DNA from: Aphanothece saxicola GSE-SYN-MK-01-06B | GTDB lineage: Bacteria; Cyanobacteriota; Cyanobacteriia; PCC-6307; Cyanobiaceae | Length of the DNA: 64,000 nucleotides | Direction of reading: 5' to 3' | NCBI GenBank assembly: GCA_019359745.1 | Contig: JAHHGT010000005.1 | Span: 1-64,000, forward strand | Shown here: piece after piece, positions 1 through 64,000 of the stretch | How positions within the stretch are numbered: position 1 is the first letter of the stretch | Layout of the letters: every line of letters starts with the position of its first letter | Translations under genes and position numbers: made by a program | The notes under the pieces: generated by a model | The model's database searches: none | What the model was told of the DNA's origin: nothing | What the model saw: only the letters and a program-made list of their open reading frames with translations

Positions 1-427
1 GCGGCGCGTCGCCTCCCGGCGACTCAGAAAACTTACAACACCGTCGGCTCGCGCCTCTTGATCTCGTAAGCCTGCTCCCCGCTCGAGCTCTCGCTCTCTG
101 GGGCGCAGTCCAAAATCATATCACCTGCAGCGCCGCATCAGTGCGATGACCTGCTGATCCACGCCTGGCGGCGGCTGCCGCCTGTCCAGCACAGGGCCCA
201 CACCCTGCTGGAACCAGAACCTGAGCGTCTGGGCCGTAGGCACGTCACCGATCAAGCCCATGGGCTGGCACCGTTCCTCCGGCGGCGGGCCTCTTGCCCG
301 CCCGGCGTCCGGCCAGCACCTGGGAGGGCACCCTGAGGCCTCCGGCCCGTGGTCTCGCTGCGTGCCTCGCTGGGTTGGGTCGGCAGGGCTGCTGCCGGCC
401 CCTGGCCCCACCCAGAAGCCCGAACAC
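1..427. other. Unassigned stretch downstream of petD
   Basis: I see no supportable gene here. The open frames on both strands are low-complexity, rich in Pro, Arg, Gly and Ala, and overlap one another, as expected by chance in GC-rich DNA. A minus-strand frame ending near position 121 has a slightly protein-like C-terminus but runs antisense-overlapped into petD and has no family I recognise, so it could be a decayed gene end. The petD terminator closes the right edge. Confidence 0.4.
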
Positions 428-453
428 AAAAAAGCCGCGATGGCTCGCGGCTC
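428..453 (-). terminator. Rho-independent terminator of petB-petD
   Basis: Read on the minus strand, GCCGCGA and TCGCGGC form a 7-bp stem around a 4-nt loop (GCCA), followed directly by a run of six T. It lies about 40 bp beyond the petD stop, so it most likely ends the petB-petD transcript. Confidence 0.85.
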
Positions 454-491
454 AAGGGAAGGATGATTCGGGGCCAAGGCCCCGGATGGCT

Positions 492-974
492 TCAGAACAG
501 ACCCAGGGTGAGGGACTTGTCGATCGGCAGGCAGGCACCAATGCCGAGATAGATGGTGAACGCGGTGCCGAACAGAAAGGCGCCCATGGCGACGGGGCGG
601 CGGAACGGGTTCTGGAACTTGTTGAAGCTCTCGATGAAGGGGATCAACATCAGACCCAGGGGGATCATCGTCTGGAGGGCAATGCCCAGCAGCTTGTTGG
701 GGACGACCCTGAGGATCTGGAACACCGGGTAGAGGTACCACTCCGGAAGGATCTCGAGCGGGGTGGCGAAGGGATCGGCCCGATCGCCCAGCATGGCGGG
801 ATCGAGAACGGCTAACCCGACCAGGCAGGCGAGGGTTCCCAGGATCACCACCGGGAAGATGTAGAGGAGGTCGTTCGGCCAGGCCGGCTCGCCGTAATAG
901 TTGTGGCCCATGCCCTTGGCCAGCTTGGCCCGCAGCTTGGGATCGGTGAGGTCAGGCTTCTTGAGGATGTGCAT
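492..974 (-). CDS. petD: Cytochrome b6f complex subunit IV
   Basis: Subunit IV of the thylakoid cytochrome b6f complex, which passes electrons from plastoquinol to plastocyanin or cytochrome c6. The 160-residue length is the family norm. It begins [20 protein letters not shown], has the [10 protein letters not shown] entry to the first helix, and carries [13 protein letters not shown], the conserved PEWY segment of the quinol-oxidising (Qo) site, near residues 77-90; three membrane helices are evident. It lies 58 bp downstream of petB on the same strand, the usual cyanobacterial pair, and is followed by a strong hairpin terminator. Identification is secure. Confidence 0.98.
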
Positions 975-1032
975 GGTGGGGAGCTCGGAGCGCTGGTGAC
1001 CGGTGGGGAAAGGCTAAGGGGAAGGACGGGGT

Positions 1033-1707
1033 TCAGAGCGGGCCGGAGATGCCCTGCTTCCGGATCATCAGGAAGTGGATCAGCATGAACACCGCCAACA
1101 GCCAGGGCAGCACGAAGGTGTGAAGGCTGTAGAAGCGGGTGAGGGTGGACTGGCCCACGCTTTCACCACCGCGGAGCAGTTCGACCATGAAGTCGCCCAC
1201 CACGGGGACGGCGGCGGGAACACCGCTGACGATCTTGACGGCCCAGTAACCGACCTGATCCCAGGGGAGGGAGTAGCCGGTGACGCCGAAGGACACCGTG
1301 ATCACGGCCATGGTCACGCCGGTGACCCAGGTGAGCTCCCGGGGACGCTTGAAGCCGCCGGTCAGGTACACGCGGAACACGTGGAGGATCAGCATCAGCA
1401 CCATCATGCTGGCGCTCCAGCGGTGCACCGATCGGATCAGCCAGCCGAAGCTGACATCGGTCATCAGGTACTGGACGGAGCTGTAGGCCTCCACCACCGT
1501 GGGCTTGTAGTAGAAGGTCATCGCGAAGCCGGTCGCGAACTGAATCAGGAAGCACACCAGCGTGATGCCGCCCAGGCAATAGAAAATGTTGACGTGGGGC
1601 GGGACGTACTTGGCGGAGATATCGTCGGCAATCGCCTGGATTTCGAGGCGCTCCTCAAACCAGTCATAGATCGGGGACGGCTTGGCGCCAGGAGACGAGT
1701 TCGCCAT
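1033..1707 (-). CDS. petB: Cytochrome b6
   Basis: Core haem-binding subunit of the cytochrome b6f complex, with four membrane helices and two b haems plus the covalently held haem c-n. The protein has 224 residues, close to the usual 215-222, with an N-terminus a few residues longer ([20 protein letters not shown]). [10 protein letters not shown] holds the Cys that tethers haem c-n (residue 44 here). The haem-ligand histidines lie in [30 protein letters not shown] and [10 protein letters not shown]. It is head-to-head with ctpA and co-directional with petD, so it probably shares the petD terminator. Confidence 0.98.
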
Positions 1708-1757
1708 GCAGCGTGGGGCTTGGGTTGCGAGAGTCTACCGATCGTGCTGACCCCCTT

Positions 1758-3017
1758 GTGAGAGACCCGGGCCGCCGGTCCATCCCGGCTCAATGCTTTG
1801 CAACAGGGCTCTGCCTGCTGCTGTGCCTGCAGCTGTGGCTGCCCGACCCGGCGCTGGCCCTCAACGATGCCCAGCAACTGGTGGTGGAGGCCTGGCGGCT
1901 GGTGAACCAGAGCTACGTCGATCCTGCCCAGCTGGAGGCGGTGCATTGGCGGCGCCTGCGCCAGAAAGCCCTGGAGACGTCGATCGCCAGCTCGGTGCAG
2001 GCCTACGACGCCATCGAGACCATGCTGGCGCCCATCGGCGACCCCTACACCCGCATGCTGCGCCCGGAGGAGTACGCCACCCTGCGCTCCAACACCCAGG
2101 GCCGCGTGACCGGGGTGGGGCTGCAGCTGGGACTGCGGGCGGGGGATCAGCGGATCGTTGTGATCGCCCCCCTCGATGCCTCCCCCGCCGCCGACGCGGG
2201 GATCGTCTCCGGCACCGAGATCCTGAAGGTGAACGGCATTCCGGCCGACGTGCTGGGGCTGGAGGGTACCGCCGCCCGCCTGCGGGGCACCGCCGGCAGC
2301 GATGTGCTCCTGGCCCTGCGAACCCCAGAGGGGCTGTCCAAGGAAGTGCTGCTGGACCGCCGCGAGGTGGATCTGCAACCGGTGCGCAGCCATCGCCTGC
2401 AGAGCGAGGGACACACCCTGGGCTATCTGCGGATCACCCAGTTCAGCGAACCGGTGCCCCAGCAGGTGCGTTCCGCTTTGGCCGAGCTGACCGCCGCCGG
2501 GGGCAGCGGGCCGATCGAAGGGCTGATCCTTGATCTGCGCAACAACTCGGGTGGGCTGGTGGCCGCCGGCCTGGCGGTGGCCGATGGGCTGCTCGACGGG
2601 GTGCCGATCGTGGAAACCCAGGATCGGGGCGGCATCGCCGCCCGGCAACAGGCGACCCCCGGCCGTCTCTACGGCGGCCCCATGCTGACCCTGGTCAACG
2701 CCGGCACCGCCAGTGCCAGCGAGATCCTGGCCGGTGCCCTGCAGGACAGTGGCCGCTCCCACCTGGCCGGCAGCCGCACCTTCGGCAAGGGACTGATTCA
2801 GACCCTGATCAACCTCAGTGACGGCAGCGGTCTGGCGGTGACCGTGGCCCGCTATCTCACCCCCAGCGGCCGCGACATCCAGAACCAGGGCATCGAGCCG
2901 GACGTGTTGCTGCCCCAGCCCGAGCCGCTGGAGCCGGACGGCGACAGGGACAGCTGGCAGCAGGCGGCCGCGAAGCTGTTGGTGGCGGAACTGGTAGCCC
3001 CAGCCCTGGTGCCATGA
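1758..3017 (+). CDS. ctpA: Carboxyl-terminal processing protease CtpA (D1 protease)
   Basis: Lumenal serine protease that removes the C-terminal extension of the photosystem II D1 precursor so that the manganese cluster can assemble. The N-terminus has a signal peptide (hydrophobic LCLLLCLQLWL, then ALA) for export to the lumen. A PDZ domain follows (GRVTGVGLQLG through LKVNGIPA), then the S41 peptidase core. NAGTASASEILAGALQD carries the catalytic Ser (S319 from this start) and SRTFGKGLIQT the catalytic Lys (K344), 25 residues apart as in the Scenedesmus D1 protease. I chose the GTG at 1758, which begins just before the signal peptide; an in-frame GTG at 1713 also exists but leaves no space from petB. 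Confidence 0.95.
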   Translation: MRDPGRRSIPAQCFATGLCLLLCLQLWLPDPALALNDAQQLVVEAWRLVNQSYVDPAQLEAVHWRRLRQKALETSIASSVQAYDAIETMLAPIGDPYTRMLRPEEYATLRSNTQGRVTGVGLQLGLRAGDQRIVVIAPLDASPAADAGIVSGTEILKVNGIPADVLGLEGTAARLRGTAGSDVLLALRTPEGLSKEVLLDRREVDLQPVRSHRLQSEGHTLGYLRITQFSEPVPQQVRSALAELTAAGGSGPIEGLILDLRNNSGGLVAAGLAVADGLLDGVPIVETQDRGGIAARQQATPGRLYGGPMLTLVNAGTASASEILAGALQDSGRSHLAGSRTFGKGLIQTLINLSDGSGLAVTVARYLTPSGRDIQNQGIEPDVLLPQPEPLEPDGDRDSWQQAAAKLLVAELVAPALVP

Positions 3018-4288
3018 GCCAGCGCATCTACCACGATCCGCTGCACGGGGCGATCCGCCTCGATCGTCAGGACCCCGCCGAAGCGCTGGCGATCGATCTG
3101 ATCGACACGGCGCCGTTCCAGCGGCTGCGGCGCATCCGCCAGCTGGGGCCGGCCTTTCTCACCTTCCATGGGGCGGAATCCAGTCGCTTCACCCATTCCC
3201 TTGGGGTGCTGGCGGTGGCGCGGCTGGCGCTGCAGCAGCTGGAGCGGCTCGATCCCTCCCTCGCCCAGCACCGGGGTGTCCTCTATGCCGCCGCCCTGCT
3301 GCACGACGTGGGCCACGGACCCCTCAGCCACTCGGGCGAGGAGATGTTCGGCGTGCAGCATGAGGTCTGGTCGGGCCGGCTGATCCGCGACCATCCCGCC
3401 CTGCGCGACCGGCTCGACGCCGATGCCCCCGGCCGGGCCGCCCTGGTGGCCGACCTGCTGGAGCACGGCCAGCACCCCTGCCGGGCCATCAAGGCGCTGG
3501 TCAGCAGCCAGCTCGACTGCGACCGGCTCGACTATCTCCTGCGCGACAGCTACAGCACCGGCACCCGCTACGGCCAGCTCGACCTGGAGCGGATCCTCGC
3601 CAGCCTCACCCTGGCGCCCGACGGTGATCTGGCCCTGCACCCCCGCGGCCTGATGGCGGTGGAGCACTACCTGGTGGTGCGCCACCTGATGTACCGAAGC
3701 GTCTACAACCACCGGCTCAACATCGTCTGCAACTGGCTGCTGAACCAGGTGATCGCCGTGGCCCGCCGGCTCGGGCCCGCCGTGGTGTGGGCCGATCCCA
3801 CCATGGCCCGCTGGCTCTGGGATCGGGACCGGCTCGATCTCGACAGCTACCTGGCCAACGACGACATCCGCACTGGCTACCACCTGGTGCGCTGGCGCGA
3901 AGAGGCCCCTGCGGAACTGGCCGATCCCTGCGGGCGGCTGCTGGAGCGGCGCCTGCCCAAGGCCACGGACGTGAGCGATCTCCCCCCGGCCGGCCGGCTC
4001 GAGCTGCTGGCGGTGGCACGGCAGCTGTGCGAACGGGCCGGCCTGGTGGCGGAAGGTTGCTGCGCCCTGCAGCAGCGCCAGAGCCGGGGGTATCACCCCT
4101 ACGCCGGTGGCCTGCGGCTCTGGGATGGGCTGCGGCTCCAGGCCCTCGAGCAGCGCTCCCCCCTGGTGGCCAGCCTCTGCCAGACGGTCGACATGGCCTG
4201 GCTGATCCACCCGGCCCAGGTGAGCGACGACCTGCGCGCGGCCCTGGCGGTGCGGCGGCAGGAGGACGGGGGCCGCCAGGGCCTCTAG
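3014..4288 (+). CDS. HD-domain phosphohydrolase (COG1078 type)
   Basis: Metal-dependent phosphohydrolase of the HD superfamily, distantly like dNTP triphosphohydrolases; the physiological substrate is unknown. RFTHSLGVL supplies the first metal His (about residue 60), LLHDVGHGPLSHSGEE is the HD signature (about 96-110), and SSQLDCDRLDYLLRDS supplies the distal Asp. It starts with ATGA overlapping the ctpA stop, so it is probably translationally coupled to ctpA and precedes minC on the same strand. Family membership is clear, function is not. Confidence 0.85.
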   Translation: MSQRIYHDPLHGAIRLDRQDPAEALAIDLIDTAPFQRLRRIRQLGPAFLTFHGAESSRFTHSLGVLAVARLALQQLERLDPSLAQHRGVLYAAALLHDVGHGPLSHSGEEMFGVQHEVWSGRLIRDHPALRDRLDADAPGRAALVADLLEHGQHPCRAIKALVSSQLDCDRLDYLLRDSYSTGTRYGQLDLERILASLTLAPDGDLALHPRGLMAVEHYLVVRHLMYRSVYNHRLNIVCNWLLNQVIAVARRLGPAVVWADPTMARWLWDRDRLDLDSYLANDDIRTGYHLVRWREEAPAELADPCGRLLERRLPKATDVSDLPPAGRLELLAVARQLCERAGLVAEGCCALQQRQSRGYHPYAGGLRLWDGLRLQALEQRSPLVASLCQTVDMAWLIHPAQVSDDLRAALAVRRQEDGGRQGL

Positions 4289-4313
4289 GTTCGCTGCACC
4301 CCCGGACACCGTC

Positions 4314-4997
4314 GTGGCCGCCGCACTGATCCAGGCCGTCGACGACCGGCAGCCGCACCTGCTGCGGCTCCCGGCTCAGCAGGGCTCCGCCAGTGCCCTG
4401 GAGGAAGTGCGCTACGCCCTCGGCAGCCGCCACCCCCGGGCGGGCACCGTGGTGCTGGAGACGGGCCGCTGGCCCCTGAGCCTGCCGGAGCTGCGGCAGC
4501 TGCAGGAGCTGCTGGCCCCCCTGCAGCTCGACCTGATTCGCGTCGCCGGTGACCACCCGGAGACGCTGGTGGCCGCCGCGGCCCTCGGACTCGAGATCGA
4601 TCCGGGAGCGTCGCGACCGCCATCGCCAGCCGCGGCTGCAGCCAGAGCCGCCGTGGCGTCCGATCTGCTGGTGCATCGCGGCACCCTGCGCTCCGGCGAC
4701 CATCTGCAGGCGGAGGGTTCGGTGCTGCTGCTGGGGGATGTGAACCCCGGTGCCCGCATCAGTGCCGCCGGCAATGTTCTGGTGTGGGGGCGGTTGCGGG
4801 GCATCGCCCATGCGGGCGTGGCCGGCGACCGCAACGCCCGCATCGTCGCCCTGCAACTGCGGCCCCTGCAGCTGCGCATTGCCGACATGGTGGCCCGGGG
4901 GCCGGAAGGTCTGCCGCCGCCCGGGCTGGCCGAACAGGCCCTGCTGGTGGACGGGGAGATCCGCATCGATCCAGCGGCGCCGGACTTCAGCGGTTGA
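4314..4997 (+). CDS. minC: Septum site-determining protein MinC
   Basis: Inhibitor of FtsZ ring assembly that, with MinD and MinE, places division at mid-cell. The recognisable part is the C-terminal beta-helix domain from about residue 117, with LVHRGTLRSGDHL, GSVLLLGDVNPGA and the signature VWGRLRGIAHAG, then RIVALQLRPLQLRIAD. The N-terminal FtsZ-inhibiting half is poorly conserved here and rich in Leu and Ala, and the protein is short at 227 residues. The start is a GTG 25 bp after the HD gene. The stop overlaps the convergent chromate transporter gene by 11 bp. minD and minE are not adjacent but lie 2.3 kb away beyond a minus-strand block. Confidence 0.9.
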   Translation: MAAALIQAVDDRQPHLLRLPAQQGSASALEEVRYALGSRHPRAGTVVLETGRWPLSLPELRQLQELLAPLQLDLIRVAGDHPETLVAAAALGLEIDPGASRPPSPAAAAARAAVASDLLVHRGTLRSGDHLQAEGSVLLLGDVNPGARISAAGNVLVWGRLRGIAHAGVAGDRNARIVALQLRPLQLRIADMVARGPEGLPPPGLAEQALLVDGEIRIDPAAPDFSG

Positions 4998-5595
4998 TCA
5001 GGCCGAAGGCCCCCAGGCCGCCGGCCACGGCCATGAACCACAACGGCGAGATCCGGGTGCGCAGCATCAACACGCACACCAGCAGGGACACGACGACACC
5101 GGCGGCATTGGTGTCGGCGGTCTGGAGGATCTTCACCCCCACGGCGAACAGGATGCCCAGGGTGATGGGGCCGAGTCCCCGCTCGAAGGCCACGCGCCAG
5201 GGGGAGTCCCGCAGCCGGTTCCAGCTGAGGCAGGCCACCACCATCAGCAGGGTGGAGGGCAGCAGGATGGCGATCTCGGCGCCGTAGGCACTCAGCAGGG
5301 CCCAACCGGGCCCCTCGGGCCAGCCGGCCCCCATGCCGAGCAGCCCCACGATCATCGAACTGGGGCCCGGGGCCGCTTCGGCCAGGGCGTAGATGTCGGC
5401 GAACTGGGAGGGCCGCAGCCAGCAGTACTGATCGACGCTGAGGTGGTGGTACTCGGCCAGCAGGGTGTTGCCGCCCCCCAGGGAAAACAGCGAGAGGCCC
5501 AGAAACGTACCCATCACCTGCAGCAGGTGGCCCAGGTCGTTGAGCCGCATGGGGGTGCAGGTTGCGGCGGCGGCCGCCAGCAGCAGGGGCGGCAT
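4987..5595 (-). CDS. chrA: Chromate transporter family protein (second half-gene)
   Basis: A 202-residue member of the CHR (ChrA) transporter family. FSLGGGNTLLAEYHH and ALAEAAPGPSSMIVGLLG match the repeated CHR motif (a Gly-rich loop, then APGP), and five or six hydrophobic segments follow. It starts in a TGATG overlap with the stop of the upstream half-gene, so the two probably make a heterodimeric short-chain transporter. Known long ChrA proteins fuse two such domains and export chromate by proton antiport; chromate specificity here is only inferred. Its 3' end overlaps minC by 11 bp. Confidence 0.85.
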   Translation of the reverse strand: MPPLLLAAAAATCTPMRLNDLGHLLQVMGTFLGLSLFSLGGGNTLLAEYHHLSVDQYCWLRPSQFADIYALAEAAPGPSSMIVGLLGMGAGWPEGPGWALLSAYGAEIAILLPSTLLMVVACLSWNRLRDSPWRVAFERGLGPITLGILFAVGVKILQTADTNAAGVVVSLLVCVLMLRTRISPLWFMAVAGGLGAFGLINR

Positions 5596-6191
5596 CAGCG
5601 CGGCTCTCCGGCAGGGGGACTTGGCTGGGACGGCCGCGGCCAGTACCAGGCCATTGCCAGGGGGCCGGCCACCAGCACCAGCGGCACCAGACGCACGTGG
5701 AAGAAGGTCATCAGCACGAAGGTGACCGCCGCCAGCAGCAGGGCCACCGGATCCTTCCAGTATTCGTCGAGGATCTTGAAGCCCATCGACAGGGCCATCC
5801 CGGCCGCCGCCGCCACCACCCCCGCCAGCACCCGATCCAGCGCCGGCAGGGTATGGAACTGGAAGTACAGCAGCCCCACCCCCATCAGCAGGGTGAACGG
5901 CACCAGCAGCATGCCCGCCAGGGCCGCAAGGGCCCCGGGCAGGCCGCGGAAGCAGGTGCCGACGTAGACGGCCATGTTGATCTGGTTGGGGCCCGGGAAG
6001 AGCCGGGCCACGGTGAGGCCGGTGAGGAATTCCTCGTTGCTCATCCAGCGGCGCTGCTCGACGATGATCCGCTGGCTCCAGGCCGAAAGGCCGCCGCCGA
6101 AGGCGGAGAGGGCCACCAGGAGCATGCCGGTGAACAGCTGCCGCAGGCCGGGCGCGGGGGCCGCCTGGGGGAGCTCCGAAGCGTCAGTCAT
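5595..6191 (-). CDS. chrA: Chromate transporter family protein (first half-gene)
   Basis: N-terminal half of a split CHR transporter. ALSAFGGGLSAWSQR and TVARLFPGPNQINMAVYVG carry the CHR motif equivalent to that of the other half-gene. I placed the start at the ATG at 6191 (MTDASELPQ), giving 198 residues; upstream in-frame sequence is Arg- and Pro-rich and lies inside the phospholipase-D-like gene, whose stop this start overlaps by 8 bp. The order on the minus strand is PLD-like, first half, second half, all overlapping, so a single operon is likely. Confidence 0.86.
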   Translation of the reverse strand: MTDASELPQAAPAPGLRQLFTGMLLVALSAFGGGLSAWSQRIIVEQRRWMSNEEFLTGLTVARLFPGPNQINMAVYVGTCFRGLPGALAALAGMLLVPFTLLMGVGLLYFQFHTLPALDRVLAGVVAAAAGMALSMGFKILDEYWKDPVALLLAAVTFVLMTFFHVRLVPLVLVAGPLAMAWYWPRPSQPSPPAGEPR

Positions 6192-7182
6192 GCACGAAAT
6201 GGGGATCCGGCGGCAGTTCCCCCTCCTCGTGGAAGCTGGGATCGAGGGGATCGGGGGCGTGGTACTTGGCGGCGGCCTCCCAGTCGATCTGGAACGTCTC
6301 CTTGAGCCGCGCCACCACGTCGGGGGCATCGCTCTCGATGCCCAGCTCCCGGCGCAGGTCGAAGGCGCTGCGGTCGATGTTCATCGAGCCGGTCTGGGCG
6401 AAGGCCCCGTCGACAAGGATCAACTTGGCGTGCAGCTTGGGCCGCTGCTGGCGCCGCACCTTGACGCCGAAGCGTTCCATCACGCGCAACGAAGAAAAAG
6501 TGTCGTAGATGTCCCAGTCGCTGATGCCGTGCTTGCCGCCGCACAGCACCCGCACCTTCACGCCCCGCTCCCGGGCGCTGATGATCCGCTCCAGAATCAC
6601 CGCGTCTACGAACTTGGGGTGCTGGATCCAGAGGGTGCGCGTGGCGGCATCGACGATGCGGGCCATCTGACCGCGACTGTGGGCGCTGCTCCACACCAGT
6701 CCCACGCCGAGGTCGGGCTGGAAGAAGACACGCTGCCAGTCGGCTTCGAAGCCGGCGATCACCTGGGCCACCACGGCGGGGTTGTAGGTGAGCACCCCGT
6801 AGTCGCGGGTTTCGGTGAAGTACTTGTCGGCCAGGTTGAAGGTGGCCACCAGGGCGGTGTGCTGGTCGATCACCATCGATTTCTCGTGGGTGACGGGGAA
6901 GGACTCACTGGTCCAGGCGGTTTCGATGCCCCAGGACTGCAGGCGGGCGTAGGCCTCGTCGTTCCACCGGTCGCCGCCGGAGGTGTGGGGGTTGAGCATC
7001 ACCCGCACCTGCACCCCCCGCTCCCGGGCGCGCCGCAGGGCGTCTTCCACCGCCTCCGACTGGAGCTTGAACTGCTTCAGCAGCAGTTGTTCGGAGGCCT
7101 CCTCGATCAGGGCGACCACGGCCTCCACGCCGTCGTCGGGCATCACCAGCAGCCGCTGGGGCCGGTGGGGGGCGGCAGTCAT
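6184..7182 (-). CDS. Phospholipase D-like protein (cardiolipin synthase fold)
   Basis: Two HKD motifs are intact: H99-x-K101-x4-D106 in THEKSMVIDQ and H251-x-K253-x4-D258 in LHAKLILVDG, each followed by an F/M-N-x2-D-like stretch (FNLADK, SMNIDRS). The 332-residue length and two-domain layout match bacterial phosphatidyltransferases and phospholipases such as cardiolipin synthase, but the membrane segments typical of ClsA are absent. The substrate is unknown. It is the first gene of the minus-strand block with the chromate transporter pair and is divergent from minD, with about 90 bp between them. Confidence 0.85.
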   Translation of the reverse strand: MTAAPHRPQRLLVMPDDGVEAVVALIEEASEQLLLKQFKLQSEAVEDALRRARERGVQVRVMLNPHTSGGDRWNDEAYARLQSWGIETAWTSESFPVTHEKSMVIDQHTALVATFNLADKYFTETRDYGVLTYNPAVVAQVIAGFEADWQRVFFQPDLGVGLVWSSAHSRGQMARIVDAATRTLWIQHPKFVDAVILERIISARERGVKVRVLCGGKHGISDWDIYDTFSSLRVMERFGVKVRRQQRPKLHAKLILVDGAFAQTGSMNIDRSAFDLRRELGIESDAPDVVARLKETFQIDWEAAAKYHAPDPLDPSFHEEGELPPDPHFVHD

Positions 7183-7275
7183 CGAGGGGCGCAGGGGGGA
7201 ATGGGCCTTTCTAGCGGCAGTTCCGGGCCTTGGCCCAGCCGCTCCGCCCGATGGGATTAACCTGCCGCGACGCCC

Positions 7276-8109
7276 GTGGACGCCGTGACGTCAGCCCCCG
7301 CCCGCATCATCCTCATCTGCTCCGGCAAGGGGGGCGTCGGCAAGACGACCCTCACCGCCAACCTGGGGATCGCCCTGGCCCGCCTGGGGGAGCGCACCGT
7401 CGTGCTGGATGCCGATTTCGGCCTGCGCAATCTCGATCTGCTGCTCGGCCTGGAGAACCGGATCATCTACACCGCCCAGGAGGTGCTGGCCGAAACCTGC
7501 CGGCTGGAGCAGGCCCTGGTGAAACACAAACAGGAGCCCAACCTTGCCCTGCTGCCCGCCGGCAACCCACGCATGCTCGAGTGGCTCACCCCCGACGACA
7601 TGCAGCGGATCGTGGCCATGGTGGCCGAGCGCGCCGACTTCGTGCTCATCGATTGCCCGGCCGGGATTGAGGACGGTTTCAAGAACGCCGCGGCGGCCGC
7701 CCGCGAAGCGATCGTGATCACCACACCGGAAGTGTCGGCGGTGCGGGATGCCGACCGGGTGATCGGCCTGCTCAACACCCGCGGGGTCGCACCGGTGCAG
7801 CTGGTGCTCAACCGGGTGCGGCCCAAGATGATGGCCAGCCAGGAGATGCTGGGCGTCGACGATGTCACCGACATCCTGGCCCTGCCCCTGGTGGGCCTGG
7901 TGGTGGAGGACGAGCAGGTGATCGTGTCCACCAACCGGGGGGAACCGCTCACCCTCAACGGCAACGGATCCCCCGCCGCGAAGGCCTACCAGAACATCGC
8001 CCGGCGCCTGCGGGGTGAGGACATCCCCCTGGAGGATCCCTCCAAGACCCGCAAGGGACTGCGCGCCCGGCTGATGAACAAGATCCGCAAAACCACCGGT
8101 CTCTTCTGA
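7276..8109 (+). CDS. minD: Septum site-determining ATPase MinD
   Basis: Membrane-cycling ATPase that recruits MinC and is displaced by MinE. The deviant Walker A motif GKGGVGKTT starts at about residue 18, [13 protein letters not shown] is the switch region and [12 protein letters not shown] the Walker B region. The C-terminus ends in an amphipathic membrane-targeting helix ([16 protein letters not shown]). It starts at a GTG 93 bp from the divergent PLD-like gene and is 5 bp upstream of minE. It is separated from minC by the inserted-looking PLD/chrA block. Confidence 0.97.
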
Positions 8110-8114
8110 GCACC

Positions 8115-8507
8115 ATGACGCTGTTCGATTTCATCCAACGGTTGCTGGGGCGCCAGAAACCCAGCGGCACCATGGCCAAGGAGCGGCTGCAGCTGGTGCT
8201 CGCCCACGACCGCAGTGATCTCAATCCCGAACTGCTCGAGCAGATGCGGCGCGAAATCCTCGAGGTGGTGCAGCGCTACGTGGAGATCGACATCGAGGAA
8301 GGCGACGTGAGCCTCGAGACCGAGGACCGGGTCACCGCCCTGGTAGCCAACCTGCCGATCAAGCGGGCCCGTCCCCTGCCGGCGCTGGTGGCGGCCGCCG
8401 CCGCCGTGGGCATGGCCCAGGCTCCCGATGCCGAAGCCCCGCAGGAGCTGGCCGTTCCCCTGGCCAGCGAACCGACCGAGGAGTCATCCACCGCCAAGTC
8501 CGACTGA
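8115..8507 (+). CDS. minE: Cell division topological specificity factor MinE
   Basis: MinE stimulates MinD ATPase and drives Min oscillation or positioning. The N-terminal [13 protein letters not shown] and [13 protein letters not shown] match the MinD-contact and membrane-binding segments; [20 protein letters not shown] starts the dimerising topological-specificity domain. At 130 residues it has an extra C-terminal tail of about 45 residues rich in Ala, Pro, Glu and Ser compared with the usual 85-100. It is 5 bp from minD, surely co-transcribed. Confidence 0.96.
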
Positions 8508-8550
8508 GAGGCGGCCGCCCGCGCGACGGCCGGCGGGAACCCTGCAGGCA

Positions 8551-8772
8551 GTGCAGCGATGGCAGGCCTTGGCGGAAGCAGTCCCGGTGGCGATCACCCC
8601 GGCGGAGCAACGGGTGCTCGACCTGCTGCGTCGGGGCGACAGCAACCGCCACATCGCCGCCCAGCTGGTGCTGAGCCCGCGCACGGTGGAGTGCCATGTC
8701 TCCCACCTGCTGGCCAAGACCGGCTGCCGCAGCCGCACCCAGCTGCTGCTCTGGTCTCTGGCCCAGGGATAG
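8551..8772 (+). CDS. Small LuxR-type HTH DNA-binding protein
   Basis: About 73 residues, almost all of it a GerE/LuxR helix-turn-helix domain: ITPAEQRVLDLLRRGDSNRH, then IAAQLVLSPRTVECHVSHLL and AKTGCRSRTQLLLWSL. There is no receiver or ligand-binding domain. I chose the GTG at 8551, 43 bp after minE; the frame stays open upstream but that part overlaps minE. It may be translated with the min genes. Its target is unknown. tRNA-Thr starts 23 bp downstream. Confidence 0.75.
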   Translation: MQRWQALAEAVPVAITPAEQRVLDLLRRGDSNRHIAAQLVLSPRTVECHVSHLLAKTGCRSRTQLLLWSLAQG

Positions 8773-8795
8773 GCTGGGTCGGGCCAAGCGCCCAC

Positions 8796-8867
8796 GCCGG
8801 CTTAGCTCAGTGGTAGAGCAGCGCTTTTGTAAAGCGAAGGCCATCGGTTCAAATCCGTTAGCCGGCT
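8796..8867 (+). tRNA. tRNA-Thr (anticodon TGT)
   Basis: A full cloverleaf can be drawn: acceptor GCCGGCT pairs with AGCCGGC, D arm GCTC...GAGC, anticodon loop TTTGTAA giving TGT, and T arm with GGTTCAAATCC. No CCA is encoded. The 3' part of this gene recurs in decayed form at 10492-10530. Confidence 0.96.
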
Positions 8868-8870
8868 TGC
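8832..8870 (+). repeat. Left copy of tRNA-Thr 3'-end direct repeat (attL-like)
   Basis: This 39-bp segment, from the anticodon stem to 3 bp beyond the tRNA, matches 10492-10530 at 36 of 39 positions. The copy inside the tRNA is intact. The arrangement is the one left by tyrosine-recombinase integration into a tRNA 3' end, although no integrase is visible between the copies. Confidence 0.7.
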
Positions 8871-9543
8871 GTGCAACTGCCCAGATCGCAGCTCCTGCAG
8901 TTGATCTCGCAAATCAAGCGCCGGAGACGCCTCCCTCGTTTCGGCACGCTCGGGCAAGATCTGGCCCGCTTTTGTCCATCGCCTGTCCGACAGAACGGCA
9001 GTCCTGAGGCCAGGTCGGCCGTGGACGCGGAAGGACTGAGGCCCCTGCTCAGGAGGGTCCGGCTCGTGGGCGGAGGCCGTGGCCAACGTCGTCATGGGCT
9101 TGAAGCACGACGAAGGGGCCTCCGAGGCGACGGTGCGATCCACAGCCCCCCAGGGTCCTTCTGCGGATCTACGCCCCCCCTGGGACGCTCCTTGGGCCAC
9201 CAGCACGATCAGAGAGGCGATCCAGCCCCTGGTCCCCCTGGGGCAGACCAGACGGCAGCTGGTGTCCGTCCTGAGGCCGTTGGCACAACAGGAGGTCGAA
9301 CCGGGCTCGCGGGTGTTGATCATTGGCGCCGAATCCAAAGGCGCCGAGGAGGCTTCCGGGCCGAACGATGTGACACGGATCGCACAGCCAGAAACGCGAC
9401 CACGACGCCGGAGCGCCCTCTGCTCAGCCTCAACTGGGAAGGCAATCAGGTACTGCGTATCTGCAGCATGTCTTTTTGTTTGGGGGCTGCAGACTTGCAG
9501 CCTGCCTGTTTGATGCTGGAGGGGGCTCACGCCTGACGATGTC
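8868..9543. other. Gene-poor island stretch, no supported gene
   Basis: Several overlapping frames are open on both strands but none resembles a family I know. The best candidate is a plus-strand GTG frame from 9079 to 9513 with a moderately protein-like middle (AQQEVEPGSRVLIIGAE); it may be an island gene or a remnant. A 7-bp perfect hairpin (GGCTGCA/TGCAGCC) lies at 9485-9502, just before the 99-residue gene, with no T-run after it. Confidence 0.4.
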
Positions 9544-9843
9544 ATGGACAGCAACAACCGCCGGTTCTTGGCCTTGGCAGAGCTGCTTCTCGATGAGATC
9601 CATGCCGCCAACGAACTCCCCGCCACGGTTGAGAACGTTGCGGAACTCCTCGACAAGATGATCCGCACCATTGATGCCTATCGGGCAACCGGTGGCGATG
9701 TCGCAGATCTTCTGGAAAAGACTGTCCGCACGATGGAGGCCTACCGGGTAGCCGGCGGTGACGTGTCTGGACTTCTCGCTGCCAGTGGTGCCGGCAGCAA
9801 GTTGAACGACCTGGACCAATTTCTGAACCCCACCGATGTTTGA
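9544..9843 (+). CDS. Unrecognised 99-residue protein with an internal 21-residue repeat
   Basis: I do not recognise this protein. It is predicted to be helical and acidic, with no signal peptide or membrane segment. Its centre holds two tandem copies of a 21-residue unit, AELLDKMIRTIDAYRATGGDV and ADLLEKTVRTMEAYRVAGGDV written here only to show the shared pattern: LL-[DE]-K, RT, AYR and GGDV recur at the same spacing. The DNA of the two units has diverged at many third positions, which suggests selection on the protein. The start is an ATG at 9544. It sits alone inside the tRNA-Thr-bounded segment and could be island cargo. Confidence 0.6.
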   Translation: MDSNNRRFLALAELLLDEIHAANELPATVENVAELLDKMIRTIDAYRATGGDVADLLEKTVRTMEAYRVAGGDVSGLLAASGAGSKLNDLDQFLNPTDV

Positions 9844-9870
9844 TCTGATGTGCTCCGTGCTGGCTAACCG

Positions 9871-9914
9871 CTGCTGGCCGCTGCTGGCCGCTGCTGGCCG
9901 CTGCTGGCCGCTGC
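9871..9914 (+). repeat. 10-bp tandem repeat, four perfect units
   Basis: The unit ctgctggccg occurs four times in a row from 9871 to 9910, followed by a partial ctgc, with a diverged unit before it. It lies just after the stop of the 99-residue gene. A 10-bp period is close to one helical turn; slippage-generated copy-number variation is likely. Confidence 0.9.
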
Positions 9915-9964
9915 AATGATGCTGTCAGATGCGTTTCTCTTGTGCACCGGAGTTGACACCCCCC

Positions 9965-9970
9965 TATAAT
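9965..9970 (+). promoter_or_regulatory. Perfect -10 box (TATAAT) before a 56-residue ORF
   Basis: TATAAT lies 31 bp upstream of the ATG at 10002 in a locally AT-richer stretch. A TTGACA at 9953-9958 is only 6 bp away and so cannot be its -35 element; TTGTGC at 9940-9945 with a 19-bp spacer is a weak alternative. This is a prediction only. Confidence 0.4.
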
Positions 9971-10001
9971 TCCGCCGGTTCTCTTTGGCGATCTTTCATC
10001 A

Positions 10002-10172
10002 ATGCTCAAGATTCAACGTCTCCAGAAGTTACGGGGATTGATATCTGCACAGCAAGTAGAGTTGCAACTAAGAACGAAAACAGCATCTGACCTTCGGAAT
10101 CAATTGGCCGAGCTGATAGAGCAGAGCACGCGGCGCGCCAGCAAGGACTCCTCCACAATGGAGGGAGATTGA
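10002..10172 (+). CDS. Unrecognised 56-residue basic coiled-coil microprotein
   Basis: An ATG-started ORF of 56 codons (MLKIQRLQKLRGLISAQQVE at the start), Leu/Gln/Arg/Lys-rich with heptad-like spacing of Leu and no Cys, and predicted to be one amphipathic helix. Codon use differs sharply from neighbours: TTA, ATA, CTA, AGA, AAA and TTG codons appear, rare elsewhere in this window. A perfect TATAAT box precedes it. I know no homologue. The foreign codon use and position between the two tRNA-Thr fragments suggest acquired DNA. It could also be a chance ORF. Confidence 0.5.
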   Translation: MLKIQRLQKLRGLISAQQVELQLRTKTASDLRNQLAELIEQSTRRASKDSSTMEGD

Positions 10173-10491
10173 GACGTTCGCCGGCCTCGAGGTGAAGCCA
10201 AGTTGTGTCGTGCCACGAGGTTGTTCCGGCTGACAAGAGGTGTGAGATCGGCAGGGTTGTGGTGCGAACCAACCGCCCAAGTCTTCACGCCTCAGGCCGA
10301 CTCACCCCCAACGCCCGCACCGGTGCCCATGGTCCTGGGTGGCCTCACCCCCCAGCAGCGGCTCGCTCAGCTGCTGGCATGAACAACCTGATGGGCAGCA
10401 CCAATGTCCAAGAGTGTCCGATACAGATTCAAACGATCGCTGAGGACCCCGTCCTAGCGGTGCCGATACGATCCGCAGAACCCCCTTTGCC
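10173..10491. other. Non-coding or decayed right part of the island
   Basis: I see no supportable gene. A plus-strand frame around 10340-10380 reads GGLTPQQRLAQLLA and then stops, which looks like the C-terminal end of a lost protein. The decayed tRNA-Thr fragment follows. Confidence 0.4.
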
Positions 10492-10530
10492 AAGCGAAGG
10501 CCATCGGTACAACTCCGTTGGCCGGCTTGC
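10492..10530 (+). repeat. Decayed copy of tRNA-Thr 3' end (attR-like)
   Basis: Matches 8832-8870 with 3 mismatches in 39 bp, two of them in the T arm (GGTACAACTCC instead of GGTTCAAATCC). The 5' half of a tRNA is not present upstream, so this is a fragment, not a second tRNA gene. Confidence 0.75.
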
Positions 10531-10590
10531 CTTGAGAGGGGAGCGGATCCGCCGCCCTTACCATCTCCCCATCACAACGGACTGGGGGCC

Positions 10591-10944
10591 ATGTCGTGCC
10601 AGGCCTGGCTGGTGGGGGGGCTGATCGCCCTCGCTGGGGACCTGGCCCAGGGCCCACCCACGCCGCCGCCGCTCCCGCCGGAGCGGCCGCCTCAGCCTGC
10701 CGTCCGCTCCGGCGCCGAGATCCTGGGCCGTCCCGGCATCCGCACCCGCTACGTGGATCCCAGCGGACCGGCGCCAACGGCTGGGGCCAAAACACTGCCG
10801 GCCGTCGGCCCCCCGGCGCGCCCCCTGACAGTTCCCGTCAACGAGAGGGTGGATTTCACCCCGACGATGGAGGAAGGCCCGTTCCAGCAGCCCACCTTGA
10901 GGGGACTGTTCCGCTGGGATCTGCAGCAGCCCGCCAGCCGCTGA
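10591..10944 (+). CDS. Exported Pro-rich protein of unknown function
   Basis: 117 residues. MSCQAWLVGGLIALAGDLAQ looks like a short signal sequence, followed by a Pro-rich stretch (residues 22-37) and a more conserved-looking C-terminal half with RPGIRTRYVDPSG, VNERVDFTPTMEEG and LRGLFRWDLQQP. No family is recognised. The ATG at 10591 directly precedes the hydrophobic stretch. It is the first ordinary gene right of the island and converges on the UPF0016 gene with a 6-bp gap. Confidence 0.65.
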   Translation: MSCQAWLVGGLIALAGDLAQGPPTPPPLPPERPPQPAVRSGAEILGRPGIRTRYVDPSGPAPTAGAKTLPAVGPPARPLTVPVNERVDFTPTMEEGPFQQPTLRGLFRWDLQQPASR

Positions 10945-10950
10945 GGGGCT

Positions 10951-11619
10951 TCAGCCCATCGCCTGCCAGAGCGACAGCAAGCCGAAGGCGATGAACAGGC
11001 CGCCGCTGAGGCGGTACAGCACCCTCTCGCTGATCCTGCCGCCGATCCACTGGCCCGCACCCACCGCCAGCCAGGTCACCAGGGCATGGCCCAGAAGCGT
11101 GCCGGCCAGCAGGCCGGCGAAGGTGAAGGCCGGCGCCGCCGCCAAAAAGATGGTGGCGAACTGGGTGCGATCCCCCAGTTCGGCCAGGAACACCAGCACG
11201 AAGGCCTCCCAGATCACGGCACCAGGACCGCGGATGCGGCCATCGCTCTCGGCCGCGTCGATGGCTGCCTCGGCCTCCTGGGCTTCCCCCTTGGCCGCAT
11301 CGGCAGGCAGGCCGGCGGCATCCACGAGGAGCTTGACGCCGAACCCGAGGAACAGGGCCGCCGCCAGCCAGGGAACGACGCTCTGGGGCAGCCACTCCCT
11401 GAGGCCATACCCCATGCCCAGGGACAACAGGGTGACGAGGCTGAGCGCCGCGAAGGCCCCGACGAACACCCAGCGGGGGCGATGGCGCGCCGCCAGGATC
11501 AGGGCCATGAAGAAGGTCTTGTCGCCCAGCTCGGCCAGGGTGATGGCGGTCAGGCTGGAGCCGAAGGCGGCAAGTCCGGGATCGCCGGCGCTGGCAAGGG
11601 TCATGGGGACGTTCGGCAC
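10951..11619 (-). CDS. UPF0016/GDT1 family cation transporter
   Basis: Six-helix inner or thylakoid membrane transporter of the UPF0016 family (TMEM165, Gdt1; cyanobacterial member Mnx exports Mn2+ from the cytoplasm). Both copies of the signature E-x-G-D-[KR]-[TS] are present: LAELGDKTFF near residue 30 and LAELGDRTQF near 146, each at the start of a three-helix repeat, with an acidic cytoplasmic loop (about 104-135) between. Mn2+ or Ca2+ transport is inferred from the family. Length 222 is typical. Confidence 0.9.
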   Translation of the reverse strand: MPNVPMTLASAGDPGLAAFGSSLTAITLAELGDKTFFMALILAARHRPRWVFVGAFAALSLVTLLSLGMGYGLREWLPQSVVPWLAAALFLGFGVKLLVDAAGLPADAAKGEAQEAEAAIDAAESDGRIRGPGAVIWEAFVLVFLAELGDRTQFATIFLAAAPAFTFAGLLAGTLLGHALVTWLAVGAGQWIGGRISERVLYRLSGGLFIAFGLLSLWQAMG

Positions 11620-11678
11620 GCCTCCATCGGCGCCAGGGGGTGGATCCGGCCGCAGGCCGGATTTTCCGGATCAGGGCA

Positions 11679-11831
11679 TCATGCTCCGGCGAACAGCCAG
11701 AGCAGCGCAGCCAACGCCAGCCAGCCCAGCCAGTCCAGCTGGAACAGGGGGGTGGCCAGATGCACCAGGGGCACCAACAACCAGTGGCTGAGGCCCACCG
11801 TCAGAAGCACCACCAGCAGGAGCGGCAGCAT
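11679..11831 (-). CDS. Small membrane protein of unknown function
   Basis: Fifty residues made almost wholly of two hydrophobic segments (MLPLLLVVLLTVGLSHWLLV and LGWLALAALLWLFAGA) joined by a short loop. The ATG shares one base with the tsaC stop (TGATG), typical of translational coupling, so it is probably a real gene at the end of the prmC-tsaC operon. No family is recognised. Confidence 0.65.
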   Translation of the reverse strand: MLPLLLVVLLTVGLSHWLLVPLVHLATPLFQLDWLGWLALAALLWLFAGA

Positions 11832-12433
11832 CAGGCCCCCCCGGCAGCCGAGGCCGCTGCGGCCCCGGGCCGCAGCACGGTCCATGCGCTCCCACTGCCG
11901 GAGTCCTGTTCCAGCCCCCGCCAGGCCAGAACCGTGCTCGCCTGTCCGGATCCCGCCGGCCAGGGCAGGGGCTCGAGCAGGGACAGGGTGGGGAACTGGC
12001 GCGCCGCTTCGGCCGCCGTGGTGGCAGGGGGCTCGCCGGAACGGTTGGCACTGGTGGTGGCCAGAGGGCCGCTGAGGCGCAGCAGCTCCCGCGCCGGCTC
12101 GCAGGCCGGGACGCGCAGCCCCAGGGTCGTGCCGCCGGGGTTGAGATGGTTGGTCAAGGCACCGGCGATCGGAAGCACCAGGGTGACGGCCCCTGGCCAG
12201 CCCCGCTGGGCCTGCTCGATCCAGGGCTGTTGCCAGGACACGCCCAGCGCGTCGATCAGCTGGGACAGGTCGGCCCCCATCAGGATCAGCGGCTTGTCGG
12301 CGGGACGTTGCTTGAGGCACCAGAGCAGGGCAGCCGACGCGGGCCGGGCGGCCAGGGCTGGCAGGGTGTCGGTGGGGAACAGGACCGCTTCCCCCGCCGC
12401 CAGGCACCTGGCCAGTGGCGCGGCAGCATTCAT
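11831..12433 (-). CDS. tsaC: Threonylcarbamoyl-AMP synthase (Sua5/YrdC family)
   Basis: Makes threonylcarbamoyl-AMP from Thr, bicarbonate and ATP for the t6A37 modification of ANN-decoding tRNAs. AVLFPTDTLPALAA, LKQRPADKPLILM and PGAVTLVL match the YrdC core, and TTSANRSGEPP near residue 136 is the conserved SAN motif. Starting at the ATG at 12433 (MNAAAPLARC), which shares a base with the prmC stop, gives 200 residues, the YrdC size without a Sua5 domain. Confidence 0.93.
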   Translation of the reverse strand: MNAAAPLARCLAAGEAVLFPTDTLPALAARPASAALLWCLKQRPADKPLILMGADLSQLIDALGVSWQQPWIEQAQRGWPGAVTLVLPIAGALTNHLNPGGTTLGLRVPACEPARELLRLSGPLATTSANRSGEPPATTAAEAARQFPTLSLLEPLPWPAGSGQASTVLAWRGLEQDSGSGSAWTVLRPGAAAASAAGGA

Positions 12434-13365
12434 CACCCGCCGGGCCTCCAGCCACTGGCGAAGCGGGCCCGGCCCTCCAGGTCGGCATGCACCGCGAGCC
12501 GTTCCAGACCGGCGGCGCGCAGCAGCCCTCCAACCGCCTCGCTCTGGTCGTGGTGGTGCTCCAGCAGCAGCAGGCCGCCGGGGGCGAGGCCCCTGGAGCT
12601 GCCGGCCACAATTGAACGGATGGCCGCCAGCCCATCGGGGCCGCCATCGAGGGCCAGGCGGGGTTCGTGCTGCCGCACCACCGGCTCCAGCTCCAGGAGG
12701 GTGGCACTGGGGATGTAAGGGGGGTTGCTCACCACCAGATCCAGCGCGCCCCACCAGGGCGCCAGCGGCTGCCACCAGTCACCCGCCAGCAGGGAGACGC
12801 GGTCCTGCAGCTCCCAGCGGCCCAGGTTGGCACCGGCCTGGGCGAGGGCCTCGGGGCTGGCCTCCACGGCGAAGCCACGACTCGCGGGCAGGCTGCGGGC
12901 CAGGGCGATAGCCAGGCAACCGGAGCCGGTTCCCAGGTCGGCCCAGCGGCCTTGGGGGCGCCCCGATGGCCACAGGGACAGGGCCAGATCCACCAGCAGC
13001 TCCGTTTCCTGCCGCGGGATCAGCACCCCGGGCGCCACGGGCAGCTCCAGGTCGCGCCAGGGGCAGCAGCCCACCAGGTACTGCAGGGGCTCGTGGCTGT
13101 CGAGGTGGCGGCGCCAGAGAACTTCCAGCCCCTCGAGCGAGCGCTGCAGCAGGACTTCGCCCTCCGGATGGCACCAGAGCGCCTGCAACTGGCTCCAGCG
13201 CAGACCACCGCCCAGATCCAGCAGCCAATCGAGGGCGGCGGCCTCGCCGCCGAGGGCCAGCAGGCGGCGACGCCAGCCCAACAGCTCCGACGCCGTGATC
13301 AGCAGGCCGTCGGGGCCATCCGCCGGGGGCGCAGGGACGGGGACGGTGCCGACCAAGGAAACCAT
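12433..13365 (-). CDS. prmC: Peptide chain release factor N5-glutamine methyltransferase
   Basis: Methylates the GGQ glutamine of release factors RF1 and RF2 using S-adenosylmethionine. LIPRQETELLVD and LGTGSGCLAIALA (SAM-binding motif I, about residues 144-156) lead to the catalytic NPPY motif in VVSNPPYIPS. About 20 N-terminal residues precede the usual start, so a later start is possible. It is the first gene of a one-base-overlap chain with tsaC and the small membrane protein. Confidence 0.94.
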   Translation of the reverse strand: MVSLVGTVPVPAPPADGPDGLLITASELLGWRRRLLALGGEAAALDWLLDLGGGLRWSQLQALWCHPEGEVLLQRSLEGLEVLWRRHLDSHEPLQYLVGCCPWRDLELPVAPGVLIPRQETELLVDLALSLWPSGRPQGRWADLGTGSGCLAIALARSLPASRGFAVEASPEALAQAGANLGRWELQDRVSLLAGDWWQPLAPWWGALDLVVSNPPYIPSATLLELEPVVRQHEPRLALDGGPDGLAAIRSIVAGSSRGLAPGGLLLLEHHHDQSEAVGGLLRAAGLERLAVHADLEGRARFASGWRPGG

Positions 13366-13408
13366 GAAGGGAGCCTAATCAGCAGGGGCGATCCCAGCAT
13401 TGCTGGCC

Positions 13409-14572
13409 TCAACAGGGGCGCCAGCAGAGGCCGGCCTCGGCCCGCAACAGCCCGGCCAGCTCGAGCTCCAGCAGCCGGGGCATCAGCTCGGCCATGGGGC
13501 GGTCGAGGGCCAGGCTCAGCTGCTCGAGGCTGGCTCCGCCGCCCACCGCCGCCAGCAGACCCTCGGCCTCCGTCCCCTGGAGCTCTCGGGCCGGGGCGGG
13601 TGCGTCAGCGGGGGGACGCGGGGCCAGGGGGCCGCTGCCCAGCTGGCCGATCAGGTCGGCAGGGAGGAGCAGCGGGGTGGCCCCCCTGGCCAGCAGACGG
13701 TTGCTGCCCATGGCCGAGGCGCGGCCGGCATCGGCGGGCACCACCCAGAGCGGCATCTCCAGCTGCCAGGCCAGTTCGGCCGAATGCAGCGCCCCGCTCT
13801 CCACCGGGCACTCCACCACCACCACCGCGGCCGCCATGGCCACCAGCAGGCGGTTGCGGGCGGCGAAGCTGCCGGGTCGGACGCTGCCGCCCTCGGCCAG
13901 CTCGCTCACCAGCAGACCCTCACGGGCCACCTGCCGCTGCAGCACCGCGTGGTGCAGGGGGTAGGTGCGGCCCAGGGGTGTGCCCAGCACCCCCACCGGG
14001 GCACCCCCAGCCGCCAGACATCCTTCGTGGGCCGCCCCATCGATGCCTTCGGCCAGACCGCTCAGCACCGGCCAGCCCGCCTCGGCCAGGGCGGCGCCGA
14101 TGGCGTGGGCCATCGAGAGGCCATGCAGGGAGGGACGCCGGGTGCCCACCACCGCCACCGAGCGGCGCCGGCCCAGGTGGGGCCAGAGGCTGCCCCGCCC
14201 ACGCCAGCACAGCTGCAGGGGGGGCCGCTGCAGATCCCGCAGACCCGCGGGCCAGCCCCGATCCCCGGGAACCAGAACCCCACGGCCAAAGCGGCACCGG
14301 GGCGCGAAGGCCTCGAGGGGCCGAGGGCCCCAGCGATGGCGGAACCGCTCGATCACCGCCACCAGCCCCGGCCCCAGCCCCGGCACCGCCGCCAGCTCAT
14401 CGAAGGGCGCCTGCCAGGCGGCCATCAGCCCGCCACAGCTGGCCTCGAGGGCCCGCAGCCGCTGCCAGCCGAGGCCGGGGCAACGGCTCCAGAGCAGCCA
14501 CCACAGGCGCCGTTGCCGATCCCAGACCGGGGCCCCGCGGGGCGGGAAGACCCCCTGCACCAGATCTCCCAT
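13409..14572 (-). CDS. dprA: DNA-processing protein DprA (Smf)
   Basis: Loads RecA on incoming single-stranded DNA in natural transformation. A helix-hairpin-helix-like N-terminus (AAVPGLGPGLVAVIERF) precedes the Rossmann fold: VAVVGTRRPSLHG, VLSGLAEGIDGAAH and EGGSVRPGSFAARNRLLVAM are the DprA hallmarks. A winged-helix-like C-terminus (LEQLSLALDRPMAELMPRLL) ends the 387-residue protein. A LexA-box-like palindrome lies 25 bp upstream of the start. Confidence 0.95.
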   Translation of the reverse strand: MGDLVQGVFPPRGAPVWDRQRRLWWLLWSRCPGLGWQRLRALEASCGGLMAAWQAPFDELAAVPGLGPGLVAVIERFRHRWGPRPLEAFAPRCRFGRGVLVPGDRGWPAGLRDLQRPPLQLCWRGRGSLWPHLGRRRSVAVVGTRRPSLHGLSMAHAIGAALAEAGWPVLSGLAEGIDGAAHEGCLAAGGAPVGVLGTPLGRTYPLHHAVLQRQVAREGLLVSELAEGGSVRPGSFAARNRLLVAMAAAVVVVECPVESGALHSAELAWQLEMPLWVVPADAGRASAMGSNRLLARGATPLLLPADLIGQLGSGPLAPRPPADAPAPARELQGTEAEGLLAAVGGGASLEQLSLALDRPMAELMPRLLELELAGLLRAEAGLCWRPC

Positions 14573-14597
14573 CCCCGCGCCCCACCACCCGAACAGC

Positions 14598-14611
14598 AGT
14601 ACAAGTGTACT
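14598..14611. promoter_or_regulatory. LexA-box-like palindrome upstream of dprA
   Basis: AGTAC-AAGT-GTACT is a perfect 5+5 inverted repeat with 4-nt spacing, matching the cyanobacterial LexA operator pattern AGTAC-N4-GTACT (RGTACNNNDGTWCB type). It lies 25 bp upstream of the dprA start on the minus strand and touches the thioesterase stop codon. Binding is inferred from pattern only. Confidence 0.65.
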
Positions 14612-15089
14612 ATGGCTGGGCGGTGGCTTCGGCCGGGCCGGAGCGCAGGATCACCAGGGCCTGCTCCAGGTCGAGGGGCAACCGCCGCAGCAGGCGCCTC
14701 TGCGACGGGCCACCGGAGAGGTCCACCAGCACCAGATCGACGCTGGCTTCCGCCGCCACGGCCCCGTCGGGGCCAATGAACTGGCTGTGCCAGGGCAACT
14801 TCACGCCCAGCCGCGGCAGCACCCGGCTGCGGATCTCGACGCTCTCTCCATGGAGCAGGGCCCGGCGGTAATCGATGCGCAGCCCCACCACCGGCAGCTC
14901 CAGCCCCCGGGAGGAGAGGGTGCTGTAGGCCAGGCCCGCCCGGTCCAGGGCCTCGACGCGCGCCTCCTCCAGCCAGGCCAGATAGGCCCCGTGCCACATC
15001 ACTCCGGCATGGTCGGTGTGCTGGGGCAGCACCCGCCTCCGCAGGTGCCACCAGGCCTCATCCGAACACTGCATCACGGTCTTCACCAC
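14610..15089 (-). CDS. Hotdog-fold acyl-CoA thioesterase (4HBT family)
   Basis: Single hotdog domain of 159 residues. LPQHTDHAGVMWHGAYLAWLEEAR carries the 4HBT signature D-x2-G-x3-[HN] (key residues D26, G29, H33) and is followed by LPVVGLRIDYRRALLHGE. Cyanobacterial relatives hydrolyse 1,4-dihydroxy-2-naphthoyl-CoA in phylloquinone synthesis; that role is possible here but cannot be decided from sequence alone. The GTG at 15089 and the ATG at 15077 are both possible starts. Confidence 0.8.
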   Translation of the reverse strand: MVKTVMQCSDEAWWHLRRRVLPQHTDHAGVMWHGAYLAWLEEARVEALDRAGLAYSTLSSRGLELPVVGLRIDYRRALLHGESVEIRSRVLPRLGVKLPWHSQFIGPDGAVAAEASVDLVLVDLSGGPSQRRLLRRLPLDLEQALVILRSGPAEATAQP

Positions 15090-15139
15090 AGGGGATGGCG
15101 GAAAGGGGATCAGCCATAGGCTGATGCCGAGCCACGTTG

Positions 15140-15997
15140 ATGTCCGTGTTCCGCAACCTGCTGATCGCCGATTCCGGCAAGGGCCATGTCGAGGAGATGG
15201 TCCGCCTCCTGCGCGACATCCCTCCCTGCCGCCAAGCCCGGATCAACCTGCTGCACGTGATTCCCGAGCAAGGGGGGCTCGATCTGGAAAGCCATCGCCA
15301 GCAGGCCGAGATTCTGGTGAAGGAGGCGATCGAGCGCCTCGGTCTGACCCCAGGGGAGGTGAACACCGTGGTGCGCGAGGGCGACACCAAGCTGACCGTG
15401 TTGAAGGTGGCCGATGAACTGGAGGCCGACCTGATCGTGATGGGCTCCCGGGGCCTGGGCAGGCTGCAGTCGATCCTGGGCAACAGCACCAGCCAGTACG
15501 TCTTCCAGCTGTCAACCCGACCCATGCTGCTGGTGCGTGACGACCTCTACGTGAAAGCCATCAACCGGGTGCTGGTGGCCATCGACGGCACCGGTGTGGG
15601 CGATGACGCCCTCAAGCTGGCCTGCGAGCTGGTGCAGGGGATCCCTGGCGGCAGCCTCACCGGCGTGCATGTGTCCCGCCAGGACATCACCCCGTCCCGG
15701 GGTGGGCGCACACCCGGCGATGAGGTGCTGCTGAAGGCCATCCAGCGGGCCCGCAGCTTCGGCGTGGAAATGAAGGGCCTGCACCGCACCGGCGACATTG
15801 CACGGGGCGTCTGCGGCACCGCCGAAGACGTGAAGGCTGATCTGGTGGTGATCGCCTCCCAGGACCGGCGGCCCCTGGTGGCCCGGGGCCTGGTGGATCT
15901 CGACAAACTCCTGGGCAGCTCGGTGAGCGACTACATCCGCGTCCACGCCCCGGCCCCGGTGCTGCTGGTGCGCGAGCCGGAGGGACGGGTCCGCTGA
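15140..15997 (+). CDS. Universal stress protein with two Usp domains
   Basis: Two tandem UspA domains: residues about 1-135 and 140-285. Domain 1 ends with DLIVMGSRGLGRLQSILGNS then TRPMLLVRD, the G-x2-G-x9-G-[ST] ATP-binding pattern; domain 2 (INRVLVAIDGTG to PAPVLLVRE) has VVIASQDRRPLVARGLVD instead and probably does not bind ATP the same way. The role is presumed stress-related. A TTG lies directly before the chosen ATG. Divergent from the thioesterase. Confidence 0.9.
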   Translation: MSVFRNLLIADSGKGHVEEMVRLLRDIPPCRQARINLLHVIPEQGGLDLESHRQQAEILVKEAIERLGLTPGEVNTVVREGDTKLTVLKVADELEADLIVMGSRGLGRLQSILGNSTSQYVFQLSTRPMLLVRDDLYVKAINRVLVAIDGTGVGDDALKLACELVQGIPGGSLTGVHVSRQDITPSRGGRTPGDEVLLKAIQRARSFGVEMKGLHRTGDIARGVCGTAEDVKADLVVIASQDRRPLVARGLVDLDKLLGSSVSDYIRVHAPAPVLLVREPEGRVR

Positions 15998-16004
15998 ACC
16001 GCGA

Positions 16005-16112
16005 TCAGCCGCCCTGGCGGCTGTTCGTCTGGATGTAGAGAATGATCAGGAAGACGGCGGGAACCAGAACGAACAGGAGGCTGGCAACGAAGCCGAGGTC
16101 GTTGGTTTCCAT
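16005..16112 (-). CDS. psbM: Photosystem II reaction centre protein M
   Basis: A 35-residue single-helix subunit at the photosystem II dimer interface. [20 protein letters not shown] and the following [12 protein letters not shown] are near-identical to known PsbM proteins. It lies downstream of the ferredoxin gene on the same strand, with 27 bp between them, and ends 8 bp from the convergent Usp gene. Confidence 0.97.
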
Positions 16113-16139
16113 GACTGCTGGAGAGGTTCTGAGAAGGTA

Positions 16140-16640
16140 TCACCGCCCATCGGCGGGAAGGACGCCCCCTTCACCGCTCGTTGTGGATGGAGCCCCGGCG
16201 GCTTCCGGAGGCGTCTCTGACTCCTCGGACATCTCACCCTCAGCAGCGTCGGGCGGCTCGGGCCAGGCGGTGGGGCCCTCCGGCAGGGGCAGGGATCGGG
16301 CCCGGCTCAGTTCGCCGTCCCGATCCCCGAGTCCCACCTGGGGCCTGGTGAGCACCAGCACCGACTTCTGCACCAGGGCCTGACAGGCCAGCCGCCAGGT
16401 CTGGGGGCGACGTTTCAGCTTCAGCAGCTCCACCGAGGTCTGCTCGGTGAGGGCGTTGCCCGCACCCCCCTCCACCACCTCCACGAAACAGGTGATGCAC
16501 TGGCCGCAGCCGCCGCAGTTGCCCAGGCGGCCCTTGAGTCCGTAGAGCTCGATGCCCTCACGCAGGGCCACCTCGCGCAGATTTTCCCCCGGGTAGCACT
16601 CCACGTCGCGCTGCTCTCGGACGAACCGGATCACGGGCAT
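16140..16640 (-). CDS. 2Fe-2S ferredoxin-like protein with acidic C-terminal tail
   Basis: Ferredoxin fold of about 110 residues with GNCGGCGQCITCF (Cys at 42, 45, 48 and 51; three would serve as ligands) and a later Cys in RLACQAL completing the 2Fe-2S site. A disordered tail of about 55 residues rich in Glu, Pro, Ser and Gly follows, not seen in plant-type PetF. The same gene flanks psbM/psbB in other picocyanobacteria. Redox partner unknown. Confidence 0.85.
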   Translation of the reverse strand: MPVIRFVREQRDVECYPGENLREVALREGIELYGLKGRLGNCGGCGQCITCFVEVVEGGAGNALTEQTSVELLKLKRRPQTWRLACQALVQKSVLVLTRPQVGLGDRDGELSRARSLPLPEGPTAWPEPPDAAEGEMSEESETPPEAAGAPSTTSGEGGVLPADGR

Positions 16641-16832
16641 GGCGGAAGCCTCTCGGGGGACGGGATGACTCCCATTGTGAATCGCGCCGTTGCGGTCCGT
16701 TACCTGGGCCCCGTGGTGTTGCTCGCAACCCTTACCATCGCCAGCACGGATCGGTAACCACCGAGCGTCTCCTTAGCCGTCATCGCCCCGGCGATCGGCT
16801 TCGGCAACTGTCAACCCAGACCTGACCCCCCA

Positions 16833-18392
16833 ATGGGATTGCCCTGGTACCGGGTGCACACGGTCGTCATCAACGACCCGGGCCGACTGCTGGCCGTGCA
16901 CCTCATGCACACCGCCCTGGTAGCCGGCTGGGCCGGCTCCATGGCGCTCTACGAGCTTGCGATCTTCGACCCCTCCGACCAGGTCCTCAACCCCATGTGG
17001 CGCCAGGGCATGTTCGTCATGCCCTTCATGGCCCGCCTGGGTGTGACCGGCAGCTGGGGGGGCTGGAGCGTCACCGGTGAAACCGGCGTCGACCCCGGCT
17101 TCTGGAGCTTCGAAGGCGTGGCTGCAGCCCACATCATCTTCAGTGGCCTGCTCTTCCTTGCCGCCATCTGGCACTGGACCTACTGGGATCTCGAGATCTG
17201 GCAGGACCCCCGCTCCGGGGAGCCAGCCCTCGATCTGCCCAAGATCTTCGGCATCCACCTGCTGCTGGCGGGCCTGGGCTGCTTCGGATTCGGAGCCTTC
17301 CACCTCACCGGCGTTTTCGGACCGGGGATGTGGATCTCGGATCCCTACAGCCTCACGGGCCACCTAGAGGCGGTGCAGCCCTCCTGGGGGCCTGAAGGCT
17401 TCAACCCCTTCAACCCGGGCGGCATCGTGGCCCACCACATCGCCGCCGGCATCGTGGGAATCATCGCCGGCATCTTCCACATCACCACCCGACCGCCGGA
17501 ACGCCTGTACAAGGCGCTCCGCATGGGCAACATCGAGACGGTGCTCGCCAGCGCCATCGCGGCGGTGTTCTTCGCGGCCTTCATCGTGGCCGGAACCATG
17601 TGGTACGGCTCCGCCGCCACACCGGTCGAGCTGTTCGGCCCCACCCGCTACCAGTGGGATCAGAACTACTTCAAGACGGAGATCAACCGTCGCGTCCAGA
17701 CCGCCATCGACAACGGCGCCACCAAGGCCGAGGCCTTCGCGGCCATTCCCGAGAAGCTCGCCTTCTACGACTACGTCGGCAACAGCCCCGCCAAGGGTGG
17801 TCTGTTCCGCGTCGGCCCGATGATCAACGGTGACGGTCTGCCCACCTCCTGGATCGGGCACATCTCCTTCACCGACAAGGAGGGCCATGACCTTGAGGTC
17901 CGTCGCCTGCCCAACTTCTTCGAGAACTTCCCGGTGGTCCTCCAGGACCAGCAGGGCATCGTCCGCGCCGACATCCCCTTCCGTCGTGCCGAGGCGAAGT
18001 ACTCCTTTGAGCAGCAGGGCGTGACGGCCACCGTCTACGGCGGTGCCCTCAACGGTCAGACGTTCACCGATCCCGCCGACGTCAAGCGACTGGCCCGCAA
18101 GGCCCAGCTCGGCGAGGCCTTCGAGTTCGACCGCGAGACCTACCACTCCGACGGCACCTTCCGCAGTTCCCCCCGCGGCTGGTTCACCTTCGGCCACGCC
18201 TGCTTCGCCCTGCTCTTCTTCTTCGGCCACATCTGGCACGGTGCCCGCACCCTCTACCGTGATGTCTTCGCCGGTATCGACCCCGATCTCGGTGAGCAGG
18301 TGGAATTCGGTCTGTTCGCCAAGCTGGGCGACCGTTCCACCCGACGCCTGCCCGAGGGTTTCGTGCCCCCGGCCGGTTCCCCCCTCAGCTGA
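16833..18392 (+). CDS. psbB: Photosystem II CP47 chlorophyll protein
   Basis: Core antenna protein of photosystem II with six membrane helices and a large lumenal loop between helices V and VI. It starts [20 protein letters not shown], has the many chlorophyll-ligating His residues (for example [13 protein letters not shown] and [10 protein letters not shown]) and ends with the long lumenal loop and [18 protein letters not shown]. The 519-residue length is standard. psbT follows 24 bp downstream. About 190 bp of upstream DNA separates it from the divergent ferredoxin and must hold both promoters. Confidence 0.99.
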
Positions 18393-18416
18393 CCGCCAGC
18401 CCCCCCGAGGATTCCC

Positions 18417-18512
18417 ATGGAGAGCTTCGCTTACATCCTGATCCTGGCCCTGGCCATCTCCACGCTCTTTTTCGCGATCGCCTTCCGCGATCCCCCGAAA
18501 ATCGGCAAGTGA
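18417..18512 (+). CDS. psbT: Photosystem II reaction centre protein T
   Basis: 31-residue single-helix subunit, [20 protein letters not shown] followed by [11 protein letters not shown], matching PsbT exactly in size and layout. It follows psbB and is followed by a strong terminator, so psbB-psbT form one unit. Confidence 0.98.
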
Positions 18513-18532
18513 CCACGCTTCCGGATTGATTC

Positions 18533-18558
18533 AACCCCTGGGAAACCAGGGGTTTTTT
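18533..18558 (+). terminator. Rho-independent terminator of psbB-psbT
   Basis: AACCCCTGG and CCAGGGGTT form a 9-bp perfect stem with a GAAA loop, running into TTTTTT. It begins 20 bp after psbT. Confidence 0.93.
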
Positions 18559-18645
18559 CTTGCGTGGGACGCCACCTTGAAGGCAAGCCCTTCTCTTTGT
18601 GCGCGTAGCTGTTTACACTCCCAACACTTGGAAGCGTGCCCAGGG

Positions 18646-19131
18646 ATGCAATGTCCCTCCTGCCAACACACCGATAGCCGTGTTCTGGAATCAAGGGCCG
18701 CCGATTCCGGACGCAGTGTGCGGCGACGCAGGGAGTGCCTCAACTGTGATTTTCGCTTCACCACCTACGAACGGGTCGAGACCGTCCCGATCACCGTGGT
18801 CAAGCGCAACGGCAGCAGGGAGACCTTCAACCGCAGCAAACTGCTGCATGGTCTGCTGAGGGCCTGCGAGAAAACAGGCCTTGAACCCTCCCGGCTGGAG
18901 GCCGTCGTCGACGACATCGAGCTGGTGCTGCAGCAGCGGGCCGGACGTGAGGTGAGCAGCAACGAGATCGGGGAGCTGGTGCTGCAGCGCCTGCGGGAGA
19001 TGAGCGAAGTCGCCTATGTGCGTTTCGCCTCCGTCTACCGCCAGTTCCAGGGCGTCAGCGATTTCGTCGCCACCCTGGAAGGCCTGGGCAACCGGGGCAA
19101 GACCAAGAACCGTCTGGTGGTGGTGGGCTGA
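18646..19131 (+). CDS. nrdR: Transcriptional repressor NrdR
   Basis: Represses ribonucleotide reductase genes in response to ATP/dATP. The zinc ribbon [17 protein letters not shown] with later [13 protein letters not shown] provides four Cys (CxxC...CxxC), and [19 protein letters not shown] begins the ATP-cone. The ATG at 18646 gives 161 residues, the family size; the open frame upstream contains the psbT terminator and is not coding. Confidence 0.96.
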
Positions 19132-19258
19132 GGCCGGCTCCAGCCCGTTGAATGGGACGGCCTGCCGACCCGTTGATAGAGTGATCGATCGGGTGTGCGC
19201 TGCAGGCGGGCAGCCACCTCGTTCCTTCGCACTGCCACCGGCAGACCGCCCCAGCTCC

Positions 19259-20335
19259 ATGACCCTCACTCCTTCTTCCGAAGCCGACACCCTCGAGGCC
19301 CTCACGCCGATCAGCAGCGAGGAGGCCGCCGACATCGAGACCACAGCAGAACTCGATCTGGCGATCCCGGAAGAGGTTCCCAGCGCCGACGACTCCAGCA
19401 GCAGGGTCAGCGCTCGGGACGGCGACGGTGTGGGCTTCACGCTGGACGAGTTCGCGGCTCTGCTCAGCAAGTACGACTACAACTTCAAGCCGGGTGACGT
19501 CGTCAACGGCACCGTGTTCGCCCTTGAATCGAAGGGCGCCATGATCGACATCGGCGCCAAGACCGCCGCCTTCATGCCTCTCCAGGAGGTGTCGATCAAC
19601 CGCGTCGAGCATCTTTCCGACGTGCTTGAGCCCGGGGAGGTGCGCGAATTCTTCATCCTCAGCGAGGAGAACGAAGACGGCCAGCTCACCCTGTCGGTGC
19701 GCCGCATCGAGTACCAGCGTGCCTGGGAGCGGGTGCGCCAGCTGCAGAAGGAAGACGCCACCATCTACAGCGAAGTGTTCGCCACCAACCGCGGCGGCGC
19801 GCTGGTGCGGGTGGAAGGCCTGCGGGGCTTCATCCCCGGCAGCCACATCAGCACCCGCAAGGCCAAGGAGGAGCTCGTGGCCGACTTCCTCCCCCTCAAG
19901 TTCCTGGAGGTGGACGAAGAGCGCAACCGCCTGGTGCTGAGCCATCGCCGCGCCCTGGTGGAGCGCAAGATGAATCGCCTCGAAGTCGGCGAAGTGGTGC
20001 TGGGTACCGTCCGGGGCATCAAGCCCTACGGCGCCTTCATCGACATCGGTGGTGTCAGCGGTCTGCTGCACATCTCCGAGATCAGCCACGAGCACATCGA
20101 GACGCCCCACACGGTGCTCAATGTCAACGATCAGATGAAGGTGATGATCATCGATCTCGACGCCGAGAGGGGCCGGATCTCGCTGTCCACCAAGGCCCTC
20201 GAGCCGGAACCCGGCGACATGCTGAGCGATCCCCAGAAGGTGTTCGACAAGGCCGAGGAAATGGCCGCCCGTTACAAGCAGATGCTGCTGGAGCAGGCTG
20301 AGGACAACGAGCCCATGGGCGTCTCCCTCGAATGA
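19259..20335 (+). CDS. rpsA: 30S ribosomal protein S1 (cyanobacterial three-S1-domain form)
   Basis: Three S1 RNA-binding repeats: NFKPGDVVNGTVFALESKGA, then the repeat around YSEVFATNRGGALVRVEGLR and LEVGEVVLGTVRGIKPYGAF with DIGGVSGLLHISEIS. The N-terminus (about 60 residues) is acidic. With the ATG at 19259 it has 358 residues, shorter than the six-repeat enterobacterial S1, as is normal for cyanobacteria. It follows nrdR by 127 bp. Confidence 0.94.
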   Translation: MTLTPSSEADTLEALTPISSEEAADIETTAELDLAIPEEVPSADDSSSRVSARDGDGVGFTLDEFAALLSKYDYNFKPGDVVNGTVFALESKGAMIDIGAKTAAFMPLQEVSINRVEHLSDVLEPGEVREFFILSEENEDGQLTLSVRRIEYQRAWERVRQLQKEDATIYSEVFATNRGGALVRVEGLRGFIPGSHISTRKAKEELVADFLPLKFLEVDEERNRLVLSHRRALVERKMNRLEVGEVVLGTVRGIKPYGAFIDIGGVSGLLHISEISHEHIETPHTVLNVNDQMKVMIIDLDAERGRISLSTKALEPEPGDMLSDPQKVFDKAEEMAARYKQMLLEQAEDNEPMGVSLE

Positions 20336-20360
20336 GGTCCCTGGCTCCGGCCCTCTGACC

Positions 20361-21167
20361 ATGGTGCTTCTGTCGTTGCGGGGCACACCGCTTCTATGCG
20401 GGGATCGTTCTCTGGGGGCGGTGCTGTTCGACAAGGACGGCACCATCAGCCACAGCGAGCCGATGCTCGTGGCCCTGGCCCAGGCCAGGGTCTTTCACTG
20501 TCTGGCCCTGGCCGATCTGGCCGCCGGCGACCCGGAGCGTCACCGCGACCTGGGCGACCTGCTGCACCGCGCCTACGGCCTTGCCCCTGAAGGCGTCCAT
20601 CCCGCCGGCACCATGGCGGTGGCCAGCCGCGACCAGAACCTGGTGGCCACCGCCACCGCCCTGGTGCAGGTGGGCCTGGGCTGGCCCGAGGCCCTGGCCC
20701 TGGCCGAAGCCGTGTTCGCCCGCACCGATGCCCTGCACGGCCAGGGAAGCGAGCAGCGGCCGGCCCCCACGGCCGGCCTGCGCCCGCTGCTGGAGTCCCT
20801 GCAGCGGGCGGGGGTCCGTTGCGCCGTGATCAGCAACGACCATGTCGAGGGGATCGAAGCGTTCCTGGCCGCCCATGATCTGGCCCCCTACGTGCAGGCC
20901 ATCTGGAGCGCCGAACATCAGCCCCGCAAACCTGACCCCGCCGCCGTCCATGGCCTGTGCGATGAACTGGGCGTGGCCGTGGAGAGCTGCGCCCTGATCG
21001 GCGACGCCAACAGCGACCTGCGCATGGCCCGGGCCGCCGGGGTGCCGGTGGTGCTCGGCTATCGAGCCGGCTGGCGGCGGCCGGTGGAGCTGGATGACTC
21101 CTTCCAGCAGCTGGATCACTGGCGGGAACTCACCGTGGCGCCAGGACCGGCCAACCCGTGGGAATAA
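20361..21167 (+). CDS. HAD-family phosphatase
   Basis: Haloacid dehalogenase superfamily, subfamily I: motif I VLFDKDGTIS (nucleophile D24, acid D26), motif II VISNDHVEG, motif III Lys in QPRKPDP, motif IV LIGDANSDLRMARAAG. A helical cap lies between motifs I and II. The substrate is unknown; phosphoglycolate-type or nucleotide phosphatase are possible. It sits 25 bp after rpsA. Confidence 0.87.
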   Translation: MVLLSLRGTPLLCGDRSLGAVLFDKDGTISHSEPMLVALAQARVFHCLALADLAAGDPERHRDLGDLLHRAYGLAPEGVHPAGTMAVASRDQNLVATATALVQVGLGWPEALALAEAVFARTDALHGQGSEQRPAPTAGLRPLLESLQRAGVRCAVISNDHVEGIEAFLAAHDLAPYVQAIWSAEHQPRKPDPAAVHGLCDELGVAVESCALIGDANSDLRMARAAGVPVVLGYRAGWRRPVELDDSFQQLDHWRELTVAPGPANPWE

Positions 21168-21197
21168 GCTCACCCATCGATTGATCGCCTGCCTCCC

Positions 21198-22431
<1,234 letters not shown>

Positions 22432-22457
<26 letters not shown>

Positions 22458-23760
22458 CCTCGGCAGCAGCGGCCTGCGCCTGGCTGTTCTGGCGGAAGCC
22501 GGTGCCACCGGCGGCCAGCCCGATGACCCCCTGCTGAGCCGGCAGTCCCCCTACCCCGGTCGCCTGGAAGATCCTGGCGCCTGGCGGCAGGGGCTGATCG
22601 AGCTGCTGGCCACCGTTCCCGAAGCGATCCGCCGCCGGGCGCGTGCCATCGCCATCGATGGCACCTCCGGCACCCTGCTGGCCTGCCGCGCCGATGGCTG
22701 CCTGCTGCCGCCGCCCCTGGAGCAGGCCCTGCCGTACCACCTGGCCTGCCCGGAGCAGTCCCCGGCCATCGCGGCGCTTCTGGGCCAGGCCTCAGGCGGC
22801 GCCCCCAGCCATCCGGCCGCCAGCGCCAGCGGCAGCCTGGCCAGGGCCCTGCGCCTGCTGGCCCTGGCCAGGGAAGCGGGGGTGGGGCCGGGTCTGCTGT
22901 TGCGCCACCAGGCCGACTGGCTGATTGGCTGGTTGCTTGGCGACTGGCGCTGGGGCGAGGAGGGCAACAATGTGCGCCTGGGCTGGGACCTGGAGCAGGG
23001 AACCTGGCTCGCTGGCGTGACCTCAGGCCTGGGCGAGGAGGCGCTGCCGCAGATCCGCTCCAGCGGATGCGTGCTGGGCCCGCTCGCCCCTGGAGCGGCG
23101 GCGTGCCTGGGCCTGTCCGGGGACTGCCAGGTGGTGGCGGGCAGCACCGATGCCAATGCCGCCGTCCTGGCCGCCGACCCCCAGGCCGGCGATGGCATCG
23201 CCGTGCTGGGCACCACCCTGGTGCTGAAGCAGTTCGTGGCGGCGCCCCTGGCCGGTGCCGGCCTCAGCAACCACCGGGTGGCCGGCCGCTGGCTGGCGGG
23301 GGGTGCCTCCAACGCCGGCGCCGGAGTGCTGCGCCGCTTCTTCGATGACGAACGGATCGCGGAGCTGAGCCGCCAGATCGCTCCAGACCGCCCAACGGGG
23401 CTCAAGCTGCTCCCCCTGAGCCGCAAAGGTGAACGTTTCCCCGTCGACGACCCGGACCTGGAGCCGATCCTGGAGCCGAGGCCCGTCAGCGATGCCCGCT
23501 ACCTGCAGGCCCTGCTCGAGGGCCTCACCGCCATCGAGGCGACGGGCTGGCAACGGCTGCGGCAGCTGGGGGCCCCGGCCCTGCAGCGGGTGATCAGCGT
23601 CGGTGGCGGCGCCCGCAACAGCCAGTGGCGAGCCCTGCGTTCGCGGGCCCTGGGGATCCCGGTGCTGAACCGACCGAAACGCACGGCGGCCCTGGGCATG
23701 GCCCTGCTGGCCAGGGCCAGCTTCAGGATGGAGAACGACTCCCCTCCCCTACGGCCATGA
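22432..23760 (+). CDS. FGGY-family carbohydrate kinase
   Basis: Two actin-like domains: [15 protein letters not shown] near the N-terminus (phosphate 1 loop) and [26 protein letters not shown] and [17 protein letters not shown] in domain II. Cyanobacterial members of this xylulokinase-like group act as D-ribulose kinases, so pentulose phosphorylation is the likeliest role, but specificity is inferred. The start is a GTG inside the metK 3' end. Confidence 0.83.
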
Positions 23761-23876
23761 ACGAACGCCTCAGCTCGATCCTTTCCATCGCGCTGTTCAT
23801 CGTGCTGGCGGGCTTTGTGGGCTTCAGCGGTGTGCGTCTGGGCCTGCTCCTCTGGCAGCGGTTTGCCGGCGCCTGA
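23757..23876 (+). CDS. Small single-helix membrane protein
   Basis: Thirty-nine residues with one hydrophobic segment (SIALFIVLAGFVGFSGVRLG) and a short basic/aromatic end. Its ATG overlaps the sugar kinase stop (ATGA). No family is recognised; size and coupling support a real gene. Confidence 0.6.
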   Translation: MNERLSSILSIALFIVLAGFVGFSGVRLGLLLWQRFAGA

Positions 23877-23906
23877 GCCCAGAATCCCCCCATCCGCCCT
23901 GACCCC

Positions 23907-24179
23907 ATGGCCGCCGACCCCCTCACCGCCGCGGTGAGCGACCGCATCTGCAAGCACATGAACGACGACCATGCAGAGGCCGTCCTGGCCTATGCCCGCC
24001 ACTACGGTGGCTGCACCGAGGCCCAGGGGGCCAGGATGGTAGCCGTGGAGCCCGAGGCGATGCGCCTGGAGGTCGACGGCACCCCCGTGGAGGTGCCCTT
24101 CGACCACGCCCTCACCGACAGCGAAGACGCCCACCGCACCCTGGTGGCCATGCTGCGGTCGCTCCCCGGGAAGGCTTGA
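23907..24179 (+). CDS. DUF2470-domain protein
   Basis: Ninety residues corresponding to a stand-alone DUF2470 domain, the C-terminal module of HugZ-type haem-utilisation proteins: DRICKHMNDDHAEAVLAYAR and MRLEVDGTPVEVPFDHALTD. In plants and cyanobacteria such domains occur in tetrapyrrole-binding regulators; no function can be given here. Its TGA stop is followed in the same frame by the ComF-like protein with no ATG, GTG or TTG in between. Confidence 0.8.
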   Translation: MAADPLTAAVSDRICKHMNDDHAEAVLAYARHYGGCTEAQGARMVAVEPEAMRLEVDGTPVEVPFDHALTDSEDAHRTLVAMLRSLPGKA

Positions 24180-24197
24180 AGCAGCAGCGCCAGACCC

Positions 24198-24872
24198 CTG
24201 ACCCTTCTCGCCCGCCTGATCCGGCTGCCGCTCGACTGGATCGCCGCCACCCCCTGCCCCCTGTGTCGCGGCCTGCAGCCGCCTCAGCACGCGGCCGCAG
24301 CCCCCTGCCCCACCTGCCGCAGCAAGCTCCCGCTGCCGCATGGTGGCCAGCGGGGCAACGAGCCCCTGCTGTGGTGGGCGGCCGGGTCCTACGACGGAGA
24401 GCTGCGACGGTTACTGCTCGGGTTGCGGCAGCGACCTGAGGAGGCCCGGATCGCCGCCCTGGTGCAGGTGCTGGCGGAGGGGCTGCCCCAGTGGCGGCGT
24501 CGGCCGCTACTGGTGCCGGTGCCGAGCTGGAAACGGCGTGGCAACCCCCTGCCCGCCCTGGTGTGCCGCCAGCTGGTGCACCAGCTGGGCTACCGCCACG
24601 ACGGCCTGCTGGAACGGTCGCGGCCGGTGCTCGGCCAGCATCACCTGAAGCGGGCCATGCGGCTGGCCAACCAGGAGGGCGCCTTCCGCTGCCGCCGCGG
24701 ACCCCGCCCCGGCGAAGCCACGGGCCGGCCGGTGCTGATCGTCGACGACATCCTCACCAGCGGTGCCACCGGGTGCAACGCCGCCCAGGCTCTGGAAACC
24801 CTCGGTTGGCCGGTGGTAGGGATGCTGTGCCTGGCTCGCACCCCCCGGGGCCGAAGCCGCAGCGGGTCGTGA
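24198..24872 (+). CDS. ComF-like phosphoribosyltransferase, no canonical start codon
   Basis: The reading frame after the DUF2470 stop encodes a full ComF-type protein: a zinc finger (CPLCRG...CPTCRS), then LLWWAAGSYDGELRRLLLGL, VPVPSWKRRGNPLPALV, and the PRPP loop VLIVDDILTSGATG. ComF proteins act in DNA uptake or as uncharacterised amidophosphoribosyltransferases. Between the TGA at 24177 and the TTG at 24423 there is no ATG, GTG or TTG in frame, and that TTG would cut off the zinc finger. I set the start at the CTG at 24198 (LTLLARLIRLPLDW), which gives 224 residues. Alternatives are read-through of the DUF2470 stop or a sequence error. Confidence 0.75.
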   Translation: MTLLARLIRLPLDWIAATPCPLCRGLQPPQHAAAAPCPTCRSKLPLPHGGQRGNEPLLWWAAGSYDGELRRLLLGLRQRPEEARIAALVQVLAEGLPQWRRRPLLVPVPSWKRRGNPLPALVCRQLVHQLGYRHDGLLERSRPVLGQHHLKRAMRLANQEGAFRCRRGPRPGEATGRPVLIVDDILTSGATGCNAAQALETLGWPVVGMLCLARTPRGRSRSGS

Positions 24873-24902
24873 TCTAAGATCCCTCTGTCGCTTCGGCGAC
24901 GG

Positions 24903-24975
24903 GCCGGGATAGCTCAGTTGGTAGAGCAGGCGACTGAAAATCGCCGTGTCCCCAGTTCAAATCTGGGTCCTGGCA
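24903..24975 (+). tRNA. tRNA-Phe (anticodon GAA)
   Basis: Acceptor GCCGGGA pairs with TCCTGGC (one G-T), anticodon stem GGCGA/TCGCC with loop CTGAAAA gives GAA, T arm CCCAGTTCAAATCTGGG. 73 nt, CCA not encoded. Confidence 0.97.
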
Positions 24976-25006
24976 TTGCGTGCGGACTGCGCTGCAGCCC
25001 ATCACC

Positions 25007-25240
25007 ATGCCCCAGCCGCCTTCGACCTCCAGCCAGATCTTCAACAACGCCGACAGCTTTGCTCAGGCGTTCGACGAAGCCTGGCAGGCCCACAGCCGCG
25101 AGGATCCCTCCCACGGTCTGTCTGCCGCTGAGAAGCTCGAAGCCATCCTCGGCTCCGTGGCCGACCACCCCTTCGCCCAGGGCGATCCAGCCACCGCCCG
25201 CCAGGTGGGCGCCTTCCGGATCCGCCTGCTCGACCTCTAG
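25007..25240 (+). CDS. Conserved-looking 77-residue protein, function unknown
   Basis: ATG at 25007, 31 bp after tRNA-Phe and 10 bp before cpcT. The protein is helical and soluble (NADSFAQAFDEAWQAHSRED, LSAAEKLEAILGSVADHPF). No family is recognised; tight spacing to cpcT suggests co-transcription. Confidence 0.6.
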   Translation: MPQPPSTSSQIFNNADSFAQAFDEAWQAHSREDPSHGLSAAEKLEAILGSVADHPFAQGDPATARQVGAFRIRLLDL

Positions 25241-25250
25241 GTTGCGCCCC

Positions 25251-25844
25251 ATGAGCAGCTCCCTTGCCCGCCTCATCCAGCAACTGAGCGCTGGCTTCAG
25301 CAACCAGGCCCAGGCCTTCGACAACCCGCCCCTCTACGCCCACATCCTGGTCAAGTTCCGGCCGCTGCCCCAGCTCGCCCCGGGTTCTCTGCTCCTCGAG
25401 CAGACCTACGCCATCACCCCCGGCACGCCCTACCGGATCCGGGTGCTCCGGGCCGAACAGCGCGACGGCGAGCTGATCATCCACAACCAGGCCCTGCGCG
25501 ACGAACAGCGTTTCTGGGGGGCCATCGAAGACGAAGGGCGACGCCAGACCATCGGCGACGACGACCTGCTGCCCCTGGACGGCTGCACCTATCTGGTGCG
25601 GGAGGTGGGCGAAGGCTTCAGTGGCGAGGTGGAACCCGGTTGCCGTTGCCTCGTGGAACGCAAGGGCAACCTCGCCTATCTGGTCAGCAGCTTCGAGATC
25701 GACCCCCGGGGCATGCGCACCATCGATCGGGGCCACGATCCGGCCACCCATGAGCAGCTGTGGGGATCGCTGGCGGGACCGTTCGAGTTCGAACGCACCC
25801 ACGACTACAGCGGCGACATCCCCCCGTCCTGGCTGGAGAACTGA
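25251..25844 (+). CDS. cpcT: CpeT/CpcT-family phycobiliprotein lyase
   Basis: Chromophore lyase of the CpcT fold (197 residues) that attaches a bilin to the second Cys (Cys153) of the phycocyanin beta subunit. LLLEQTYAITPGTPYRIRVL, FWGAIEDEGRR, LDGCTYLVREVGEGFSGEVE and GCRCLVERKGNLAYLVSSFE are family segments. CpcT is favoured over CpeT because the neighbouring locus encodes only phycocyanin. It lies about 2.3 kb upstream of cpcB1, which supplies the target Cys. Confidence 0.88.
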   Translation: MSSSLARLIQQLSAGFSNQAQAFDNPPLYAHILVKFRPLPQLAPGSLLLEQTYAITPGTPYRIRVLRAEQRDGELIIHNQALRDEQRFWGAIEDEGRRQTIGDDDLLPLDGCTYLVREVGEGFSGEVEPGCRCLVERKGNLAYLVSSFEIDPRGMRTIDRGHDPATHEQLWGSLAGPFEFERTHDYSGDIPPSWLEN

Positions 25845-25874
25845 CGGCGTAAGCCAGGGAGGCCTGCCGGGGCT

Positions 25875-26303
25875 TCAGCCGGCGATCAGTTCGTCCATGA
25901 AGGGCTGCTCCCCCTCGTCGAGGAAGGGGTCGGTGTCCTCCGGGCCCAGATCGAAGCTTTCTTCCTCCGTGGGGGAGCCCGGCAGCTCCTGCTGCAGTGC
26001 CGGCGGCTGCACCGCCTGCAGGTGGCGAGACCCCCCGCTGCGATCCAGACCCCGAAGCGCCGCCTCGATCCTGGCCAGTCGCTCTTCGGTGTCGCCCAAC
26101 CGCTGATCCATGGCCACCCCATGGGCCGCTTCCTGCCCGGCGGCCTGCTGCAGCCGTTCGCCGATACGCTCGTCCTGGCCCTCCAGCCGTTCCTCGAGCT
26201 CCAGCAGGCGGTAGGTGAGGGCTTCGGCGACCTGGGAGAGGACCTGCAGCTGGTCAGCCAGCCGCAGGGAGACGTCCTCGGACAGGGGCACAACAGCAGT
26301 CAT
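25875..26303 (-). CDS. Coiled-coil protein of unknown function
   Basis: 142 residues starting at MTAVVPLSEDVSLRLADQLQ. Residues 12-85 are a long predicted coiled coil (VLSQVAEALTYRLLELEERL onward), followed by a Pro-rich linker and an acidic tail (EEESFDLGPEDTDPFLDEGE). No family recognised. It is divergent from cpcC across about 290 bp. Confidence 0.65.
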   Translation of the reverse strand: MTAVVPLSEDVSLRLADQLQVLSQVAEALTYRLLELEERLEGQDERIGERLQQAAGQEAAHGVAMDQRLGDTEERLARIEAALRGLDRSGGSRHLQAVQPPALQQELPGSPTEEESFDLGPEDTDPFLDEGEQPFMDELIAG

Positions 26304-26589
26304 GACGGCACCGGGATGATGGCCGGATGGTATCGGGGTGGGGCCAGCCCGCCAGGGGGCACAACCCCGGGGCTGGCAGGGTCGGGCGGGGGCGCCCCGG
26401 TCGGGGGATTTGTAACGATTCTGAAAACCCTGTCGTGGCGAGCGGACAGGCCCATAGGATCCGCCTTGCAGCCCATGATCGGGACGTTTGCTGCAGCCGT
26501 CCTCGAAGGCGTCTGCCGACCGCGCAGCGGCCACTCGCCCTGCCCTCCGACCTCCTAACCAACGTTTCTCCCTCCGGCCCCCCACGCTC

Positions 26590-27435
26590 ATGACACTTGC
26601 CAACGCTGCCTATCTGGGCATCGAGCGTTTCTCCAGCGATCGCAACAAGGAAAACTGGACGAACGCCACCGAAAACGACAAGGCCGCCCTGATCCGCGCC
26701 GTCTACAAGCAGGTGCTCGGTAACCAGTACGTGATGGCCAGCGAGCGGCTCACGGGTCCGGAGTCCCTGTTCAAGCGCGGCTATCTCAGCGTGCGGGAGT
26801 TCGTCCGGCAGGTGGCCAAGAGCGGCCTGTACAAGGCCAAGTTCTTCGAGAACTGCAATCCCTACCGCTTCATCGAGCTGAACTTCAAGCATCTCCTGGG
26901 CCGGGCCCCCCAGAACAAGGCCGAGATGCTCCACCACTTCACGATCCTGCAGGAGCAGGGCTACGACGCCGAGATCGACTCCTACATCGACAGCGCCGAG
27001 TACCAGACCCGCTTCGGCGAGGAGGTGGTGCCCTACCTGCACGGCTGGGACTATTCCTCCGGCCAGCAGGGCCTGCAGTTCTCCTACATGCTCCAGCTCA
27101 CCCGGGGCGTGGGCGCCTCGGTGCGGGGCGACCTGCTCAAGAACCAGTCCCGCCTCAATCCCTCCGTGCATGCGGAAGCTCCCATGCCGGTGGTGAGCCC
27201 CAACGCCCGCGGCAGCGTGTTCCGCAAGGTCAGCGCCGATGGCGTCACCCGCCAGGGGGTCGGATCCGGCGAAGAGGGCCGCACCTTCCGGGTGGAGATC
27301 TCCGGCTTCAACAACTACCGCCTCCACAAGCGCAGCAACCGGGTGCGCTTCATCCCCTTCAACAAGCTGCTGCAGACCCAGCAGCAGATCCTCCGGGAAG
27401 GCGGCCGCATCGCCAGCATCACCCCGGTCAACTGA
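26590..27435 (+). CDS. cpcC: Phycocyanin rod linker CpcC (copy 1)
   Basis: Rod linker of 281 residues. The N-terminal PBS-linker domain spans about residues 15-175 (NKENWTNATENDKAALIRAV, LKHLLGRAPQNKAEMLHHFT-type core, YIDSAEYQTRFGEEVVPYL), then a variable spacer, then a CpcD-like domain at about 230-281 (FRVEISGFNNYRLHKRSNRV). It joins phycocyanin hexamers in phycobilisome rods. The ATG at 26590 gives the standard N-terminus MTLANAAYLGIERF. cpcD follows by 43 bp. Confidence 0.95.
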   Translation: MTLANAAYLGIERFSSDRNKENWTNATENDKAALIRAVYKQVLGNQYVMASERLTGPESLFKRGYLSVREFVRQVAKSGLYKAKFFENCNPYRFIELNFKHLLGRAPQNKAEMLHHFTILQEQGYDAEIDSYIDSAEYQTRFGEEVVPYLHGWDYSSGQQGLQFSYMLQLTRGVGASVRGDLLKNQSRLNPSVHAEAPMPVVSPNARGSVFRKVSADGVTRQGVGSGEEGRTFRVEISGFNNYRLHKRSNRVRFIPFNKLLQTQQQILREGGRIASITPVN

Positions 27436-27478
27436 ACCGGGCTCCCGTCCAGCCTGATCCCCCTACCCCACCGAATCC

Positions 27479-27739
27479 ATGAAGGTTTCCGCAGGTACCC
27501 GAGGCACCGGCCTCAGCAGCTCCCGCCAGGTGGCCCTCACCGTCACCGGCGTGAGCAACAACGACTATTCCCGCACCGCGGACATGGTCATGAACGTGCC
27601 CTTCACCCGCATGAACGAGACCATGCGTCTGGTCCACTCCCTGGGTGGTCGGATCGTCAGCGTCTCCGTGACCGGCGGTGGCAGCCCGGATCAGCCGGCC
27701 CCCCGCAAGGGGAAAGGCAAGGCGAGGGACGACGGCTGA
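27479..27739 (+). CDS. cpcD: Small rod-capping linker CpcD
   Basis: 86 residues: an N-terminal stretch then a CpcD-like fold (VALTVTGVSNNDYSRTADMV and MRLVHSLGGRIVSVSV), and a basic tail (PAPRKGKGKARDDG). Caps the distal end of phycocyanin rods. It is co-directional with cpcC and ends before a hairpin terminator. Confidence 0.92.
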   Translation: MKVSAGTRGTGLSSSRQVALTVTGVSNNDYSRTADMVMNVPFTRMNETMRLVHSLGGRIVSVSVTGGGSPDQPAPRKGKGKARDDG

Positions 27740-27768
27740 GCCCCAGCTCCAGCCGCGATCCGTCGCCA

Positions 27769-27796
27769 GAGGGTCCCCGACGCGGGGGCCCTTTTT
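27769..27796 (+). terminator. Terminator after cpcC-cpcD
   Basis: GGGTCCCC and GGGGGCCC pair (one G-T) around GACGC, followed by TTTTT. Located 30 bp after cpcD. Confidence 0.85.
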
Positions 27797-28127
27797 GCTG
27801 GGAGGTGAAGCACGCGGCGAAGGTGTCTTACACCGATCCCCCAGGACATCCGTTCAGGTTGAACTCAGGGATCTGGGCAGCGGGGCAGAAGGGTTGCGGC
27901 AGCTGGGATCCTGAGGCTAGTGACCATTTATTAAGGTCCTCCCATCCCTTGGACGCTGGGCACAACAATAGGTAGGTCTTTCGGAGCGATGCCCGGCCGA
28001 GGCCAGGCGATCATCGAAAGCAACGACGCAGTCGACGTCGGCCAGGCCACCACCGGGCTGACGCACCAGACTCACCCCCTTACCCACCCAATCCCGACGT
28101 TCGACGTCGAGAACAGGAGCTAACTCA
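27797..28127 (+). promoter_or_regulatory. Leader region of cpcB1A1
   Basis: 331 bp without a gene between the cpcD terminator and cpcB1. The last 35 bp (from 28093), including the GAACAGGAGCTAACTCA ribosome-binding region, are identical to the leader of cpcB2; further upstream the two leaders are unrelated except for a pyrimidine-rich ACCCCC...TTACCCACCCA block at about 28073-28090. The palindrome GACGTTCGACGTC at 28096-28108 lies in the shared part. Promoter elements cannot be assigned with confidence. Confidence 0.5.
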
Positions 28128-28646
28128 ATGTTCGACGCCTTCACCAAGGTCGTTGCTCAGGCTGATGCCCGCGGCGAATTCCTCAACGCTGGTCAGATCG
28201 ATGCCCTTTCCGGCGTCGTCGCTGACAGCTTCAAGCGTATGGATGCCGTGAACCGCATCACCTCCAACGCCTCCAAGATCGTCACCAACGCGGCCCGCGA
28301 GCTGTTCGACCAACAGCCCGCCCTGATCGCCCCCGGCGGCAACGCTTACACCCATCGCCGCATGGCTGCCTGCCTGCGCGACATGGAGATCGTTCTCCGC
28401 TACGTCACCTACGCCGTCTTCACCGGTGACGCTTCCGTCCTCGAAGACCGTTGCCTCAACGGCCTCCGCGAGACCTACCTGGCCCTCGGCGTCCCCGGCG
28501 CTTCCGTGGCCGAAGGCATCCGCAAGATGAAGGACGCCGCCATCGCCATCGCCAACGATCGCAACGGCATCACCCAGGGCGACTGCTCCTCCCTGATGTC
28601 CGAAATCGGCACCTACTTCGATCGCGCAGCTGCTGCTGTCGCCTGA
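28128..28646 (+). CDS. cpcB: Phycocyanin beta subunit (copy 1)
   Basis: 172 residues, the standard length. Cys82 (MAACLRDM) and Cys153 (TQGDCSSL) are the two phycocyanobilin attachment sites and Asn72 (GGNAYTHRR) is the usual gamma-N-methylated Asn. With CpcA it forms the alpha-beta monomer of phycocyanin in phycobilisome rods. The protein is identical to that of copy 2. cpcA1 starts 45 bp downstream. Codon use is strongly biased to C-ending codons, as in highly expressed genes. Confidence 0.99.
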
Positions 28647-28691
28647 TCGCGCTTCATCCTTCGGTTCACCTTCCCTTCCAACCCCCTTCTC

Positions 28692-29180
28692 ATGAAGACT
28701 CCCCTCACCGAGGCCGTCGCAGCCGCTGATTCCCAGGGCCGCTTCCTGTCCAACACCGAGCTCAACGCCGCCTTCGGCCGCTTCGAGCGCGCCAAGAACG
28801 CCCTGGAAGCTGCCAAGGCCCTCACCGCCAACGCCGACTCCCTGGTGAACGGCGCCGCCCAGGCCGTCTACAACAAGTTCCCCTACACCACCCAGATGCA
28901 GGGGAGCAACTACGCCTCCGACGCCCGCGGCAAGGCCAAGTGTGCCCGTGACATCGGCTACTACCTCCGCATGGTCACCTACTGCCTCGTGGCTGGTGGC
29001 ACCGGCCCCATGGATGAGTACCTCGTGGCCGGTCTCGACGAGATCAACCGCACCTTCGAGCTCTCCCCCTCCTGGTACGTGGAAGCCCTGACCTACATCA
29101 AGGCCAACCACGGTGTCTCCGGCGACGCCGGCGTCATCGCCAACAACTACATCGATTACGCCATCAGCGCCCTCGTTTGA
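28692..29180 (+). CDS. cpcA: Phycocyanin alpha subunit (copy 1)
   Basis: 162 residues, standard length. Cys84 ([12 protein letters not shown]) is the phycocyanobilin site loaded by the CpcE/CpcF lyase, whose genes follow the second cpcBA. Identical in sequence to copy 2. Ends before a strong terminator. Confidence 0.99.
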
Positions 29181-29204
29181 GTCGCTTCGCTCTTCGATTC
29201 CTCT

Positions 29205-29230
29205 GGGTCCCTTCGGGGACCCTTTTTTTT
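29205..29230 (+). terminator. Terminator after cpcB1A1
   Basis: GGGTCCC and GGGACCC form a 7-bp stem with a TTCG tetraloop, followed by eight T. It is part of the duplicated unit. Confidence 0.95.
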
Positions 29231-29373
29231 GGCCCTTCCATTGAATGGAGGCCCCGGTGGGATCGGTCGCTGTAACGATCGAACCATCTGGCGGAAGTCT
29301 GTGCTGACTTCCTCATAAGATCGGAACGGTGCACCGTACGCGTGCAGTCCTCCCCCCTTCTGGCCCGCCATCC

Positions 29374-30225
29374 ATGACCCTCGTCAATGCGCCCTATCTG
29401 GGCATCGAACGCTTCGCGAACGACCGCAACAAGGAAAATTGGTCGAATGCGTCCGATCAGGACAAGACCACCATCATCCGCACGGTGTATCAGCAGGTGC
29501 TCGGTCGTCAATACATCATGGAGAGCGAGCGCCTTGAGGGTGCAGAATCACTGTTCCGCAATGGCTATCTGAGCGTTCGCGAGTTCGTGCGTGCGGTGGC
29601 CAAGAGTGGCCTGTACCGCTCGAAGTTCTTCGAGAATTGCAATCCCTACCATTTCATCGAACTGAACTTCAAGCATCTGCTGGGTCGCGCCCCCCAGAAC
29701 AAGGCAGAGATGCTGCACCACTTCACCATCCTGCAGGAAGAGGGTGTGGAAGCCGAGATCGATTCCTATATCGACAGTGCTGAATATCAGGAGCGCTTCG
29801 GGGAAGAAGTGGTCCCCTATCTGACCGGATGGGACTACTCGGCCGGCCAGCAGGGGCGTCAGTTCTCCTGGCTGATGCAGCTGGCCAGGGGCGCCGCGGC
29901 TTCGGTGAAAGGGGATACCGCCGGCACCAACTTCCGACTCGGCAAAGCCCTGCACCAGGACCGCGCCGTTCCGGTGGTGAGCCCGAACGCCAAGGGATCG
30001 GCCTACCAGCCCAGCCGGGTGGCCAATGAATCGATCACCAAGATGGCCAAGGGAATCGGCCAGAAGGCCAAGGTGTATCGCATTGAAGTCACCGGACTGA
30101 GCGAGTACCGCCTGCACAAGCGCAGCAACACCGTTCGCTTCGTCCCCTTCGACAAACTGCTGGAGGCCCAGCAGATGATCCACCGTCAGGGCGGCCGGGT
30201 CGCCAGTGTGAGCCCGGTGAACTGA
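29374..30225 (+). CDS. cpcC: Phycocyanin rod linker CpcC (copy 2)
   Basis: 283 residues with the same layout as the first CpcC: PBS-linker domain (NKENWSNASDQDKTTIIRTV, FKHLLGRAPQNKAEMLHHFT, YIDSAEYQERFGEEVVPYL) and C-terminal CpcD-like domain (YRIEVTGLSEYRLHKRSNTV). The two linkers share much of the core but differ in the spacer around residues 185-225. Having two linkers suggests rods of up to three hexamers, one linker per joint. It lies between the two cpcBA copies, with its own terminator. Third-position GC is lower than in copy 1. Confidence 0.95.
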   Translation: MTLVNAPYLGIERFANDRNKENWSNASDQDKTTIIRTVYQQVLGRQYIMESERLEGAESLFRNGYLSVREFVRAVAKSGLYRSKFFENCNPYHFIELNFKHLLGRAPQNKAEMLHHFTILQEEGVEAEIDSYIDSAEYQERFGEEVVPYLTGWDYSAGQQGRQFSWLMQLARGAAASVKGDTAGTNFRLGKALHQDRAVPVVSPNAKGSAYQPSRVANESITKMAKGIGQKAKVYRIEVTGLSEYRLHKRSNTVRFVPFDKLLEAQQMIHRQGGRVASVSPVN

Positions 30226-30259
30226 CCGCAAGGTCCCTGGTTTCTCCTCCACGACTTCA

Positions 30260-30290
30260 CCCCCTCGGCATCACGCCGAGGGGGGTTTTT
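30260..30290 (+). terminator. Terminator after cpcC2
   Basis: CCCCCTCGGC and GCCGAGGGGG form a perfect 10-bp stem with an ATCAC loop, followed by G and TTTTT. Confidence 0.95.
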
Positions 30291-30567
30291 CATGCCTCAT
30301 CTGCACCCACGCGCACCAAGAGAGCGTCGTGCCGATTGTTCAGCAAGGCACAGATGAGAGGGAAGGCGGCGTATCCAATGTCCCAACGACTGCAGTCAGA
30401 CAGAGGAATCGAGTCCCCACAGATGACCCTTTGTAAACTTAACGGATTCTGGAGCGATTCTTTCTGACAATAGGCCCGTGCCCAGCACAGGTGAACGTCC
30501 TTGGCGTTCCCACCCCCCTTACCCACCCAAAGCCCGACGTTCGACGTCGAGAACAGGAGCTAACTCA

Positions 30568-31086
30568 ATGTTCGACGCCTTCACCAAGGTCGTTGCTCAG
30601 GCTGATGCCCGCGGCGAATTCCTCAACGCTGGTCAGATCGATGCCCTTTCCGGCGTCGTCGCTGACAGCTTCAAGCGTATGGATGCCGTGAACCGCATCA
30701 CCTCCAACGCCTCCAAGATCGTCACCAACGCGGCCCGCGAGCTGTTCGACCAACAGCCCGCCCTGATCGCCCCCGGCGGCAACGCTTACACCCATCGCCG
30801 CATGGCTGCCTGCCTGCGCGACATGGAGATCGTTCTCCGCTACGTCACCTACGCCGTCTTCACCGGTGACGCTTCCGTCCTCGAAGACCGTTGCCTCAAC
30901 GGCCTCCGCGAGACCTACCTGGCCCTCGGCGTCCCCGGCGCTTCCGTGGCCGAAGGCATCCGCAAGATGAAGGACGCCGCCATCGCCATCGCCAACGATC
31001 GCAACGGCATCACCCAGGGCGACTGCTCCTCCCTGATGTCCGAAATCGGCACCTACTTCGATCGCGCAGCTGCTGCTGTCGCCTGA
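30568..31086 (+). CDS. cpcB: Phycocyanin beta subunit (copy 2)
   Basis: Protein identical to the copy at 28128, with Cys82, Cys153 and Asn72 in place. The shared ribosome-binding region GAACAGGAGC precedes it. The frame is open further upstream but the ATG at 30568 is fixed by identity with copy 1. It leads the cpcB2A2-cpcE-cpcF gene run. Confidence 0.99.
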
Positions 31087-31131
31087 TCGCGCTTCATCCT
31101 TCGGTTCACCTTCCCTTCCAACCCCCTTCTC

Positions 31132-31620
31132 ATGAAGACTCCCCTCACCGAGGCCGTCGCAGCCGCTGATTCCCAGGGCCGCTTCCTGTCCAACACCGAG
31201 CTCAACGCCGCCTTCGGCCGCTTCGAGCGCGCCAAGAACGCCCTGGAAGCTGCCAAGGCCCTCACCGCCAACGCCGACTCCCTGGTGAACGGCGCCGCCC
31301 AGGCCGTCTACAACAAGTTCCCCTACACCACCCAGATGCAGGGGAGCAACTACGCCTCCGACGCCCGCGGCAAGGCCAAGTGTGCCCGTGACATCGGCTA
31401 CTACCTCCGCATGGTCACCTACTGCCTCGTGGCTGGTGGCACCGGCCCCATGGATGAGTACCTCGTGGCCGGTCTCGACGAGATCAACCGCACCTTCGAG
31501 CTCTCCCCCTCCTGGTACGTGGAAGCCCTGACCTACATCAAGGCCAACCACGGTGTCTCCGGCGACGCCGGCGTCATCGCCAACAACTACATCGACTACG
31601 CCATCAGCGCCCTCGTTTGA
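31132..31620 (+). CDS. cpcA: Phycocyanin alpha subunit (copy 2)
   Basis: Identical protein to the copy at 28692; one silent base change (GAC for GAT at the Asp in NYIDYAIS). Cys84 is the chromophore site. Followed by a terminator and then by cpcE, the lyase subunit that serves this protein. Confidence 0.99.
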
Positions 31621-31644
31621 GTCGCTTCGCTCTTCGATTCCTCT

Positions 31645-31671
31645 GGGTCCCTTCGGGGACCCTTTTTTTTT
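31645..31671 (+). terminator. Terminator between cpcA2 and cpcE
   Basis: Same GGGTCCC-TTCG-GGGACCC hairpin as after cpcA1, with nine T. It would attenuate transcription into cpcE-cpcF, fitting the need for much less lyase than phycocyanin. Confidence 0.93.
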
Positions 31672-31740
31672 GGCCCGATCCCCCCTGTCCGCGGGGGTGG
31701 CAGCATTCCCTTAATCCCTCCTTCCCACCTCTGCACGCCC

Positions 31741-32550
31741 ATGGCCGGTGACGGTGCGCCGATCAGTGAAGCCGAAGCCCTGGAGCAGTTGCGCCAGACC
31801 GACGACCAGTCCCGTCAGTACTACGCGGCCTGGTGGCTGGGTCGCATGCGCAGCCGGCATCCGGAGGCCGTGCCGCTGCTGCTGGCGGCCCTGCGCCAGC
31901 GCCAGCCACGGGATGTGGGCGCCGGGGTGGAACACAACGCCGTGGCCCGCAATGCCGCCCGGGCCCTGGGCAAGATCGCCGATGGGCGGGCGGTGAGCGA
32001 GTTGCTGGTGGTGCTCGACGATGCCGACGACGGCCTGCGGGAGGCCGCGGCCCGCTCCCTCGGCGAGCTGCGTGCCACGGCAGCGGTGCCGCTGCTGACC
32101 CGCCGCCTGGCCAGCGGGCCCGAGGTCGCCGGTGCCCACCGCAGCGACAGCCCCCGCCTGCAGGAGCCCTGCGAGGCGATGCTGGAGGCCCTGGGGACGA
32201 TCGGCGTTGCCGAAGCGGAGGTTTTGGCCGTGATCAAGCCCTTCACCAGCCATGGGCGCCCGCTGGTACGCAGTGCCGCCTGCCGGGCCCTGCTGCAGCT
32301 CACCGGGGAGACGGCCTGGGCCGACGAGCTGCTCCAGTTGCTGCAACACCCCCAGTTGCAGGTGCGTCGGGCCGCCCTGATGGATCTGGGCGCGGTGGGG
32401 TGGCGTCCCGCCCTAGTCCCCATCCAACGCACGTTGGCCGAAAACAGTCTCAAGCTGATTGCCCTGCGGGGCCTGGTGGAGAACGGCAACGGCGATGAGG
32501 CGGACAGCGATGATGAGGCTGTGCTGATGGCGATGGACGCCTTGCTCTGA
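31741..32550 (+). CDS. cpcE: Phycocyanobilin lyase subunit CpcE
   Basis: HEAT-like alpha-helical repeat protein of 269 residues; with CpcF it attaches phycocyanobilin to Cys84 of CpcA. DDQSRQYYAAWWLGRMRSRH, VEHNAVARNAARALGKIADG and DADDGLREAAARSLGELRAT are the repeat units, and RPLVRSAACRALLQLTGE continues them. It follows cpcA2 and overlaps cpcF by one base (TGATG). Confidence 0.95.
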   Translation: MAGDGAPISEAEALEQLRQTDDQSRQYYAAWWLGRMRSRHPEAVPLLLAALRQRQPRDVGAGVEHNAVARNAARALGKIADGRAVSELLVVLDDADDGLREAAARSLGELRATAAVPLLTRRLASGPEVAGAHRSDSPRLQEPCEAMLEALGTIGVAEAEVLAVIKPFTSHGRPLVRSAACRALLQLTGETAWADELLQLLQHPQLQVRRAALMDLGAVGWRPALVPIQRTLAENSLKLIALRGLVENGNGDEADSDDEAVLMAMDALL

Positions 32551-33212
32551 TGACGGCCGCAAGCGGAGATTCCAGGCTCGCGGCCGATCGCATCCGGGCC
32601 TTCGAGCAGGCCGGCAGCGCCGAGGAGCTGGTGGCGGCCACCCGCCGGCTGATCGCCTGCGACGACCCCCTGGCCACCGTGCCCCACCTGGTGCAGGTGC
32701 TGGGCTTCAACAATCCGGGAGCCGCCGTGGCCGCGGTGGATGGGCTGATCGCCCTGGGTCCGGCGGCCGTGGGCCCCCTGCTGGCCAATCTCGATGCCCA
32801 CAACTACGGCGCCCGGGCCTGGGCCGTGCGAGCCCTGGCGGGGATCGGCGACCCCCGCGGGCTGGACGTGCTCGAGGACGCCCTGGCCACGGACGTCGGT
32901 CCCAGCGTGCGCCGGGCCGCCGCCAGGGGTCTGGGGGCCCTGCGGCTGGAGGCCCTCACTGAAGAGGAACGGCGCCAGATGCGTGAACGCTGCCTGGGGG
33001 CCCTTGAGAGCGGCCGTGGGGATGGCGAGTGGGTTGTGCGCTATGCCGTGGCGGTGGGCCTCGAGGGCCTGGCCCTGCCCCTGCCCCCGGCCCATCCCCA
33101 CAGCCATCGGGCCGAGGCCTGCCTGCAGCAGCTCCAGGATCCGGAGCGGGAGGACACGCTGGTGGTGCGGCTGCGGGCCGGTGTGGCCCTCAAGCGCCTG
33201 AACGCCCGATGA
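32550..33212 (+). CDS. cpcF: Phycocyanobilin lyase subunit CpcF
   Basis: Partner of CpcE: HEAT repeats such as LGFNNPGAAVAAVDGLIALG, NYGARAWAVRALAGIGDPRG and VGPSVRRAAARGLGALRLEA. 220 residues. Its ATG overlaps the cpcE stop, and its stop overlaps the phosphatase start (ATGA), so cpcE, cpcF and the phosphatase are coupled. Confidence 0.94.
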   Translation: MTAASGDSRLAADRIRAFEQAGSAEELVAATRRLIACDDPLATVPHLVQVLGFNNPGAAVAAVDGLIALGPAAVGPLLANLDAHNYGARAWAVRALAGIGDPRGLDVLEDALATDVGPSVRRAAARGLGALRLEALTEEERRQMRERCLGALESGRGDGEWVVRYAVAVGLEGLALPLPPAHPHSHRAEACLQQLQDPEREDTLVVRLRAGVALKRLNAR

Positions 33213-33733
33213 CCACCTCCGCGGAACCGCCCACCGCCTCCCTCGCCATGGCCCAGCCCACCAGCCTCCTGTTCGTCTGCCTCGGCAACATCTGCCGCTC
33301 CCCGGCCGCCGAGGGCGTGTTCCTGCATCTGATCGCCCTCCAGGGCCTGGAGGACATCTTCCGGGTGGATTCCGCCGGCACCGGCGACTGGCATGTGGGA
33401 CGGCCCGCCGATGCGCGCATGCGCGATGCCGCCGCCCGGCGCGGCATCGCCCTGCCCAGCCGGGCCCGCCAGATCACGGCGGACGACCTGGGCCGCTTCG
33501 ATCACGTGCTGACCATGGACCGGCAGAACCTGACGGCGGTCCGTGGCCTGGCCGGGCCTGGGGCCTCCGCCCAGATCACCCCCATCACCCGGTACTGCAG
33601 CCGCCACAGCATCGAAGAGGTGCCCGATCCCTACTACGGCGGCGAGGAGGGCTTCGATCGGGTGCTCGACCTGCTGGAGGACGCCTGCGGGGGCTTGCTC
33701 GCGGCCCTGATCACCGAACGGATGCGTAGCTAG
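33209..33733 (+). CDS. Low-molecular-weight protein tyrosine phosphatase
   Basis: LMW-PTP fold of 174 residues. The P-loop CLGNICRS provides the catalytic Cys24 and Arg30, and the general acid Asp lies in VPDPYYGG (D140). About 17 extra N-terminal residues precede the fold; an internal ATG before AQPTSLLFVC may be the true start. Targets are unknown; some bacterial members act on tyrosine kinases of polysaccharide export. It is coupled to cpcF and converges with panC/cmk with a 4-bp overlap. Confidence 0.9.
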   Translation: MTTSAEPPTASLAMAQPTSLLFVCLGNICRSPAAEGVFLHLIALQGLEDIFRVDSAGTGDWHVGRPADARMRDAAARRGIALPSRARQITADDLGRFDHVLTMDRQNLTAVRGLAGPGASAQITPITRYCSRHSIEEVPDPYYGGEEGFDRVLDLLEDACGGLLAALITERMRS

Positions 33734-35298
33734 GGGGTTCCAGGACCCGGCCAGGCGTCTTCGGGCACCCGCTCGCGGAACAGATCCACCAGGCGCTGGA
33801 TCACGGCGTCGATGCCCAGCCCATCGGTGACCAGCTCCACCGCATCGGCCGCCTGCCGCAGGGGGGCCTCAGCCCGGGTGGAATCCAGGTGATCCCGCTC
33901 GGCGATCTGGGCCTCCAGTTCCGCCAGGGGCGGCACGGCGAAGCCCCGCTGGGCCAGATCCGCTGCCCGGCGGCGGGCCCGCTCCGCCACCGTGGCGGTG
34001 AGGAACACCTTGCACGCCGCCTCCGGGAAGACGGCGGTGCCGATGTCGCGCCCTTCCGCCACCAGGCCGCCCCGCTGGCCCATGGCCCGCTGCTGAGCGG
34101 TGAGGGCCGCCCGCACGCAGGCATGGGCCGCCACGGTGGACACCGCTGCGGTGACCTCGGGGCCCCGGATGGGCTCACTCACATCCTGGCCATTCACCCG
34201 CACCCGCTGCTCGCCGCCGGCGTCGCTCTCCAGCTGCAGATCGAGGTCGACCAGCAGGGGAGCGATGGCGGCGGCATCGGCCGGGTCCACACCTTTGTGC
34301 AGCACCCACCAGGTGAGGGCGCGGTACATGGCACCGGTGTCGAGATAGAGCAGGCCCAGGCGTCGGGCGAAGGCCCGGGTCACGGTGCTCTTGCCGGCCC
34401 CGGCGGGGCCATCAATGGCAACGATCGGCGGGCGGTTCATCAGGAAGACATGGTCGATCAAACGCGTGCTGCCACAACGGGCGGCCGCGGCCAGCAGCGA
34501 GAGACCGCCGGTGGCGGCATCGATGGGGCTAAGGGTAGAAGGCTGGACGAGCTGCACATACTCCACGGCCAGGCCAGCCGCCTCCAGGTCGCGGCGGACG
34601 GACGCGGAGAGCAGCGCCGCGCTGGCGGTGCCGTCGCGCCAGAGCGCCTGCGCCGCCCCCAGGGCCGACGGCAGGGCCGCCGCCTGATCGCGCTCGCTGG
34701 CCCTCAGGTAGCGATGGCGCGAGCTGCAGGCGAGCCCATCGACCTCCCGCACGGTGGCGCAGCCCTGCACCGTCACCGGCAGGGCCAGGTCGGCCACCAC
34801 GCGGCGAAGAATCGTGAGCTGCTGCCAGTCCTTCTCCCCGAGCAGAAGCCGATCGGGCCGCACCAGGGCCAGCAGCCGGCAGACCACGGTGGCCACACCC
34901 TCGAAATGGCCGGGCCGACCGGGACCGCACAGGGACTGGCGCAGGGCGGCCGGGGGAACCACGCCGGTGAGCTGGGCCTCACCGCCAGGAAACAGCTCCT
35001 GCACCGATGGGGCCAACAGGGCCTCGGCACCGGCCGCCTCCCCCAGGGCGGCATCGGCGTCCAGATCCCTGGGGTAACGGTCGAAATCTTCAGACGGTCC
35101 GAACTGGAGTGGATTGACGAACACGCTGAGCAGCACCGCGGGGCGGCCGGCAGGCACGGCTGCGCAGGCCCGCTGCAGCAGCTGCTGGTGGCCTTGATGC
35201 AAGCTGCCCATCGTGGGAACGAAGTGGAGCGGCCGGCCGACCTGCTCGCGGCGCCAGTCGTTCAGCTCGGCCAGGGTCTGAAGCAGTTGCACCGGCAC
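33730..35298 (-). CDS. panC/cmk: Bifunctional pantoate-beta-alanine ligase / cytidylate kinase
   Basis: A fusion typical of cyanobacteria. The N-terminal half is PanC (VPTMGSLHQGHQQLLQRA with the HxGH ATP motif, VFVNPLQFGPSEDFDRYPRD, LLLGEKDWQQL), making pantothenate for CoA. The C-terminal half from about residue 285 is cytidylate kinase: VAIDGPAGAGKSTVTRAFAR is the P-loop, then YLDTGAMYRALT and GLVAEGRDIGTAVFPEA. I chose the GTG at 35298; an in-frame GTG at 35313 lies within a hairpin that probably ends rlpA transcripts. Confidence 0.96.
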   Translation of the reverse strand: MPVQLLQTLAELNDWRREQVGRPLHFVPTMGSLHQGHQQLLQRACAAVPAGRPAVLLSVFVNPLQFGPSEDFDRYPRDLDADAALGEAAGAEALLAPSVQELFPGGEAQLTGVVPPAALRQSLCGPGRPGHFEGVATVVCRLLALVRPDRLLLGEKDWQQLTILRRVVADLALPVTVQGCATVREVDGLACSSRHRYLRASERDQAAALPSALGAAQALWRDGTASAALLSASVRRDLEAAGLAVEYVQLVQPSTLSPIDAATGGLSLLAAAARCGSTRLIDHVFLMNRPPIVAIDGPAGAGKSTVTRAFARRLGLLYLDTGAMYRALTWWVLHKGVDPADAAAIAPLLVDLDLQLESDAGGEQRVRVNGQDVSEPIRGPEVTAAVSTVAAHACVRAALTAQQRAMGQRGGLVAEGRDIGTAVFPEAACKVFLTATVAERARRRAADLAQRGFAVPPLAELEAQIAERDHLDSTRAEAPLRQAADAVELVTDGLGIDAVIQRLVDLFRERVPEDAWPGPGTP

Positions 35299-35304
35299 AG
35301 AAGG

Positions 35305-35334
35305 AAAGCCCACCCGCCAGATTGGCGGATGGGC
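35305..35334 (-). terminator. Hairpin after rlpA
   Basis: On the minus strand GCCCATCCGCC pairs with GGCGGGTGGGC (one G-T) around AATCT, followed by only TTT. It lies 38 bp beyond the rlpA stop and abuts panC. A weak terminator at best. Confidence 0.6.
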
Positions 35335-35371
35335 TTGAGGGACAGGGGACGGATCAAGTCGCCTGAACGTT

Positions 35372-35866
35372 TCAGGGGAGCACTTCGAGCTTCACCTGGG
35401 CAACGCCGCTGGCGGTGAGGCCCAGTTCCTGGGCCGCACCATGGGCCAGGTCGATCACGCGGCTGCCATGGAACGGGCCGCGGTCGTTGATGCGCACCAC
35501 GGCGGAACGACCGTTCCAGAGGTTGGTGACACGAACCTTGGTGCCGAAAGGCAGGGTGCGGTGGGCGGCGGTGAGGCTGCCGGGGCGAAGAACTTCTCCA
35601 CTGGCGGTGCGGTTGCCGAAGAAGCCGGGGCCATACCAACTGGCCTGACCGGTGGTGACACGACCGGCGGAGGCGATCAGATTGCTCGCCGTGGGCACGG
35701 TACGGATCTCTTCGACGAAACGGTCCCAGGTGGAGGGAAAGTCGGCGGGGCGGATGGCAACGGAACTCCCAGGGGCCTGCTGGGCAGTAAGGGAGCCGGC
35801 TTGGGCCGGGGCGATGCTGCTGGTGAAGAGGAGGGCGGCGGCGCCCAGGAGTTGAGTGACTCGCAT
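35372..35866 (-). CDS. rlpA: RlpA-like septal ring / lytic transglycosylase-type protein
   Basis: Exported protein of 164 residues with signal peptide MRVTQLLGAAALLFTSSIAP ending AQA-GS. The double-psi beta-barrel domain at the C-terminus shows TGQASWYGPGFFGNRTASGE, LPFGTKVRVTNLWNGRSAVV and RINDRGPFHGSRVIDLAHGA, the RlpA hallmark (WYG, DRGPF, R-x-ID-S/A). There is no SPOR domain. Likely acts on denuded peptidoglycan; activity is inferred. The frame extends 20 codons upstream, but the signal peptide fixes this ATG. Confidence 0.9.
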   Translation of the reverse strand: MRVTQLLGAAALLFTSSIAPAQAGSLTAQQAPGSSVAIRPADFPSTWDRFVEEIRTVPTASNLIASAGRVTTGQASWYGPGFFGNRTASGEVLRPGSLTAAHRTLPFGTKVRVTNLWNGRSAVVRINDRGPFHGSRVIDLAHGAAQELGLTASGVAQVKLEVLP

Positions 35867-36290
35867 GACAAGCGGAAGACATTGGCTGAGCGAGAGATCA
35901 AGGAACAACGTTCCTGATGACTGCATTCGGGCGTTGACGACAACCAGACCTGAAGCGGTGGTGACTGAGTCGAACGCGGCCGAAATGGCCTGGCGAATTC
36001 CTAAGAGAAAATGACGACCCCGGAAAACTATCCGAACTGCACAGGGACCAAATGCGCTGCAGACAGGCCTCAGGACCGATCAGTTTTGTTCATCTTTGCC
36101 ACCCCTCCAGGCGTCCACTGGCCTGACTGACCCACCGGCGCTAGCGAAACATCAGTGAATTTGATCAATGGCATAAGCCCAGGCGATGGGAGCATGGGCC
36201 AATCGGGCAATCGTCCATGCCCAGGGACCTCCAGGCGCCCCCAGCGGCCCCATGCCGATGCAGGATCGGTGCAGCGCTGACCCTTGCCCC
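35867..36290. other. Intergenic region between rlpA and purM
   Basis: 424 bp without a supportable gene, locally less GC-rich than its surroundings, especially 35990-36180. It must hold the divergent promoters of rlpA and purM. I see no repeat, tRNA or clear operator. Confidence 0.5.
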
Positions 36291-37325
36291 ATGGACTACC
36301 GCTCTGCCGGCGTGGACGTCGCCGCCGGCCGCGCCTTCGTGGAACGCATCCGAACCAGTGTCGAGACGACCCGGCGGCCGGAGGTGATCGGGGGACTGGG
36401 CGGCTTCGGCGGGCTCTGCCGCCTGCCGGCCGGGATGAAACGCCCCCTGCTGGTGGCCGGCACCGACGGGGTCGGCACCAAGCTCGAGCTCGCCCAGGCC
36501 CATGGCGCTCACCACGGGGTGGGCCTCGACCTCGTGGCCATGTGCGTCAACGACGTGATCACCAGCGGCGCGGAACCCCTCTTCTTCCTGGATTACATCG
36601 CCACCGGCAAGCTCGGCCCCGAGGCCATGGCGGAGGTGGTGGAAGGCATCGCCGATGGTTGCCGCCAGAGCGGCTGCGCCCTGCTGGGGGGCGAAACCGC
36701 CGAGATGCCGGGCTTCTACGGCGCCGGCCGCTACGACCTGGCCGGGTTCTGCGTGGCGGTGGTGGAAGAGGAGGAACGGATCGATGGCACGCGCGTGGGC
36801 GTGGGCGACCGGATCGTGGCGGTGGCCAGCAGCGGCGTCCACAGCAATGGCTTCAGCCTGGTGCGGCGCATCCTGGAGGCCGAAGCGGTCGACGCCACCA
36901 CCCGGTTGCCGGCAACCGGGCAAGGGCTGATCGAGGCCCTGCTGACCCCGACACTCCTCTATGCCGCGCTGGTGCAGGACCTGCGCCGATCAGGGCTGCC
37001 GCTCCATGCCATGGCCCATATCACCGGCGGCGGCTTGCCGGAGAACCTGCCCCGCTGCCTGCCCGCGGGAGTTCATGCGGTGGTCGACCCCGACAGCTGG
37101 GAGCGTCCGCCCCTGTTCCGCTGGCTGCAGGAGCGGGGCCAGGTGCCGGAGGCCGATCTGTGGAACACCTTCAACCTGGGGGTCGGTTTCTGCCTGGTGG
37201 TGCCAGCAGCGGCCTCCCCTGGCATCATCGACCTCTGCCGTTCCTCGGGCCATCAGGCCTGGGAGCTCGGCAGCATCGCGGCGGGCGAGCCGGGGGAACA
37301 CCCCCTGGCCGGATTGCCGCACTGA
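36291..37325 (+). CDS. purM: Phosphoribosylformylglycinamidine cyclo-ligase (AIR synthase)
   Basis: Fifth step of purine synthesis, ATP-dependent closure of the imidazole ring. [20 protein letters not shown] opens the protein, then [38 protein letters not shown] and [15 protein letters not shown] are PurM signatures. The ATG at 36291 gives 344 residues, the family size. Confidence 0.97.
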
Positions 37326-37432
37326 GACGACGGCGGCCCTGATCCACCACTTTCCCTAAGGTCGTTGGCATCATCACCGCCGCAACCAGGCCCCCAGACG
37401 CTCCCAAGACGTTCAAAAGATTGCGCAGCCCG

Positions 37433-38098
37433 ATGTTCGATACGTCCAGACGCATCACCCGCCGCCGCAGTTCCGCCGGCCCGATGCCTCCCCAGCGCCC
37501 CCAGCAGCCGCGGCCCCGCCAGCGCGAAGGCGCCGCCATGGTCCAGCAGCGCGAAGGCACCGGTGGCCAGCGGCCGACCTTCCTGACCCTGCGGGACCAC
37601 GGCAAGGTCTATGTGGCCGACCTGCCCCGCCTTTCCGACGGCCAGCTCACCCATATCAATAAGGAGGCCCAGGACGTCTTCGACAGCCTCAATCGCCGCC
37701 TGCAGGAGCTGGAAGCCCAGACCTACCTGAGTGAGGCCGACCAGGACACCCGCATCCGGGCCACCACCAAACGGGACATCACCCAGCGGTTCCTCAACTC
37801 GATCGCCCAGGAACAGGAACTGCGGCGCTCCAACCCGGCGCTGCGGGCGGCCGCGGGCGAATCCCTCTCCCGTGCGTTCCTGGAACTGGCTCGCCACCGG
37901 CTGCCCGGCTCCACCTTCGATTCCCTGCTGCAGGAGGCCCTGAGTGCCTGCGGTCCCGGCGAAGACGGCAGCCTCGGCGGCGAACCGGCCGATCCCCAGG
38001 TGGTGAGGCTGCTGCAGCGGACCGAGGCCCCCCAGCCTCGGCCCGCCGCCCTGCCGGTGGTGCTGAGCCCGGATCCAACCGACGCCCTCAGCGCCTGA
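37433..38098 (+). CDS. Cyanobacterial protein of unknown function
   Basis: 221 residues. An N-terminal basic, Pro/Gln-rich disordered region (1-45) precedes a helical domain: FLTLRDHGKVYVADLPRLSD, HINKEAQDVFDSLNRRLQEL and TKRDITQRFLNSIAQEQELR. The C-terminus is Pro-rich. No membrane segment. No family is recognised. It converges with the aldo/keto reductase gene through a shared hairpin. Confidence 0.7.
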   Translation: MFDTSRRITRRRSSAGPMPPQRPQQPRPRQREGAAMVQQREGTGGQRPTFLTLRDHGKVYVADLPRLSDGQLTHINKEAQDVFDSLNRRLQELEAQTYLSEADQDTRIRATTKRDITQRFLNSIAQEQELRRSNPALRAAAGESLSRAFLELARHRLPGSTFDSLLQEALSACGPGEDGSLGGEPADPQVVRLLQRTEAPQPRPAALPVVLSPDPTDALSA

Positions 38099-38112
38099 GC
38101 GCCTCAGGCGCT
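38090..38112. terminator. Bidirectional hairpin holding both convergent stop codons
   Basis: AGCGCCTGA and TCAGGCGCT form a perfect 9-bp stem with a GCGCC loop. The TGA on the plus strand ends the upstream gene and the TCA, read on the minus strand as TGA, ends the aldo/keto reductase. No T-run follows on either side, so intrinsic termination is doubtful. Confidence 0.5.
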
Positions 38113-39165
38113 CTGAAACGGATTGGCCGGCATGCGCCCCTCGCACCGTTGCGCCACCCGGTCCAGATCGCGTCGTTCCCCGTCATCGAGGCACCAGCTG
38201 GCGGCCGCGGCCGCCGCTTCGGCCTGATCGACTCGTCGCATCCCGACCAGGGGAACGGCGCCATGGGCCCGGCACCAGTTGATCGCCACTGCCGCCATGG
38301 GGGCTTCGCGGGCATGGGCGATCCGCTCCATCGTCTGCAGCAGGGGCTGGATGCGGGGCTGCAGCCGGCGGAACAGCAGACCCCGGGGTCCCGCTGGCAG
38401 TCCCTGGCCCTCCCCGGGGGGGCGGCCCAGCAGACCGAGGGCCAGGGGGCTGTAGGCCAGCAAGTCAATGCCCAGCTCCCGGCAGACTGAGGCCACCCCA
38501 TCAACCGCCAGGGCTTCGGGCGCCAGCAGCGAGAGCTGCACCTGCAGGCTGGACAGCCGCAACCCCCGCCGGGCCAGCCGCGCGTGCACCAGGCGCAACC
38601 GGCGTGGTCCCAGGTTGGAAATCCCCAGGCTGTCCACCCGGCCCTGCTCGAGCAGATCCGCCAGCCCCTCCAGCAGGGCCCCCTCCTGCCAGGGGGCGTA
38701 GCGGGCCGTGCTCCAGTGCAGTTGAACCCGATCGAGCCGGCCCCTCAACCGCCGCCGGGAGGCCTCGAAGGCCCGCTCGAATCCACGGCGTCCCAGGCGC
38801 CAGGGAAAAGGGGCCAGCTTGGTGGCCACGGTGAGTCCCTGGCGCCGGGCCGGCGGCAGGTCGGCGACGAAGCCGCCCAGCAGCGACTCGCTGCGGCCTC
38901 CGAAGCGACCGGTGCCATAGGAGTCCGCCGTGTCGAACAGGGTCAGCCCCAGGTCCACAGCCCGGCGGAAACAGGCGGCCAGCTCCGCGTCTTGGGCCGG
39001 GTCATAACCCCAGAGAAACTGGTTGCCCCAGGCCCAGGTGCCCACACCGATCCCGGGGGCAGCGGACCGCCCGGGGGCGGACGCGGGGGTGGCAGGGTCG
39101 GCCCAGTCGATCGCGGCACTCTCACGCTGTTGCCATGATCGAACCGAACCGTCCCCAGGGGACAC
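38104..39165 (-). CDS. Aldo/keto reductase
   Basis: NADPH-dependent (beta/alpha)8 oxidoreductase of about 353 residues. Catalytic tetrad candidates: Asp and Tyr in LFDTADSYGTG, Lys in VATKLAPFPW, and His in VQLHWSTARY. LAYSPLALGLLG and VPLVGMRRVDQA are NADPH-binding and C-terminal family segments. Substrate unknown. The start is taken at a GTG at 39165; the more upstream frame is low complexity and overlaps the divergent small gene. Confidence 0.9.
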   Translation of the reverse strand: MSPGDGSVRSWQQRESAAIDWADPATPASAPGRSAAPGIGVGTWAWGNQFLWGYDPAQDAELAACFRRAVDLGLTLFDTADSYGTGRFGGRSESLLGGFVADLPPARRQGLTVATKLAPFPWRLGRRGFERAFEASRRRLRGRLDRVQLHWSTARYAPWQEGALLEGLADLLEQGRVDSLGISNLGPRRLRLVHARLARRGLRLSSLQVQLSLLAPEALAVDGVASVCRELGIDLLAYSPLALGLLGRPPGEGQGLPAGPRGLLFRRLQPRIQPLLQTMERIAHAREAPMAAVAINWCRAHGAVPLVGMRRVDQAEAAAAAASWCLDDGERRDLDRVAQRCEGRMPANPFQSA

Positions 39166-39168
39166 GCG

Positions 39169-39354
39169 ATGACCACCCATCCCAGCGGCCGGCCGCCACG
39201 GCCCACCGCCGGTGCGGACGCCACCATCCCGATGGCCGCCGGCAGCGGGCCCGCCGTACCCGCCACCGAGCCGGTGCTCTGCGGCCATTGCGGCCGCACA
39301 GCCAGCAACGGGATCAGCTGCCAGGGGATCTGCGTTGCCGACTCGGGCTATTGA
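39169..39354 (+). CDS. Small Cys-rich protein, possible zinc knuckle
   Basis: 61 residues. The first 35 are Pro/Ala/Gly-rich; the C-terminal 25 contain CGHCGRTASNGISCQGICVA, four Cys spaced C-x2-C-x10-C-x3-C, a pattern suited to one metal ion. It starts 3 bp from the divergent reductase start and its stop overlaps the next start (TTGA). No family is recognised. Confidence 0.6.
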   Translation: MTTHPSGRPPRPTAGADATIPMAAGSGPAVPATEPVLCGHCGRTASNGISCQGICVADSGY

Positions 39355-39881
39355 AGCGGCGGCCTTGCCGGGGAGGGCCGTCGGGCCTGGTGCTGCTGCT
39401 GGCCCTGGCTGGTCCGTGGACAGCGCTGGAGGCCCAGGACCTGTCCGGTGAGGATTTCGGCCGCTGGGAAGGGGGCCTGCGGCGCTGTCGCCTCGTCAGT
39501 ACCTCCAGCCAGGCCTCGCCTCAGCCGCCCATCAGCTGCAGGTTGCTGCGGCTGGATCAGCAGATGGAGGGACTGCTCACGGTCCGGTTTCTGCAGCCCG
39601 CCGGCAGCGGTGCCTTTGTTGATCGCCAGCTGGTCTTCGCCGGGGTGCTCGCGGAAGGCACCAGGGGCATGCAATGCCAGGCCAGCCGCTGCGAGCCGCG
39701 CTGGCCCCTGCGACTGAGGGTGAGCGCCGTGGGCCAGGCGGGCTTCGGCGAGGCCACGACGAGCCTGGGGCTGACCAGGGCCCAGCTCGCCAGCGGCCAC
39801 TGCCAACTGGATGGGCGCGCCTTCCGCTGCGAAGCCGTCGGCCCAGACGGCCAGCGATGGAAGGCGGAAGCCTCTCCATGA
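39351..39881 (+). CDS. Exported protein of unknown function
   Basis: 176 residues starting at a TTG overlapping the previous stop. MKRRPCRGGPSGLVLLLALA is a signal peptide with cleavage likely near LEA-QD. The mature part holds several paired Cys (RRCRLV, ISCRLL, MQCQASRCEPR, GHCQLDGRAFRCE), which suggests disulphides in the periplasm or lumen. No family recognised. Confidence 0.62.
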   Translation: MKRRPCRGGPSGLVLLLALAGPWTALEAQDLSGEDFGRWEGGLRRCRLVSTSSQASPQPPISCRLLRLDQQMEGLLTVRFLQPAGSGAFVDRQLVFAGVLAEGTRGMQCQASRCEPRWPLRLRVSAVGQAGFGEATTSLGLTRAQLASGHCQLDGRAFRCEAVGPDGQRWKAEASP

Positions 39882-39990
39882 GCGGGCCTGCGAAGCGGGC
39901 GCAAGGGAAATGACGATCGGCAACGAACGCCACAGACAACCCTGACCCTCTTCAGGTTCTCTTTATTATTCGTTCGTTCGGGTGACGGTC

Positions 39991-40074
39991 ATGCCCCAGT
40001 CCACATCGCTGCTGGCCCTGGTGGGCGTCGTGGGCTTCGCCCTGATCTCCTTGCTCCTGGGCGTCCTTCCCTGA
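39991..40074 (+). CDS. Putative 27-residue single-helix membrane protein
   Basis: ATG to TGA ORF of 28 codons encoding one hydrophobic helix (LLALVGVVGFALISLLLGVL) with a short polar N-terminus. An AT-richer stretch (CTTTATTATTCGTTCG) lies just upstream and could be a promoter or leader. The size resembles tiny photosystem or cytochrome b6f subunits, but the sequence does not match PetN, PetL, PetM, PsaM, PsbN or PsbX as I know them. Confidence 0.45.
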   Translation: MPQSTSLLALVGVVGFALISLLLGVLP

Positions 40075-40132
40075 GCCGACCCGAGTGGCCGGAGGGACGT
40101 CGCCGCTAGGGTGCCGCCACCCACTATCCGGC

Positions 40133-40744
40133 ATGTCGACCAAGGACGCCTTCACGCGCATCTACCAACGCGACACATGGGGGGGAGGCTCCGGCCAGGG
40201 GTCCAGACCTGAGTTCAACGGCGAGTACATCGCCACCCTGCAGCGCTTTCTGCGGCTCAATCACATCCGCAGCGTCGTCGATTTCGGCTGTGGCGACTGG
40301 CAGTTCTCCCGGCTGATCCACTGGGGTGAGATCACCTACACCGGGATTGACATCGTCGACTCCGTGGTGGCCGCCAACAGTGACCTCCACGCCAGCGACT
40401 CGATTCGCTTCCAGCTCTTTGAGGACCTGGCCAGCCTGCCGCCCGCTGATCTGATCCTGGTGAAGGATGTGCTGCAACACCTTCCCAACCATTTGGTGCG
40501 GGAGTATCTCGACCATTTCAAGGCCCACTACCGCTGGCTGATCGTCACCAACGACGATCTGCCCCACTCGGAACTCAACCAGGACATCGAGGCGGGCGCC
40601 TGGCGGCCGCTGCGTCTGGACCTGCCCCCCTTTGAGGAGCACTGCTCCACCCTGGCCCAGTGGGTGGTGCTCACCGAAACCTCGATGAGCCTGCACAGAA
40701 AACGGGCTGAACTGATCCTGGGAGCAGGACCACGTCAGCCGTAG
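40133..40744 (+). CDS. SAM-dependent methyltransferase
   Basis: Class I methyltransferase fold of 203 residues: VVDFGCGDWQFSRLI is motif I (SAM-binding Gly-rich loop), YTGIDIVDSVV motif II, LILVKDVLQHLPN motif IV. Substrate unknown. The ATG at 40133 gives the N-terminus MSTKDAFTRIYQRDTWGGG, resembling methyltransferases found in glycan-related clusters, but nothing in the context supports that role here. Confidence 0.82.
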   Translation: MSTKDAFTRIYQRDTWGGGSGQGSRPEFNGEYIATLQRFLRLNHIRSVVDFGCGDWQFSRLIHWGEITYTGIDIVDSVVAANSDLHASDSIRFQLFEDLASLPPADLILVKDVLQHLPNHLVREYLDHFKAHYRWLIVTNDDLPHSELNQDIEAGAWRPLRLDLPPFEEHCSTLAQWVVLTETSMSLHRKRAELILGAGPRQP

Positions 40745-40770
40745 CGAAGGCCTGGAATGGAGCAGGATTG

Positions 40771-40980
40771 TTACCAGTTGCCGACCCTTTTGAGGGCGGT
40801 GTAGTACTCGATGATGGCATCTTCGAGAATCGCCGTGGGTGTGGAAGGTAGCTGAATTCTTTCGCGATAGGCCTGGATCTTTTCAATCATCTCCAGGCAG
40901 TCTTCGCTGAGCAGCGCCACGAACGGATCCGGCTCTTCCGTGGAATTGGCTCCCACCTCAGTCCTCATTGGCAAGTCCAT
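40771..40980 (-). CDS. Small helical protein of unknown function
   Basis: 69 residues (or 65 from the second ATG). VALLSEDCLEMIEKIQAYRE and AILEDAIIEYYTALKRVGNW are helical; the end resembles a ribbon-helix-helix-like C-terminal pair but no motif is diagnostic. Sequence is more AT-rich than its neighbours. The long upstream frame is chance: it runs through tRNA-Cys and antisense to the LpxB-like gene. Confidence 0.6.
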   Translation of the reverse strand: MDLPMRTEVGANSTEEPDPFVALLSEDCLEMIEKIQAYRERIQLPSTPTAILEDAIIEYYTALKRVGNW

Positions 40981-41060
40981 TTCAGTCTGCCACCGATGGG
41001 CGGCCATTGGGCCGTGACTCCTGCGCGGAAGGGCGAGCAGGAGCGCGCCGGTTGTTGCAG

Positions 41061-41131
41061 AGGCGGCACCCAGATTCGAACTGGGGATAAAGGATTTGCA
41101 ATCCTCTGCCTTACCACTTGGCCATGCCGCC
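41061..41131 (-). tRNA. tRNA-Cys (anticodon GCA)
   Basis: On the minus strand acceptor GGCGGCA pairs with TGCCGCC, the anticodon stem AGGAT/ATCCT closes the loop TGCAA region giving GCA, and the T arm is CCCAGTTCGAATCTGGG. 71 nt, CCA not encoded. Confidence 0.95.
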
Positions 41132-41175
41132 TGCCGGGGAGCAAACTCCCCGCAGCGGATCGTATCAGCCATGGC

Positions 41176-42426
41176 ATGTCCACCCCCCGTCTGCTGGTTC
41201 TGAGCAACGGCCACGGGGAAGACCTGATCGCCCTGCGGCTGATCGAGGCCCTGCGGCACCAGGCCCCCGACCTGGAGGTGCAGGTGTTGCCCCTTGTGGG
41301 GATGGGCCAGGCCTTTGCCGGCGCCGAAGCGGCCGGGGAGCTGCAGCGGGTCGGGCCGCGGCAGCCGCTGCCCAGCGGTGGCTTCAGCAACCAGAGCCTG
41401 CGGGGACTGCTGAACGATCTGGCCGCCGGGCTGCCGCTGCTGAGCTGGCGTCAGTGGCGGATCGTGCGGCACTGGGGAAGGCAGGGTCTGCCGATCCTGG
41501 CGGTGGGCGACCTGCTGCCCCTGCTGCTGGCCTGGGCGAGCGGTGGTCCGTACGGCTTTCTGGGCACCCCGAAGAGCGACCACACCTGGGCCACGCCGCC
41601 TCCGCCGGGATGGGGCCGCTCCCCCCTGGCCGATGGGTACCACCGGGCCAAGGGCAGCGAATGGGATCCCTGGGAGTGGGCCCTGATGGGCCGCCGTCGC
41701 TGCCGGCTGGTGGCGGTGCGCGATCGCCTTACCGCCTGGGGACTGCGCCGCCATGGGGTGCGGGCCCTCGCCCCGGGCAACCCGATGATGGATGGCTTCA
41801 CCGCCCCTGGGCCCCTGCCGGCCTGGCTGCAGGGGCGACGCCGTCTGCTGCTGCTGCCGGGCAGCCGCCTGCCCGAGGCCCTGGGCAACCTGCGCGGCCT
41901 GCTCGCCGCCCTGCCAGAGGCCCCGGGGGCAGCGCCGATCAGCGTGCTGCTGGCCTGCGGCTCCAGTCCCAGTGACGCCGAGCTGGCCGCCCTCCTGGCT
42001 GCGGCTGGATTCACCCCAGGGGCGCCACCACCGGGCTCCGGCGCCTCGGCCCTCTGGCGGCGTGGCCCAATGGAGTTGCTGGTGGGTCCGGGCCGGTTCG
42101 CGGCCTGGGCGCCGCTGGCGGAGCTGGGGCTGGCCACCGCCGGCACGGCCACCGAGCAGCTGGTGGGTCTGGGGGTGCCGGCCCTGTCGCTGCCAGGGCC
42201 CGGCCCCCAGTTCAAGGCCGGCTTCGCCCGCCGCCAGAGCCGGCTCCTGGGGGGAGCCGTGCAGCCGTGCCAGGACAGCGGGGAGCTGAAGCGGCGGTTG
42301 ATCGCCCTGCTCAACGACGACGGCGAGCGGGCCCGGCTGGGCCGCCTCGGCCGGCGGCGCATGGGACCGGCCGGTGGCAGCGCGCGGCTCGCGGCCCTGA
42401 TCCGGGGGCGCCTGCTGCCGGGGTAG
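41176..42426 (+). CDS. Lipid-A-disaccharide synthase-related protein (LpxB-like)
   Basis: GT-B glycosyltransferase-like protein of 416 residues related to LpxB but of the cyanobacterial group whose function is not established. LLVLSNGHGEDLIALRLIEA opens the N-terminal domain, LLLLPGSRLPEALGNLRGLL matches the LpxB PGSR motif, and AELGLATAGTATEQLVGLGV the acceptor/UDP region. These cyanobacteria often lack lipid A genes, so another glycolipid is possible. The ATG at 41176 is chosen; another ATG lies 5 bp upstream in a different frame. Confidence 0.8.
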   Translation: MSTPRLLVLSNGHGEDLIALRLIEALRHQAPDLEVQVLPLVGMGQAFAGAEAAGELQRVGPRQPLPSGGFSNQSLRGLLNDLAAGLPLLSWRQWRIVRHWGRQGLPILAVGDLLPLLLAWASGGPYGFLGTPKSDHTWATPPPPGWGRSPLADGYHRAKGSEWDPWEWALMGRRRCRLVAVRDRLTAWGLRRHGVRALAPGNPMMDGFTAPGPLPAWLQGRRRLLLLPGSRLPEALGNLRGLLAALPEAPGAAPISVLLACGSSPSDAELAALLAAAGFTPGAPPPGSGASALWRRGPMELLVGPGRFAAWAPLAELGLATAGTATEQLVGLGVPALSLPGPGPQFKAGFARRQSRLLGGAVQPCQDSGELKRRLIALLNDDGERARLGRLGRRRMGPAGGSARLAALIRGRLLPG

Positions 42427-42466
42427 GGGGATGATGGGCTCGACCGCCCCCTTGTTCTCCGCACCG

Positions 42467-42724
42467 ATGCCCGGCATCCCCGACCGCAGCTTCAACGCCG
42501 CCTGCGGTCATCTGGCCACCCAGCTGGGCATCAGCCTGGCGGCGGCCCGCCGGCGGGTGGAGATCCTGGCGGCCAAGGAGGGCCTGCGGGACACGGCCGC
42601 CAAGCTGGCCCTGGCGGAACGCCTGCTGGAGGAAACCAGGGCCAGCGGCCTCGACCGGGGCCAGCTGTTCGACGGCCAGCTGCGTTCGGTGGGCGAGGAC
42701 GACCTGTTCATGATCGAGGACTGA
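42467..42724 (+). CDS. Small conserved-looking helical protein
   Basis: 85 residues from the ATG at 42467 (MPGIPDRSFNAACGHLATQL). It is helical and charged: ISLAAARRRVEILAAKEGLR, LALAERLLEETRASGLDRGQ, and ends in VGEDDLFMIED. No family recognised. It follows the LpxB-like gene by 40 bp. Confidence 0.6.
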   Translation: MPGIPDRSFNAACGHLATQLGISLAAARRRVEILAAKEGLRDTAAKLALAERLLEETRASGLDRGQLFDGQLRSVGEDDLFMIED

Positions 42725-42773
42725 GGGCCGCTGCAGGCAGGACGCTCGGCGGGCCGCTCCGGCGCGCCCGGAC

Positions 42774-43439
42774 TCAGTGCTCGAAGACCTGGGTGAACCG
42801 CTGCCGGTCGAGGGCGGCGAACACCGGCACGCAGGCGAAACAGCGGCGGGCCAACTCCCAGCGCTCCTCCCGGCGCAGCATCACCTCCAGCCGGTCGCGG
42901 GCCGCCAGCAGCCAGCGCACGTCTCCGGCGGCGTAGGCCAGCTGGGTGTCGCTGAGCTCCTCCACCCGGCCCCAGTCGGAACTCTGGGCCTGCTTGTCGA
43001 GCTCCACCCCCACCAGCTCGTTGACCACGTCCTTGAGGCCGTGGCGCGGGGCGTAGGTACGGGCCAGGCGGCTGGCGACCTTGGTGCAGAAGATCGGGTC
43101 CACCGCGATGCCGAGGTTTTCCGCCAGCGCCGCCACATCGAAGCGGGCGAAGTGGAACACCTTCTCGATCGCCGGGTTCTCGCAGAGGGCCTTCAGCCGC
43201 GGCGCCTGCGTCTGCCCCCGCGCCAGCCGGATGCAGCAGACGTTGTCGGCGTCATCGCAGATCTGCACCAAGCAGAGGCGGTCGCGCCCGTGGATCAGCC
43301 CCATGGCCTCGGTATCGATCGCCAGGGCCCGGGCCTTTCCGTAGAGCTCCTGCCAGGTGGCGTCGAGGTCGTGGTCGAAGACGGCGAAACGGGCCGCCGG
43401 TCCGGGGCTGGCGCTGGCGCTGGCAGGGGACTGGGCCAT
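42774..43439 (-). CDS. Ribonuclease D-type 3'-5' exonuclease
   Basis: DEDDy exonuclease domain without the HRDC domains of full-length RNase D (221 residues). Motif I AIDTEAMGL (D42, E44), motif II VFHFARFDVAAL (D101) and motif III LAYAAGDVRWLL (Y169, D173) are intact. Likely processes tRNA or other small RNA 3' ends; some such proteins act on DNA. Divergent from the CCB1-like gene. Confidence 0.92.
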   Translation of the reverse strand: MAQSPASASASPGPAARFAVFDHDLDATWQELYGKARALAIDTEAMGLIHGRDRLCLVQICDDADNVCCIRLARGQTQAPRLKALCENPAIEKVFHFARFDVAALAENLGIAVDPIFCTKVASRLARTYAPRHGLKDVVNELVGVELDKQAQSSDWGRVEELSDTQLAYAAGDVRWLLAARDRLEVMLRREERWELARRCFACVPVFAALDRQRFTQVFEH

Positions 43440-43531
43440 CGGTGGGCAGGGATTTTTGGGCCATCGTGGCCCAGCACGGACGCCGGCCAGGCCAGTCGAG
43501 CCAGAATGGGGGCCGCCAAGGCTCCGCCCCC

Positions 43532-44083
43532 ATGCCCACCCTGGGTTCCACCCTCCTGCTCACCCTGCTGATGGCCATCGGGCTGGTCTTCTTCCTGAGG
43601 GCCGCCAGCAAGGACCGCACCACAGTGGTGGACGTCCACTCGCCCCAGCCGCCGGTGCAGGTGCTTGAGGGCCTCTCCAACTGGCTCACGGCCCGGGGCT
43701 GGCAGACCGAAACCGGCGATCCCGAGCGCCAGCTGCTGCGCTTCCGCGGCCAGGTGCGCTCCAGCCTGCCCCTCGCCCTGCTGCTCTCGCTGCTGGGCAG
43801 CGTCGGGGCCGCCTGCCTGGGCCTGGTGCTGCGCCAGGTGCTTCCCTCCCTCGGCTGGTGGCCCCTGCTGCTGGCCCTGGCCGGTCCGATGGCGGGTGTG
43901 ATCTACAGCCGGCGGGCGGCCAGGCCCGAGAGCCTGGAGCTGCGGCTGATGGACGAGGACAGCGGCGGCGGCAGCACCCTGCGCCTGCGCGCCCACCGCG
44001 ACGAGCTGATTGCCATCGAGCGGGAGCTCGGCGCCGACCTCCAGCTGGCCAGCGACGGCTCCCTGCTCTCCTCCCCGATCTGA
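43532..44083 (+). CDS. Cofactor assembly of complex C factor (CCB1-like)
   Basis: Membrane protein of 183 residues matching the cyanobacterial DUF3529/CCB1 family, which in chloroplasts helps attach haem c-n to Cys35 of cytochrome b6. An N-terminal helix (STLLLTLLMAIGLVFFLRAA) leads to a KDRTT segment, a soluble loop, a helix pair (LALLLSLLGSVGAACLGLVL, LGWWPLLLALAGPMAGVIYS) and a soluble C-terminus. Assignment is by overall pattern, so moderate confidence. Its presumed client, petB, is at the other end of this window. Confidence 0.72.
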   Translation: MPTLGSTLLLTLLMAIGLVFFLRAASKDRTTVVDVHSPQPPVQVLEGLSNWLTARGWQTETGDPERQLLRFRGQVRSSLPLALLLSLLGSVGAACLGLVLRQVLPSLGWWPLLLALAGPMAGVIYSRRAARPESLELRLMDEDSGGGSTLRLRAHRDELIAIERELGADLQLASDGSLLSSPI

Positions 44084-44087
44084 GCCG

Positions 44088-44972
44088 ATGCGTTGCCGTT
44101 CTGCCGCCTGGTTGGTGGGTCCAGCCCTTCTGGCCCTCGGCCTTGCCCCCCTGGCGACACCTGCCCGCAGCGCCGAGGCCTCTGCCCTGGGCGGCCAGCT
44201 CGGGACGTCAGCTCCAGCGCTGGCCGGCGTCGATCCGATCACCGGCCCCCGCAGCCACCTGAACCGGGACTGGATCGGCGTCCGCCCCGTCGAAGCGGAC
44301 ACCCCCATCCTGGTGCTGGCCGGCCATGCCGATTCCCAGGGGATCGCGGGGTCCGGCACCAGCGGCGCGGCGGTGGCCGCCGGGGCGCCACCGATGTATC
44401 CCGGCATCAGCGACGAGCTCTACTGGAACATGGTCATCGCCGAGGCGGTGGTGGCCCTGGGCCAGCAGCGGGGGCTGCGCATCAGCTCCTACCGCCCCCC
44501 CTTCCGCACGATCAGTGACGGCGACCACCCCAGCACCAACTGGAGCGTGGGCCGGCAGCACGCCGCCAGCGGCGGCTATGCCCTGGAGATCCACTTCGAT
44601 GCCTGGGGACCCGACGGCGTCGGATCGGGGCTGATTCCGCCGCTGCACCGACCCTTCGGCCGTCTCGACGAAAGCCTGGCCGAGGCCTTCGGTGGTTTCC
44701 CCATGGCCTTCCGCGGCGGACTGGGCGGACCCAGGCGCGGCATCGCCCTGCTCGAAGTGGGCAAGCTGGAAGGCCGACTGGAGCGCTCCCTGCGCAACCC
44801 CGCCACCCGCCCCGACACGGTGATGGCCATCGCCAGCCGGATCGTCACGGCCCTCGAAGTCGGCCTGGGCCGCAGCCCCACCATCACCCCCCAGCCGCTC
44901 AGCCCACAGCCTGGTGGGGTCGGCAGCGCTCCTCCAGGGAAGGGTCTTCAAGCCAGTTCTGGGGACAAGTGA
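44088..44972 (+). CDS. Exported protein resembling an N-acetylmuramoyl-L-alanine amidase fold
   Basis: 294 residues with a signal peptide ([20 protein letters not shown], cleavage near RSA-EA). Segments are laid out as in zinc amidase_3: [12 protein letters not shown] (first His), [20 protein letters not shown] helix, [11 protein letters not shown] (second His) and [15 protein letters not shown] (Glu). The usual Asn-rich repeats are absent, so peptidoglycan hydrolysis is a hypothesis. It follows the CCB1-like gene by 4 bp, and its last 74 bp overlap the convergent hemF 3' end. Confidence 0.65.
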
Positions 44973-45924
44973 ACAGGTCGGTGAGCAGGGCCTCACGGCT
45001 GCCTTGGGCGGCGGTGTAGCCGTACTCCCAGCGCACAAGGGGCGGCAGCGACATCAGGATCGATTCGGTGCGGCCATTGGTCTGCAGGCCGAAGATCGTG
45101 CCACGGTCGAACACCAGGTTGAATTCCACATAGCGGCCGCGGCGGTAGAGCTGGAACTGGCGCTCCACCTCTCCCCAGGGCAGCCCCTGGCGGCGCTCCA
45201 CGATCGGCACGTAGCTCGGCAGGAAGGCGTTGCCACAGGCCGAGGCCAGGGCGAACAGCTGCTCCCAGTCCTGGTGCAGGGGGCCGACAGCGGAGCTGGC
45301 TTTCGCCGCCGGCCCCTCGGAATCGCCGCCCTTGTAGAGCACCCCGCCGGGGTCCTGGTAGTCGTAGAAGATGCCGCCCACACCCCGGGTTTCGCCGCGG
45401 TGCTTCAGAAAGAAGTATTCATCGCACCAGGGCTTGAACACCTGGTAATAGGCGGGATCCACCCCATCACAGGCCCCCTTGAGGGTGCGATGGAAGTGGC
45501 GGGCATCCTCCAGGAAGGGGTAGTAGGGGGTGAGGTCGGCGCCGCCGCCGAACCACCACACCGGCCCCGCCTCGAAATAGCGGTAGTTGAGGTGCACCGT
45601 GGGCACATAAGGACTGCGGGGGTGCAGCACCATCGACGTGCCGGTGGCGAACCAGCGGTGGCCCTCCGCTTCGGGGCGCTGGGACAGAATCGAAGGGGGC
45701 AGGCGCTCCCCCTCCACTTCGGAGAAATTGACGCCGCCCTGCTCAAAGACCCGGCCGTCCTTCATCACCCGGGAGCGGCCACCGCCGCCCTCCGGCCGCT
45801 CCCAGCTCTGTTCCTCGAAGCCACCCTCGCCGTCGAGGCTCGCCAGGCCGGCGCAGATCGAATCCTGCAGGCCCATCAGCAGGGCCTTGGCGCGGCTGCT
45901 GGAATCGGCAGGTGGCATCTCCAT
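44899..45924 (-). CDS. hemF: Oxygen-dependent coproporphyrinogen III oxidase
   Basis: Converts coproporphyrinogen III to protoporphyrinogen IX using O2, feeding haem and chlorophyll synthesis. [52 protein letters not shown] and [20 protein letters not shown] are HemF signatures. The ATG at 45924 ([18 protein letters not shown]) gives 341 residues, the family size. Its 3' end overlaps the convergent amidase-like gene by 74 bp. Confidence 0.97.
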
Positions 45925-46117
45925 GGAACGGCAGCGCGGCGGGCGCGGAACATCCGCACACCATTTCAGCCCGCCGGGGGGTCCCACAAGGGTTCGAGAG
46001 TCTCTGTCACGGGCTGAGGAAGTGGCGGACGGACGCCGGTGGCGTGCCTCGGCCGGCCCGACCACCCCGGGGCACGGCCCCTAGGATCCCGTCTCATCAC
46101 GCCCGAGACGTCGACGA

Positions 46118-47224
46118 ATGGCCAGCGCCGACACCCTCCAACAGGCTCTGCAGCCGCTCCGCGATGCCGGCAGCGGCCGCAGCCTGCTGGAGCTCGGCTG
46201 GATCAGCGACCTGCGTCACCAGGACAGTCGGGCGGTGTTTCGCCTCGCCCTGCCCGGCTTCGCCGCGAGTCAGCGCGAGCGCATCGCCGCCGAGGCCCGC
46301 AGCGCCCTGCTGGCCGTGGAGGGCATCAGCGACGTCCAGATCGAACTGGCCCAGCCTGCCGCCGCTCCCTCCTCGGGGCCGATCGGCGCCGCCGGCCATG
46401 GCCCCGGAGGGGGCCAGCTGCCGGAACGGCAGGGCATCCCAGGCGTGCGACAGGTGATCGCCGTCAGCAGCGGCAAAGGTGGCGTCGGCAAGAGCACCGT
46501 GGCGGTCAACCTGGCCTGTGCCCTGGCCGCCTCCGGCCTGCGGGTGGGCCTGCTCGATGCCGACATCTACGGCCCCAATGCCCCCACCATGCTTGGCGTG
46601 GCCGACCGCAGCCCCCAGGTGACGGGCAGCGGCAACGACCAGGTGCTGGAGCCGATCGAGAGCTGCGGCATCGTCATGGTGTCCATGGGCCTGCTGATCC
46701 AGGAGAACCAGCCAGTGGTCTGGCGCGGCCCGATGCTCAACGGCATCATCCGCCAGTTTCTTTATCAGGTGAACTGGGGCGAGCGCGACGTGCTGGTGGT
46801 GGATCTGCCGCCCGGCACCGGCGACGCCCAGCTCACCCTGGCCCAGGCCGTGCCCATGGCCGGGGTGGTGATCGTCACCACGCCACAGCAGGTGTCGCTG
46901 CAGGATGCCCGCCGCGGACTGGCGATGTTCCTACAGATGGGGGTGCCGGTGCTGGGGGTCGTGGAGAACATGACCGCCTTCATCCCCCCCGATCTGCCTG
47001 ATCGCCGCTATGCCCTGTTCGGCAGCGGTGGCGGCCGGGTGCTGGCCGACGAGGCGGGCGTGCCTCTGCTGGCCCAGCTGCCGATGGAGATGCCCGTGCT
47101 CGAGGGCGGAGAGAGCGGCCGGCCGGTGGTGCTCTCGGCCCCCAGCTCCGCCAGCGGCCGTGCCTTCACCGAGCTGGCCGAGCGGCTGAGCGCCAGCTGC
47201 GCCCTCAGCCCGGCCCTCGCCTGA
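46118..47224 (+). CDS. mrp: Mrp/ApbC-type iron-sulfur cluster carrier ATPase
   Basis: 368 residues: an N-terminal MIP18-like domain (about 1-95), then the deviant Walker A P-loop [37 protein letters not shown] and VVDLPPGTGDAQLTLAQ. The CxxC usual in ApbC/Nbp35 is not present in the expected C-terminal place; VVENMTAFI stands where many have a Cys pair. Iron-sulfur cluster transfer is inferred. Divergent from hemF, 4 bp before rodA. Confidence 0.9.
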   Translation: MASADTLQQALQPLRDAGSGRSLLELGWISDLRHQDSRAVFRLALPGFAASQRERIAAEARSALLAVEGISDVQIELAQPAAAPSSGPIGAAGHGPGGGQLPERQGIPGVRQVIAVSSGKGGVGKSTVAVNLACALAASGLRVGLLDADIYGPNAPTMLGVADRSPQVTGSGNDQVLEPIESCGIVMVSMGLLIQENQPVVWRGPMLNGIIRQFLYQVNWGERDVLVVDLPPGTGDAQLTLAQAVPMAGVVIVTTPQQVSLQDARRGLAMFLQMGVPVLGVVENMTAFIPPDLPDRRYALFGSGGGRVLADEAGVPLLAQLPMEMPVLEGGESGRPVVLSAPSSASGRAFTELAERLSASCALSPALA

Positions 47225-47228
47225 GGCG

Positions 47229-48497
47229 ATGGCGGTTCTCAGCCCCCGGCGCGGTGGCTTCGCCGCCAAGGGGGCGAAGCGGCGTGGCCTCGGCTTCGAT
47301 CCGATTCTGTGGGGCATCCCGATCGCCCTCACCCTGCTGGCGGGGATCCTGATCGCCAGCACCCAGCGCCAGCAGGCCACCACCGACTGGTACCAGCACT
47401 GGGTCACCGCGGCGGTGGGGATGGTCGTGGCCCTGCTGCTCTCCAGGGTGCCCCTGGAGCGGATCGCCCGCTTCCAGTGGCCGATCTACATCCTGATGGT
47501 CGCGAGTCTGATCGCGGTGCGGATCATCGGGGTCAGCGCCCTTGGGGCCCAGAGCTGGATCAACATCGGCGGCTTCTATGTGCAGCCGTCGGAGTTCGCC
47601 AAGGTGGCGGCCATCCTGCTGCTGGCGGGCGTGCTTTCGAAGTACCCGGTGGAGCGGCCGATCGATCTGCTGCGGCCGGTGGGGATGATCAGCGTGCCCT
47701 GGCTGCTGGTGTTCGTGCAGCCCGATCTGGGCTCGTCACTGGTCTTCGGTGCGGTGCTGCTGGTGATGCTGTTCTGGTCCGGCATGCCTGCCACCTGGCT
47801 GCTGCTGCTGCTCTCACCGCTGTTCACGGCGATCATCGCCGGCACCGTGCCCTGGCTGCTGCTGGGCTGGATCCCCCTGATGGGCTGGGTGGCCTGGCGC
47901 TCCCTGCCCTGGAAGGGCATCGGCCTGGCGCTGGTGCTGGCCGTCCAGGGACTGTTCGCCGTGGGGACCCCCTGGCTGTGGGAACACGGGCTGCGGCCCC
48001 ACCAGCGGGCCCGGCTCACCCTGTTCCTCGATCCGGCCCAGGATCCCCTCGGCGGTGGTTACCACCTGCTGCAGAGCACCGTGGGCATCGGCTCCGGCCA
48101 GCTCTGGGGCACCGGCCTGATGAACGGATCGCTCACCAAGTTGCGCTTCATCCCTGAGCAGCACACCGATTTCATCTTCAGTGCCCTGGGGGAGGAAACC
48201 GGCTTCATCGGCTCGATGCTGGTGGTGGTGGGCTTTGTGGTGCTGATCTGGCGCCTGCTGCAGATCGCCGGCCGGGCCGGCAGCGACTACGAATCGCTCG
48301 TGGTGGTGGGCATCGGCGCCATGCTGATGTTCCAGGTGGTGGTGAACGTCAACATGACCATCGGTCTCGGACCCATCACCGGTATTCCCCTGCCCTTCCT
48401 GAGCTACGGCCGTTCCGCCATGCTCGTCAACTGCATCAGCCTCGGGCTCTGCGCCTCCGTGGCCAGGCACAGCCGCAGCCAGCGGCGATGGTGGTGA
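47229..48497 (+). CDS. rodA: Rod shape-determining peptidoglycan glycosyltransferase RodA
   Basis: SEDS-family polytopic protein of 422 residues with about ten membrane helices. ALGAQSWINIGGFYVQPSEF is the SEDS signature, FVQPDLGSSLVF and DFIFSALGEETGFIGS follow, and GIPLPFLSYGRSAMLVNCIS is the C-terminal motif. Builds lateral cell wall glycan strands. Closely follows mrp; the histidine-kinase-like gene overlaps its end by 10 bp. Confidence 0.95.
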   Translation: MAVLSPRRGGFAAKGAKRRGLGFDPILWGIPIALTLLAGILIASTQRQQATTDWYQHWVTAAVGMVVALLLSRVPLERIARFQWPIYILMVASLIAVRIIGVSALGAQSWINIGGFYVQPSEFAKVAAILLLAGVLSKYPVERPIDLLRPVGMISVPWLLVFVQPDLGSSLVFGAVLLVMLFWSGMPATWLLLLLSPLFTAIIAGTVPWLLLGWIPLMGWVAWRSLPWKGIGLALVLAVQGLFAVGTPWLWEHGLRPHQRARLTLFLDPAQDPLGGGYHLLQSTVGIGSGQLWGTGLMNGSLTKLRFIPEQHTDFIFSALGEETGFIGSMLVVVGFVVLIWRLLQIAGRAGSDYESLVVVGIGAMLMFQVVVNVNMTIGLGPITGIPLPFLSYGRSAMLVNCISLGLCASVARHSRSQRRWW

Positions 48498-49888
48498 GCC
48501 TGGGGGAACTGCGTTCACGGCTGGCGGAGGGGGTGCCGGCGGGGCGGGGGGACGAGGACAGCGTCAGGCGCCAGTGGTGGGCCGCCCTGGCCACCGTGCA
48601 GGAAGATCTGCTCGGAACCGCCCCACCCCAGCCCGGCGTCTGGCTGGCGGCGCCCCTGCCGGCCCTCTACGAGCCCGCCCTTCTGGAGTGGCTGGACGGC
48701 TGGGTCTGGACCCCGGTGGAGGTGGGCAACCTGATGCCATCGGGGCTGCCGCTGCTGCCCGGTCTGCCGCCCCCCGCGGGGACCGCCCCCCGGGGCACGG
48801 CCGGCCGGCCGGGGGGCTTCCAGCGCCTCAGCCTGCGCGAAGAGGACGGCACCGATCCGCTGCTGGTGCTGATCACGCCGGTGCTGCAGGTGGCCCTGGC
48901 CCTCGATGGCCCGCCGCAGGCGCGGCGGCTGGTGGTGCGCTTCGAGGCTTCGATCCTGTCGGCCGCCCTGGAGCTGCTCGATCGCCGCCTGGCCCAGGAC
49001 GATCCGACGGCGGGTCTGGGGCTGCGCCGCCGGCTGCAGCTGCTGGGTCCGCTCCGCAACGCCCCCGACCTGGGCACCCGCTTCTGGCCCCTGCTGGCCC
49101 AGCGGCTGGCGGCGATGGCCCCCAGCGTCACCCTGCAGCCGCTGGTGCACGGGGAGAAACGCAGCGAGGGCAACGGCAACGACGCCGTCAGCAGCGAGCT
49201 GGCCCTGCTCGAAGCCCTCACCCACGAGGTGCGCACCCCTCTGGCCACGATCCGCACCCTGATCCGCTCCCTGCTGCGCCGCACCGATCTGCCGGCGGTG
49301 GTGCGCCAGCGGCTGGAGCAGATCGATGGCGAATGCAGCGAACAGATCGACCGCTTCGGACTGATCTTCCTGGCGGCGGAACTGCAGCGCCAGCCCGGCA
49401 GCGGCCAGCCCCTGAGCGCCAGTGAACTGGCCCGGACGGACCTGAGCCGACTGCTGTTTCAGCTGGAGGCGCTGTGGCAACGCCAGCTGGGCCGGCGTGA
49501 TCTCAAGCTGGTGCTCGAGATCGCCGCCGACCTGCCGCCGGTGATGAGCGACCCCAGCCGGCTGGAAACCATGCTCGGCGGACTGATCGACCGGTTCAGC
49601 CGCAGCCTGCCCAGCGGCAGCGAGGTGCGGCTGCGGCTGCTGCCGGCGGGGTCGCGGTTGAAACTGCAGCTCAGCAGCGACGACCCCGAAAGCCGGGACG
49701 CCGATGGGCTGGCGGCCGCCGTGCCGATGCCGGTGGGGCCGGTGCTGAGCTGGAACCCCGAAACCGGCAGCCTGCAGCTCAGCCGCCAGGCCACCCAGCG
49801 GCTCTTCCATCGCCTGGGGGGCCGGCTGACCGAGCGGGGCGGCAGCAACCTGACCGTGTTCTTCCCGGCCGCCGAGCGCAGCGGCTGA
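48488..49888 (+). CDS. Histidine-kinase-like protein with degenerate ATPase domain
   Basis: 466 residues. An N-terminal domain (1-230) of unknown type contains Trp-rich segments (WLDGWVWTPVEVGNLMPSG). The dimerisation domain is clear: ALTHEVRTPLATIRTLIRSL with phospho-acceptor His246. The C-terminal HATPase region keeps its general pattern but lacks the N-box Asn (GGLIDRFSRSLPSG), the DxGxG G1 box and a G2 box, so ATP binding is doubtful. It may be a pseudokinase or a phosphotransfer or phosphatase partner. Start overlaps rodA, suggesting a cell-shape link. Confidence 0.8.
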   Translation: MVVSLGELRSRLAEGVPAGRGDEDSVRRQWWAALATVQEDLLGTAPPQPGVWLAAPLPALYEPALLEWLDGWVWTPVEVGNLMPSGLPLLPGLPPPAGTAPRGTAGRPGGFQRLSLREEDGTDPLLVLITPVLQVALALDGPPQARRLVVRFEASILSAALELLDRRLAQDDPTAGLGLRRRLQLLGPLRNAPDLGTRFWPLLAQRLAAMAPSVTLQPLVHGEKRSEGNGNDAVSSELALLEALTHEVRTPLATIRTLIRSLLRRTDLPAVVRQRLEQIDGECSEQIDRFGLIFLAAELQRQPGSGQPLSASELARTDLSRLLFQLEALWQRQLGRRDLKLVLEIAADLPPVMSDPSRLETMLGGLIDRFSRSLPSGSEVRLRLLPAGSRLKLQLSSDDPESRDADGLAAAVPMPVGPVLSWNPETGSLQLSRQATQRLFHRLGGRLTERGGSNLTVFFPAAERSG

Positions 49889-49989
49889 GGCCGCGGACCG
49901 GGTTTGTTGACGGGTGTGAAGAGTCCGGCGGGGGCGCCGGAAAGGCGAAAAACACGGTGCTAGTTTCCGCCTGAAACGGTCTGCAAGTC

Positions 49990-50421
49990 ATGCCTGATAC
50001 GGCCCTCCACGGTCAACTTCCGAAGTCCATCGGCAGCACCGGTGGCTTGCTGAACTCGGCCGAAACCGAGGAGAAGTACGCCATCACCTGGAGCAGCTCC
50101 AAGGCCCAGGCGTTCGAACTCCCCACCGGCGGTGCCGCGGAGATGAACGAAGGCGACAACCTCATGTACTTCGCCCGCAAGGAGCAGTGCCTGGCCCTCG
50201 GCACCCAGCTGCGCACCAAGTTCAAGCCCCGGATCGAGGACTACAAGATCTACCGGATCTACCCCGGCGGCGACACCGAATTCCTGCATCCCAAGGACGG
50301 CGTCTTCCCCGAGAAGGTCAACGAAGGCCGCGCCATGGTGGGCCACACCCCCCGCAGCATCGGCGCCAACCCCAACCCCGCCAGCCTCAAGTTCAGCGGC
50401 AAGGCCACCCACGACGCCTGA
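49990..50421 (+). CDS. psaD: Photosystem I subunit II (PsaD)
   Basis: Stromal ferredoxin-docking subunit of photosystem I. 143 residues: [60 protein letters not shown] and [20 protein letters not shown] are standard PsaD sequence. About 100 bp of leader precedes it, ending in gtgctagtttccgcctg; terminator downstream. Confidence 0.98.
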
Positions 50422-50447
50422 GCCCCACCGGCCAGCACTTATAACGG

Positions 50448-50472
50448 CGGGGCCGAGAGCCCCGTTTTTTTT
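50448..50472 (+). terminator. Terminator after psaD
   Basis: CGGGGC and GCCCCG form a 6-bp stem around CGAGA, followed by eight T. It lies 27 bp after the psaD stop and 18 bp before trpE. Confidence 0.93.
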
Positions 50473-50489
50473 GCCTGCCTGTCGCCGTG

Positions 50490-52055
50490 ATGCCCGGTTC
50501 TGATCGCAGCGCCTTCCTCGCCCGGATCGCCGGTGGGGAGGCAGGCGCTGACTTGGCCGTCAATGTCCTGCCCCTCTGGAAACGCTGGCCAGCCGACCTG
50601 GAGACCCCCCTGACCACCTGGCTCAAGGTGGGGGCGGGTGGCAGCCATGGCGTGCTGCTGGAATCGGTGGAAGGGGGTGAGCAGCTGGGCCGCTGGAGCT
50701 TCGTCGTCAGCGACCCGCTCTGGACCCTCACCTGCCGCGGCGACCGGGGGGAGAGGCGCTGGCGCGATGGACGCAGCGAACAGCTCCAGGGCAGCCCCTT
50801 CACCCTGCTGCGGGAGGCGCTGGCCCCGCTGCGCCCCGGCCCGGTGGAGGGCCTGCCGACGGTGGCCCAGCTGTTCGGCTTCTGGGGCTACGAGCTGATC
50901 CGCTGGATCGAGCCCAGCGTGCCGGTCCACGACGCGCCGGATGGGGCTCCCCCGGACGGCTGCTGGATGCTGGCCGACAGCCTGCTGGTCTTCGACCAGG
51001 TGAAGCGCCAGATCACGGCGGTGGCCTACGTGGATCTCTCGGGCGGGGCCGATCCCGGCGAGGCCTACGACCGGGCGGCGGCCCGCATCGAGGCCCTCGA
51101 GGCCCGCATGCACGCCCCCCTGCCCAGCCATGTGAAACCCCTGGCCTGGCATGAGGCGAGCGGCGCCGAGCTGGCCACCCACAGCAACCGCAGCCAGGCC
51201 GACTTCGAAGCCGCCGTCGCCACAGCGGCCGAGCACATCGCTGCCGGTGATGTGTTCCAGCTGGTGCTGAGCCAGCGACTGGAAACCCGGGTGAGCCACG
51301 ATCCCTTTGAGCTGTACCGCAGCCTGCGGATGGTGAATCCCTCGCCCTACATGGCGTTCTTCAACTTCGGCGACTGGCACCTGATCGGCTCCAGCCCCGA
51401 GGTGATGGTGAAGGCGGAGCCCTGCGCTGAGGGGGTGAAGGCCTCCCTGCGGCCCATCGCCGGCACCCGGCCCCGTGGCATGGATGACGCCCAGGATGCG
51501 GCCCTGGCCAAGGAGCTGCTGGCCGATCCCAAGGAGCGGGCGGAGCACGTGATGCTGGTCGACCTGGGCCGCAACGACCTGGGCCGGGTCTGCCGGGCCG
51601 GCTCGGTGCAGGTCACCGAGCTGATGGTGATCGAGAAGTACTCCCACGTGATGCACATCGTCAGCGAGGTGGAGGGGCTGCTGACCGAGGATCACGACAT
51701 CTGGGACTTGCTGATGGCGTCCTTCCCGGCCGGCACCGTGAGCGGAGCCCCCAAGATCCGCGCCATGCAGCTGATCCATGCCCTCGAACCGGACGCCCGC
51801 GGGCCCTATTCGGGGGTCTATGGGGCCGTGGATCTGGCCGGGGCGCTGAACACGGCGATCACGATCCGCACCATGGTGGTGCGGCCCCACCCCGACGGCG
51901 GCTGGCGGGTGCAGGTCCAGGCCGGGGCCGGCATCGTGGCCGACTCCCGGCCGGAGGCGGAGTACCAGGAAACCCGCAACAAGGCGCGCGGGATGCTCAA
52001 GGCCCTCGCCTGCCTGGAGCCGGCCGCGGCCGCTGCGGCGGACGTCACGCCATGA
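50490..52055 (+). CDS. trpE: Anthranilate synthase component I
   Basis: First step of Trp synthesis from chorismate. LLES near residue 56 is the conserved Trp feedback-inhibition site. The chorismate-binding domain shows [55 protein letters not shown] and [18 protein letters not shown]. 521 residues. ATG at 50490 is used; a GTG precedes it. Its stop overlaps gshA by 4 bp. Confidence 0.95.
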
Positions 52056-53215
52056 GCGCGCCCCTGCTGCTCAAGGGCTTCGAAGTGGAGATGTACACCG
52101 GCCGGGCCGATGGCACGGTGGTGGGCTGCTCGGCCGAAGCCGCCGCCGCGCTGGCGGGCTTCATGACCGAACCGGACCAGCGCAACCTGGAGTACGTCAC
52201 CCCGCCCGAGGCCTCCTACACCGCCCAGCTGGAGCTGCTGCTGGAGCCGCGCCGCCGCCTGCGCCGCTGGCTCCAGCCCCGCCAGCTCACCCTGCTGCCG
52301 GGCAGCACCCTGAGCCTGGGGGACAGCCACCGTTTCGAGCGCTCCGACCCCGAGAACCCCTACCACGCCTATATCGAGGCCACCTACGGCACCCGGGTCG
52401 TGACCGCCAGCGTCCACATCAACCTGGGGCTGACGGACATGGACGCCCTCTTCGCCGGCCTGCGGCTGTTGCGCTGCGAGGCCTCCCTGCTGCTGGCCCT
52501 GAGTGCCAGCTCCCCCTTCCTGGACGGGGTGGCCACCGGGGCCCACTCCCAGCGCTGGCTGCAGTTTCCGATCACCCCGCCCCAGGTGCCCCTGTTCCGC
52601 GACCACGGCCACTACATCCACTGGATGGAACAGCAGCTGGCCGCCGGGGCCATGCGCAACGTGCGCCACCTGTGGACCTCGGTGCGCCCCAATGGCGACG
52701 ACCGCCCCCATGGCCTCAACCGCCTGGAGATCCGCATCTGCGATCTGGTCGACGACCCGTTGCTGCTGCTGGCGGTCACCGCCTTCACCGAACTGCGCCT
52801 GCAGCACCTGCTGCAGGATCCCCACGGCCAGGATCCCCTGGCCGCCAGCCCGCTCACCCCAGGCGAACTCGAAGTGATCGCCGATGCCAACGAGCGGGCG
52901 GCGGCCCGCTCCAGCCTCGAAGCCCAGCTGGTGCACTGGCGCACCGGACAGACGCTGGAGGCCCGCGCCTGGATCGCCGCCGAGCTGGAGGCCATGGCCC
53001 CGCTGGCGGCGGAACTGGGGCTGGAGCGCTGGCTGGCCCCGCTCCACGGGCTGCTCGCCACCGGCAACCAGGCGATGCGTTGGCTCGCCCGTCAGGAGCG
53101 CGGCGAAAGCATCAGTGCGATCATCGGCAGCGAGGCCGTGGCGCTCGCGTCACGGGAGAAGGCGCTGGACGCATGGCTGGAGACAGAAGCAGCCCAGGTT
53201 CCTGGAGGATCATGA
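52052..53215 (+). CDS. gshA: Glutamate-cysteine ligase, cyanobacterial type
   Basis: First step of glutathione synthesis. 387 residues matching the plant/cyanobacterial form: [72 protein letters not shown] and [20 protein letters not shown]. It starts in an ATGA overlap with trpE and ends in an ATGA overlap with ppc, so three metabolically unrelated genes are coupled. Confidence 0.92.
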
Positions 53216-56200
53216 ACAGCAACCCCGCGCCCACCGCCCCCATGCGGCTCCAGCTGACCGAGCCCTCGGTCGTTCCCGCCGAGGCCTCCCCCGGGGTGAT
53301 CCGGCTGCTCACCGAGCGACTGGAACTCGTGGAGGATCTCTGGCAGACGGTGCTGCGCAGCGAATGCCCCCCCGAGCAGGTGGAGCGCCTGCTGCGGCTC
53401 AAGGAACTGAGCGGTCCGGTGGCGCCGGGTCTGGATCCGGACGCCTCCTCTGCCGTCGACACCGATGGCATCGTGGCCTTGATCAAGGCGATGGATCTGG
53501 CCGAAGGCATCGCCGCCGCCCGGGCCTTTTCCCTGTATTTCCAGCTGGTCAACATCCTTGAGCAGCACATCGAGGAGGACAGCTACCTCGAGAGCATCAA
53601 ACGGGCGCCAGCCCCCGCCAGCAACGACCCCTTCCTGCCTGCCCTGGCCAGCCAGAGCGATCCGGCCACTTTCCGGCAGCTGTTCGAGCGCCTGCGGGCC
53701 CTGAATGTGCCGCCGGGCCAGCTCGAGAACCTGCTGAGGGAGCTCGACATCCGGCTGGTGTTCACGGCCCACCCCACCGAGATCGTGCGCCACACCGTGC
53801 GGCACAAGCAGCGCCGGGTGGCGGCCCTGATCCAGAAGCTGCAGGTGAATGGCCAGGGCAATCCGGACGACAACGACCGGCTGCGGCAGCAGCTGGAGGA
53901 GGAGATCCGGCTGTGGTGGCGCACCGATGAGCTGCACCAGTTCAAGCCGTCGGTGATCGACGAGGTCGATTACGCCCTGCACTACTTCCAGCAGGTGCTC
54001 TTCGACGCCCTGCCCCAGCTGCGCCAGCGCATCCGCGCCGCCCTGGCGGCCAGCTACCCCGACGTGCAACCGCCCCGGGACGCCTTCTGCACCTTCGGCT
54101 CGTGGGTGGGCTCCGACCGGGACGGCAACCCCTCGGTGACGCCGGATGTGACCTGGCGCACGGCCTGCTTCCAGCGGCAACTGATGCTCGCCCGCTACAT
54201 CCAGGCGGTGTCGATCCTGCGCGACCAGCTCAGCATTTCGATGCAGTGGAGCCAGGTGAGCGCCGCCCTGCTGGAATCGCTGGAGATGGACCGGCTGCGC
54301 TTCCCGGAGATCTACGAGGAACGGGCCGCCCGCTACCGTCTCGAGCCCTACCGGCTCAAGCTGAGCTACACCCTCGAGCGGCTGCGGCTCACCCAGCAGC
54401 GCAACCAGCAGCTGGCGGATGCGGGCTGGGAATCCCCCTGTGACGGCTCCTCAGGCCACGAAGCCGGCCTCACCAGCCTGATGGAGCCGGCCCCGCCCCA
54501 GGAACTCCATTACGCCTCGGTGGAGGAGTTCCGCACCGACCTGGAGCTGGTCAAGGAGAGCCTCGATGCCACCGGTCTGAGCTGCGAAGCCCTGCAGGAC
54601 CTGCTCAGCCAGGTGCACATCTTCGCCTTCTCCCTGGCCAGCCTCGACATCCGCCAGGAGAGCACCCGGCACAGCGACGCCATCGATGAACTCAGTCGCT
54701 ACCTGCTGCTGCCGGTGCCCTATGGGGAGATGGACGAGGAGCAGCGGGTGGAGTGGCTGCTGAACGAGCTCAAGACCCGCCGGCCGCTGCTGCCACCGGC
54801 GGCCCGCTGGAGCGCCCCCACGGCCGAGACCTTCGCCGTGTTCCGGATGCTGCAACGGCTGCAGCAGGAATTCGGCCGGCGCATCTGCCGCACCTACGTG
54901 ATCTCCATGAGTCACACGGTGTCCGACCTCCTGGAGGTGGTGCTGCTGGCCAAGGAGGCGGGGCTGGTGGATCCCATGGCCCAGAAGTCGGCCCTGCTGG
55001 TGATCCCCCTGTTCGAAACGGTGGAAGACCTGCAGGGGGCTCCGGCGGTGATGGGTCGCCTGTTCGCCGACCCCTTCTACCGCCAGCTGCTGATCAGCAA
55101 CAGCGACGGCGAGCAGCCCCTGCAGGAGGTGATGCTCGGCTACTCCGACAGCAACAAGGATTCCGGCTTCCTCTCCAGCAACTGGGAGATCCACCGGGCC
55201 CAGATCGCCCTGCAGTCGCTCGCCGATGCCCACGACGTCGCCCTGCGCATCTTCCACGGCCGTGGCGGCTCGGTGGGACGGGGTGGCGGCCCCGCCTACC
55301 AGGCGATCCTGGCCCAGCCCAGCGGCACCCTCAAAGGTCGCATCAAGATCACCGAGCAGGGGGAGGTGCTGGCCTCCAAGTACTCCCTGCCCGAGCTGGC
55401 CCTCTATAACCTCGAAACGGTCACCACCGCCGTGCTGCAGAACAGCATGGTGAGCACCCCGGTGGACGACACCCCCACCTGGAACGTGCTGATGGAGCGG
55501 CTCGCCGCCCGCTCCCGCGACCACTACCGGGCCCTGGTGCACGACAACCCCGACCTGGTGGCCTTCTTCCAGCAGGTGACACCGATCGAGGAGATCAGCA
55601 AGCTGCAGATCTCCAGCCGTCCGGCACGGCGCAAGAGCGGCGCCAAGGACCTCTCCAGCCTGCGGGCCATCCCGTGGGTGTTCGGCTGGACCCAGAGCCG
55701 CTTCCTGCTGCCCAGCTGGTACGGCGTGGGCACGGCCCTGCAGGCCGAGCTCGATGCCGATGGTGAGCAGATGGAACTGCTGCAGCTGCTCTACCAGCGT
55801 TGGCCGTTCTTCCGCATGCTGATCTCCAAGGTGGAGATGACCCTCTCCAAGGTCGACCTGGAGCTGGCCGGCCATTACGTCACCTCCCTGGGACGCCCCC
55901 AGAACAAGCAGGTGTTCGAGCAGATCTTCGCGTCGATCGCCAGCGAGTTCGCCCTCACCCATTCCCTGGTGCTGCGCATCAGCAACCACAGCCGGCTCCT
56001 CGACGGGGACCCGGCCCTGCAGCTGTCGGTCGACCTGCGCAACCGCACGATCATTCCCCTGGGCTATCTGCAGGTGGCGCTGTTGCGCCGGCTGCGGGAG
56101 CAGAAGCGCCAACCGCCGATGAGCGAGGGGCCGAGCGACGGGCCCGGGGGCGGCGACGGCCGCACCTACAGCCGCAGCGAACTGCTGCGCGGTGCCCTGC

Positions 56201-56244
56201 TTACGATCAACGGCATCGCCGCAGGCATGCGCAACACGGGCTGA
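53212..56244 (+). CDS. ppc: Phosphoenolpyruvate carboxylase
   Basis: Anaplerotic carboxylation of phosphoenolpyruvate to oxaloacetate. 1010 residues. [20 protein letters not shown] holds the first active-site His, [40 protein letters not shown] and [20 protein letters not shown] (second His and Gly-rich loop) are all intact, and the C-terminus ends [13 protein letters not shown] as required. A short linker at about 430-460 and an acidic/Gly loop near 970-985 are lineage features. Confidence 0.98.
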
Positions 56245-56260
56245 TTCCCTGAACTCTCTG

Positions 56261-56731
56261 TTGATCCCCTTCCGCAGCCAGCCTTCGACCCCACGCCTGC
56301 GGGAGGGTTATGCCCTGCTCCATCAGCACGACCCCGAACCGGCCGGCCTCAACCGCCTGCTGGAGGCCTGCGGCGATTCCCCCCGCAGCACTGACCGCTG
56401 GGAGCGGGTGCTGGCGCGCAGCGCCTGGCACCTGGTGGTGCTCGACCCGGGCGGGCGGCTGGTCGGCTTCGTGCGGGCCACCAGCGATCAGGCCCTCAAC
56501 GCCAACCTCTGGGACCTGGTGGCCGATCCGGCCGATCCCTGCCGGGATGAGGTGATCGGGGCCCTGGTGCAGGCCGCCCTGGCCCGCCTGCGGCGGGAAC
56601 TCAGCGGCTGCAGCATTTCCCTGTCGGCCCCACCGGAAGCCCTCAACGCCCTCTCCCGGGCGGGGTTCGTGGTGGATCCCGGTGGCATCCGGGCCATGGG
56701 CCTGGACCTGCGGTCCCAGGCAGACGGGTGA
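56261..56731 (+). CDS. GNAT-like acetyltransferase
   Basis: 156 residues from a TTG start 16 bp after ppc. RSAWHLVVLDPGGRLVGFVR, then DVVADP-like LWDLVADPADPCRDEVIGAL and a C-terminal NALSRAGFVVDPGG follow the GNAT strand-helix order. The acetyl-CoA loop (R/Q-x2-G-x-G/A) is poorly matched. Substrate unknown. The start codon is uncertain: no ATG or GTG is available in frame between the ppc end and this point. Confidence 0.65.
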   Translation: MIPFRSQPSTPRLREGYALLHQHDPEPAGLNRLLEACGDSPRSTDRWERVLARSAWHLVVLDPGGRLVGFVRATSDQALNANLWDLVADPADPCRDEVIGALVQAALARLRRELSGCSISLSAPPEALNALSRAGFVVDPGGIRAMGLDLRSQADG

Positions 56732-56752
56732 CCGAGAAAGGGGCGGGGCTGA

Positions 56753-56826
56753 CGAGCATGGAGGGACTCGAACCCCCGACATTCAGAACCGGAATCTGAC
56801 GCTCTATCCAACTGAGCTACATGCCC
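56753..56826 (-). tRNA. tRNA-Arg (anticodon CCG)
   Basis: On the minus strand acceptor GGGCATG pairs with CATGCTC (one G-T), anticodon stem TCAGA/TCTGA holds loop TTCCGGT giving CCG, T arm CGGGGGTTCGAGTCCC type. 74 nt, CCA not encoded. Confidence 0.95.
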
Positions 56827-56900
56827 TGCCACGGCGGTAGGGGTCCCACAGGACCTTTCCCTCCGATGGCGGTACCTTAGCGGCTGACCGCCCCAGAACC

Positions 56901-58007
56901 ATCCGGCTGCACCGCCTGGACCTCCGGCATTTCCGCAACATCGACGGCCTGCGGCTGACGCTGGAGGCGCCCCGCCTGCTCGTGATCGGCAGCAATGGCC
57001 AGGGAAAGTCGAACCTGCTGGAAGGGGTGGAACTGCTCACCAGCCTGCGGTCGCACCGCTGCAGCGTCGACCGGGACCTGATCGGCCACGGCCACCCCAC
57101 AAGCCGCCTGGGCGCCCTCACCGACGAGGCCGACAGCCTGCAGCTGGAGCTGCGCCGCAGCGGCGGCCGCCAGGCGTTCCGCAACGGCAAACGGCTGGAG
57201 CGGCAACTCGATCTGATCGGCCCCCTGCGCTGCGTCGGCTTCAGCGCCCTCGACCTGGACCTGGTGCGGGGGGAGCCCGCCCTGCGGCGCCAGTGGCTGG
57301 ACCGGGTGGTGCTGCAGCTCGAACCCGTCTACGGCGCCCTGCTGAGCCGCTATGGGCGGCTGCTGCGGCAGCGCAGCCAGCTGCTGCGCCGGGGACTGGC
57401 GGCCGGAGCGCGGCAGGAACTGCTGGACGCCTTCGATCAGCAGATGGCCCTGGTCGGCGCCCGCCTGCACCGCCGGCGCCAGCGGGCCCTGCGGCGCCTG
57501 GAGCCACTGGCGGTGGCCTGGCAGCAGCGCATCGGCGGGGCCGCCGAACCGCTCCAGCTGGATTACATCAGCGGCACCGTGTTGGCGGAGGCCAGCGACG
57601 AGGAGGGACCCTGGCGCCAGGCCCTGGCGGAACAGCTGTGCCAGCAGCGGCCTGAGGAGGAACGGCTTGGCCAGTGTCAGGTGGGGCCGCACCGGGACGA
57701 GGTGGGCCTGATGATCGGCGGCCAGGCCGCACGTCGCTACGGCTCCGCCGGCCAGCAACGCACCCTGGTGCTGGCCCTGAAGCTGGGGGAGCTGGACCTG
57801 GTGGGCCAGGTGGTGGGTCAGCCGCCCCTGCTCCTGCTCGACGACGTGCTGGCCGAACTTGATCCCGGTCGCCAGCAGCTGCTGCTGGAGGCGGTGGGGG
57901 ACGGCCACCAGTGCCTGGTGAGTGCCACCCATCTGGAGGCCTTCAGCAGCGGCTGGCGGGCCCAGAGCCAGGTGGTGGAACTGCACGCCGGCGCCCTGGT
58001 GGCCTGA
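56901..58007 (+). CDS. recF: DNA replication and repair protein RecF, no canonical start codon
   Basis: RecF ATPase that helps RecO/RecR load RecA at gaps. [14 protein letters not shown] is the N-terminal strand motif, [19 protein letters not shown] the Walker [21 protein letters not shown] the ABC signature region and [20 protein letters not shown] the Walker B and D-loop. The reading frame is closed by TAG at 56838, and from there to the GTG at 56982 it has no ATG, GTG or TTG; the GTG would delete the first strand. I begin at the ATC at 56901 (IRLHRLDL), where homologues start; CTG at 56907 is an alternative. Confidence 0.88.
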
Positions 58008-58096
58008 GGCCCGAGCCCCCTGTCGCCGCAGGCAACCTGGCGAACCGCTGATCCGTGCTTCTGGCGCGTATGGTGAGACCTGTTTGACCGGATTCG

Positions 58097-58591
58097 ATGA
58101 ACCAAACCCTTTCCAGCCTGCATCCCAACCCGGGATGGAAGCCCGCCGCCTCCCCCATCCACGCCATTGCACGCCCCGTCTCGGCCCCAGGCGACATCAC
58201 CGACGCGGTAGGGAAACACTGCATCCTCGAGCTCTACGACTGCGATTGCGCAAGGCTCGACGACGAAGCTTTCCTCAGGGACACCATCACGACAGCAGCC
58301 AAACGCGCTGGTGCCACCCTGCTCAACCTGATCACCCACCGCTTCGAGCCCCAGGGCGTCACAGGCCTGGCGTTGCTGGCGGAGTCCCACATCTCCATTC
58401 ACACGTGGCCCGAATCGGGCTATGCGGCCGTGGACGTGTTCACCTGCGGTGACCACACCATGCCCGAGAAGGCCTGTCAGGTCCTTTGGGAGGAGCTGGG
58501 CTCCGGCCGGCACAAGCTCACCAGCTTCCGCCGCGAGACGCCCGAGGCCCTGATCGACAGCCAGAGGGAGCCCCACCTGGCCAGCGCCTGA
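58097..58591 (+). CDS. speD: S-adenosylmethionine decarboxylase proenzyme
   Basis: Pyruvoyl enzyme of polyamine synthesis. [20 protein letters not shown] contains the self-cleavage site, with Ser97 becoming the pyruvoyl group, and [15 protein letters not shown] holds the conserved Cys-Gly segment. 164 residues, a little longer than the minimal bacterial form because of an N-terminal extension of about 25 residues and a short C-terminal tail. It follows recF by 89 bp. Confidence 0.95.
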
Positions 58592-58621
58592 GCCCAGGGC
58601 CAGGGCAAGCCCGGGTGTCGG

Positions 58622-59494
58622 TCAGTCCCGATGCCCCCCCAGGGAGCGGTTCAGCTTGCCGCTCACCAGCCCCTCCAGATCCAGGGCCACGGCGGTGAAG
58701 CCAAGGCCCCTGAAGGCTTCCACCAGCTGGGGGCGCAGTTCACCGTGGGCCAGACACTCCAGCGCCGCCGGCAAGCCGGCGGCGGGGATTTCAATGCGCG
58801 CCGTTTCCCCCTGGCTGCGGACCCGCAGTTCGGGGAAGCCGCGCTGGCGCAACCAGTCCTCGGCGGCGGCCACCCGGGCCAGCCGGGAGGCGTCGATCGG
58901 CTCGCCGTAGGGGAAACGGGAGGCCAGGCAGGGCTGCGCCGGCTTGTCCCACCAGGGCAGGCCCAGGGCCCGGGAGAGCAAGCGCACCCCCGGCTTGTCG
59001 ATGCCGGCCTCGGCCAGGGGCGAGCGCACACCGAATTCGCGGGCGGCGCGGATGCCGGGCCGGTGGTCGCCAAGATCATCAAGGTTGACCCCATCCAGCA
59101 CCTGGGCCCCCTGGGCGGCGGCGGCGATTGGGGCGAGCAGGCGATGCAGCTCCCGCTTGCAGGCATAGCAGCGGTCCTCCGGGTTACTGGTGTACGAGGG
59201 GTCAGCCAGCTCCGCGGTGGCCAACTCGCGGTGGCGCAGGCCCAGCCAGCGGGCCTGGGCGCGGGCCTCCCGGCGCAGATGGGGCGCCAGGGCCGGCGAA
59301 ACGCCGGTGATCGCCAGGGCCCTCTCCCCCAGCCGGTCGCCGGCCAGGGCGGCCACCAGGGCGCTGTCGACGCCGCCGGAGTAGGCCACCACCACCTGGG
59401 GGAAGCTCTCCAGCTGCCGGCAAAGCGCCTCCAGTCCCCGCTCCAGGGGGACGGGCAGGGCTTCGAGCAGGTGGAGGCGGCCGGGTGTGGGCAT
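58622..59494 (-). CDS. larE: LarE-like ATP-dependent sulfur transferase
   Basis: PP-loop ATPase of 290 residues. VVVAYSGGVDSALVAAL is the PP-loop, then SNPEDRCYACKRELHRLLAP with the Cys pair and QPCLASRFPYGEPIDASRLA, all typical of the LarE/ExsB-like family. LarE sacrifices a Cys sulfur to make the nickel-pincer cofactor of lactate racemase; no larB, larC or larA is in this window, so another sulfur-transfer role is possible. The ATG at 59494 is chosen. Confidence 0.87.
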   Translation of the reverse strand: MPTPGRLHLLEALPVPLERGLEALCRQLESFPQVVVAYSGGVDSALVAALAGDRLGERALAITGVSPALAPHLRREARAQARWLGLRHRELATAELADPSYTSNPEDRCYACKRELHRLLAPIAAAAQGAQVLDGVNLDDLGDHRPGIRAAREFGVRSPLAEAGIDKPGVRLLSRALGLPWWDKPAQPCLASRFPYGEPIDASRLARVAAAEDWLRQRGFPELRVRSQGETARIEIPAAGLPAALECLAHGELRPQLVEAFRGLGFTAVALDLEGLVSGKLNRSLGGHRD

Positions 59495-59545
59495 GGCGTA
59501 GATCCTGGCAAGGCTGGGTAGCATCCGGATCAGCACCCCCCGCCC

Positions 59546-60709
59546 ATGTCCCCCGCCGCCCGCAGCACCCAGACCCCCCAGCGCGGCACCGGGCGGGGCA
59601 TCGGCATCCGCACCGCCGCCGGCAGCGACGAGCGCGCCCATGGCCAGCTGCACGTGTACGACGGGGAAGGCAAGGGCAAGAGCCAGGCGGCCCTGGGGGT
59701 GGTGCTGCGCACCATCGGGCTGGGGATCTGTGAGCAGAAGCGCACCCGGGTGCTGCTGCTGCGGTTCCTCAAGGGTCCCGGCCGCGCCTACGACGAGGAC
59801 AGTGCCATCGAGGCCCTGCAGCAGGGCTTCCCCCACCTGATCGACCAGGTGCGCACCGGTCGGGGCGACCACTTCAGCGCCGCGGAAGCCACCCGCTTCG
59901 ACCACCAGGAGGCCCAGCGGGGCTGGGACATCGCCAAGGGGGCGATCGCCAGCAACCTCTATTCGGTGGTGGTGCTCGACGAACTCAACCCCGTGCTCGA
60001 TCTGGGCCTGCTCGACACCGAGGAGGTGGTGCGGACCCTGGCCACCAAGCCGGCGGGCATGGAGATGATCTGCACCGGCCGGGGCGCCCCGCGGCAGCTG
60101 GTGCAGCTGGCCGACCTGCACTCGGAGATGCGGGCCCACAGCGGCCCCCAGCAGGGACTGGAAGGCCTGGAGATCTACACCGGAGAGGGCAAGGGGAAAT
60201 CCACCAGCGCCCTGGGCAAGGGCCTGCAGGCCATCGGCCGCGGCATCAGCCAGGACAAGAGCCACCGGGTGCTGATCCTGCAGTGGCTCAAGGGCGGGGC
60301 GGGCTACACCGAGGACGCGGCGATCGCCGCCCTGCGCGAGAGCTACCCCCATCTGGTGGATCACCTGCGCTCGGGCCGCGACGCGATCGTCTGGCGCGGC
60401 CAACAGCAACCGATCGACTACGTGGAGGCGGAGCGGGCCTGGGAAATCGCCCGGGCCGCCATCGCCAGCGGCCTCTACAAGACCGTGATCCTCGACGAAC
60501 TCAACCCCACGGTGGATCTGGAACTGCTTCCGGTGGAGCCGATCGTCCAGACCCTGCTGCGCAAGCCCACCGAAACCGAGGTGATCATCACGGGCCGCTG
60601 CAAGAGCCGGCCGGCCTACTTCGATCTGGCCAGCGTCCACTCCGAGATGGTGTGCCACAAGCACTACGCCGAGCGGGGCGTCGACCTCAAGCGCGGCGTC
60701 GACTACTGA
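59546..60709 (+). CDS. Tandem CobO-type corrinoid adenosyltransferase
   Basis: 387 residues made of two full CobA/CobO domains. Each has the P-loop GEGKGKS (residues 40-46 and 213-219), a LDELNP segment and a TGR motif near its end. CobO transfers adenosyl from ATP to cob(I)alamin or its precursors in B12 synthesis. The domains share the whole motif order, so an internal gene duplication is clear; whether both act on corrinoids is unknown. Divergent from larE by 51 bp. Confidence 0.88.
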   Translation: MSPAARSTQTPQRGTGRGIGIRTAAGSDERAHGQLHVYDGEGKGKSQAALGVVLRTIGLGICEQKRTRVLLLRFLKGPGRAYDEDSAIEALQQGFPHLIDQVRTGRGDHFSAAEATRFDHQEAQRGWDIAKGAIASNLYSVVVLDELNPVLDLGLLDTEEVVRTLATKPAGMEMICTGRGAPRQLVQLADLHSEMRAHSGPQQGLEGLEIYTGEGKGKSTSALGKGLQAIGRGISQDKSHRVLILQWLKGGAGYTEDAAIAALRESYPHLVDHLRSGRDAIVWRGQQQPIDYVEAERAWEIARAAIASGLYKTVILDELNPTVDLELLPVEPIVQTLLRKPTETEVIITGRCKSRPAYFDLASVHSEMVCHKHYAERGVDLKRGVDY

Positions 60710-60743
60710 ACCTGCGGCGTCTGGAATCCCCGGCCCGCGGCGT

Positions 60744-61565
60744 TCACTCGAGATCGAGCTGGTCGTCCTCGAGCATCTCCACCTCCTCCGAGGCGATGAA
60801 GCGGCCCAGCAGCAGCCCAACCAGCAGAGCCACGTACAGGGTGCTCGCTATACTGAGGAGGATCACGAAGCGCTCCCCCACCGCATTGGCCGGCAGAACG
60901 TCGCCATAGCCGACGCCGGCGATGGTGACGAAACTGAAGTAGGTGAGCCGATCCAGCAGCAGCTGGTGGCTGGCGCCCTCCCCGAGGTTGAAACTTCCTG
61001 GCACGAGCACCTGGGTGGCCGTGGCCAGCACCCCGCCGGTGAGGCCCAGGTGCAGATAACCCGCCGCGGCGCCGGCCATCACCAGCCCATTGACCCGGGG
61101 CACCCGGGCCAGCAGGCGCACCAGCCGCAGGGAGGTGGCCAGGAAGAACAGGCTCAGCAGCACCATTTCCACGGCCCGAAACAGACCACCGGGCCAGGTG
61201 CCGGTGAGCACCGGCACCCAGAGCCCCAGGCCGCCCACCACCCCGATCCAGCGGAAGGTCTCCTGGCGCAGCCGGGCATAGGACACGCCGCCGATCACCG
61301 GCAGGGTGAGGATCGACTGCAGGATCAGCAGATTGAAGACCAGGGCCAGGAGCACGCTGGCCGGCCAGCCCCGGGTGGCCGTCAACGGCATCACCACGAC
61401 CGGCAGCAGGGCCGAGAGTAGCAGCGGCAGGAAGCGCTTCTCGAGGGCGATCAGGCGCCGGGCTTCCTGCCGCCGCCGCTCCAGCCAGCGCCTCCTGGCC
61501 GGGGAGAGGGGCTCAGTAGCGCGGGACGTCAGGATCCACCTCCTGGCTCCAGGCGTCGATGCCAC
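60744..61565 (-). CDS. Two-pore-helix potassium channel-like membrane protein
   Basis: 273 residues. Five or six hydrophobic segments lie between 45 and 185, then a pore loop: TYFSFVTIAGVGYGDVLPAN with the filter VGYGD at 218-222, and a final helix. The C-terminal tail is acidic (EEVEMLEDDQLDLE). No nucleotide or TrkA domain. K+ selectivity is inferred from the filter. The GTG at 61565 overlaps the MoeB gene by 53 bp; the true start may be later. Confidence 0.8.
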   Translation of the reverse strand: MASTPGARRWILTSRATEPLSPARRRWLERRRQEARRLIALEKRFLPLLLSALLPVVVMPLTATRGWPASVLLALVFNLLILQSILTLPVIGGVSYARLRQETFRWIGVVGGLGLWVPVLTGTWPGGLFRAVEMVLLSLFFLATSLRLVRLLARVPRVNGLVMAGAAAGYLHLGLTGGVLATATQVLVPGSFNLGEGASHQLLLDRLTYFSFVTIAGVGYGDVLPANAVGERFVILLSIASTLYVALLVGLLLGRFIASEEVEMLEDDQLDLE

Positions 61566-62682
61566 CCTGCACGTTCACTCCCTCGACGCCGTGACGGCGG
61601 AGGGCGATCAGGGCCTTGGCCGAGCGGCCGCCAAGCTTGCAGTGCACGTAAAGCCGTTTGCCGTTGGCGAGGCGGCGCACCTCCTCGATCGCCTCGCCAC
61701 TCTCGATGCGATCAAGGGGCACCAGCACCGCGCCGGGGATCACGGCAATCTCGGCTTCCGGGGGATTGCGGACGTCAAGCAGGAGCAGGTCGTCCTGGGG
61801 GCCATCGAGCAGGGTCTTGAGTTCGCTCACACTGATGCTGGCCACGCTGCCCGCCTCCTCCTGGCCGGGAGCCGAGCCGCCCACGCCGCAGAACTCCTGG
61901 TAGTCGATCAGCTTGTCGATCACGGGGCGCTCCGGATTGGGGCGCAGCTTCAGCTCCCGGAAGCTCATCTTGAGAGCATCGAAGAGGAGCAGGCGGCCGC
62001 TGAGGCTGGTGCCGATGCCGGTGATCAGCTTGACCGTTTCGGTGGCCTGGATCACGCCGATGATCCCGGGGAGCACCCCCACCACACCGCCTTCGGCGCA
62101 GGAGGGGACCATGCCCGGCGGCGGCGGTTCGGGGAAGAGATCCCGGTAGTTCGGGCCCCCCTCGAAGTTGAACACCGTGGCCTGGCCCTCGAAGCGGAAG
62201 ATCGAGCCGTAGACATTCGGCTTGCCCAGCAGCACGCAGGCGTCGTTGACCAGGTAACGGGTGGGGAAGTTGTCGGTGCCGTCGCAGACGATGTCGTAGC
62301 CGGCGATGATCTCAAGGGCGTTCTCGCTGCTGAGGGCCGTTTCGTAGAGATCCACCTGGCAGTGGGGATTGATCTCGTGGATCCGGGCTTTGGCCGACTC
62401 GATCTTGGGCTTGCCCACCCAGCTGGTGCCATGGATCACCTGGCGCTGCAGGTTGCTGTGGTCCACCACGTCGAAATCGACGATGCCGAGCCGACCCACA
62501 CCGGCGGCGGCCAGATAGAGCAGCAGGGGTGAACCAAGGCCGCCGGTGCCGACGCACAGCACCGAAGCCGCCTTGAGCCGCTTCTGCCCCTCCATGCCGA
62601 CCTCCGGCAGGATCAGGTGGCGGGAGAAGCGCACCACCTCATCGGGGCTGAGCTGGACGGCGCTGGTGTCGGGAGGAAGCAT
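61513..62682 (-). CDS. moeB: MoeB/ThiF-type adenylyltransferase with rhodanese domain
   Basis: Adenylates the C-terminal Gly of ubiquitin-like sulfur carriers (MoaD, ThiS). FSRHLILPEVGMEGQKRLKA, VLCVGTGGLGSPLLLYLAAA, NLQRQVIHGTSWVGKPK and IVCDGTDNFPTRYLVNDACV are E1-like signatures. Residues about 285-389 are a rhodanese domain with the active Cys in LYVHCKLGGRSAKALIALR, so both activation and sulfur delivery are in one chain, as in eukaryotic MOCS3. The E1 zinc Cys pairs are not evident. Confidence 0.93.
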   Translation of the reverse strand: MLPPDTSAVQLSPDEVVRFSRHLILPEVGMEGQKRLKAASVLCVGTGGLGSPLLLYLAAAGVGRLGIVDFDVVDHSNLQRQVIHGTSWVGKPKIESAKARIHEINPHCQVDLYETALSSENALEIIAGYDIVCDGTDNFPTRYLVNDACVLLGKPNVYGSIFRFEGQATVFNFEGGPNYRDLFPEPPPPGMVPSCAEGGVVGVLPGIIGVIQATETVKLITGIGTSLSGRLLLFDALKMSFRELKLRPNPERPVIDKLIDYQEFCGVGGSAPGQEEAGSVASISVSELKTLLDGPQDDLLLLDVRNPPEAEIAVIPGAVLVPLDRIESGEAIEEVRRLANGKRLYVHCKLGGRSAKALIALRRHGVEGVNVQGGIDAWSQEVDPDVPRY

Positions 62683-62704
62683 GGCGGTGGAGACCCACGA
62701 CGCA

Positions 62705-63154
62705 CTAATCGTCCATTCTCCACGCCAACCGCCGGGGGCCGCCCTGCTCCGGCAACCACCAGCAGGCCAGGGAACGGAGCTCTCCCGCGGCGGGACCCCC
62801 CTGCCCCAGGATCAGCATCAGGGTGGGCGCGAAGGCCAGGGAGCTGTCGAGGGCCGAGGGCACGGGCTCCGAGAGCGGATGGCTGTGGGCCGATCCCAGC
62901 ACGCTCAGCCCCCGGGATCGGGCCCACTTCTGCGCCAGCAGCTGCTCACGCGGATCGAGGGCGAAGCGGCGGCGGCGTTCGGCGGCAGGCTCCCAGACGT
63001 TGAGGCAGGGCCAGACGCGCCGGACCCACCAGGGATCCCGGCCCCCGAGCAGCAGGGCACAGCCCTCCTCGGGGGCGGCCGCCAGCAACACGGCCTCAAG
63101 CAGCGTCAGCGCCTGCCGACCGATGCGCAGTTCCGCTGGCGTCTGTGGGTTCAC
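62705..63154 (-). CDS. JAMM/MPN-family metalloprotease (M67)
   Basis: 149 residues. The zinc motif H90-x-H92-P-x7-S-x2-D103 is intact in SAHSHPLSEPVPSALD, and E29 or E30 in APEEGCALLLGG is the catalytic Glu. Bacterial JAMM proteins next to MoeB/ThiF genes trim ubiquitin-like sulfur carriers or release Cys from carrier conjugates (as Mec+ does in M. tuberculosis). It lies 22 bp upstream of moeB on the same strand. Confidence 0.87.
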   Translation of the reverse strand: MNPQTPAELRIGRQALTLLEAVLLAAAPEEGCALLLGGRDPWWVRRVWPCLNVWEPAAERRRRFALDPREQLLAQKWARSRGLSVLGSAHSHPLSEPVPSALDSSLAFAPTLMLILGQGGPAAGELRSLACWWLPEQGGPRRLAWRMDD

Positions 63155-63197
63155 ACCGGTACGTTATGCATCATTCCGTCAGGAGACCTCTCCTTCC

Positions 63198-63569
63198 ATG
63201 ATCGACAGCACGACCGAGGTGAAGGAGACCACGCAGGACGACGCCACCACCAGCGCCGCAGAGGTGGATTTCACCGAGCGCTACAGCGAAGTGATTGGCA
63301 AGGTCAACGAAACCCTCGACAAGGTGGACTGGAGCCAGGTGGGCCGCATCGGCAAGGCCTCCGGTGTGCTGCTGGCCGTGATCGTGGCCCAGATCCTGAT
63401 CAAGGGCGTGCTCGACACCATCAACCTGCTGCCGATCGTGCCGGGCCTGCTGGAACTGCTGGGACTGGTGGTGGTGGGCAACTGGAGCTGGAACAACCTC
63501 ACCACGGGTGAAAAGCGCTCGGCCGTGATGGCCAAGCTCCAGACCCTGCGCAAGGAATACCTGAGCTGA
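63198..63569 (+). CDS. CAAD-domain / CurT-like thylakoid protein
   Basis: 123 residues: an acidic N-terminus (1-35), an amphipathic helix (YSEVIGKVNETLDKVDWSQV), two closely spaced membrane helices (ASGVLLAVIVAQILIKGVLD, LLPIVPGLLELLGLVVVGNW) and a C-terminal helix. This is the CAAD domain first seen appended to cyanobacterial aminoacyl-tRNA synthetases and shared with CURT1/CurT proteins that bend thylakoid membranes. Membrane curvature is the likely role. Confidence 0.83.
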   Translation: MIDSTTEVKETTQDDATTSAAEVDFTERYSEVIGKVNETLDKVDWSQVGRIGKASGVLLAVIVAQILIKGVLDTINLLPIVPGLLELLGLVVVGNWSWNNLTTGEKRSAVMAKLQTLRKEYLS

Positions 63570-63578
63570 GCCGACGCT

Positions 63579-64000
63579 TCATCTTCCCTTCTCCTGGGCC
63601 GTTCCACGGCTCAGGAGATTATCAATGCGTGCCTGGCACTGGCCCAGGTAGGAGCCGCCGAAAAGGTTGGCGTGGTTGAGAAGGTGATAGAGGTTGTAAA
63701 GGTCGCAGCGGAAGCGGTGGCCGGCCGGTAGGGGCCAGGTCTCGGCGTAGCCCGAAAAGAACGCCTCGGGAAAGCCACCGAACAGTCCTGCCATGGCAAG
63801 GTCCACCTCCCGGTCGCCCCGGTAAACGGCCGGATCGAAGAGTGCTCCCTGGCCGCCGGCACTGATGGCGGCGTTGCCGCTCCAGAGATCGCCGTGGACC
63901 AGGCAGGGATCGGGCTGGTGATCCGCCAGCCAGTCGCCGGCGCGCTCCAACAGGCCCTGGGCCTGCCTCAGGGGGGTGCCATGGCGGGCCAGGTGCTCCA
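63579..64000 (-). CDS. Fructosamine kinase family protein (5' part beyond window)
   Basis: C-terminal part of a fructosamine-3-kinase / aminoglycoside phosphotransferase-fold protein; the gene runs past position 64000. PCLVHGDLWSGNAAISAGGQ carries the catalytic HGDLWSGN, ALFDPAVYRGDREVDLAMAG the metal-binding Asp region, and FRCDLYNLYHLLNHANLFGG the family C-terminus. Such kinases phosphorylate ketosamines on glycated proteins and so allow repair. Confidence 0.9.
   Translation of the reverse strand, partial: EHLARHGTPLRQAQGLLERAGDWLADHQPDPCLVHGDLWSGNAAISAGGQGALFDPAVYRGDREVDLAMAGLFGGFPEAFFSGYAETWPLPAGHRFRCDLYNLYHLLNHANLFGGSYLGQCQARIDNLLSRGTAQEKGR

Follow-up and report, generated by a model that had tools for sequence, protein, structure and literature searches.

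Probable remains of an integrative element at a recurrently used tRNA-Thr(TGT) gene of Aphanothece saxicola

Islands and prophage-like elements that use the 3' half of a tRNA gene, tycheposons and cis-mobilizable elements are the described systems closest to the locus reported here. Cis-mobilizable elements are flanked by att sites and carry no integrase of their own, and tycheposons are marked by their own recombinase lineage together with hallmark genes. Tycheposons, known from Prochlorococcus and others, have been described as large cargo transposons of 4-200 kb (PMC10872708). The locus considered here lies in a 64,000-nt stretch of the genome of Aphanothece saxicola GSE-SYN-MK-01-06B (G000), referred to below as the window, in which 1,660 bp stand between a tRNA-Thr(TGT) gene and a copy of the 3' half of that gene (Table 1). 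With a probability of roughly 0.93, we interpret the 1,660-bp stretch as a dead, shrunken integrative element at a tRNA site that has been used recurrently. A sequence-only reading of this DNA had already proposed that an element, now old or deleted, had integrated site-specifically at the tRNA; the proposal is supported by empty sites in relatives, by other occupants of the site and by a remnant of an integrase, each of which is described below.

Table 1. Features of the tRNA-Thr(TGT) locus, in coordinates of the window
Feature	Position	Strand	Remarks
Intact tRNA-Thr(TGT)	8796..8867	+	Called by ARAGORN; target of integration, with the left repeat copy as its 3' half
Left copy of the tRNA 3' repeat, anticodon loop onward	8826..8870	+	Putative att core
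Leader, tRNA to integrase start, 153 bp	8868..9020	+	Length as in G131; left end common to G002 (78%, 167 nt)
TTTGTCC-N7-GTCCGACAGA	8971..8994	+	Common to G002 and G131; possible integrase arm site
Integrase pseudogene	9021..9318	+	tblastn E 4e-5 and 4e-21, 58% over 80 aa
99-aa ORF, cargo-like	9544..9843	+	Integrase-type gene close to every relative (G004, G006 and, weakly, G008)
10-bp tandem repeat	9868..9914	+	4.7 copies, 100%
56-aa ORF, low GC3	10002..10172	+	No relative seen
IS481-like remnant, internally deleted	10201..10395	+	Joined ends of a dispersed insertion sequence
TGTCCGA close to the right end	10415..10421	+	Weak candidate for a second arm site, a post hoc observation
Right copy of the tRNA 3' half, drifted	10486..10530	+	Putatively the host's original 3' half
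117-aa gene, native right flank	10591..10944	+	Directly after the tRNA in empty sites

The repetition of the tRNA 3' end, as the sequence-only reading had it, is exact in 36 of 39 positions (8832-8870 against 10492-10530), and no tRNA is called by ARAGORN at the second copy, which has no 5' half. Among all 39-mers of the window (both strands), the number of mismatches is 0 at 8832 and 3 at 10492 and then rises to 16, 17, 18 and 18, so that the next-best match agrees in 23 of 39 positions. A 33-nt pattern from the tRNA 3' end occurs twice in the 3.25-Mb genome at up to 3 mismatches, both times at this locus, and its backwards control has no occurrence there; the direct repeat that flanks the DNA is thus unique in the genome at this threshold. 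The similarity between the copies extends back to the anticodon loop (TTTGTAAAGCG vs TTTGCCAAGCG) and fades beyond it, an ungapped 54-nt register from 8817/10477 being 83% identical. The copies disagree at two bases adjoining the anticodon (TTTGTAAAG / TTTGCCAAG), and three more differences lie elsewhere.

The composition of the DNA between the copies is unlike that of the host. Its GC content is 61.3%, against 69.0% on one side (5000-8800) and 73.6% on the other (10600-15000), and GC3 is 0.69 and 0.57 in the ORFs at 9544-9843 and 10002-10172, against 0.86-0.91 in five flanking genes. Unusual codon use had been noticed earlier for one of the genes in the insert, and GC3 is low in both; the tandem repeat between the tRNA copies, also noticed earlier, has a period of 10 bp and is perfect. 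The 56-aa ORF had no relative in the searches of family libraries and of the genomes of relatives. Toward the right end, 10201-10318 and 10310-10395 correspond to the opposite ends of a dispersed insertion sequence; the transposase gene between these ends is gone, no clear target duplication could be made out, and the true ends of the remnant are probably a few bases further out. An ORF in a fuller copy of this insertion sequence matches the Pfam family LZ_Tnp_IS481 above the cut-off and the NCBIfam family IS481 below it. Elsewhere (L112, L113 and L108), IS481-like ends surround a 430-aa ORF that presumably encodes an EAL-domain protein, and in L112 and L113 a CTAG stands at either side.

For the comparison with relatives, a gene upstream of the tRNA, which we take to be minD-like, was looked for in 60 genomes, 36 of them of the same genus. 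The DNA downstream of it was taken from those 34 same-genus genomes in which the match was long (G001, with a weak match, and G016, in fragments, were left out), and in 12 of these a homolog of the 117-aa gene lies 55-67 bp after tRNA-Thr(tgt). The other 22 have no homolog of this gene in the stretch taken, some of them at contig ends, and are uninformative on occupancy. Seven further genomes, namely G002 and six new ones, contributed four with the 117-aa homolog, three of which have empty sites (G060, G061 and G062) and the fourth of which is G002. The genus is thus represented by 42 genomes, 41 of them examined and 17 with the 117-aa gene in view; apart from G000 and G002, the site is empty in all 15 of the latter. 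Removal of the 1,660 bp from the window restores the arrangement of the empty site, and the joined window flanks (8700-8867 plus 10528-10700) align continuously across the junction with all 15 genomes, at 80.4-91.8% identity, the nearest being G060 with 341/341 nt aligned, no gap and 91.8% identity. In a collection of named genomes, which overlaps the genus set in several genomes and is not fully independent of it, the 117-aa gene was found in nine and the tRNA 60-66 bp upstream of it in eight of these, the exception without a tRNA upstream being Microcystis elabens FACHB-917. The record of that strain has the gene order of the window and groups among Cyanobium/Synechococcus genomes, and its name may mislead. 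Strains with the 117-residue gene immediately after the tRNA, which the sequence-only reading had named as a check on itself, do therefore exist, and the observation that it had said would speak against it (the same 1.6 kb in all relatives, with no alternative occupancy) was not made. In a tree of minD plus minE, the window genome falls into a clade of 17 rows (support 97/95) together with the 15 empty ones and G002; the forks inside this clade are mostly unresolved, so that one gain cannot be distinguished from two. In G034 (L048), ~3.9 kb lie between the minE-like and LuxR-type genes upstream of the tRNA-Thr, where other relatives have almost none.

Within the genus, the alternative occupant is found in G002. 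The DNA that follows its tRNA resembles the left end of the window element, including the region of the integrase start, and then diverges to a HupE/UreJ-like ORF; on a second contig the native flank resumes by the 117-aa gene, with no tRNA copy. Among the best 8 candidates per genome, a depth at which weaker copies elsewhere could be missed, G002 is the only same-genus relative with this left end; its right end is lost. In the family as a whole, the tRNA 3' pattern was found in 338 of 400 genomes and, by our reading of the table of matches, in two or more copies in eight, from which we set aside G005 (both copies at contig ends) and G110 (two full-length copies, contig ends). Copies of the 3' part only are therefore present in six of 400 genomes (G000, G122, G131, G143, G267 and G302), which indicates that the site is used repeatedly; in the five besides G000 these copies start, by eye, at or near the anticodon loop. 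In G122, 7.7 kb separate the copies, and the tRNA adjoins the gene of a tyrosine integrase of a different type. G143 (L174 / L175, C3) has two 3'-only copies, 31 and 34 kb after the tRNA, that look as if two elements were stacked, and no match to the G004-type integrase was found at this locus. In G267 and G302 the copies are on separate contigs, and one copy in G302 has 3 mismatches. Occupants other than that of the window are in this way identified in G002 within the genus and in G122, G131 and G143 outside it.

The most informative of these occupants is that of G131, which belongs to another genus of the same family. An intact 375-aa gene lies there 153 bp after the same tRNA-Thr(tgt), in a 30.2-kb island (L176 / L177, C60) whose far end carries a perfect copy of this tRNA's 3' half and that contains matches to defence-type models (type IIG restriction-methylation, DruE, PDC-S11 and PD-Lambda-2). 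Residues 96-175 of the G131 protein match 9079-9318 of the window, part of an ORF (9079-9513) for which family-library searches returned no match, and residues 1-38 match 9021-9125, a region with a GTG start, more weakly in another frame (Table 1). The latter match was seen only in a permissive search without composition correction and is absent from the default search, and its later part is of low complexity; the first bases of the integrase start do align across the window, G002 and G131, and the window piece begins at the same distance past the tRNA as the G131 gene. A remnant of an integrase thus adjoins the tRNA, although the start region is weak, where the sequence-only reading had seen no integrase between the repeats and has to be corrected. 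A candidate for the tyrosine recombinase that it suggested looking for between such repeats is present in intact form in G131; in the window itself there is the remnant only, with a frameshift, an internal deletion of ~75 codons between the two pieces and no catalytic half, so that an intact integrase, as a self-mobile element would contain, is missing. Among the best 4 of 13 candidates in the genome of the window, no intact integrase of the G131 type was found.

When up to four best candidates from each of the 400 family genomes are considered, the window fragment is the fifth-best match to the G131 protein, and E values below 1e-50 are confined to G131 itself, G019 (42%) and G062 (34%); some match is present in 376 of the 400, a tally that reflects distant recombinases. 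G019 and G062, the nearest relatives, have their integrase genes adjoining tRNA-Thr(ggt). A more distant subfamily, typified by the integrase of an element in G004, was examined at 14 of the 30 loci returned. At 7 of these the gene has tRNA-Val(tac) or tRNA-Ala(ggc) as a neighbour, and the stretches looked at for the other 7 showed no tRNA. A 205-aa recombinase of the same G004 element was our first candidate for the lost integrase and has been superseded by the G131 protein.

At a threshold of 0.01, neither NCBIfam nor PHROGs yields a match to the G131 protein, and the one Pfam hit (E 0.21) is meaningless; the assignment of this protein as an integrase rests on its relatives. It aligns with the G004 integrase, which itself matches a PHROG integrase at E 2e-14. 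It was not found in the phage collection; in viral contigs it has relatives at 13 loci, 33-40% identical, which match it at E 5e-108 over 337 columns in a profile comparison. One of these (L243), with an endolysin-like gene ~5 kb away, matches the same PHROG integrase at E 2e-12. A predicted structure of L243, built from 11 of the 13 viral loci and of middling quality (mean pLDDT 64.7), has 7 PDB matches at E <= 0.001, all of them to tyrosine recombinases (among them the lambda Int complex, XerA, archaeal Xer and an integron integrase) at TM-scores of only 0.25-0.40; a profile search of solved structures returned nothing at E <= 1. Residues R261, K284, R351, H376 and Y385, which we take to be the catalytic R, K, HxxR, H and Y columns, are invariant in 11 viral relatives, and the first H of HxxR is replaced by Y348. 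The viral stretches yielded no tRNA.

Two short sequences in the insert might be arm-type sites of such an integrase, a possibility that came to our attention after the fact. The motif TTTGTCC-N7-GTCCGACAGA occurs, among the loci compared, only in those of G000, G002 and G131, always in the leader, and TGTCCGA occurs 7 times in the window (both strands), twice inside the insert. Viral contigs contain 4 exact matches to the longer motif, two of which (L245 and L248) are the same unrelated AT-rich sequence; the four stretches, short or partial, have no integrase or tRNA match, which means that the motif also arises by chance in a large collection. A tentative proposal, which we consider rather less likely than not, would assign the remnant to divergent tyrosine integrases that form a lineage specialized on threonine tRNA genes and missed by Pfam, NCBIfam and, in the case of the G131 protein, PHROGs. 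The TGT branch of this lineage would share the paired TTTGTCC/GTCCGACAGA arm site, and the lineage would also occur in temperate viruses and might feed a hot spot of defence genes by the minD/minE-like genes of picocyanobacteria.

Of 300 genomes searched, 3 others contain relatives of the only cargo-like gene of the insert, the 99-aa ORF, which was not found in the viral contigs. In G004 the relative lies ~180 bp before the gene for the 205-aa recombinase (PF00589), in an element of ~10 kb (L103 8223-18272) that is bounded by tRNA-Val(tac) and a copy of its 3' part (27/28), and that also has a 431-aa integrase adjoining this tRNA and an AAA gene. The same element, with its two tyrosine recombinases of 205 and 431 aa, has three similar small ORFs (MPEPDPRR...). 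The match in G008 is short and weak (45% over 38 aa) and sits between tRNA-Pro and a copy of its 3' part (27/28), accompanied by a primase-polymerase and an integrase. The relative in G006 has an integrase-type gene ~4 kb away, and no tRNA was found within the 19.9 kb examined there. Values of dN/dS for the ORF are 0.10 (with dS saturated) and 0.39, the third pair being incalculable, and are too weak for a claim of selection. A match to a PHROG excisionase (E 8e-4) was rejected as too short, at 23 residues, and the G004 homolog has no PHROG match; Pfam matches to tape-measure and phage-tail proteins in the insert were weak, below the cut-off, and were likewise dismissed.

These observations can be accommodated by a simple history. 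An element with a divergent phage-type tyrosine integrase would have entered the 3' half of tRNA-Thr(TGT) by a crossover within the anticodon loop or close to it. On the left, the tRNA would have been rebuilt with the 3' half that the element brought along, and the 3' half of the host would have been displaced to the right, where it remains at 10486-10530. The integrase gene would then have lost its catalytic half, its reading frame and ~75 codons of its interior, and with them presumably the mobility of the element; an IS481-like element would have landed near the right end and have been reduced in turn to its joined ends; and the right tRNA copy would have drifted until 1,660 bp with one cargo-like ORF remained of a presumably larger whole. 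The cargo and the right end of the G131 island differ from those of the window, so that the original element is not at hand.

Other histories deserve to be weighed against this one. The stretch might be a small non-autonomous element that arrived at about its present size and is movable by an integrase in trans, as the tRNA 3' copy and the possible arm sites at both ends, together with other integrase-type genes in the genome, would allow. The tRNA copies, however, have come to differ beside the anticodon and beyond, a ruined integrase stands where G131 has an intact one, and the best 4 of 13 candidates in the genome include no intact integrase of that type, all of which makes this history very unlikely. 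A loss of one of two tandem tRNA-Thr genes, which the sequence-only reading had named as an explanation that would overturn its own, is hardly credible and we reject it: a lone 3' half of a tRNA would not by itself exclude such a loss, but in each of the 15 resolvable relatives besides G002 the 117-aa gene is preceded by a single tRNA without any half copy, the similarity of the copies ends at the anticodon loop, and the interval contains the integrase fragment and the IS remnant.

More serious, although we still consider it unlikely, is the suggestion that the left end with its integrase, the part with the 99-aa ORF and the insertion sequence stem from different elements that accreted at the tRNA. 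The left end is common to G002 and G131 while the 99-aa ORF is common to elements at tRNA-Val and tRNA-Pro in other species, and G143 offers an example of stacked insertions at the same tRNA. Against such a mosaic, a single extra tRNA copy remains and none is internal, and the sharing of a cargo gene by elements with different targets is frequent.

The remains of a single integrative element, as we read the stretch, are a well supported scar of a kind that is ordinary among those found in genomes, and they show how far a tRNA-targeted element can shrink and yet stay recognizable. The family libraries that we searched miss its integrase, which came to light only through comparison with an island that occupies this tRNA in a different genus, and the tRNA-Thr site would be worth watching in the mapping of defence and cargo islands of picocyanobacteria. 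A search of the literature brought no report of this site that we could recognize among titles and the openings of abstracts.

With islands and prophage-like elements at tRNA 3' halves, the window element shares an intact tRNA at one end and a 3'-only copy at the other, an integrase adjoining the tRNA, a patchy distribution and a deviating composition; it differs from them in its very small size (1.66 kb), its broken integrase and the near absence of cargo. The island of G131 has the same tRNA-Thr(TGT) as its target, the same 153-bp spacing, a homologous integrase and the motif in the leader, but it is 30.2 kb long, with an intact integrase, a perfect tRNA copy and defence-type genes. Cis-mobilizable elements resemble the window element in their att-like ends and in having no working integrase, whereas here a broken integrase is in place that accounts for the missing function. 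The tycheposons of picocyanobacterial relatives likewise combine a tyrosine recombinase with the targeting of tRNA genes, and on a comparison by description only (PMC10872708) they differ from the window element in size.
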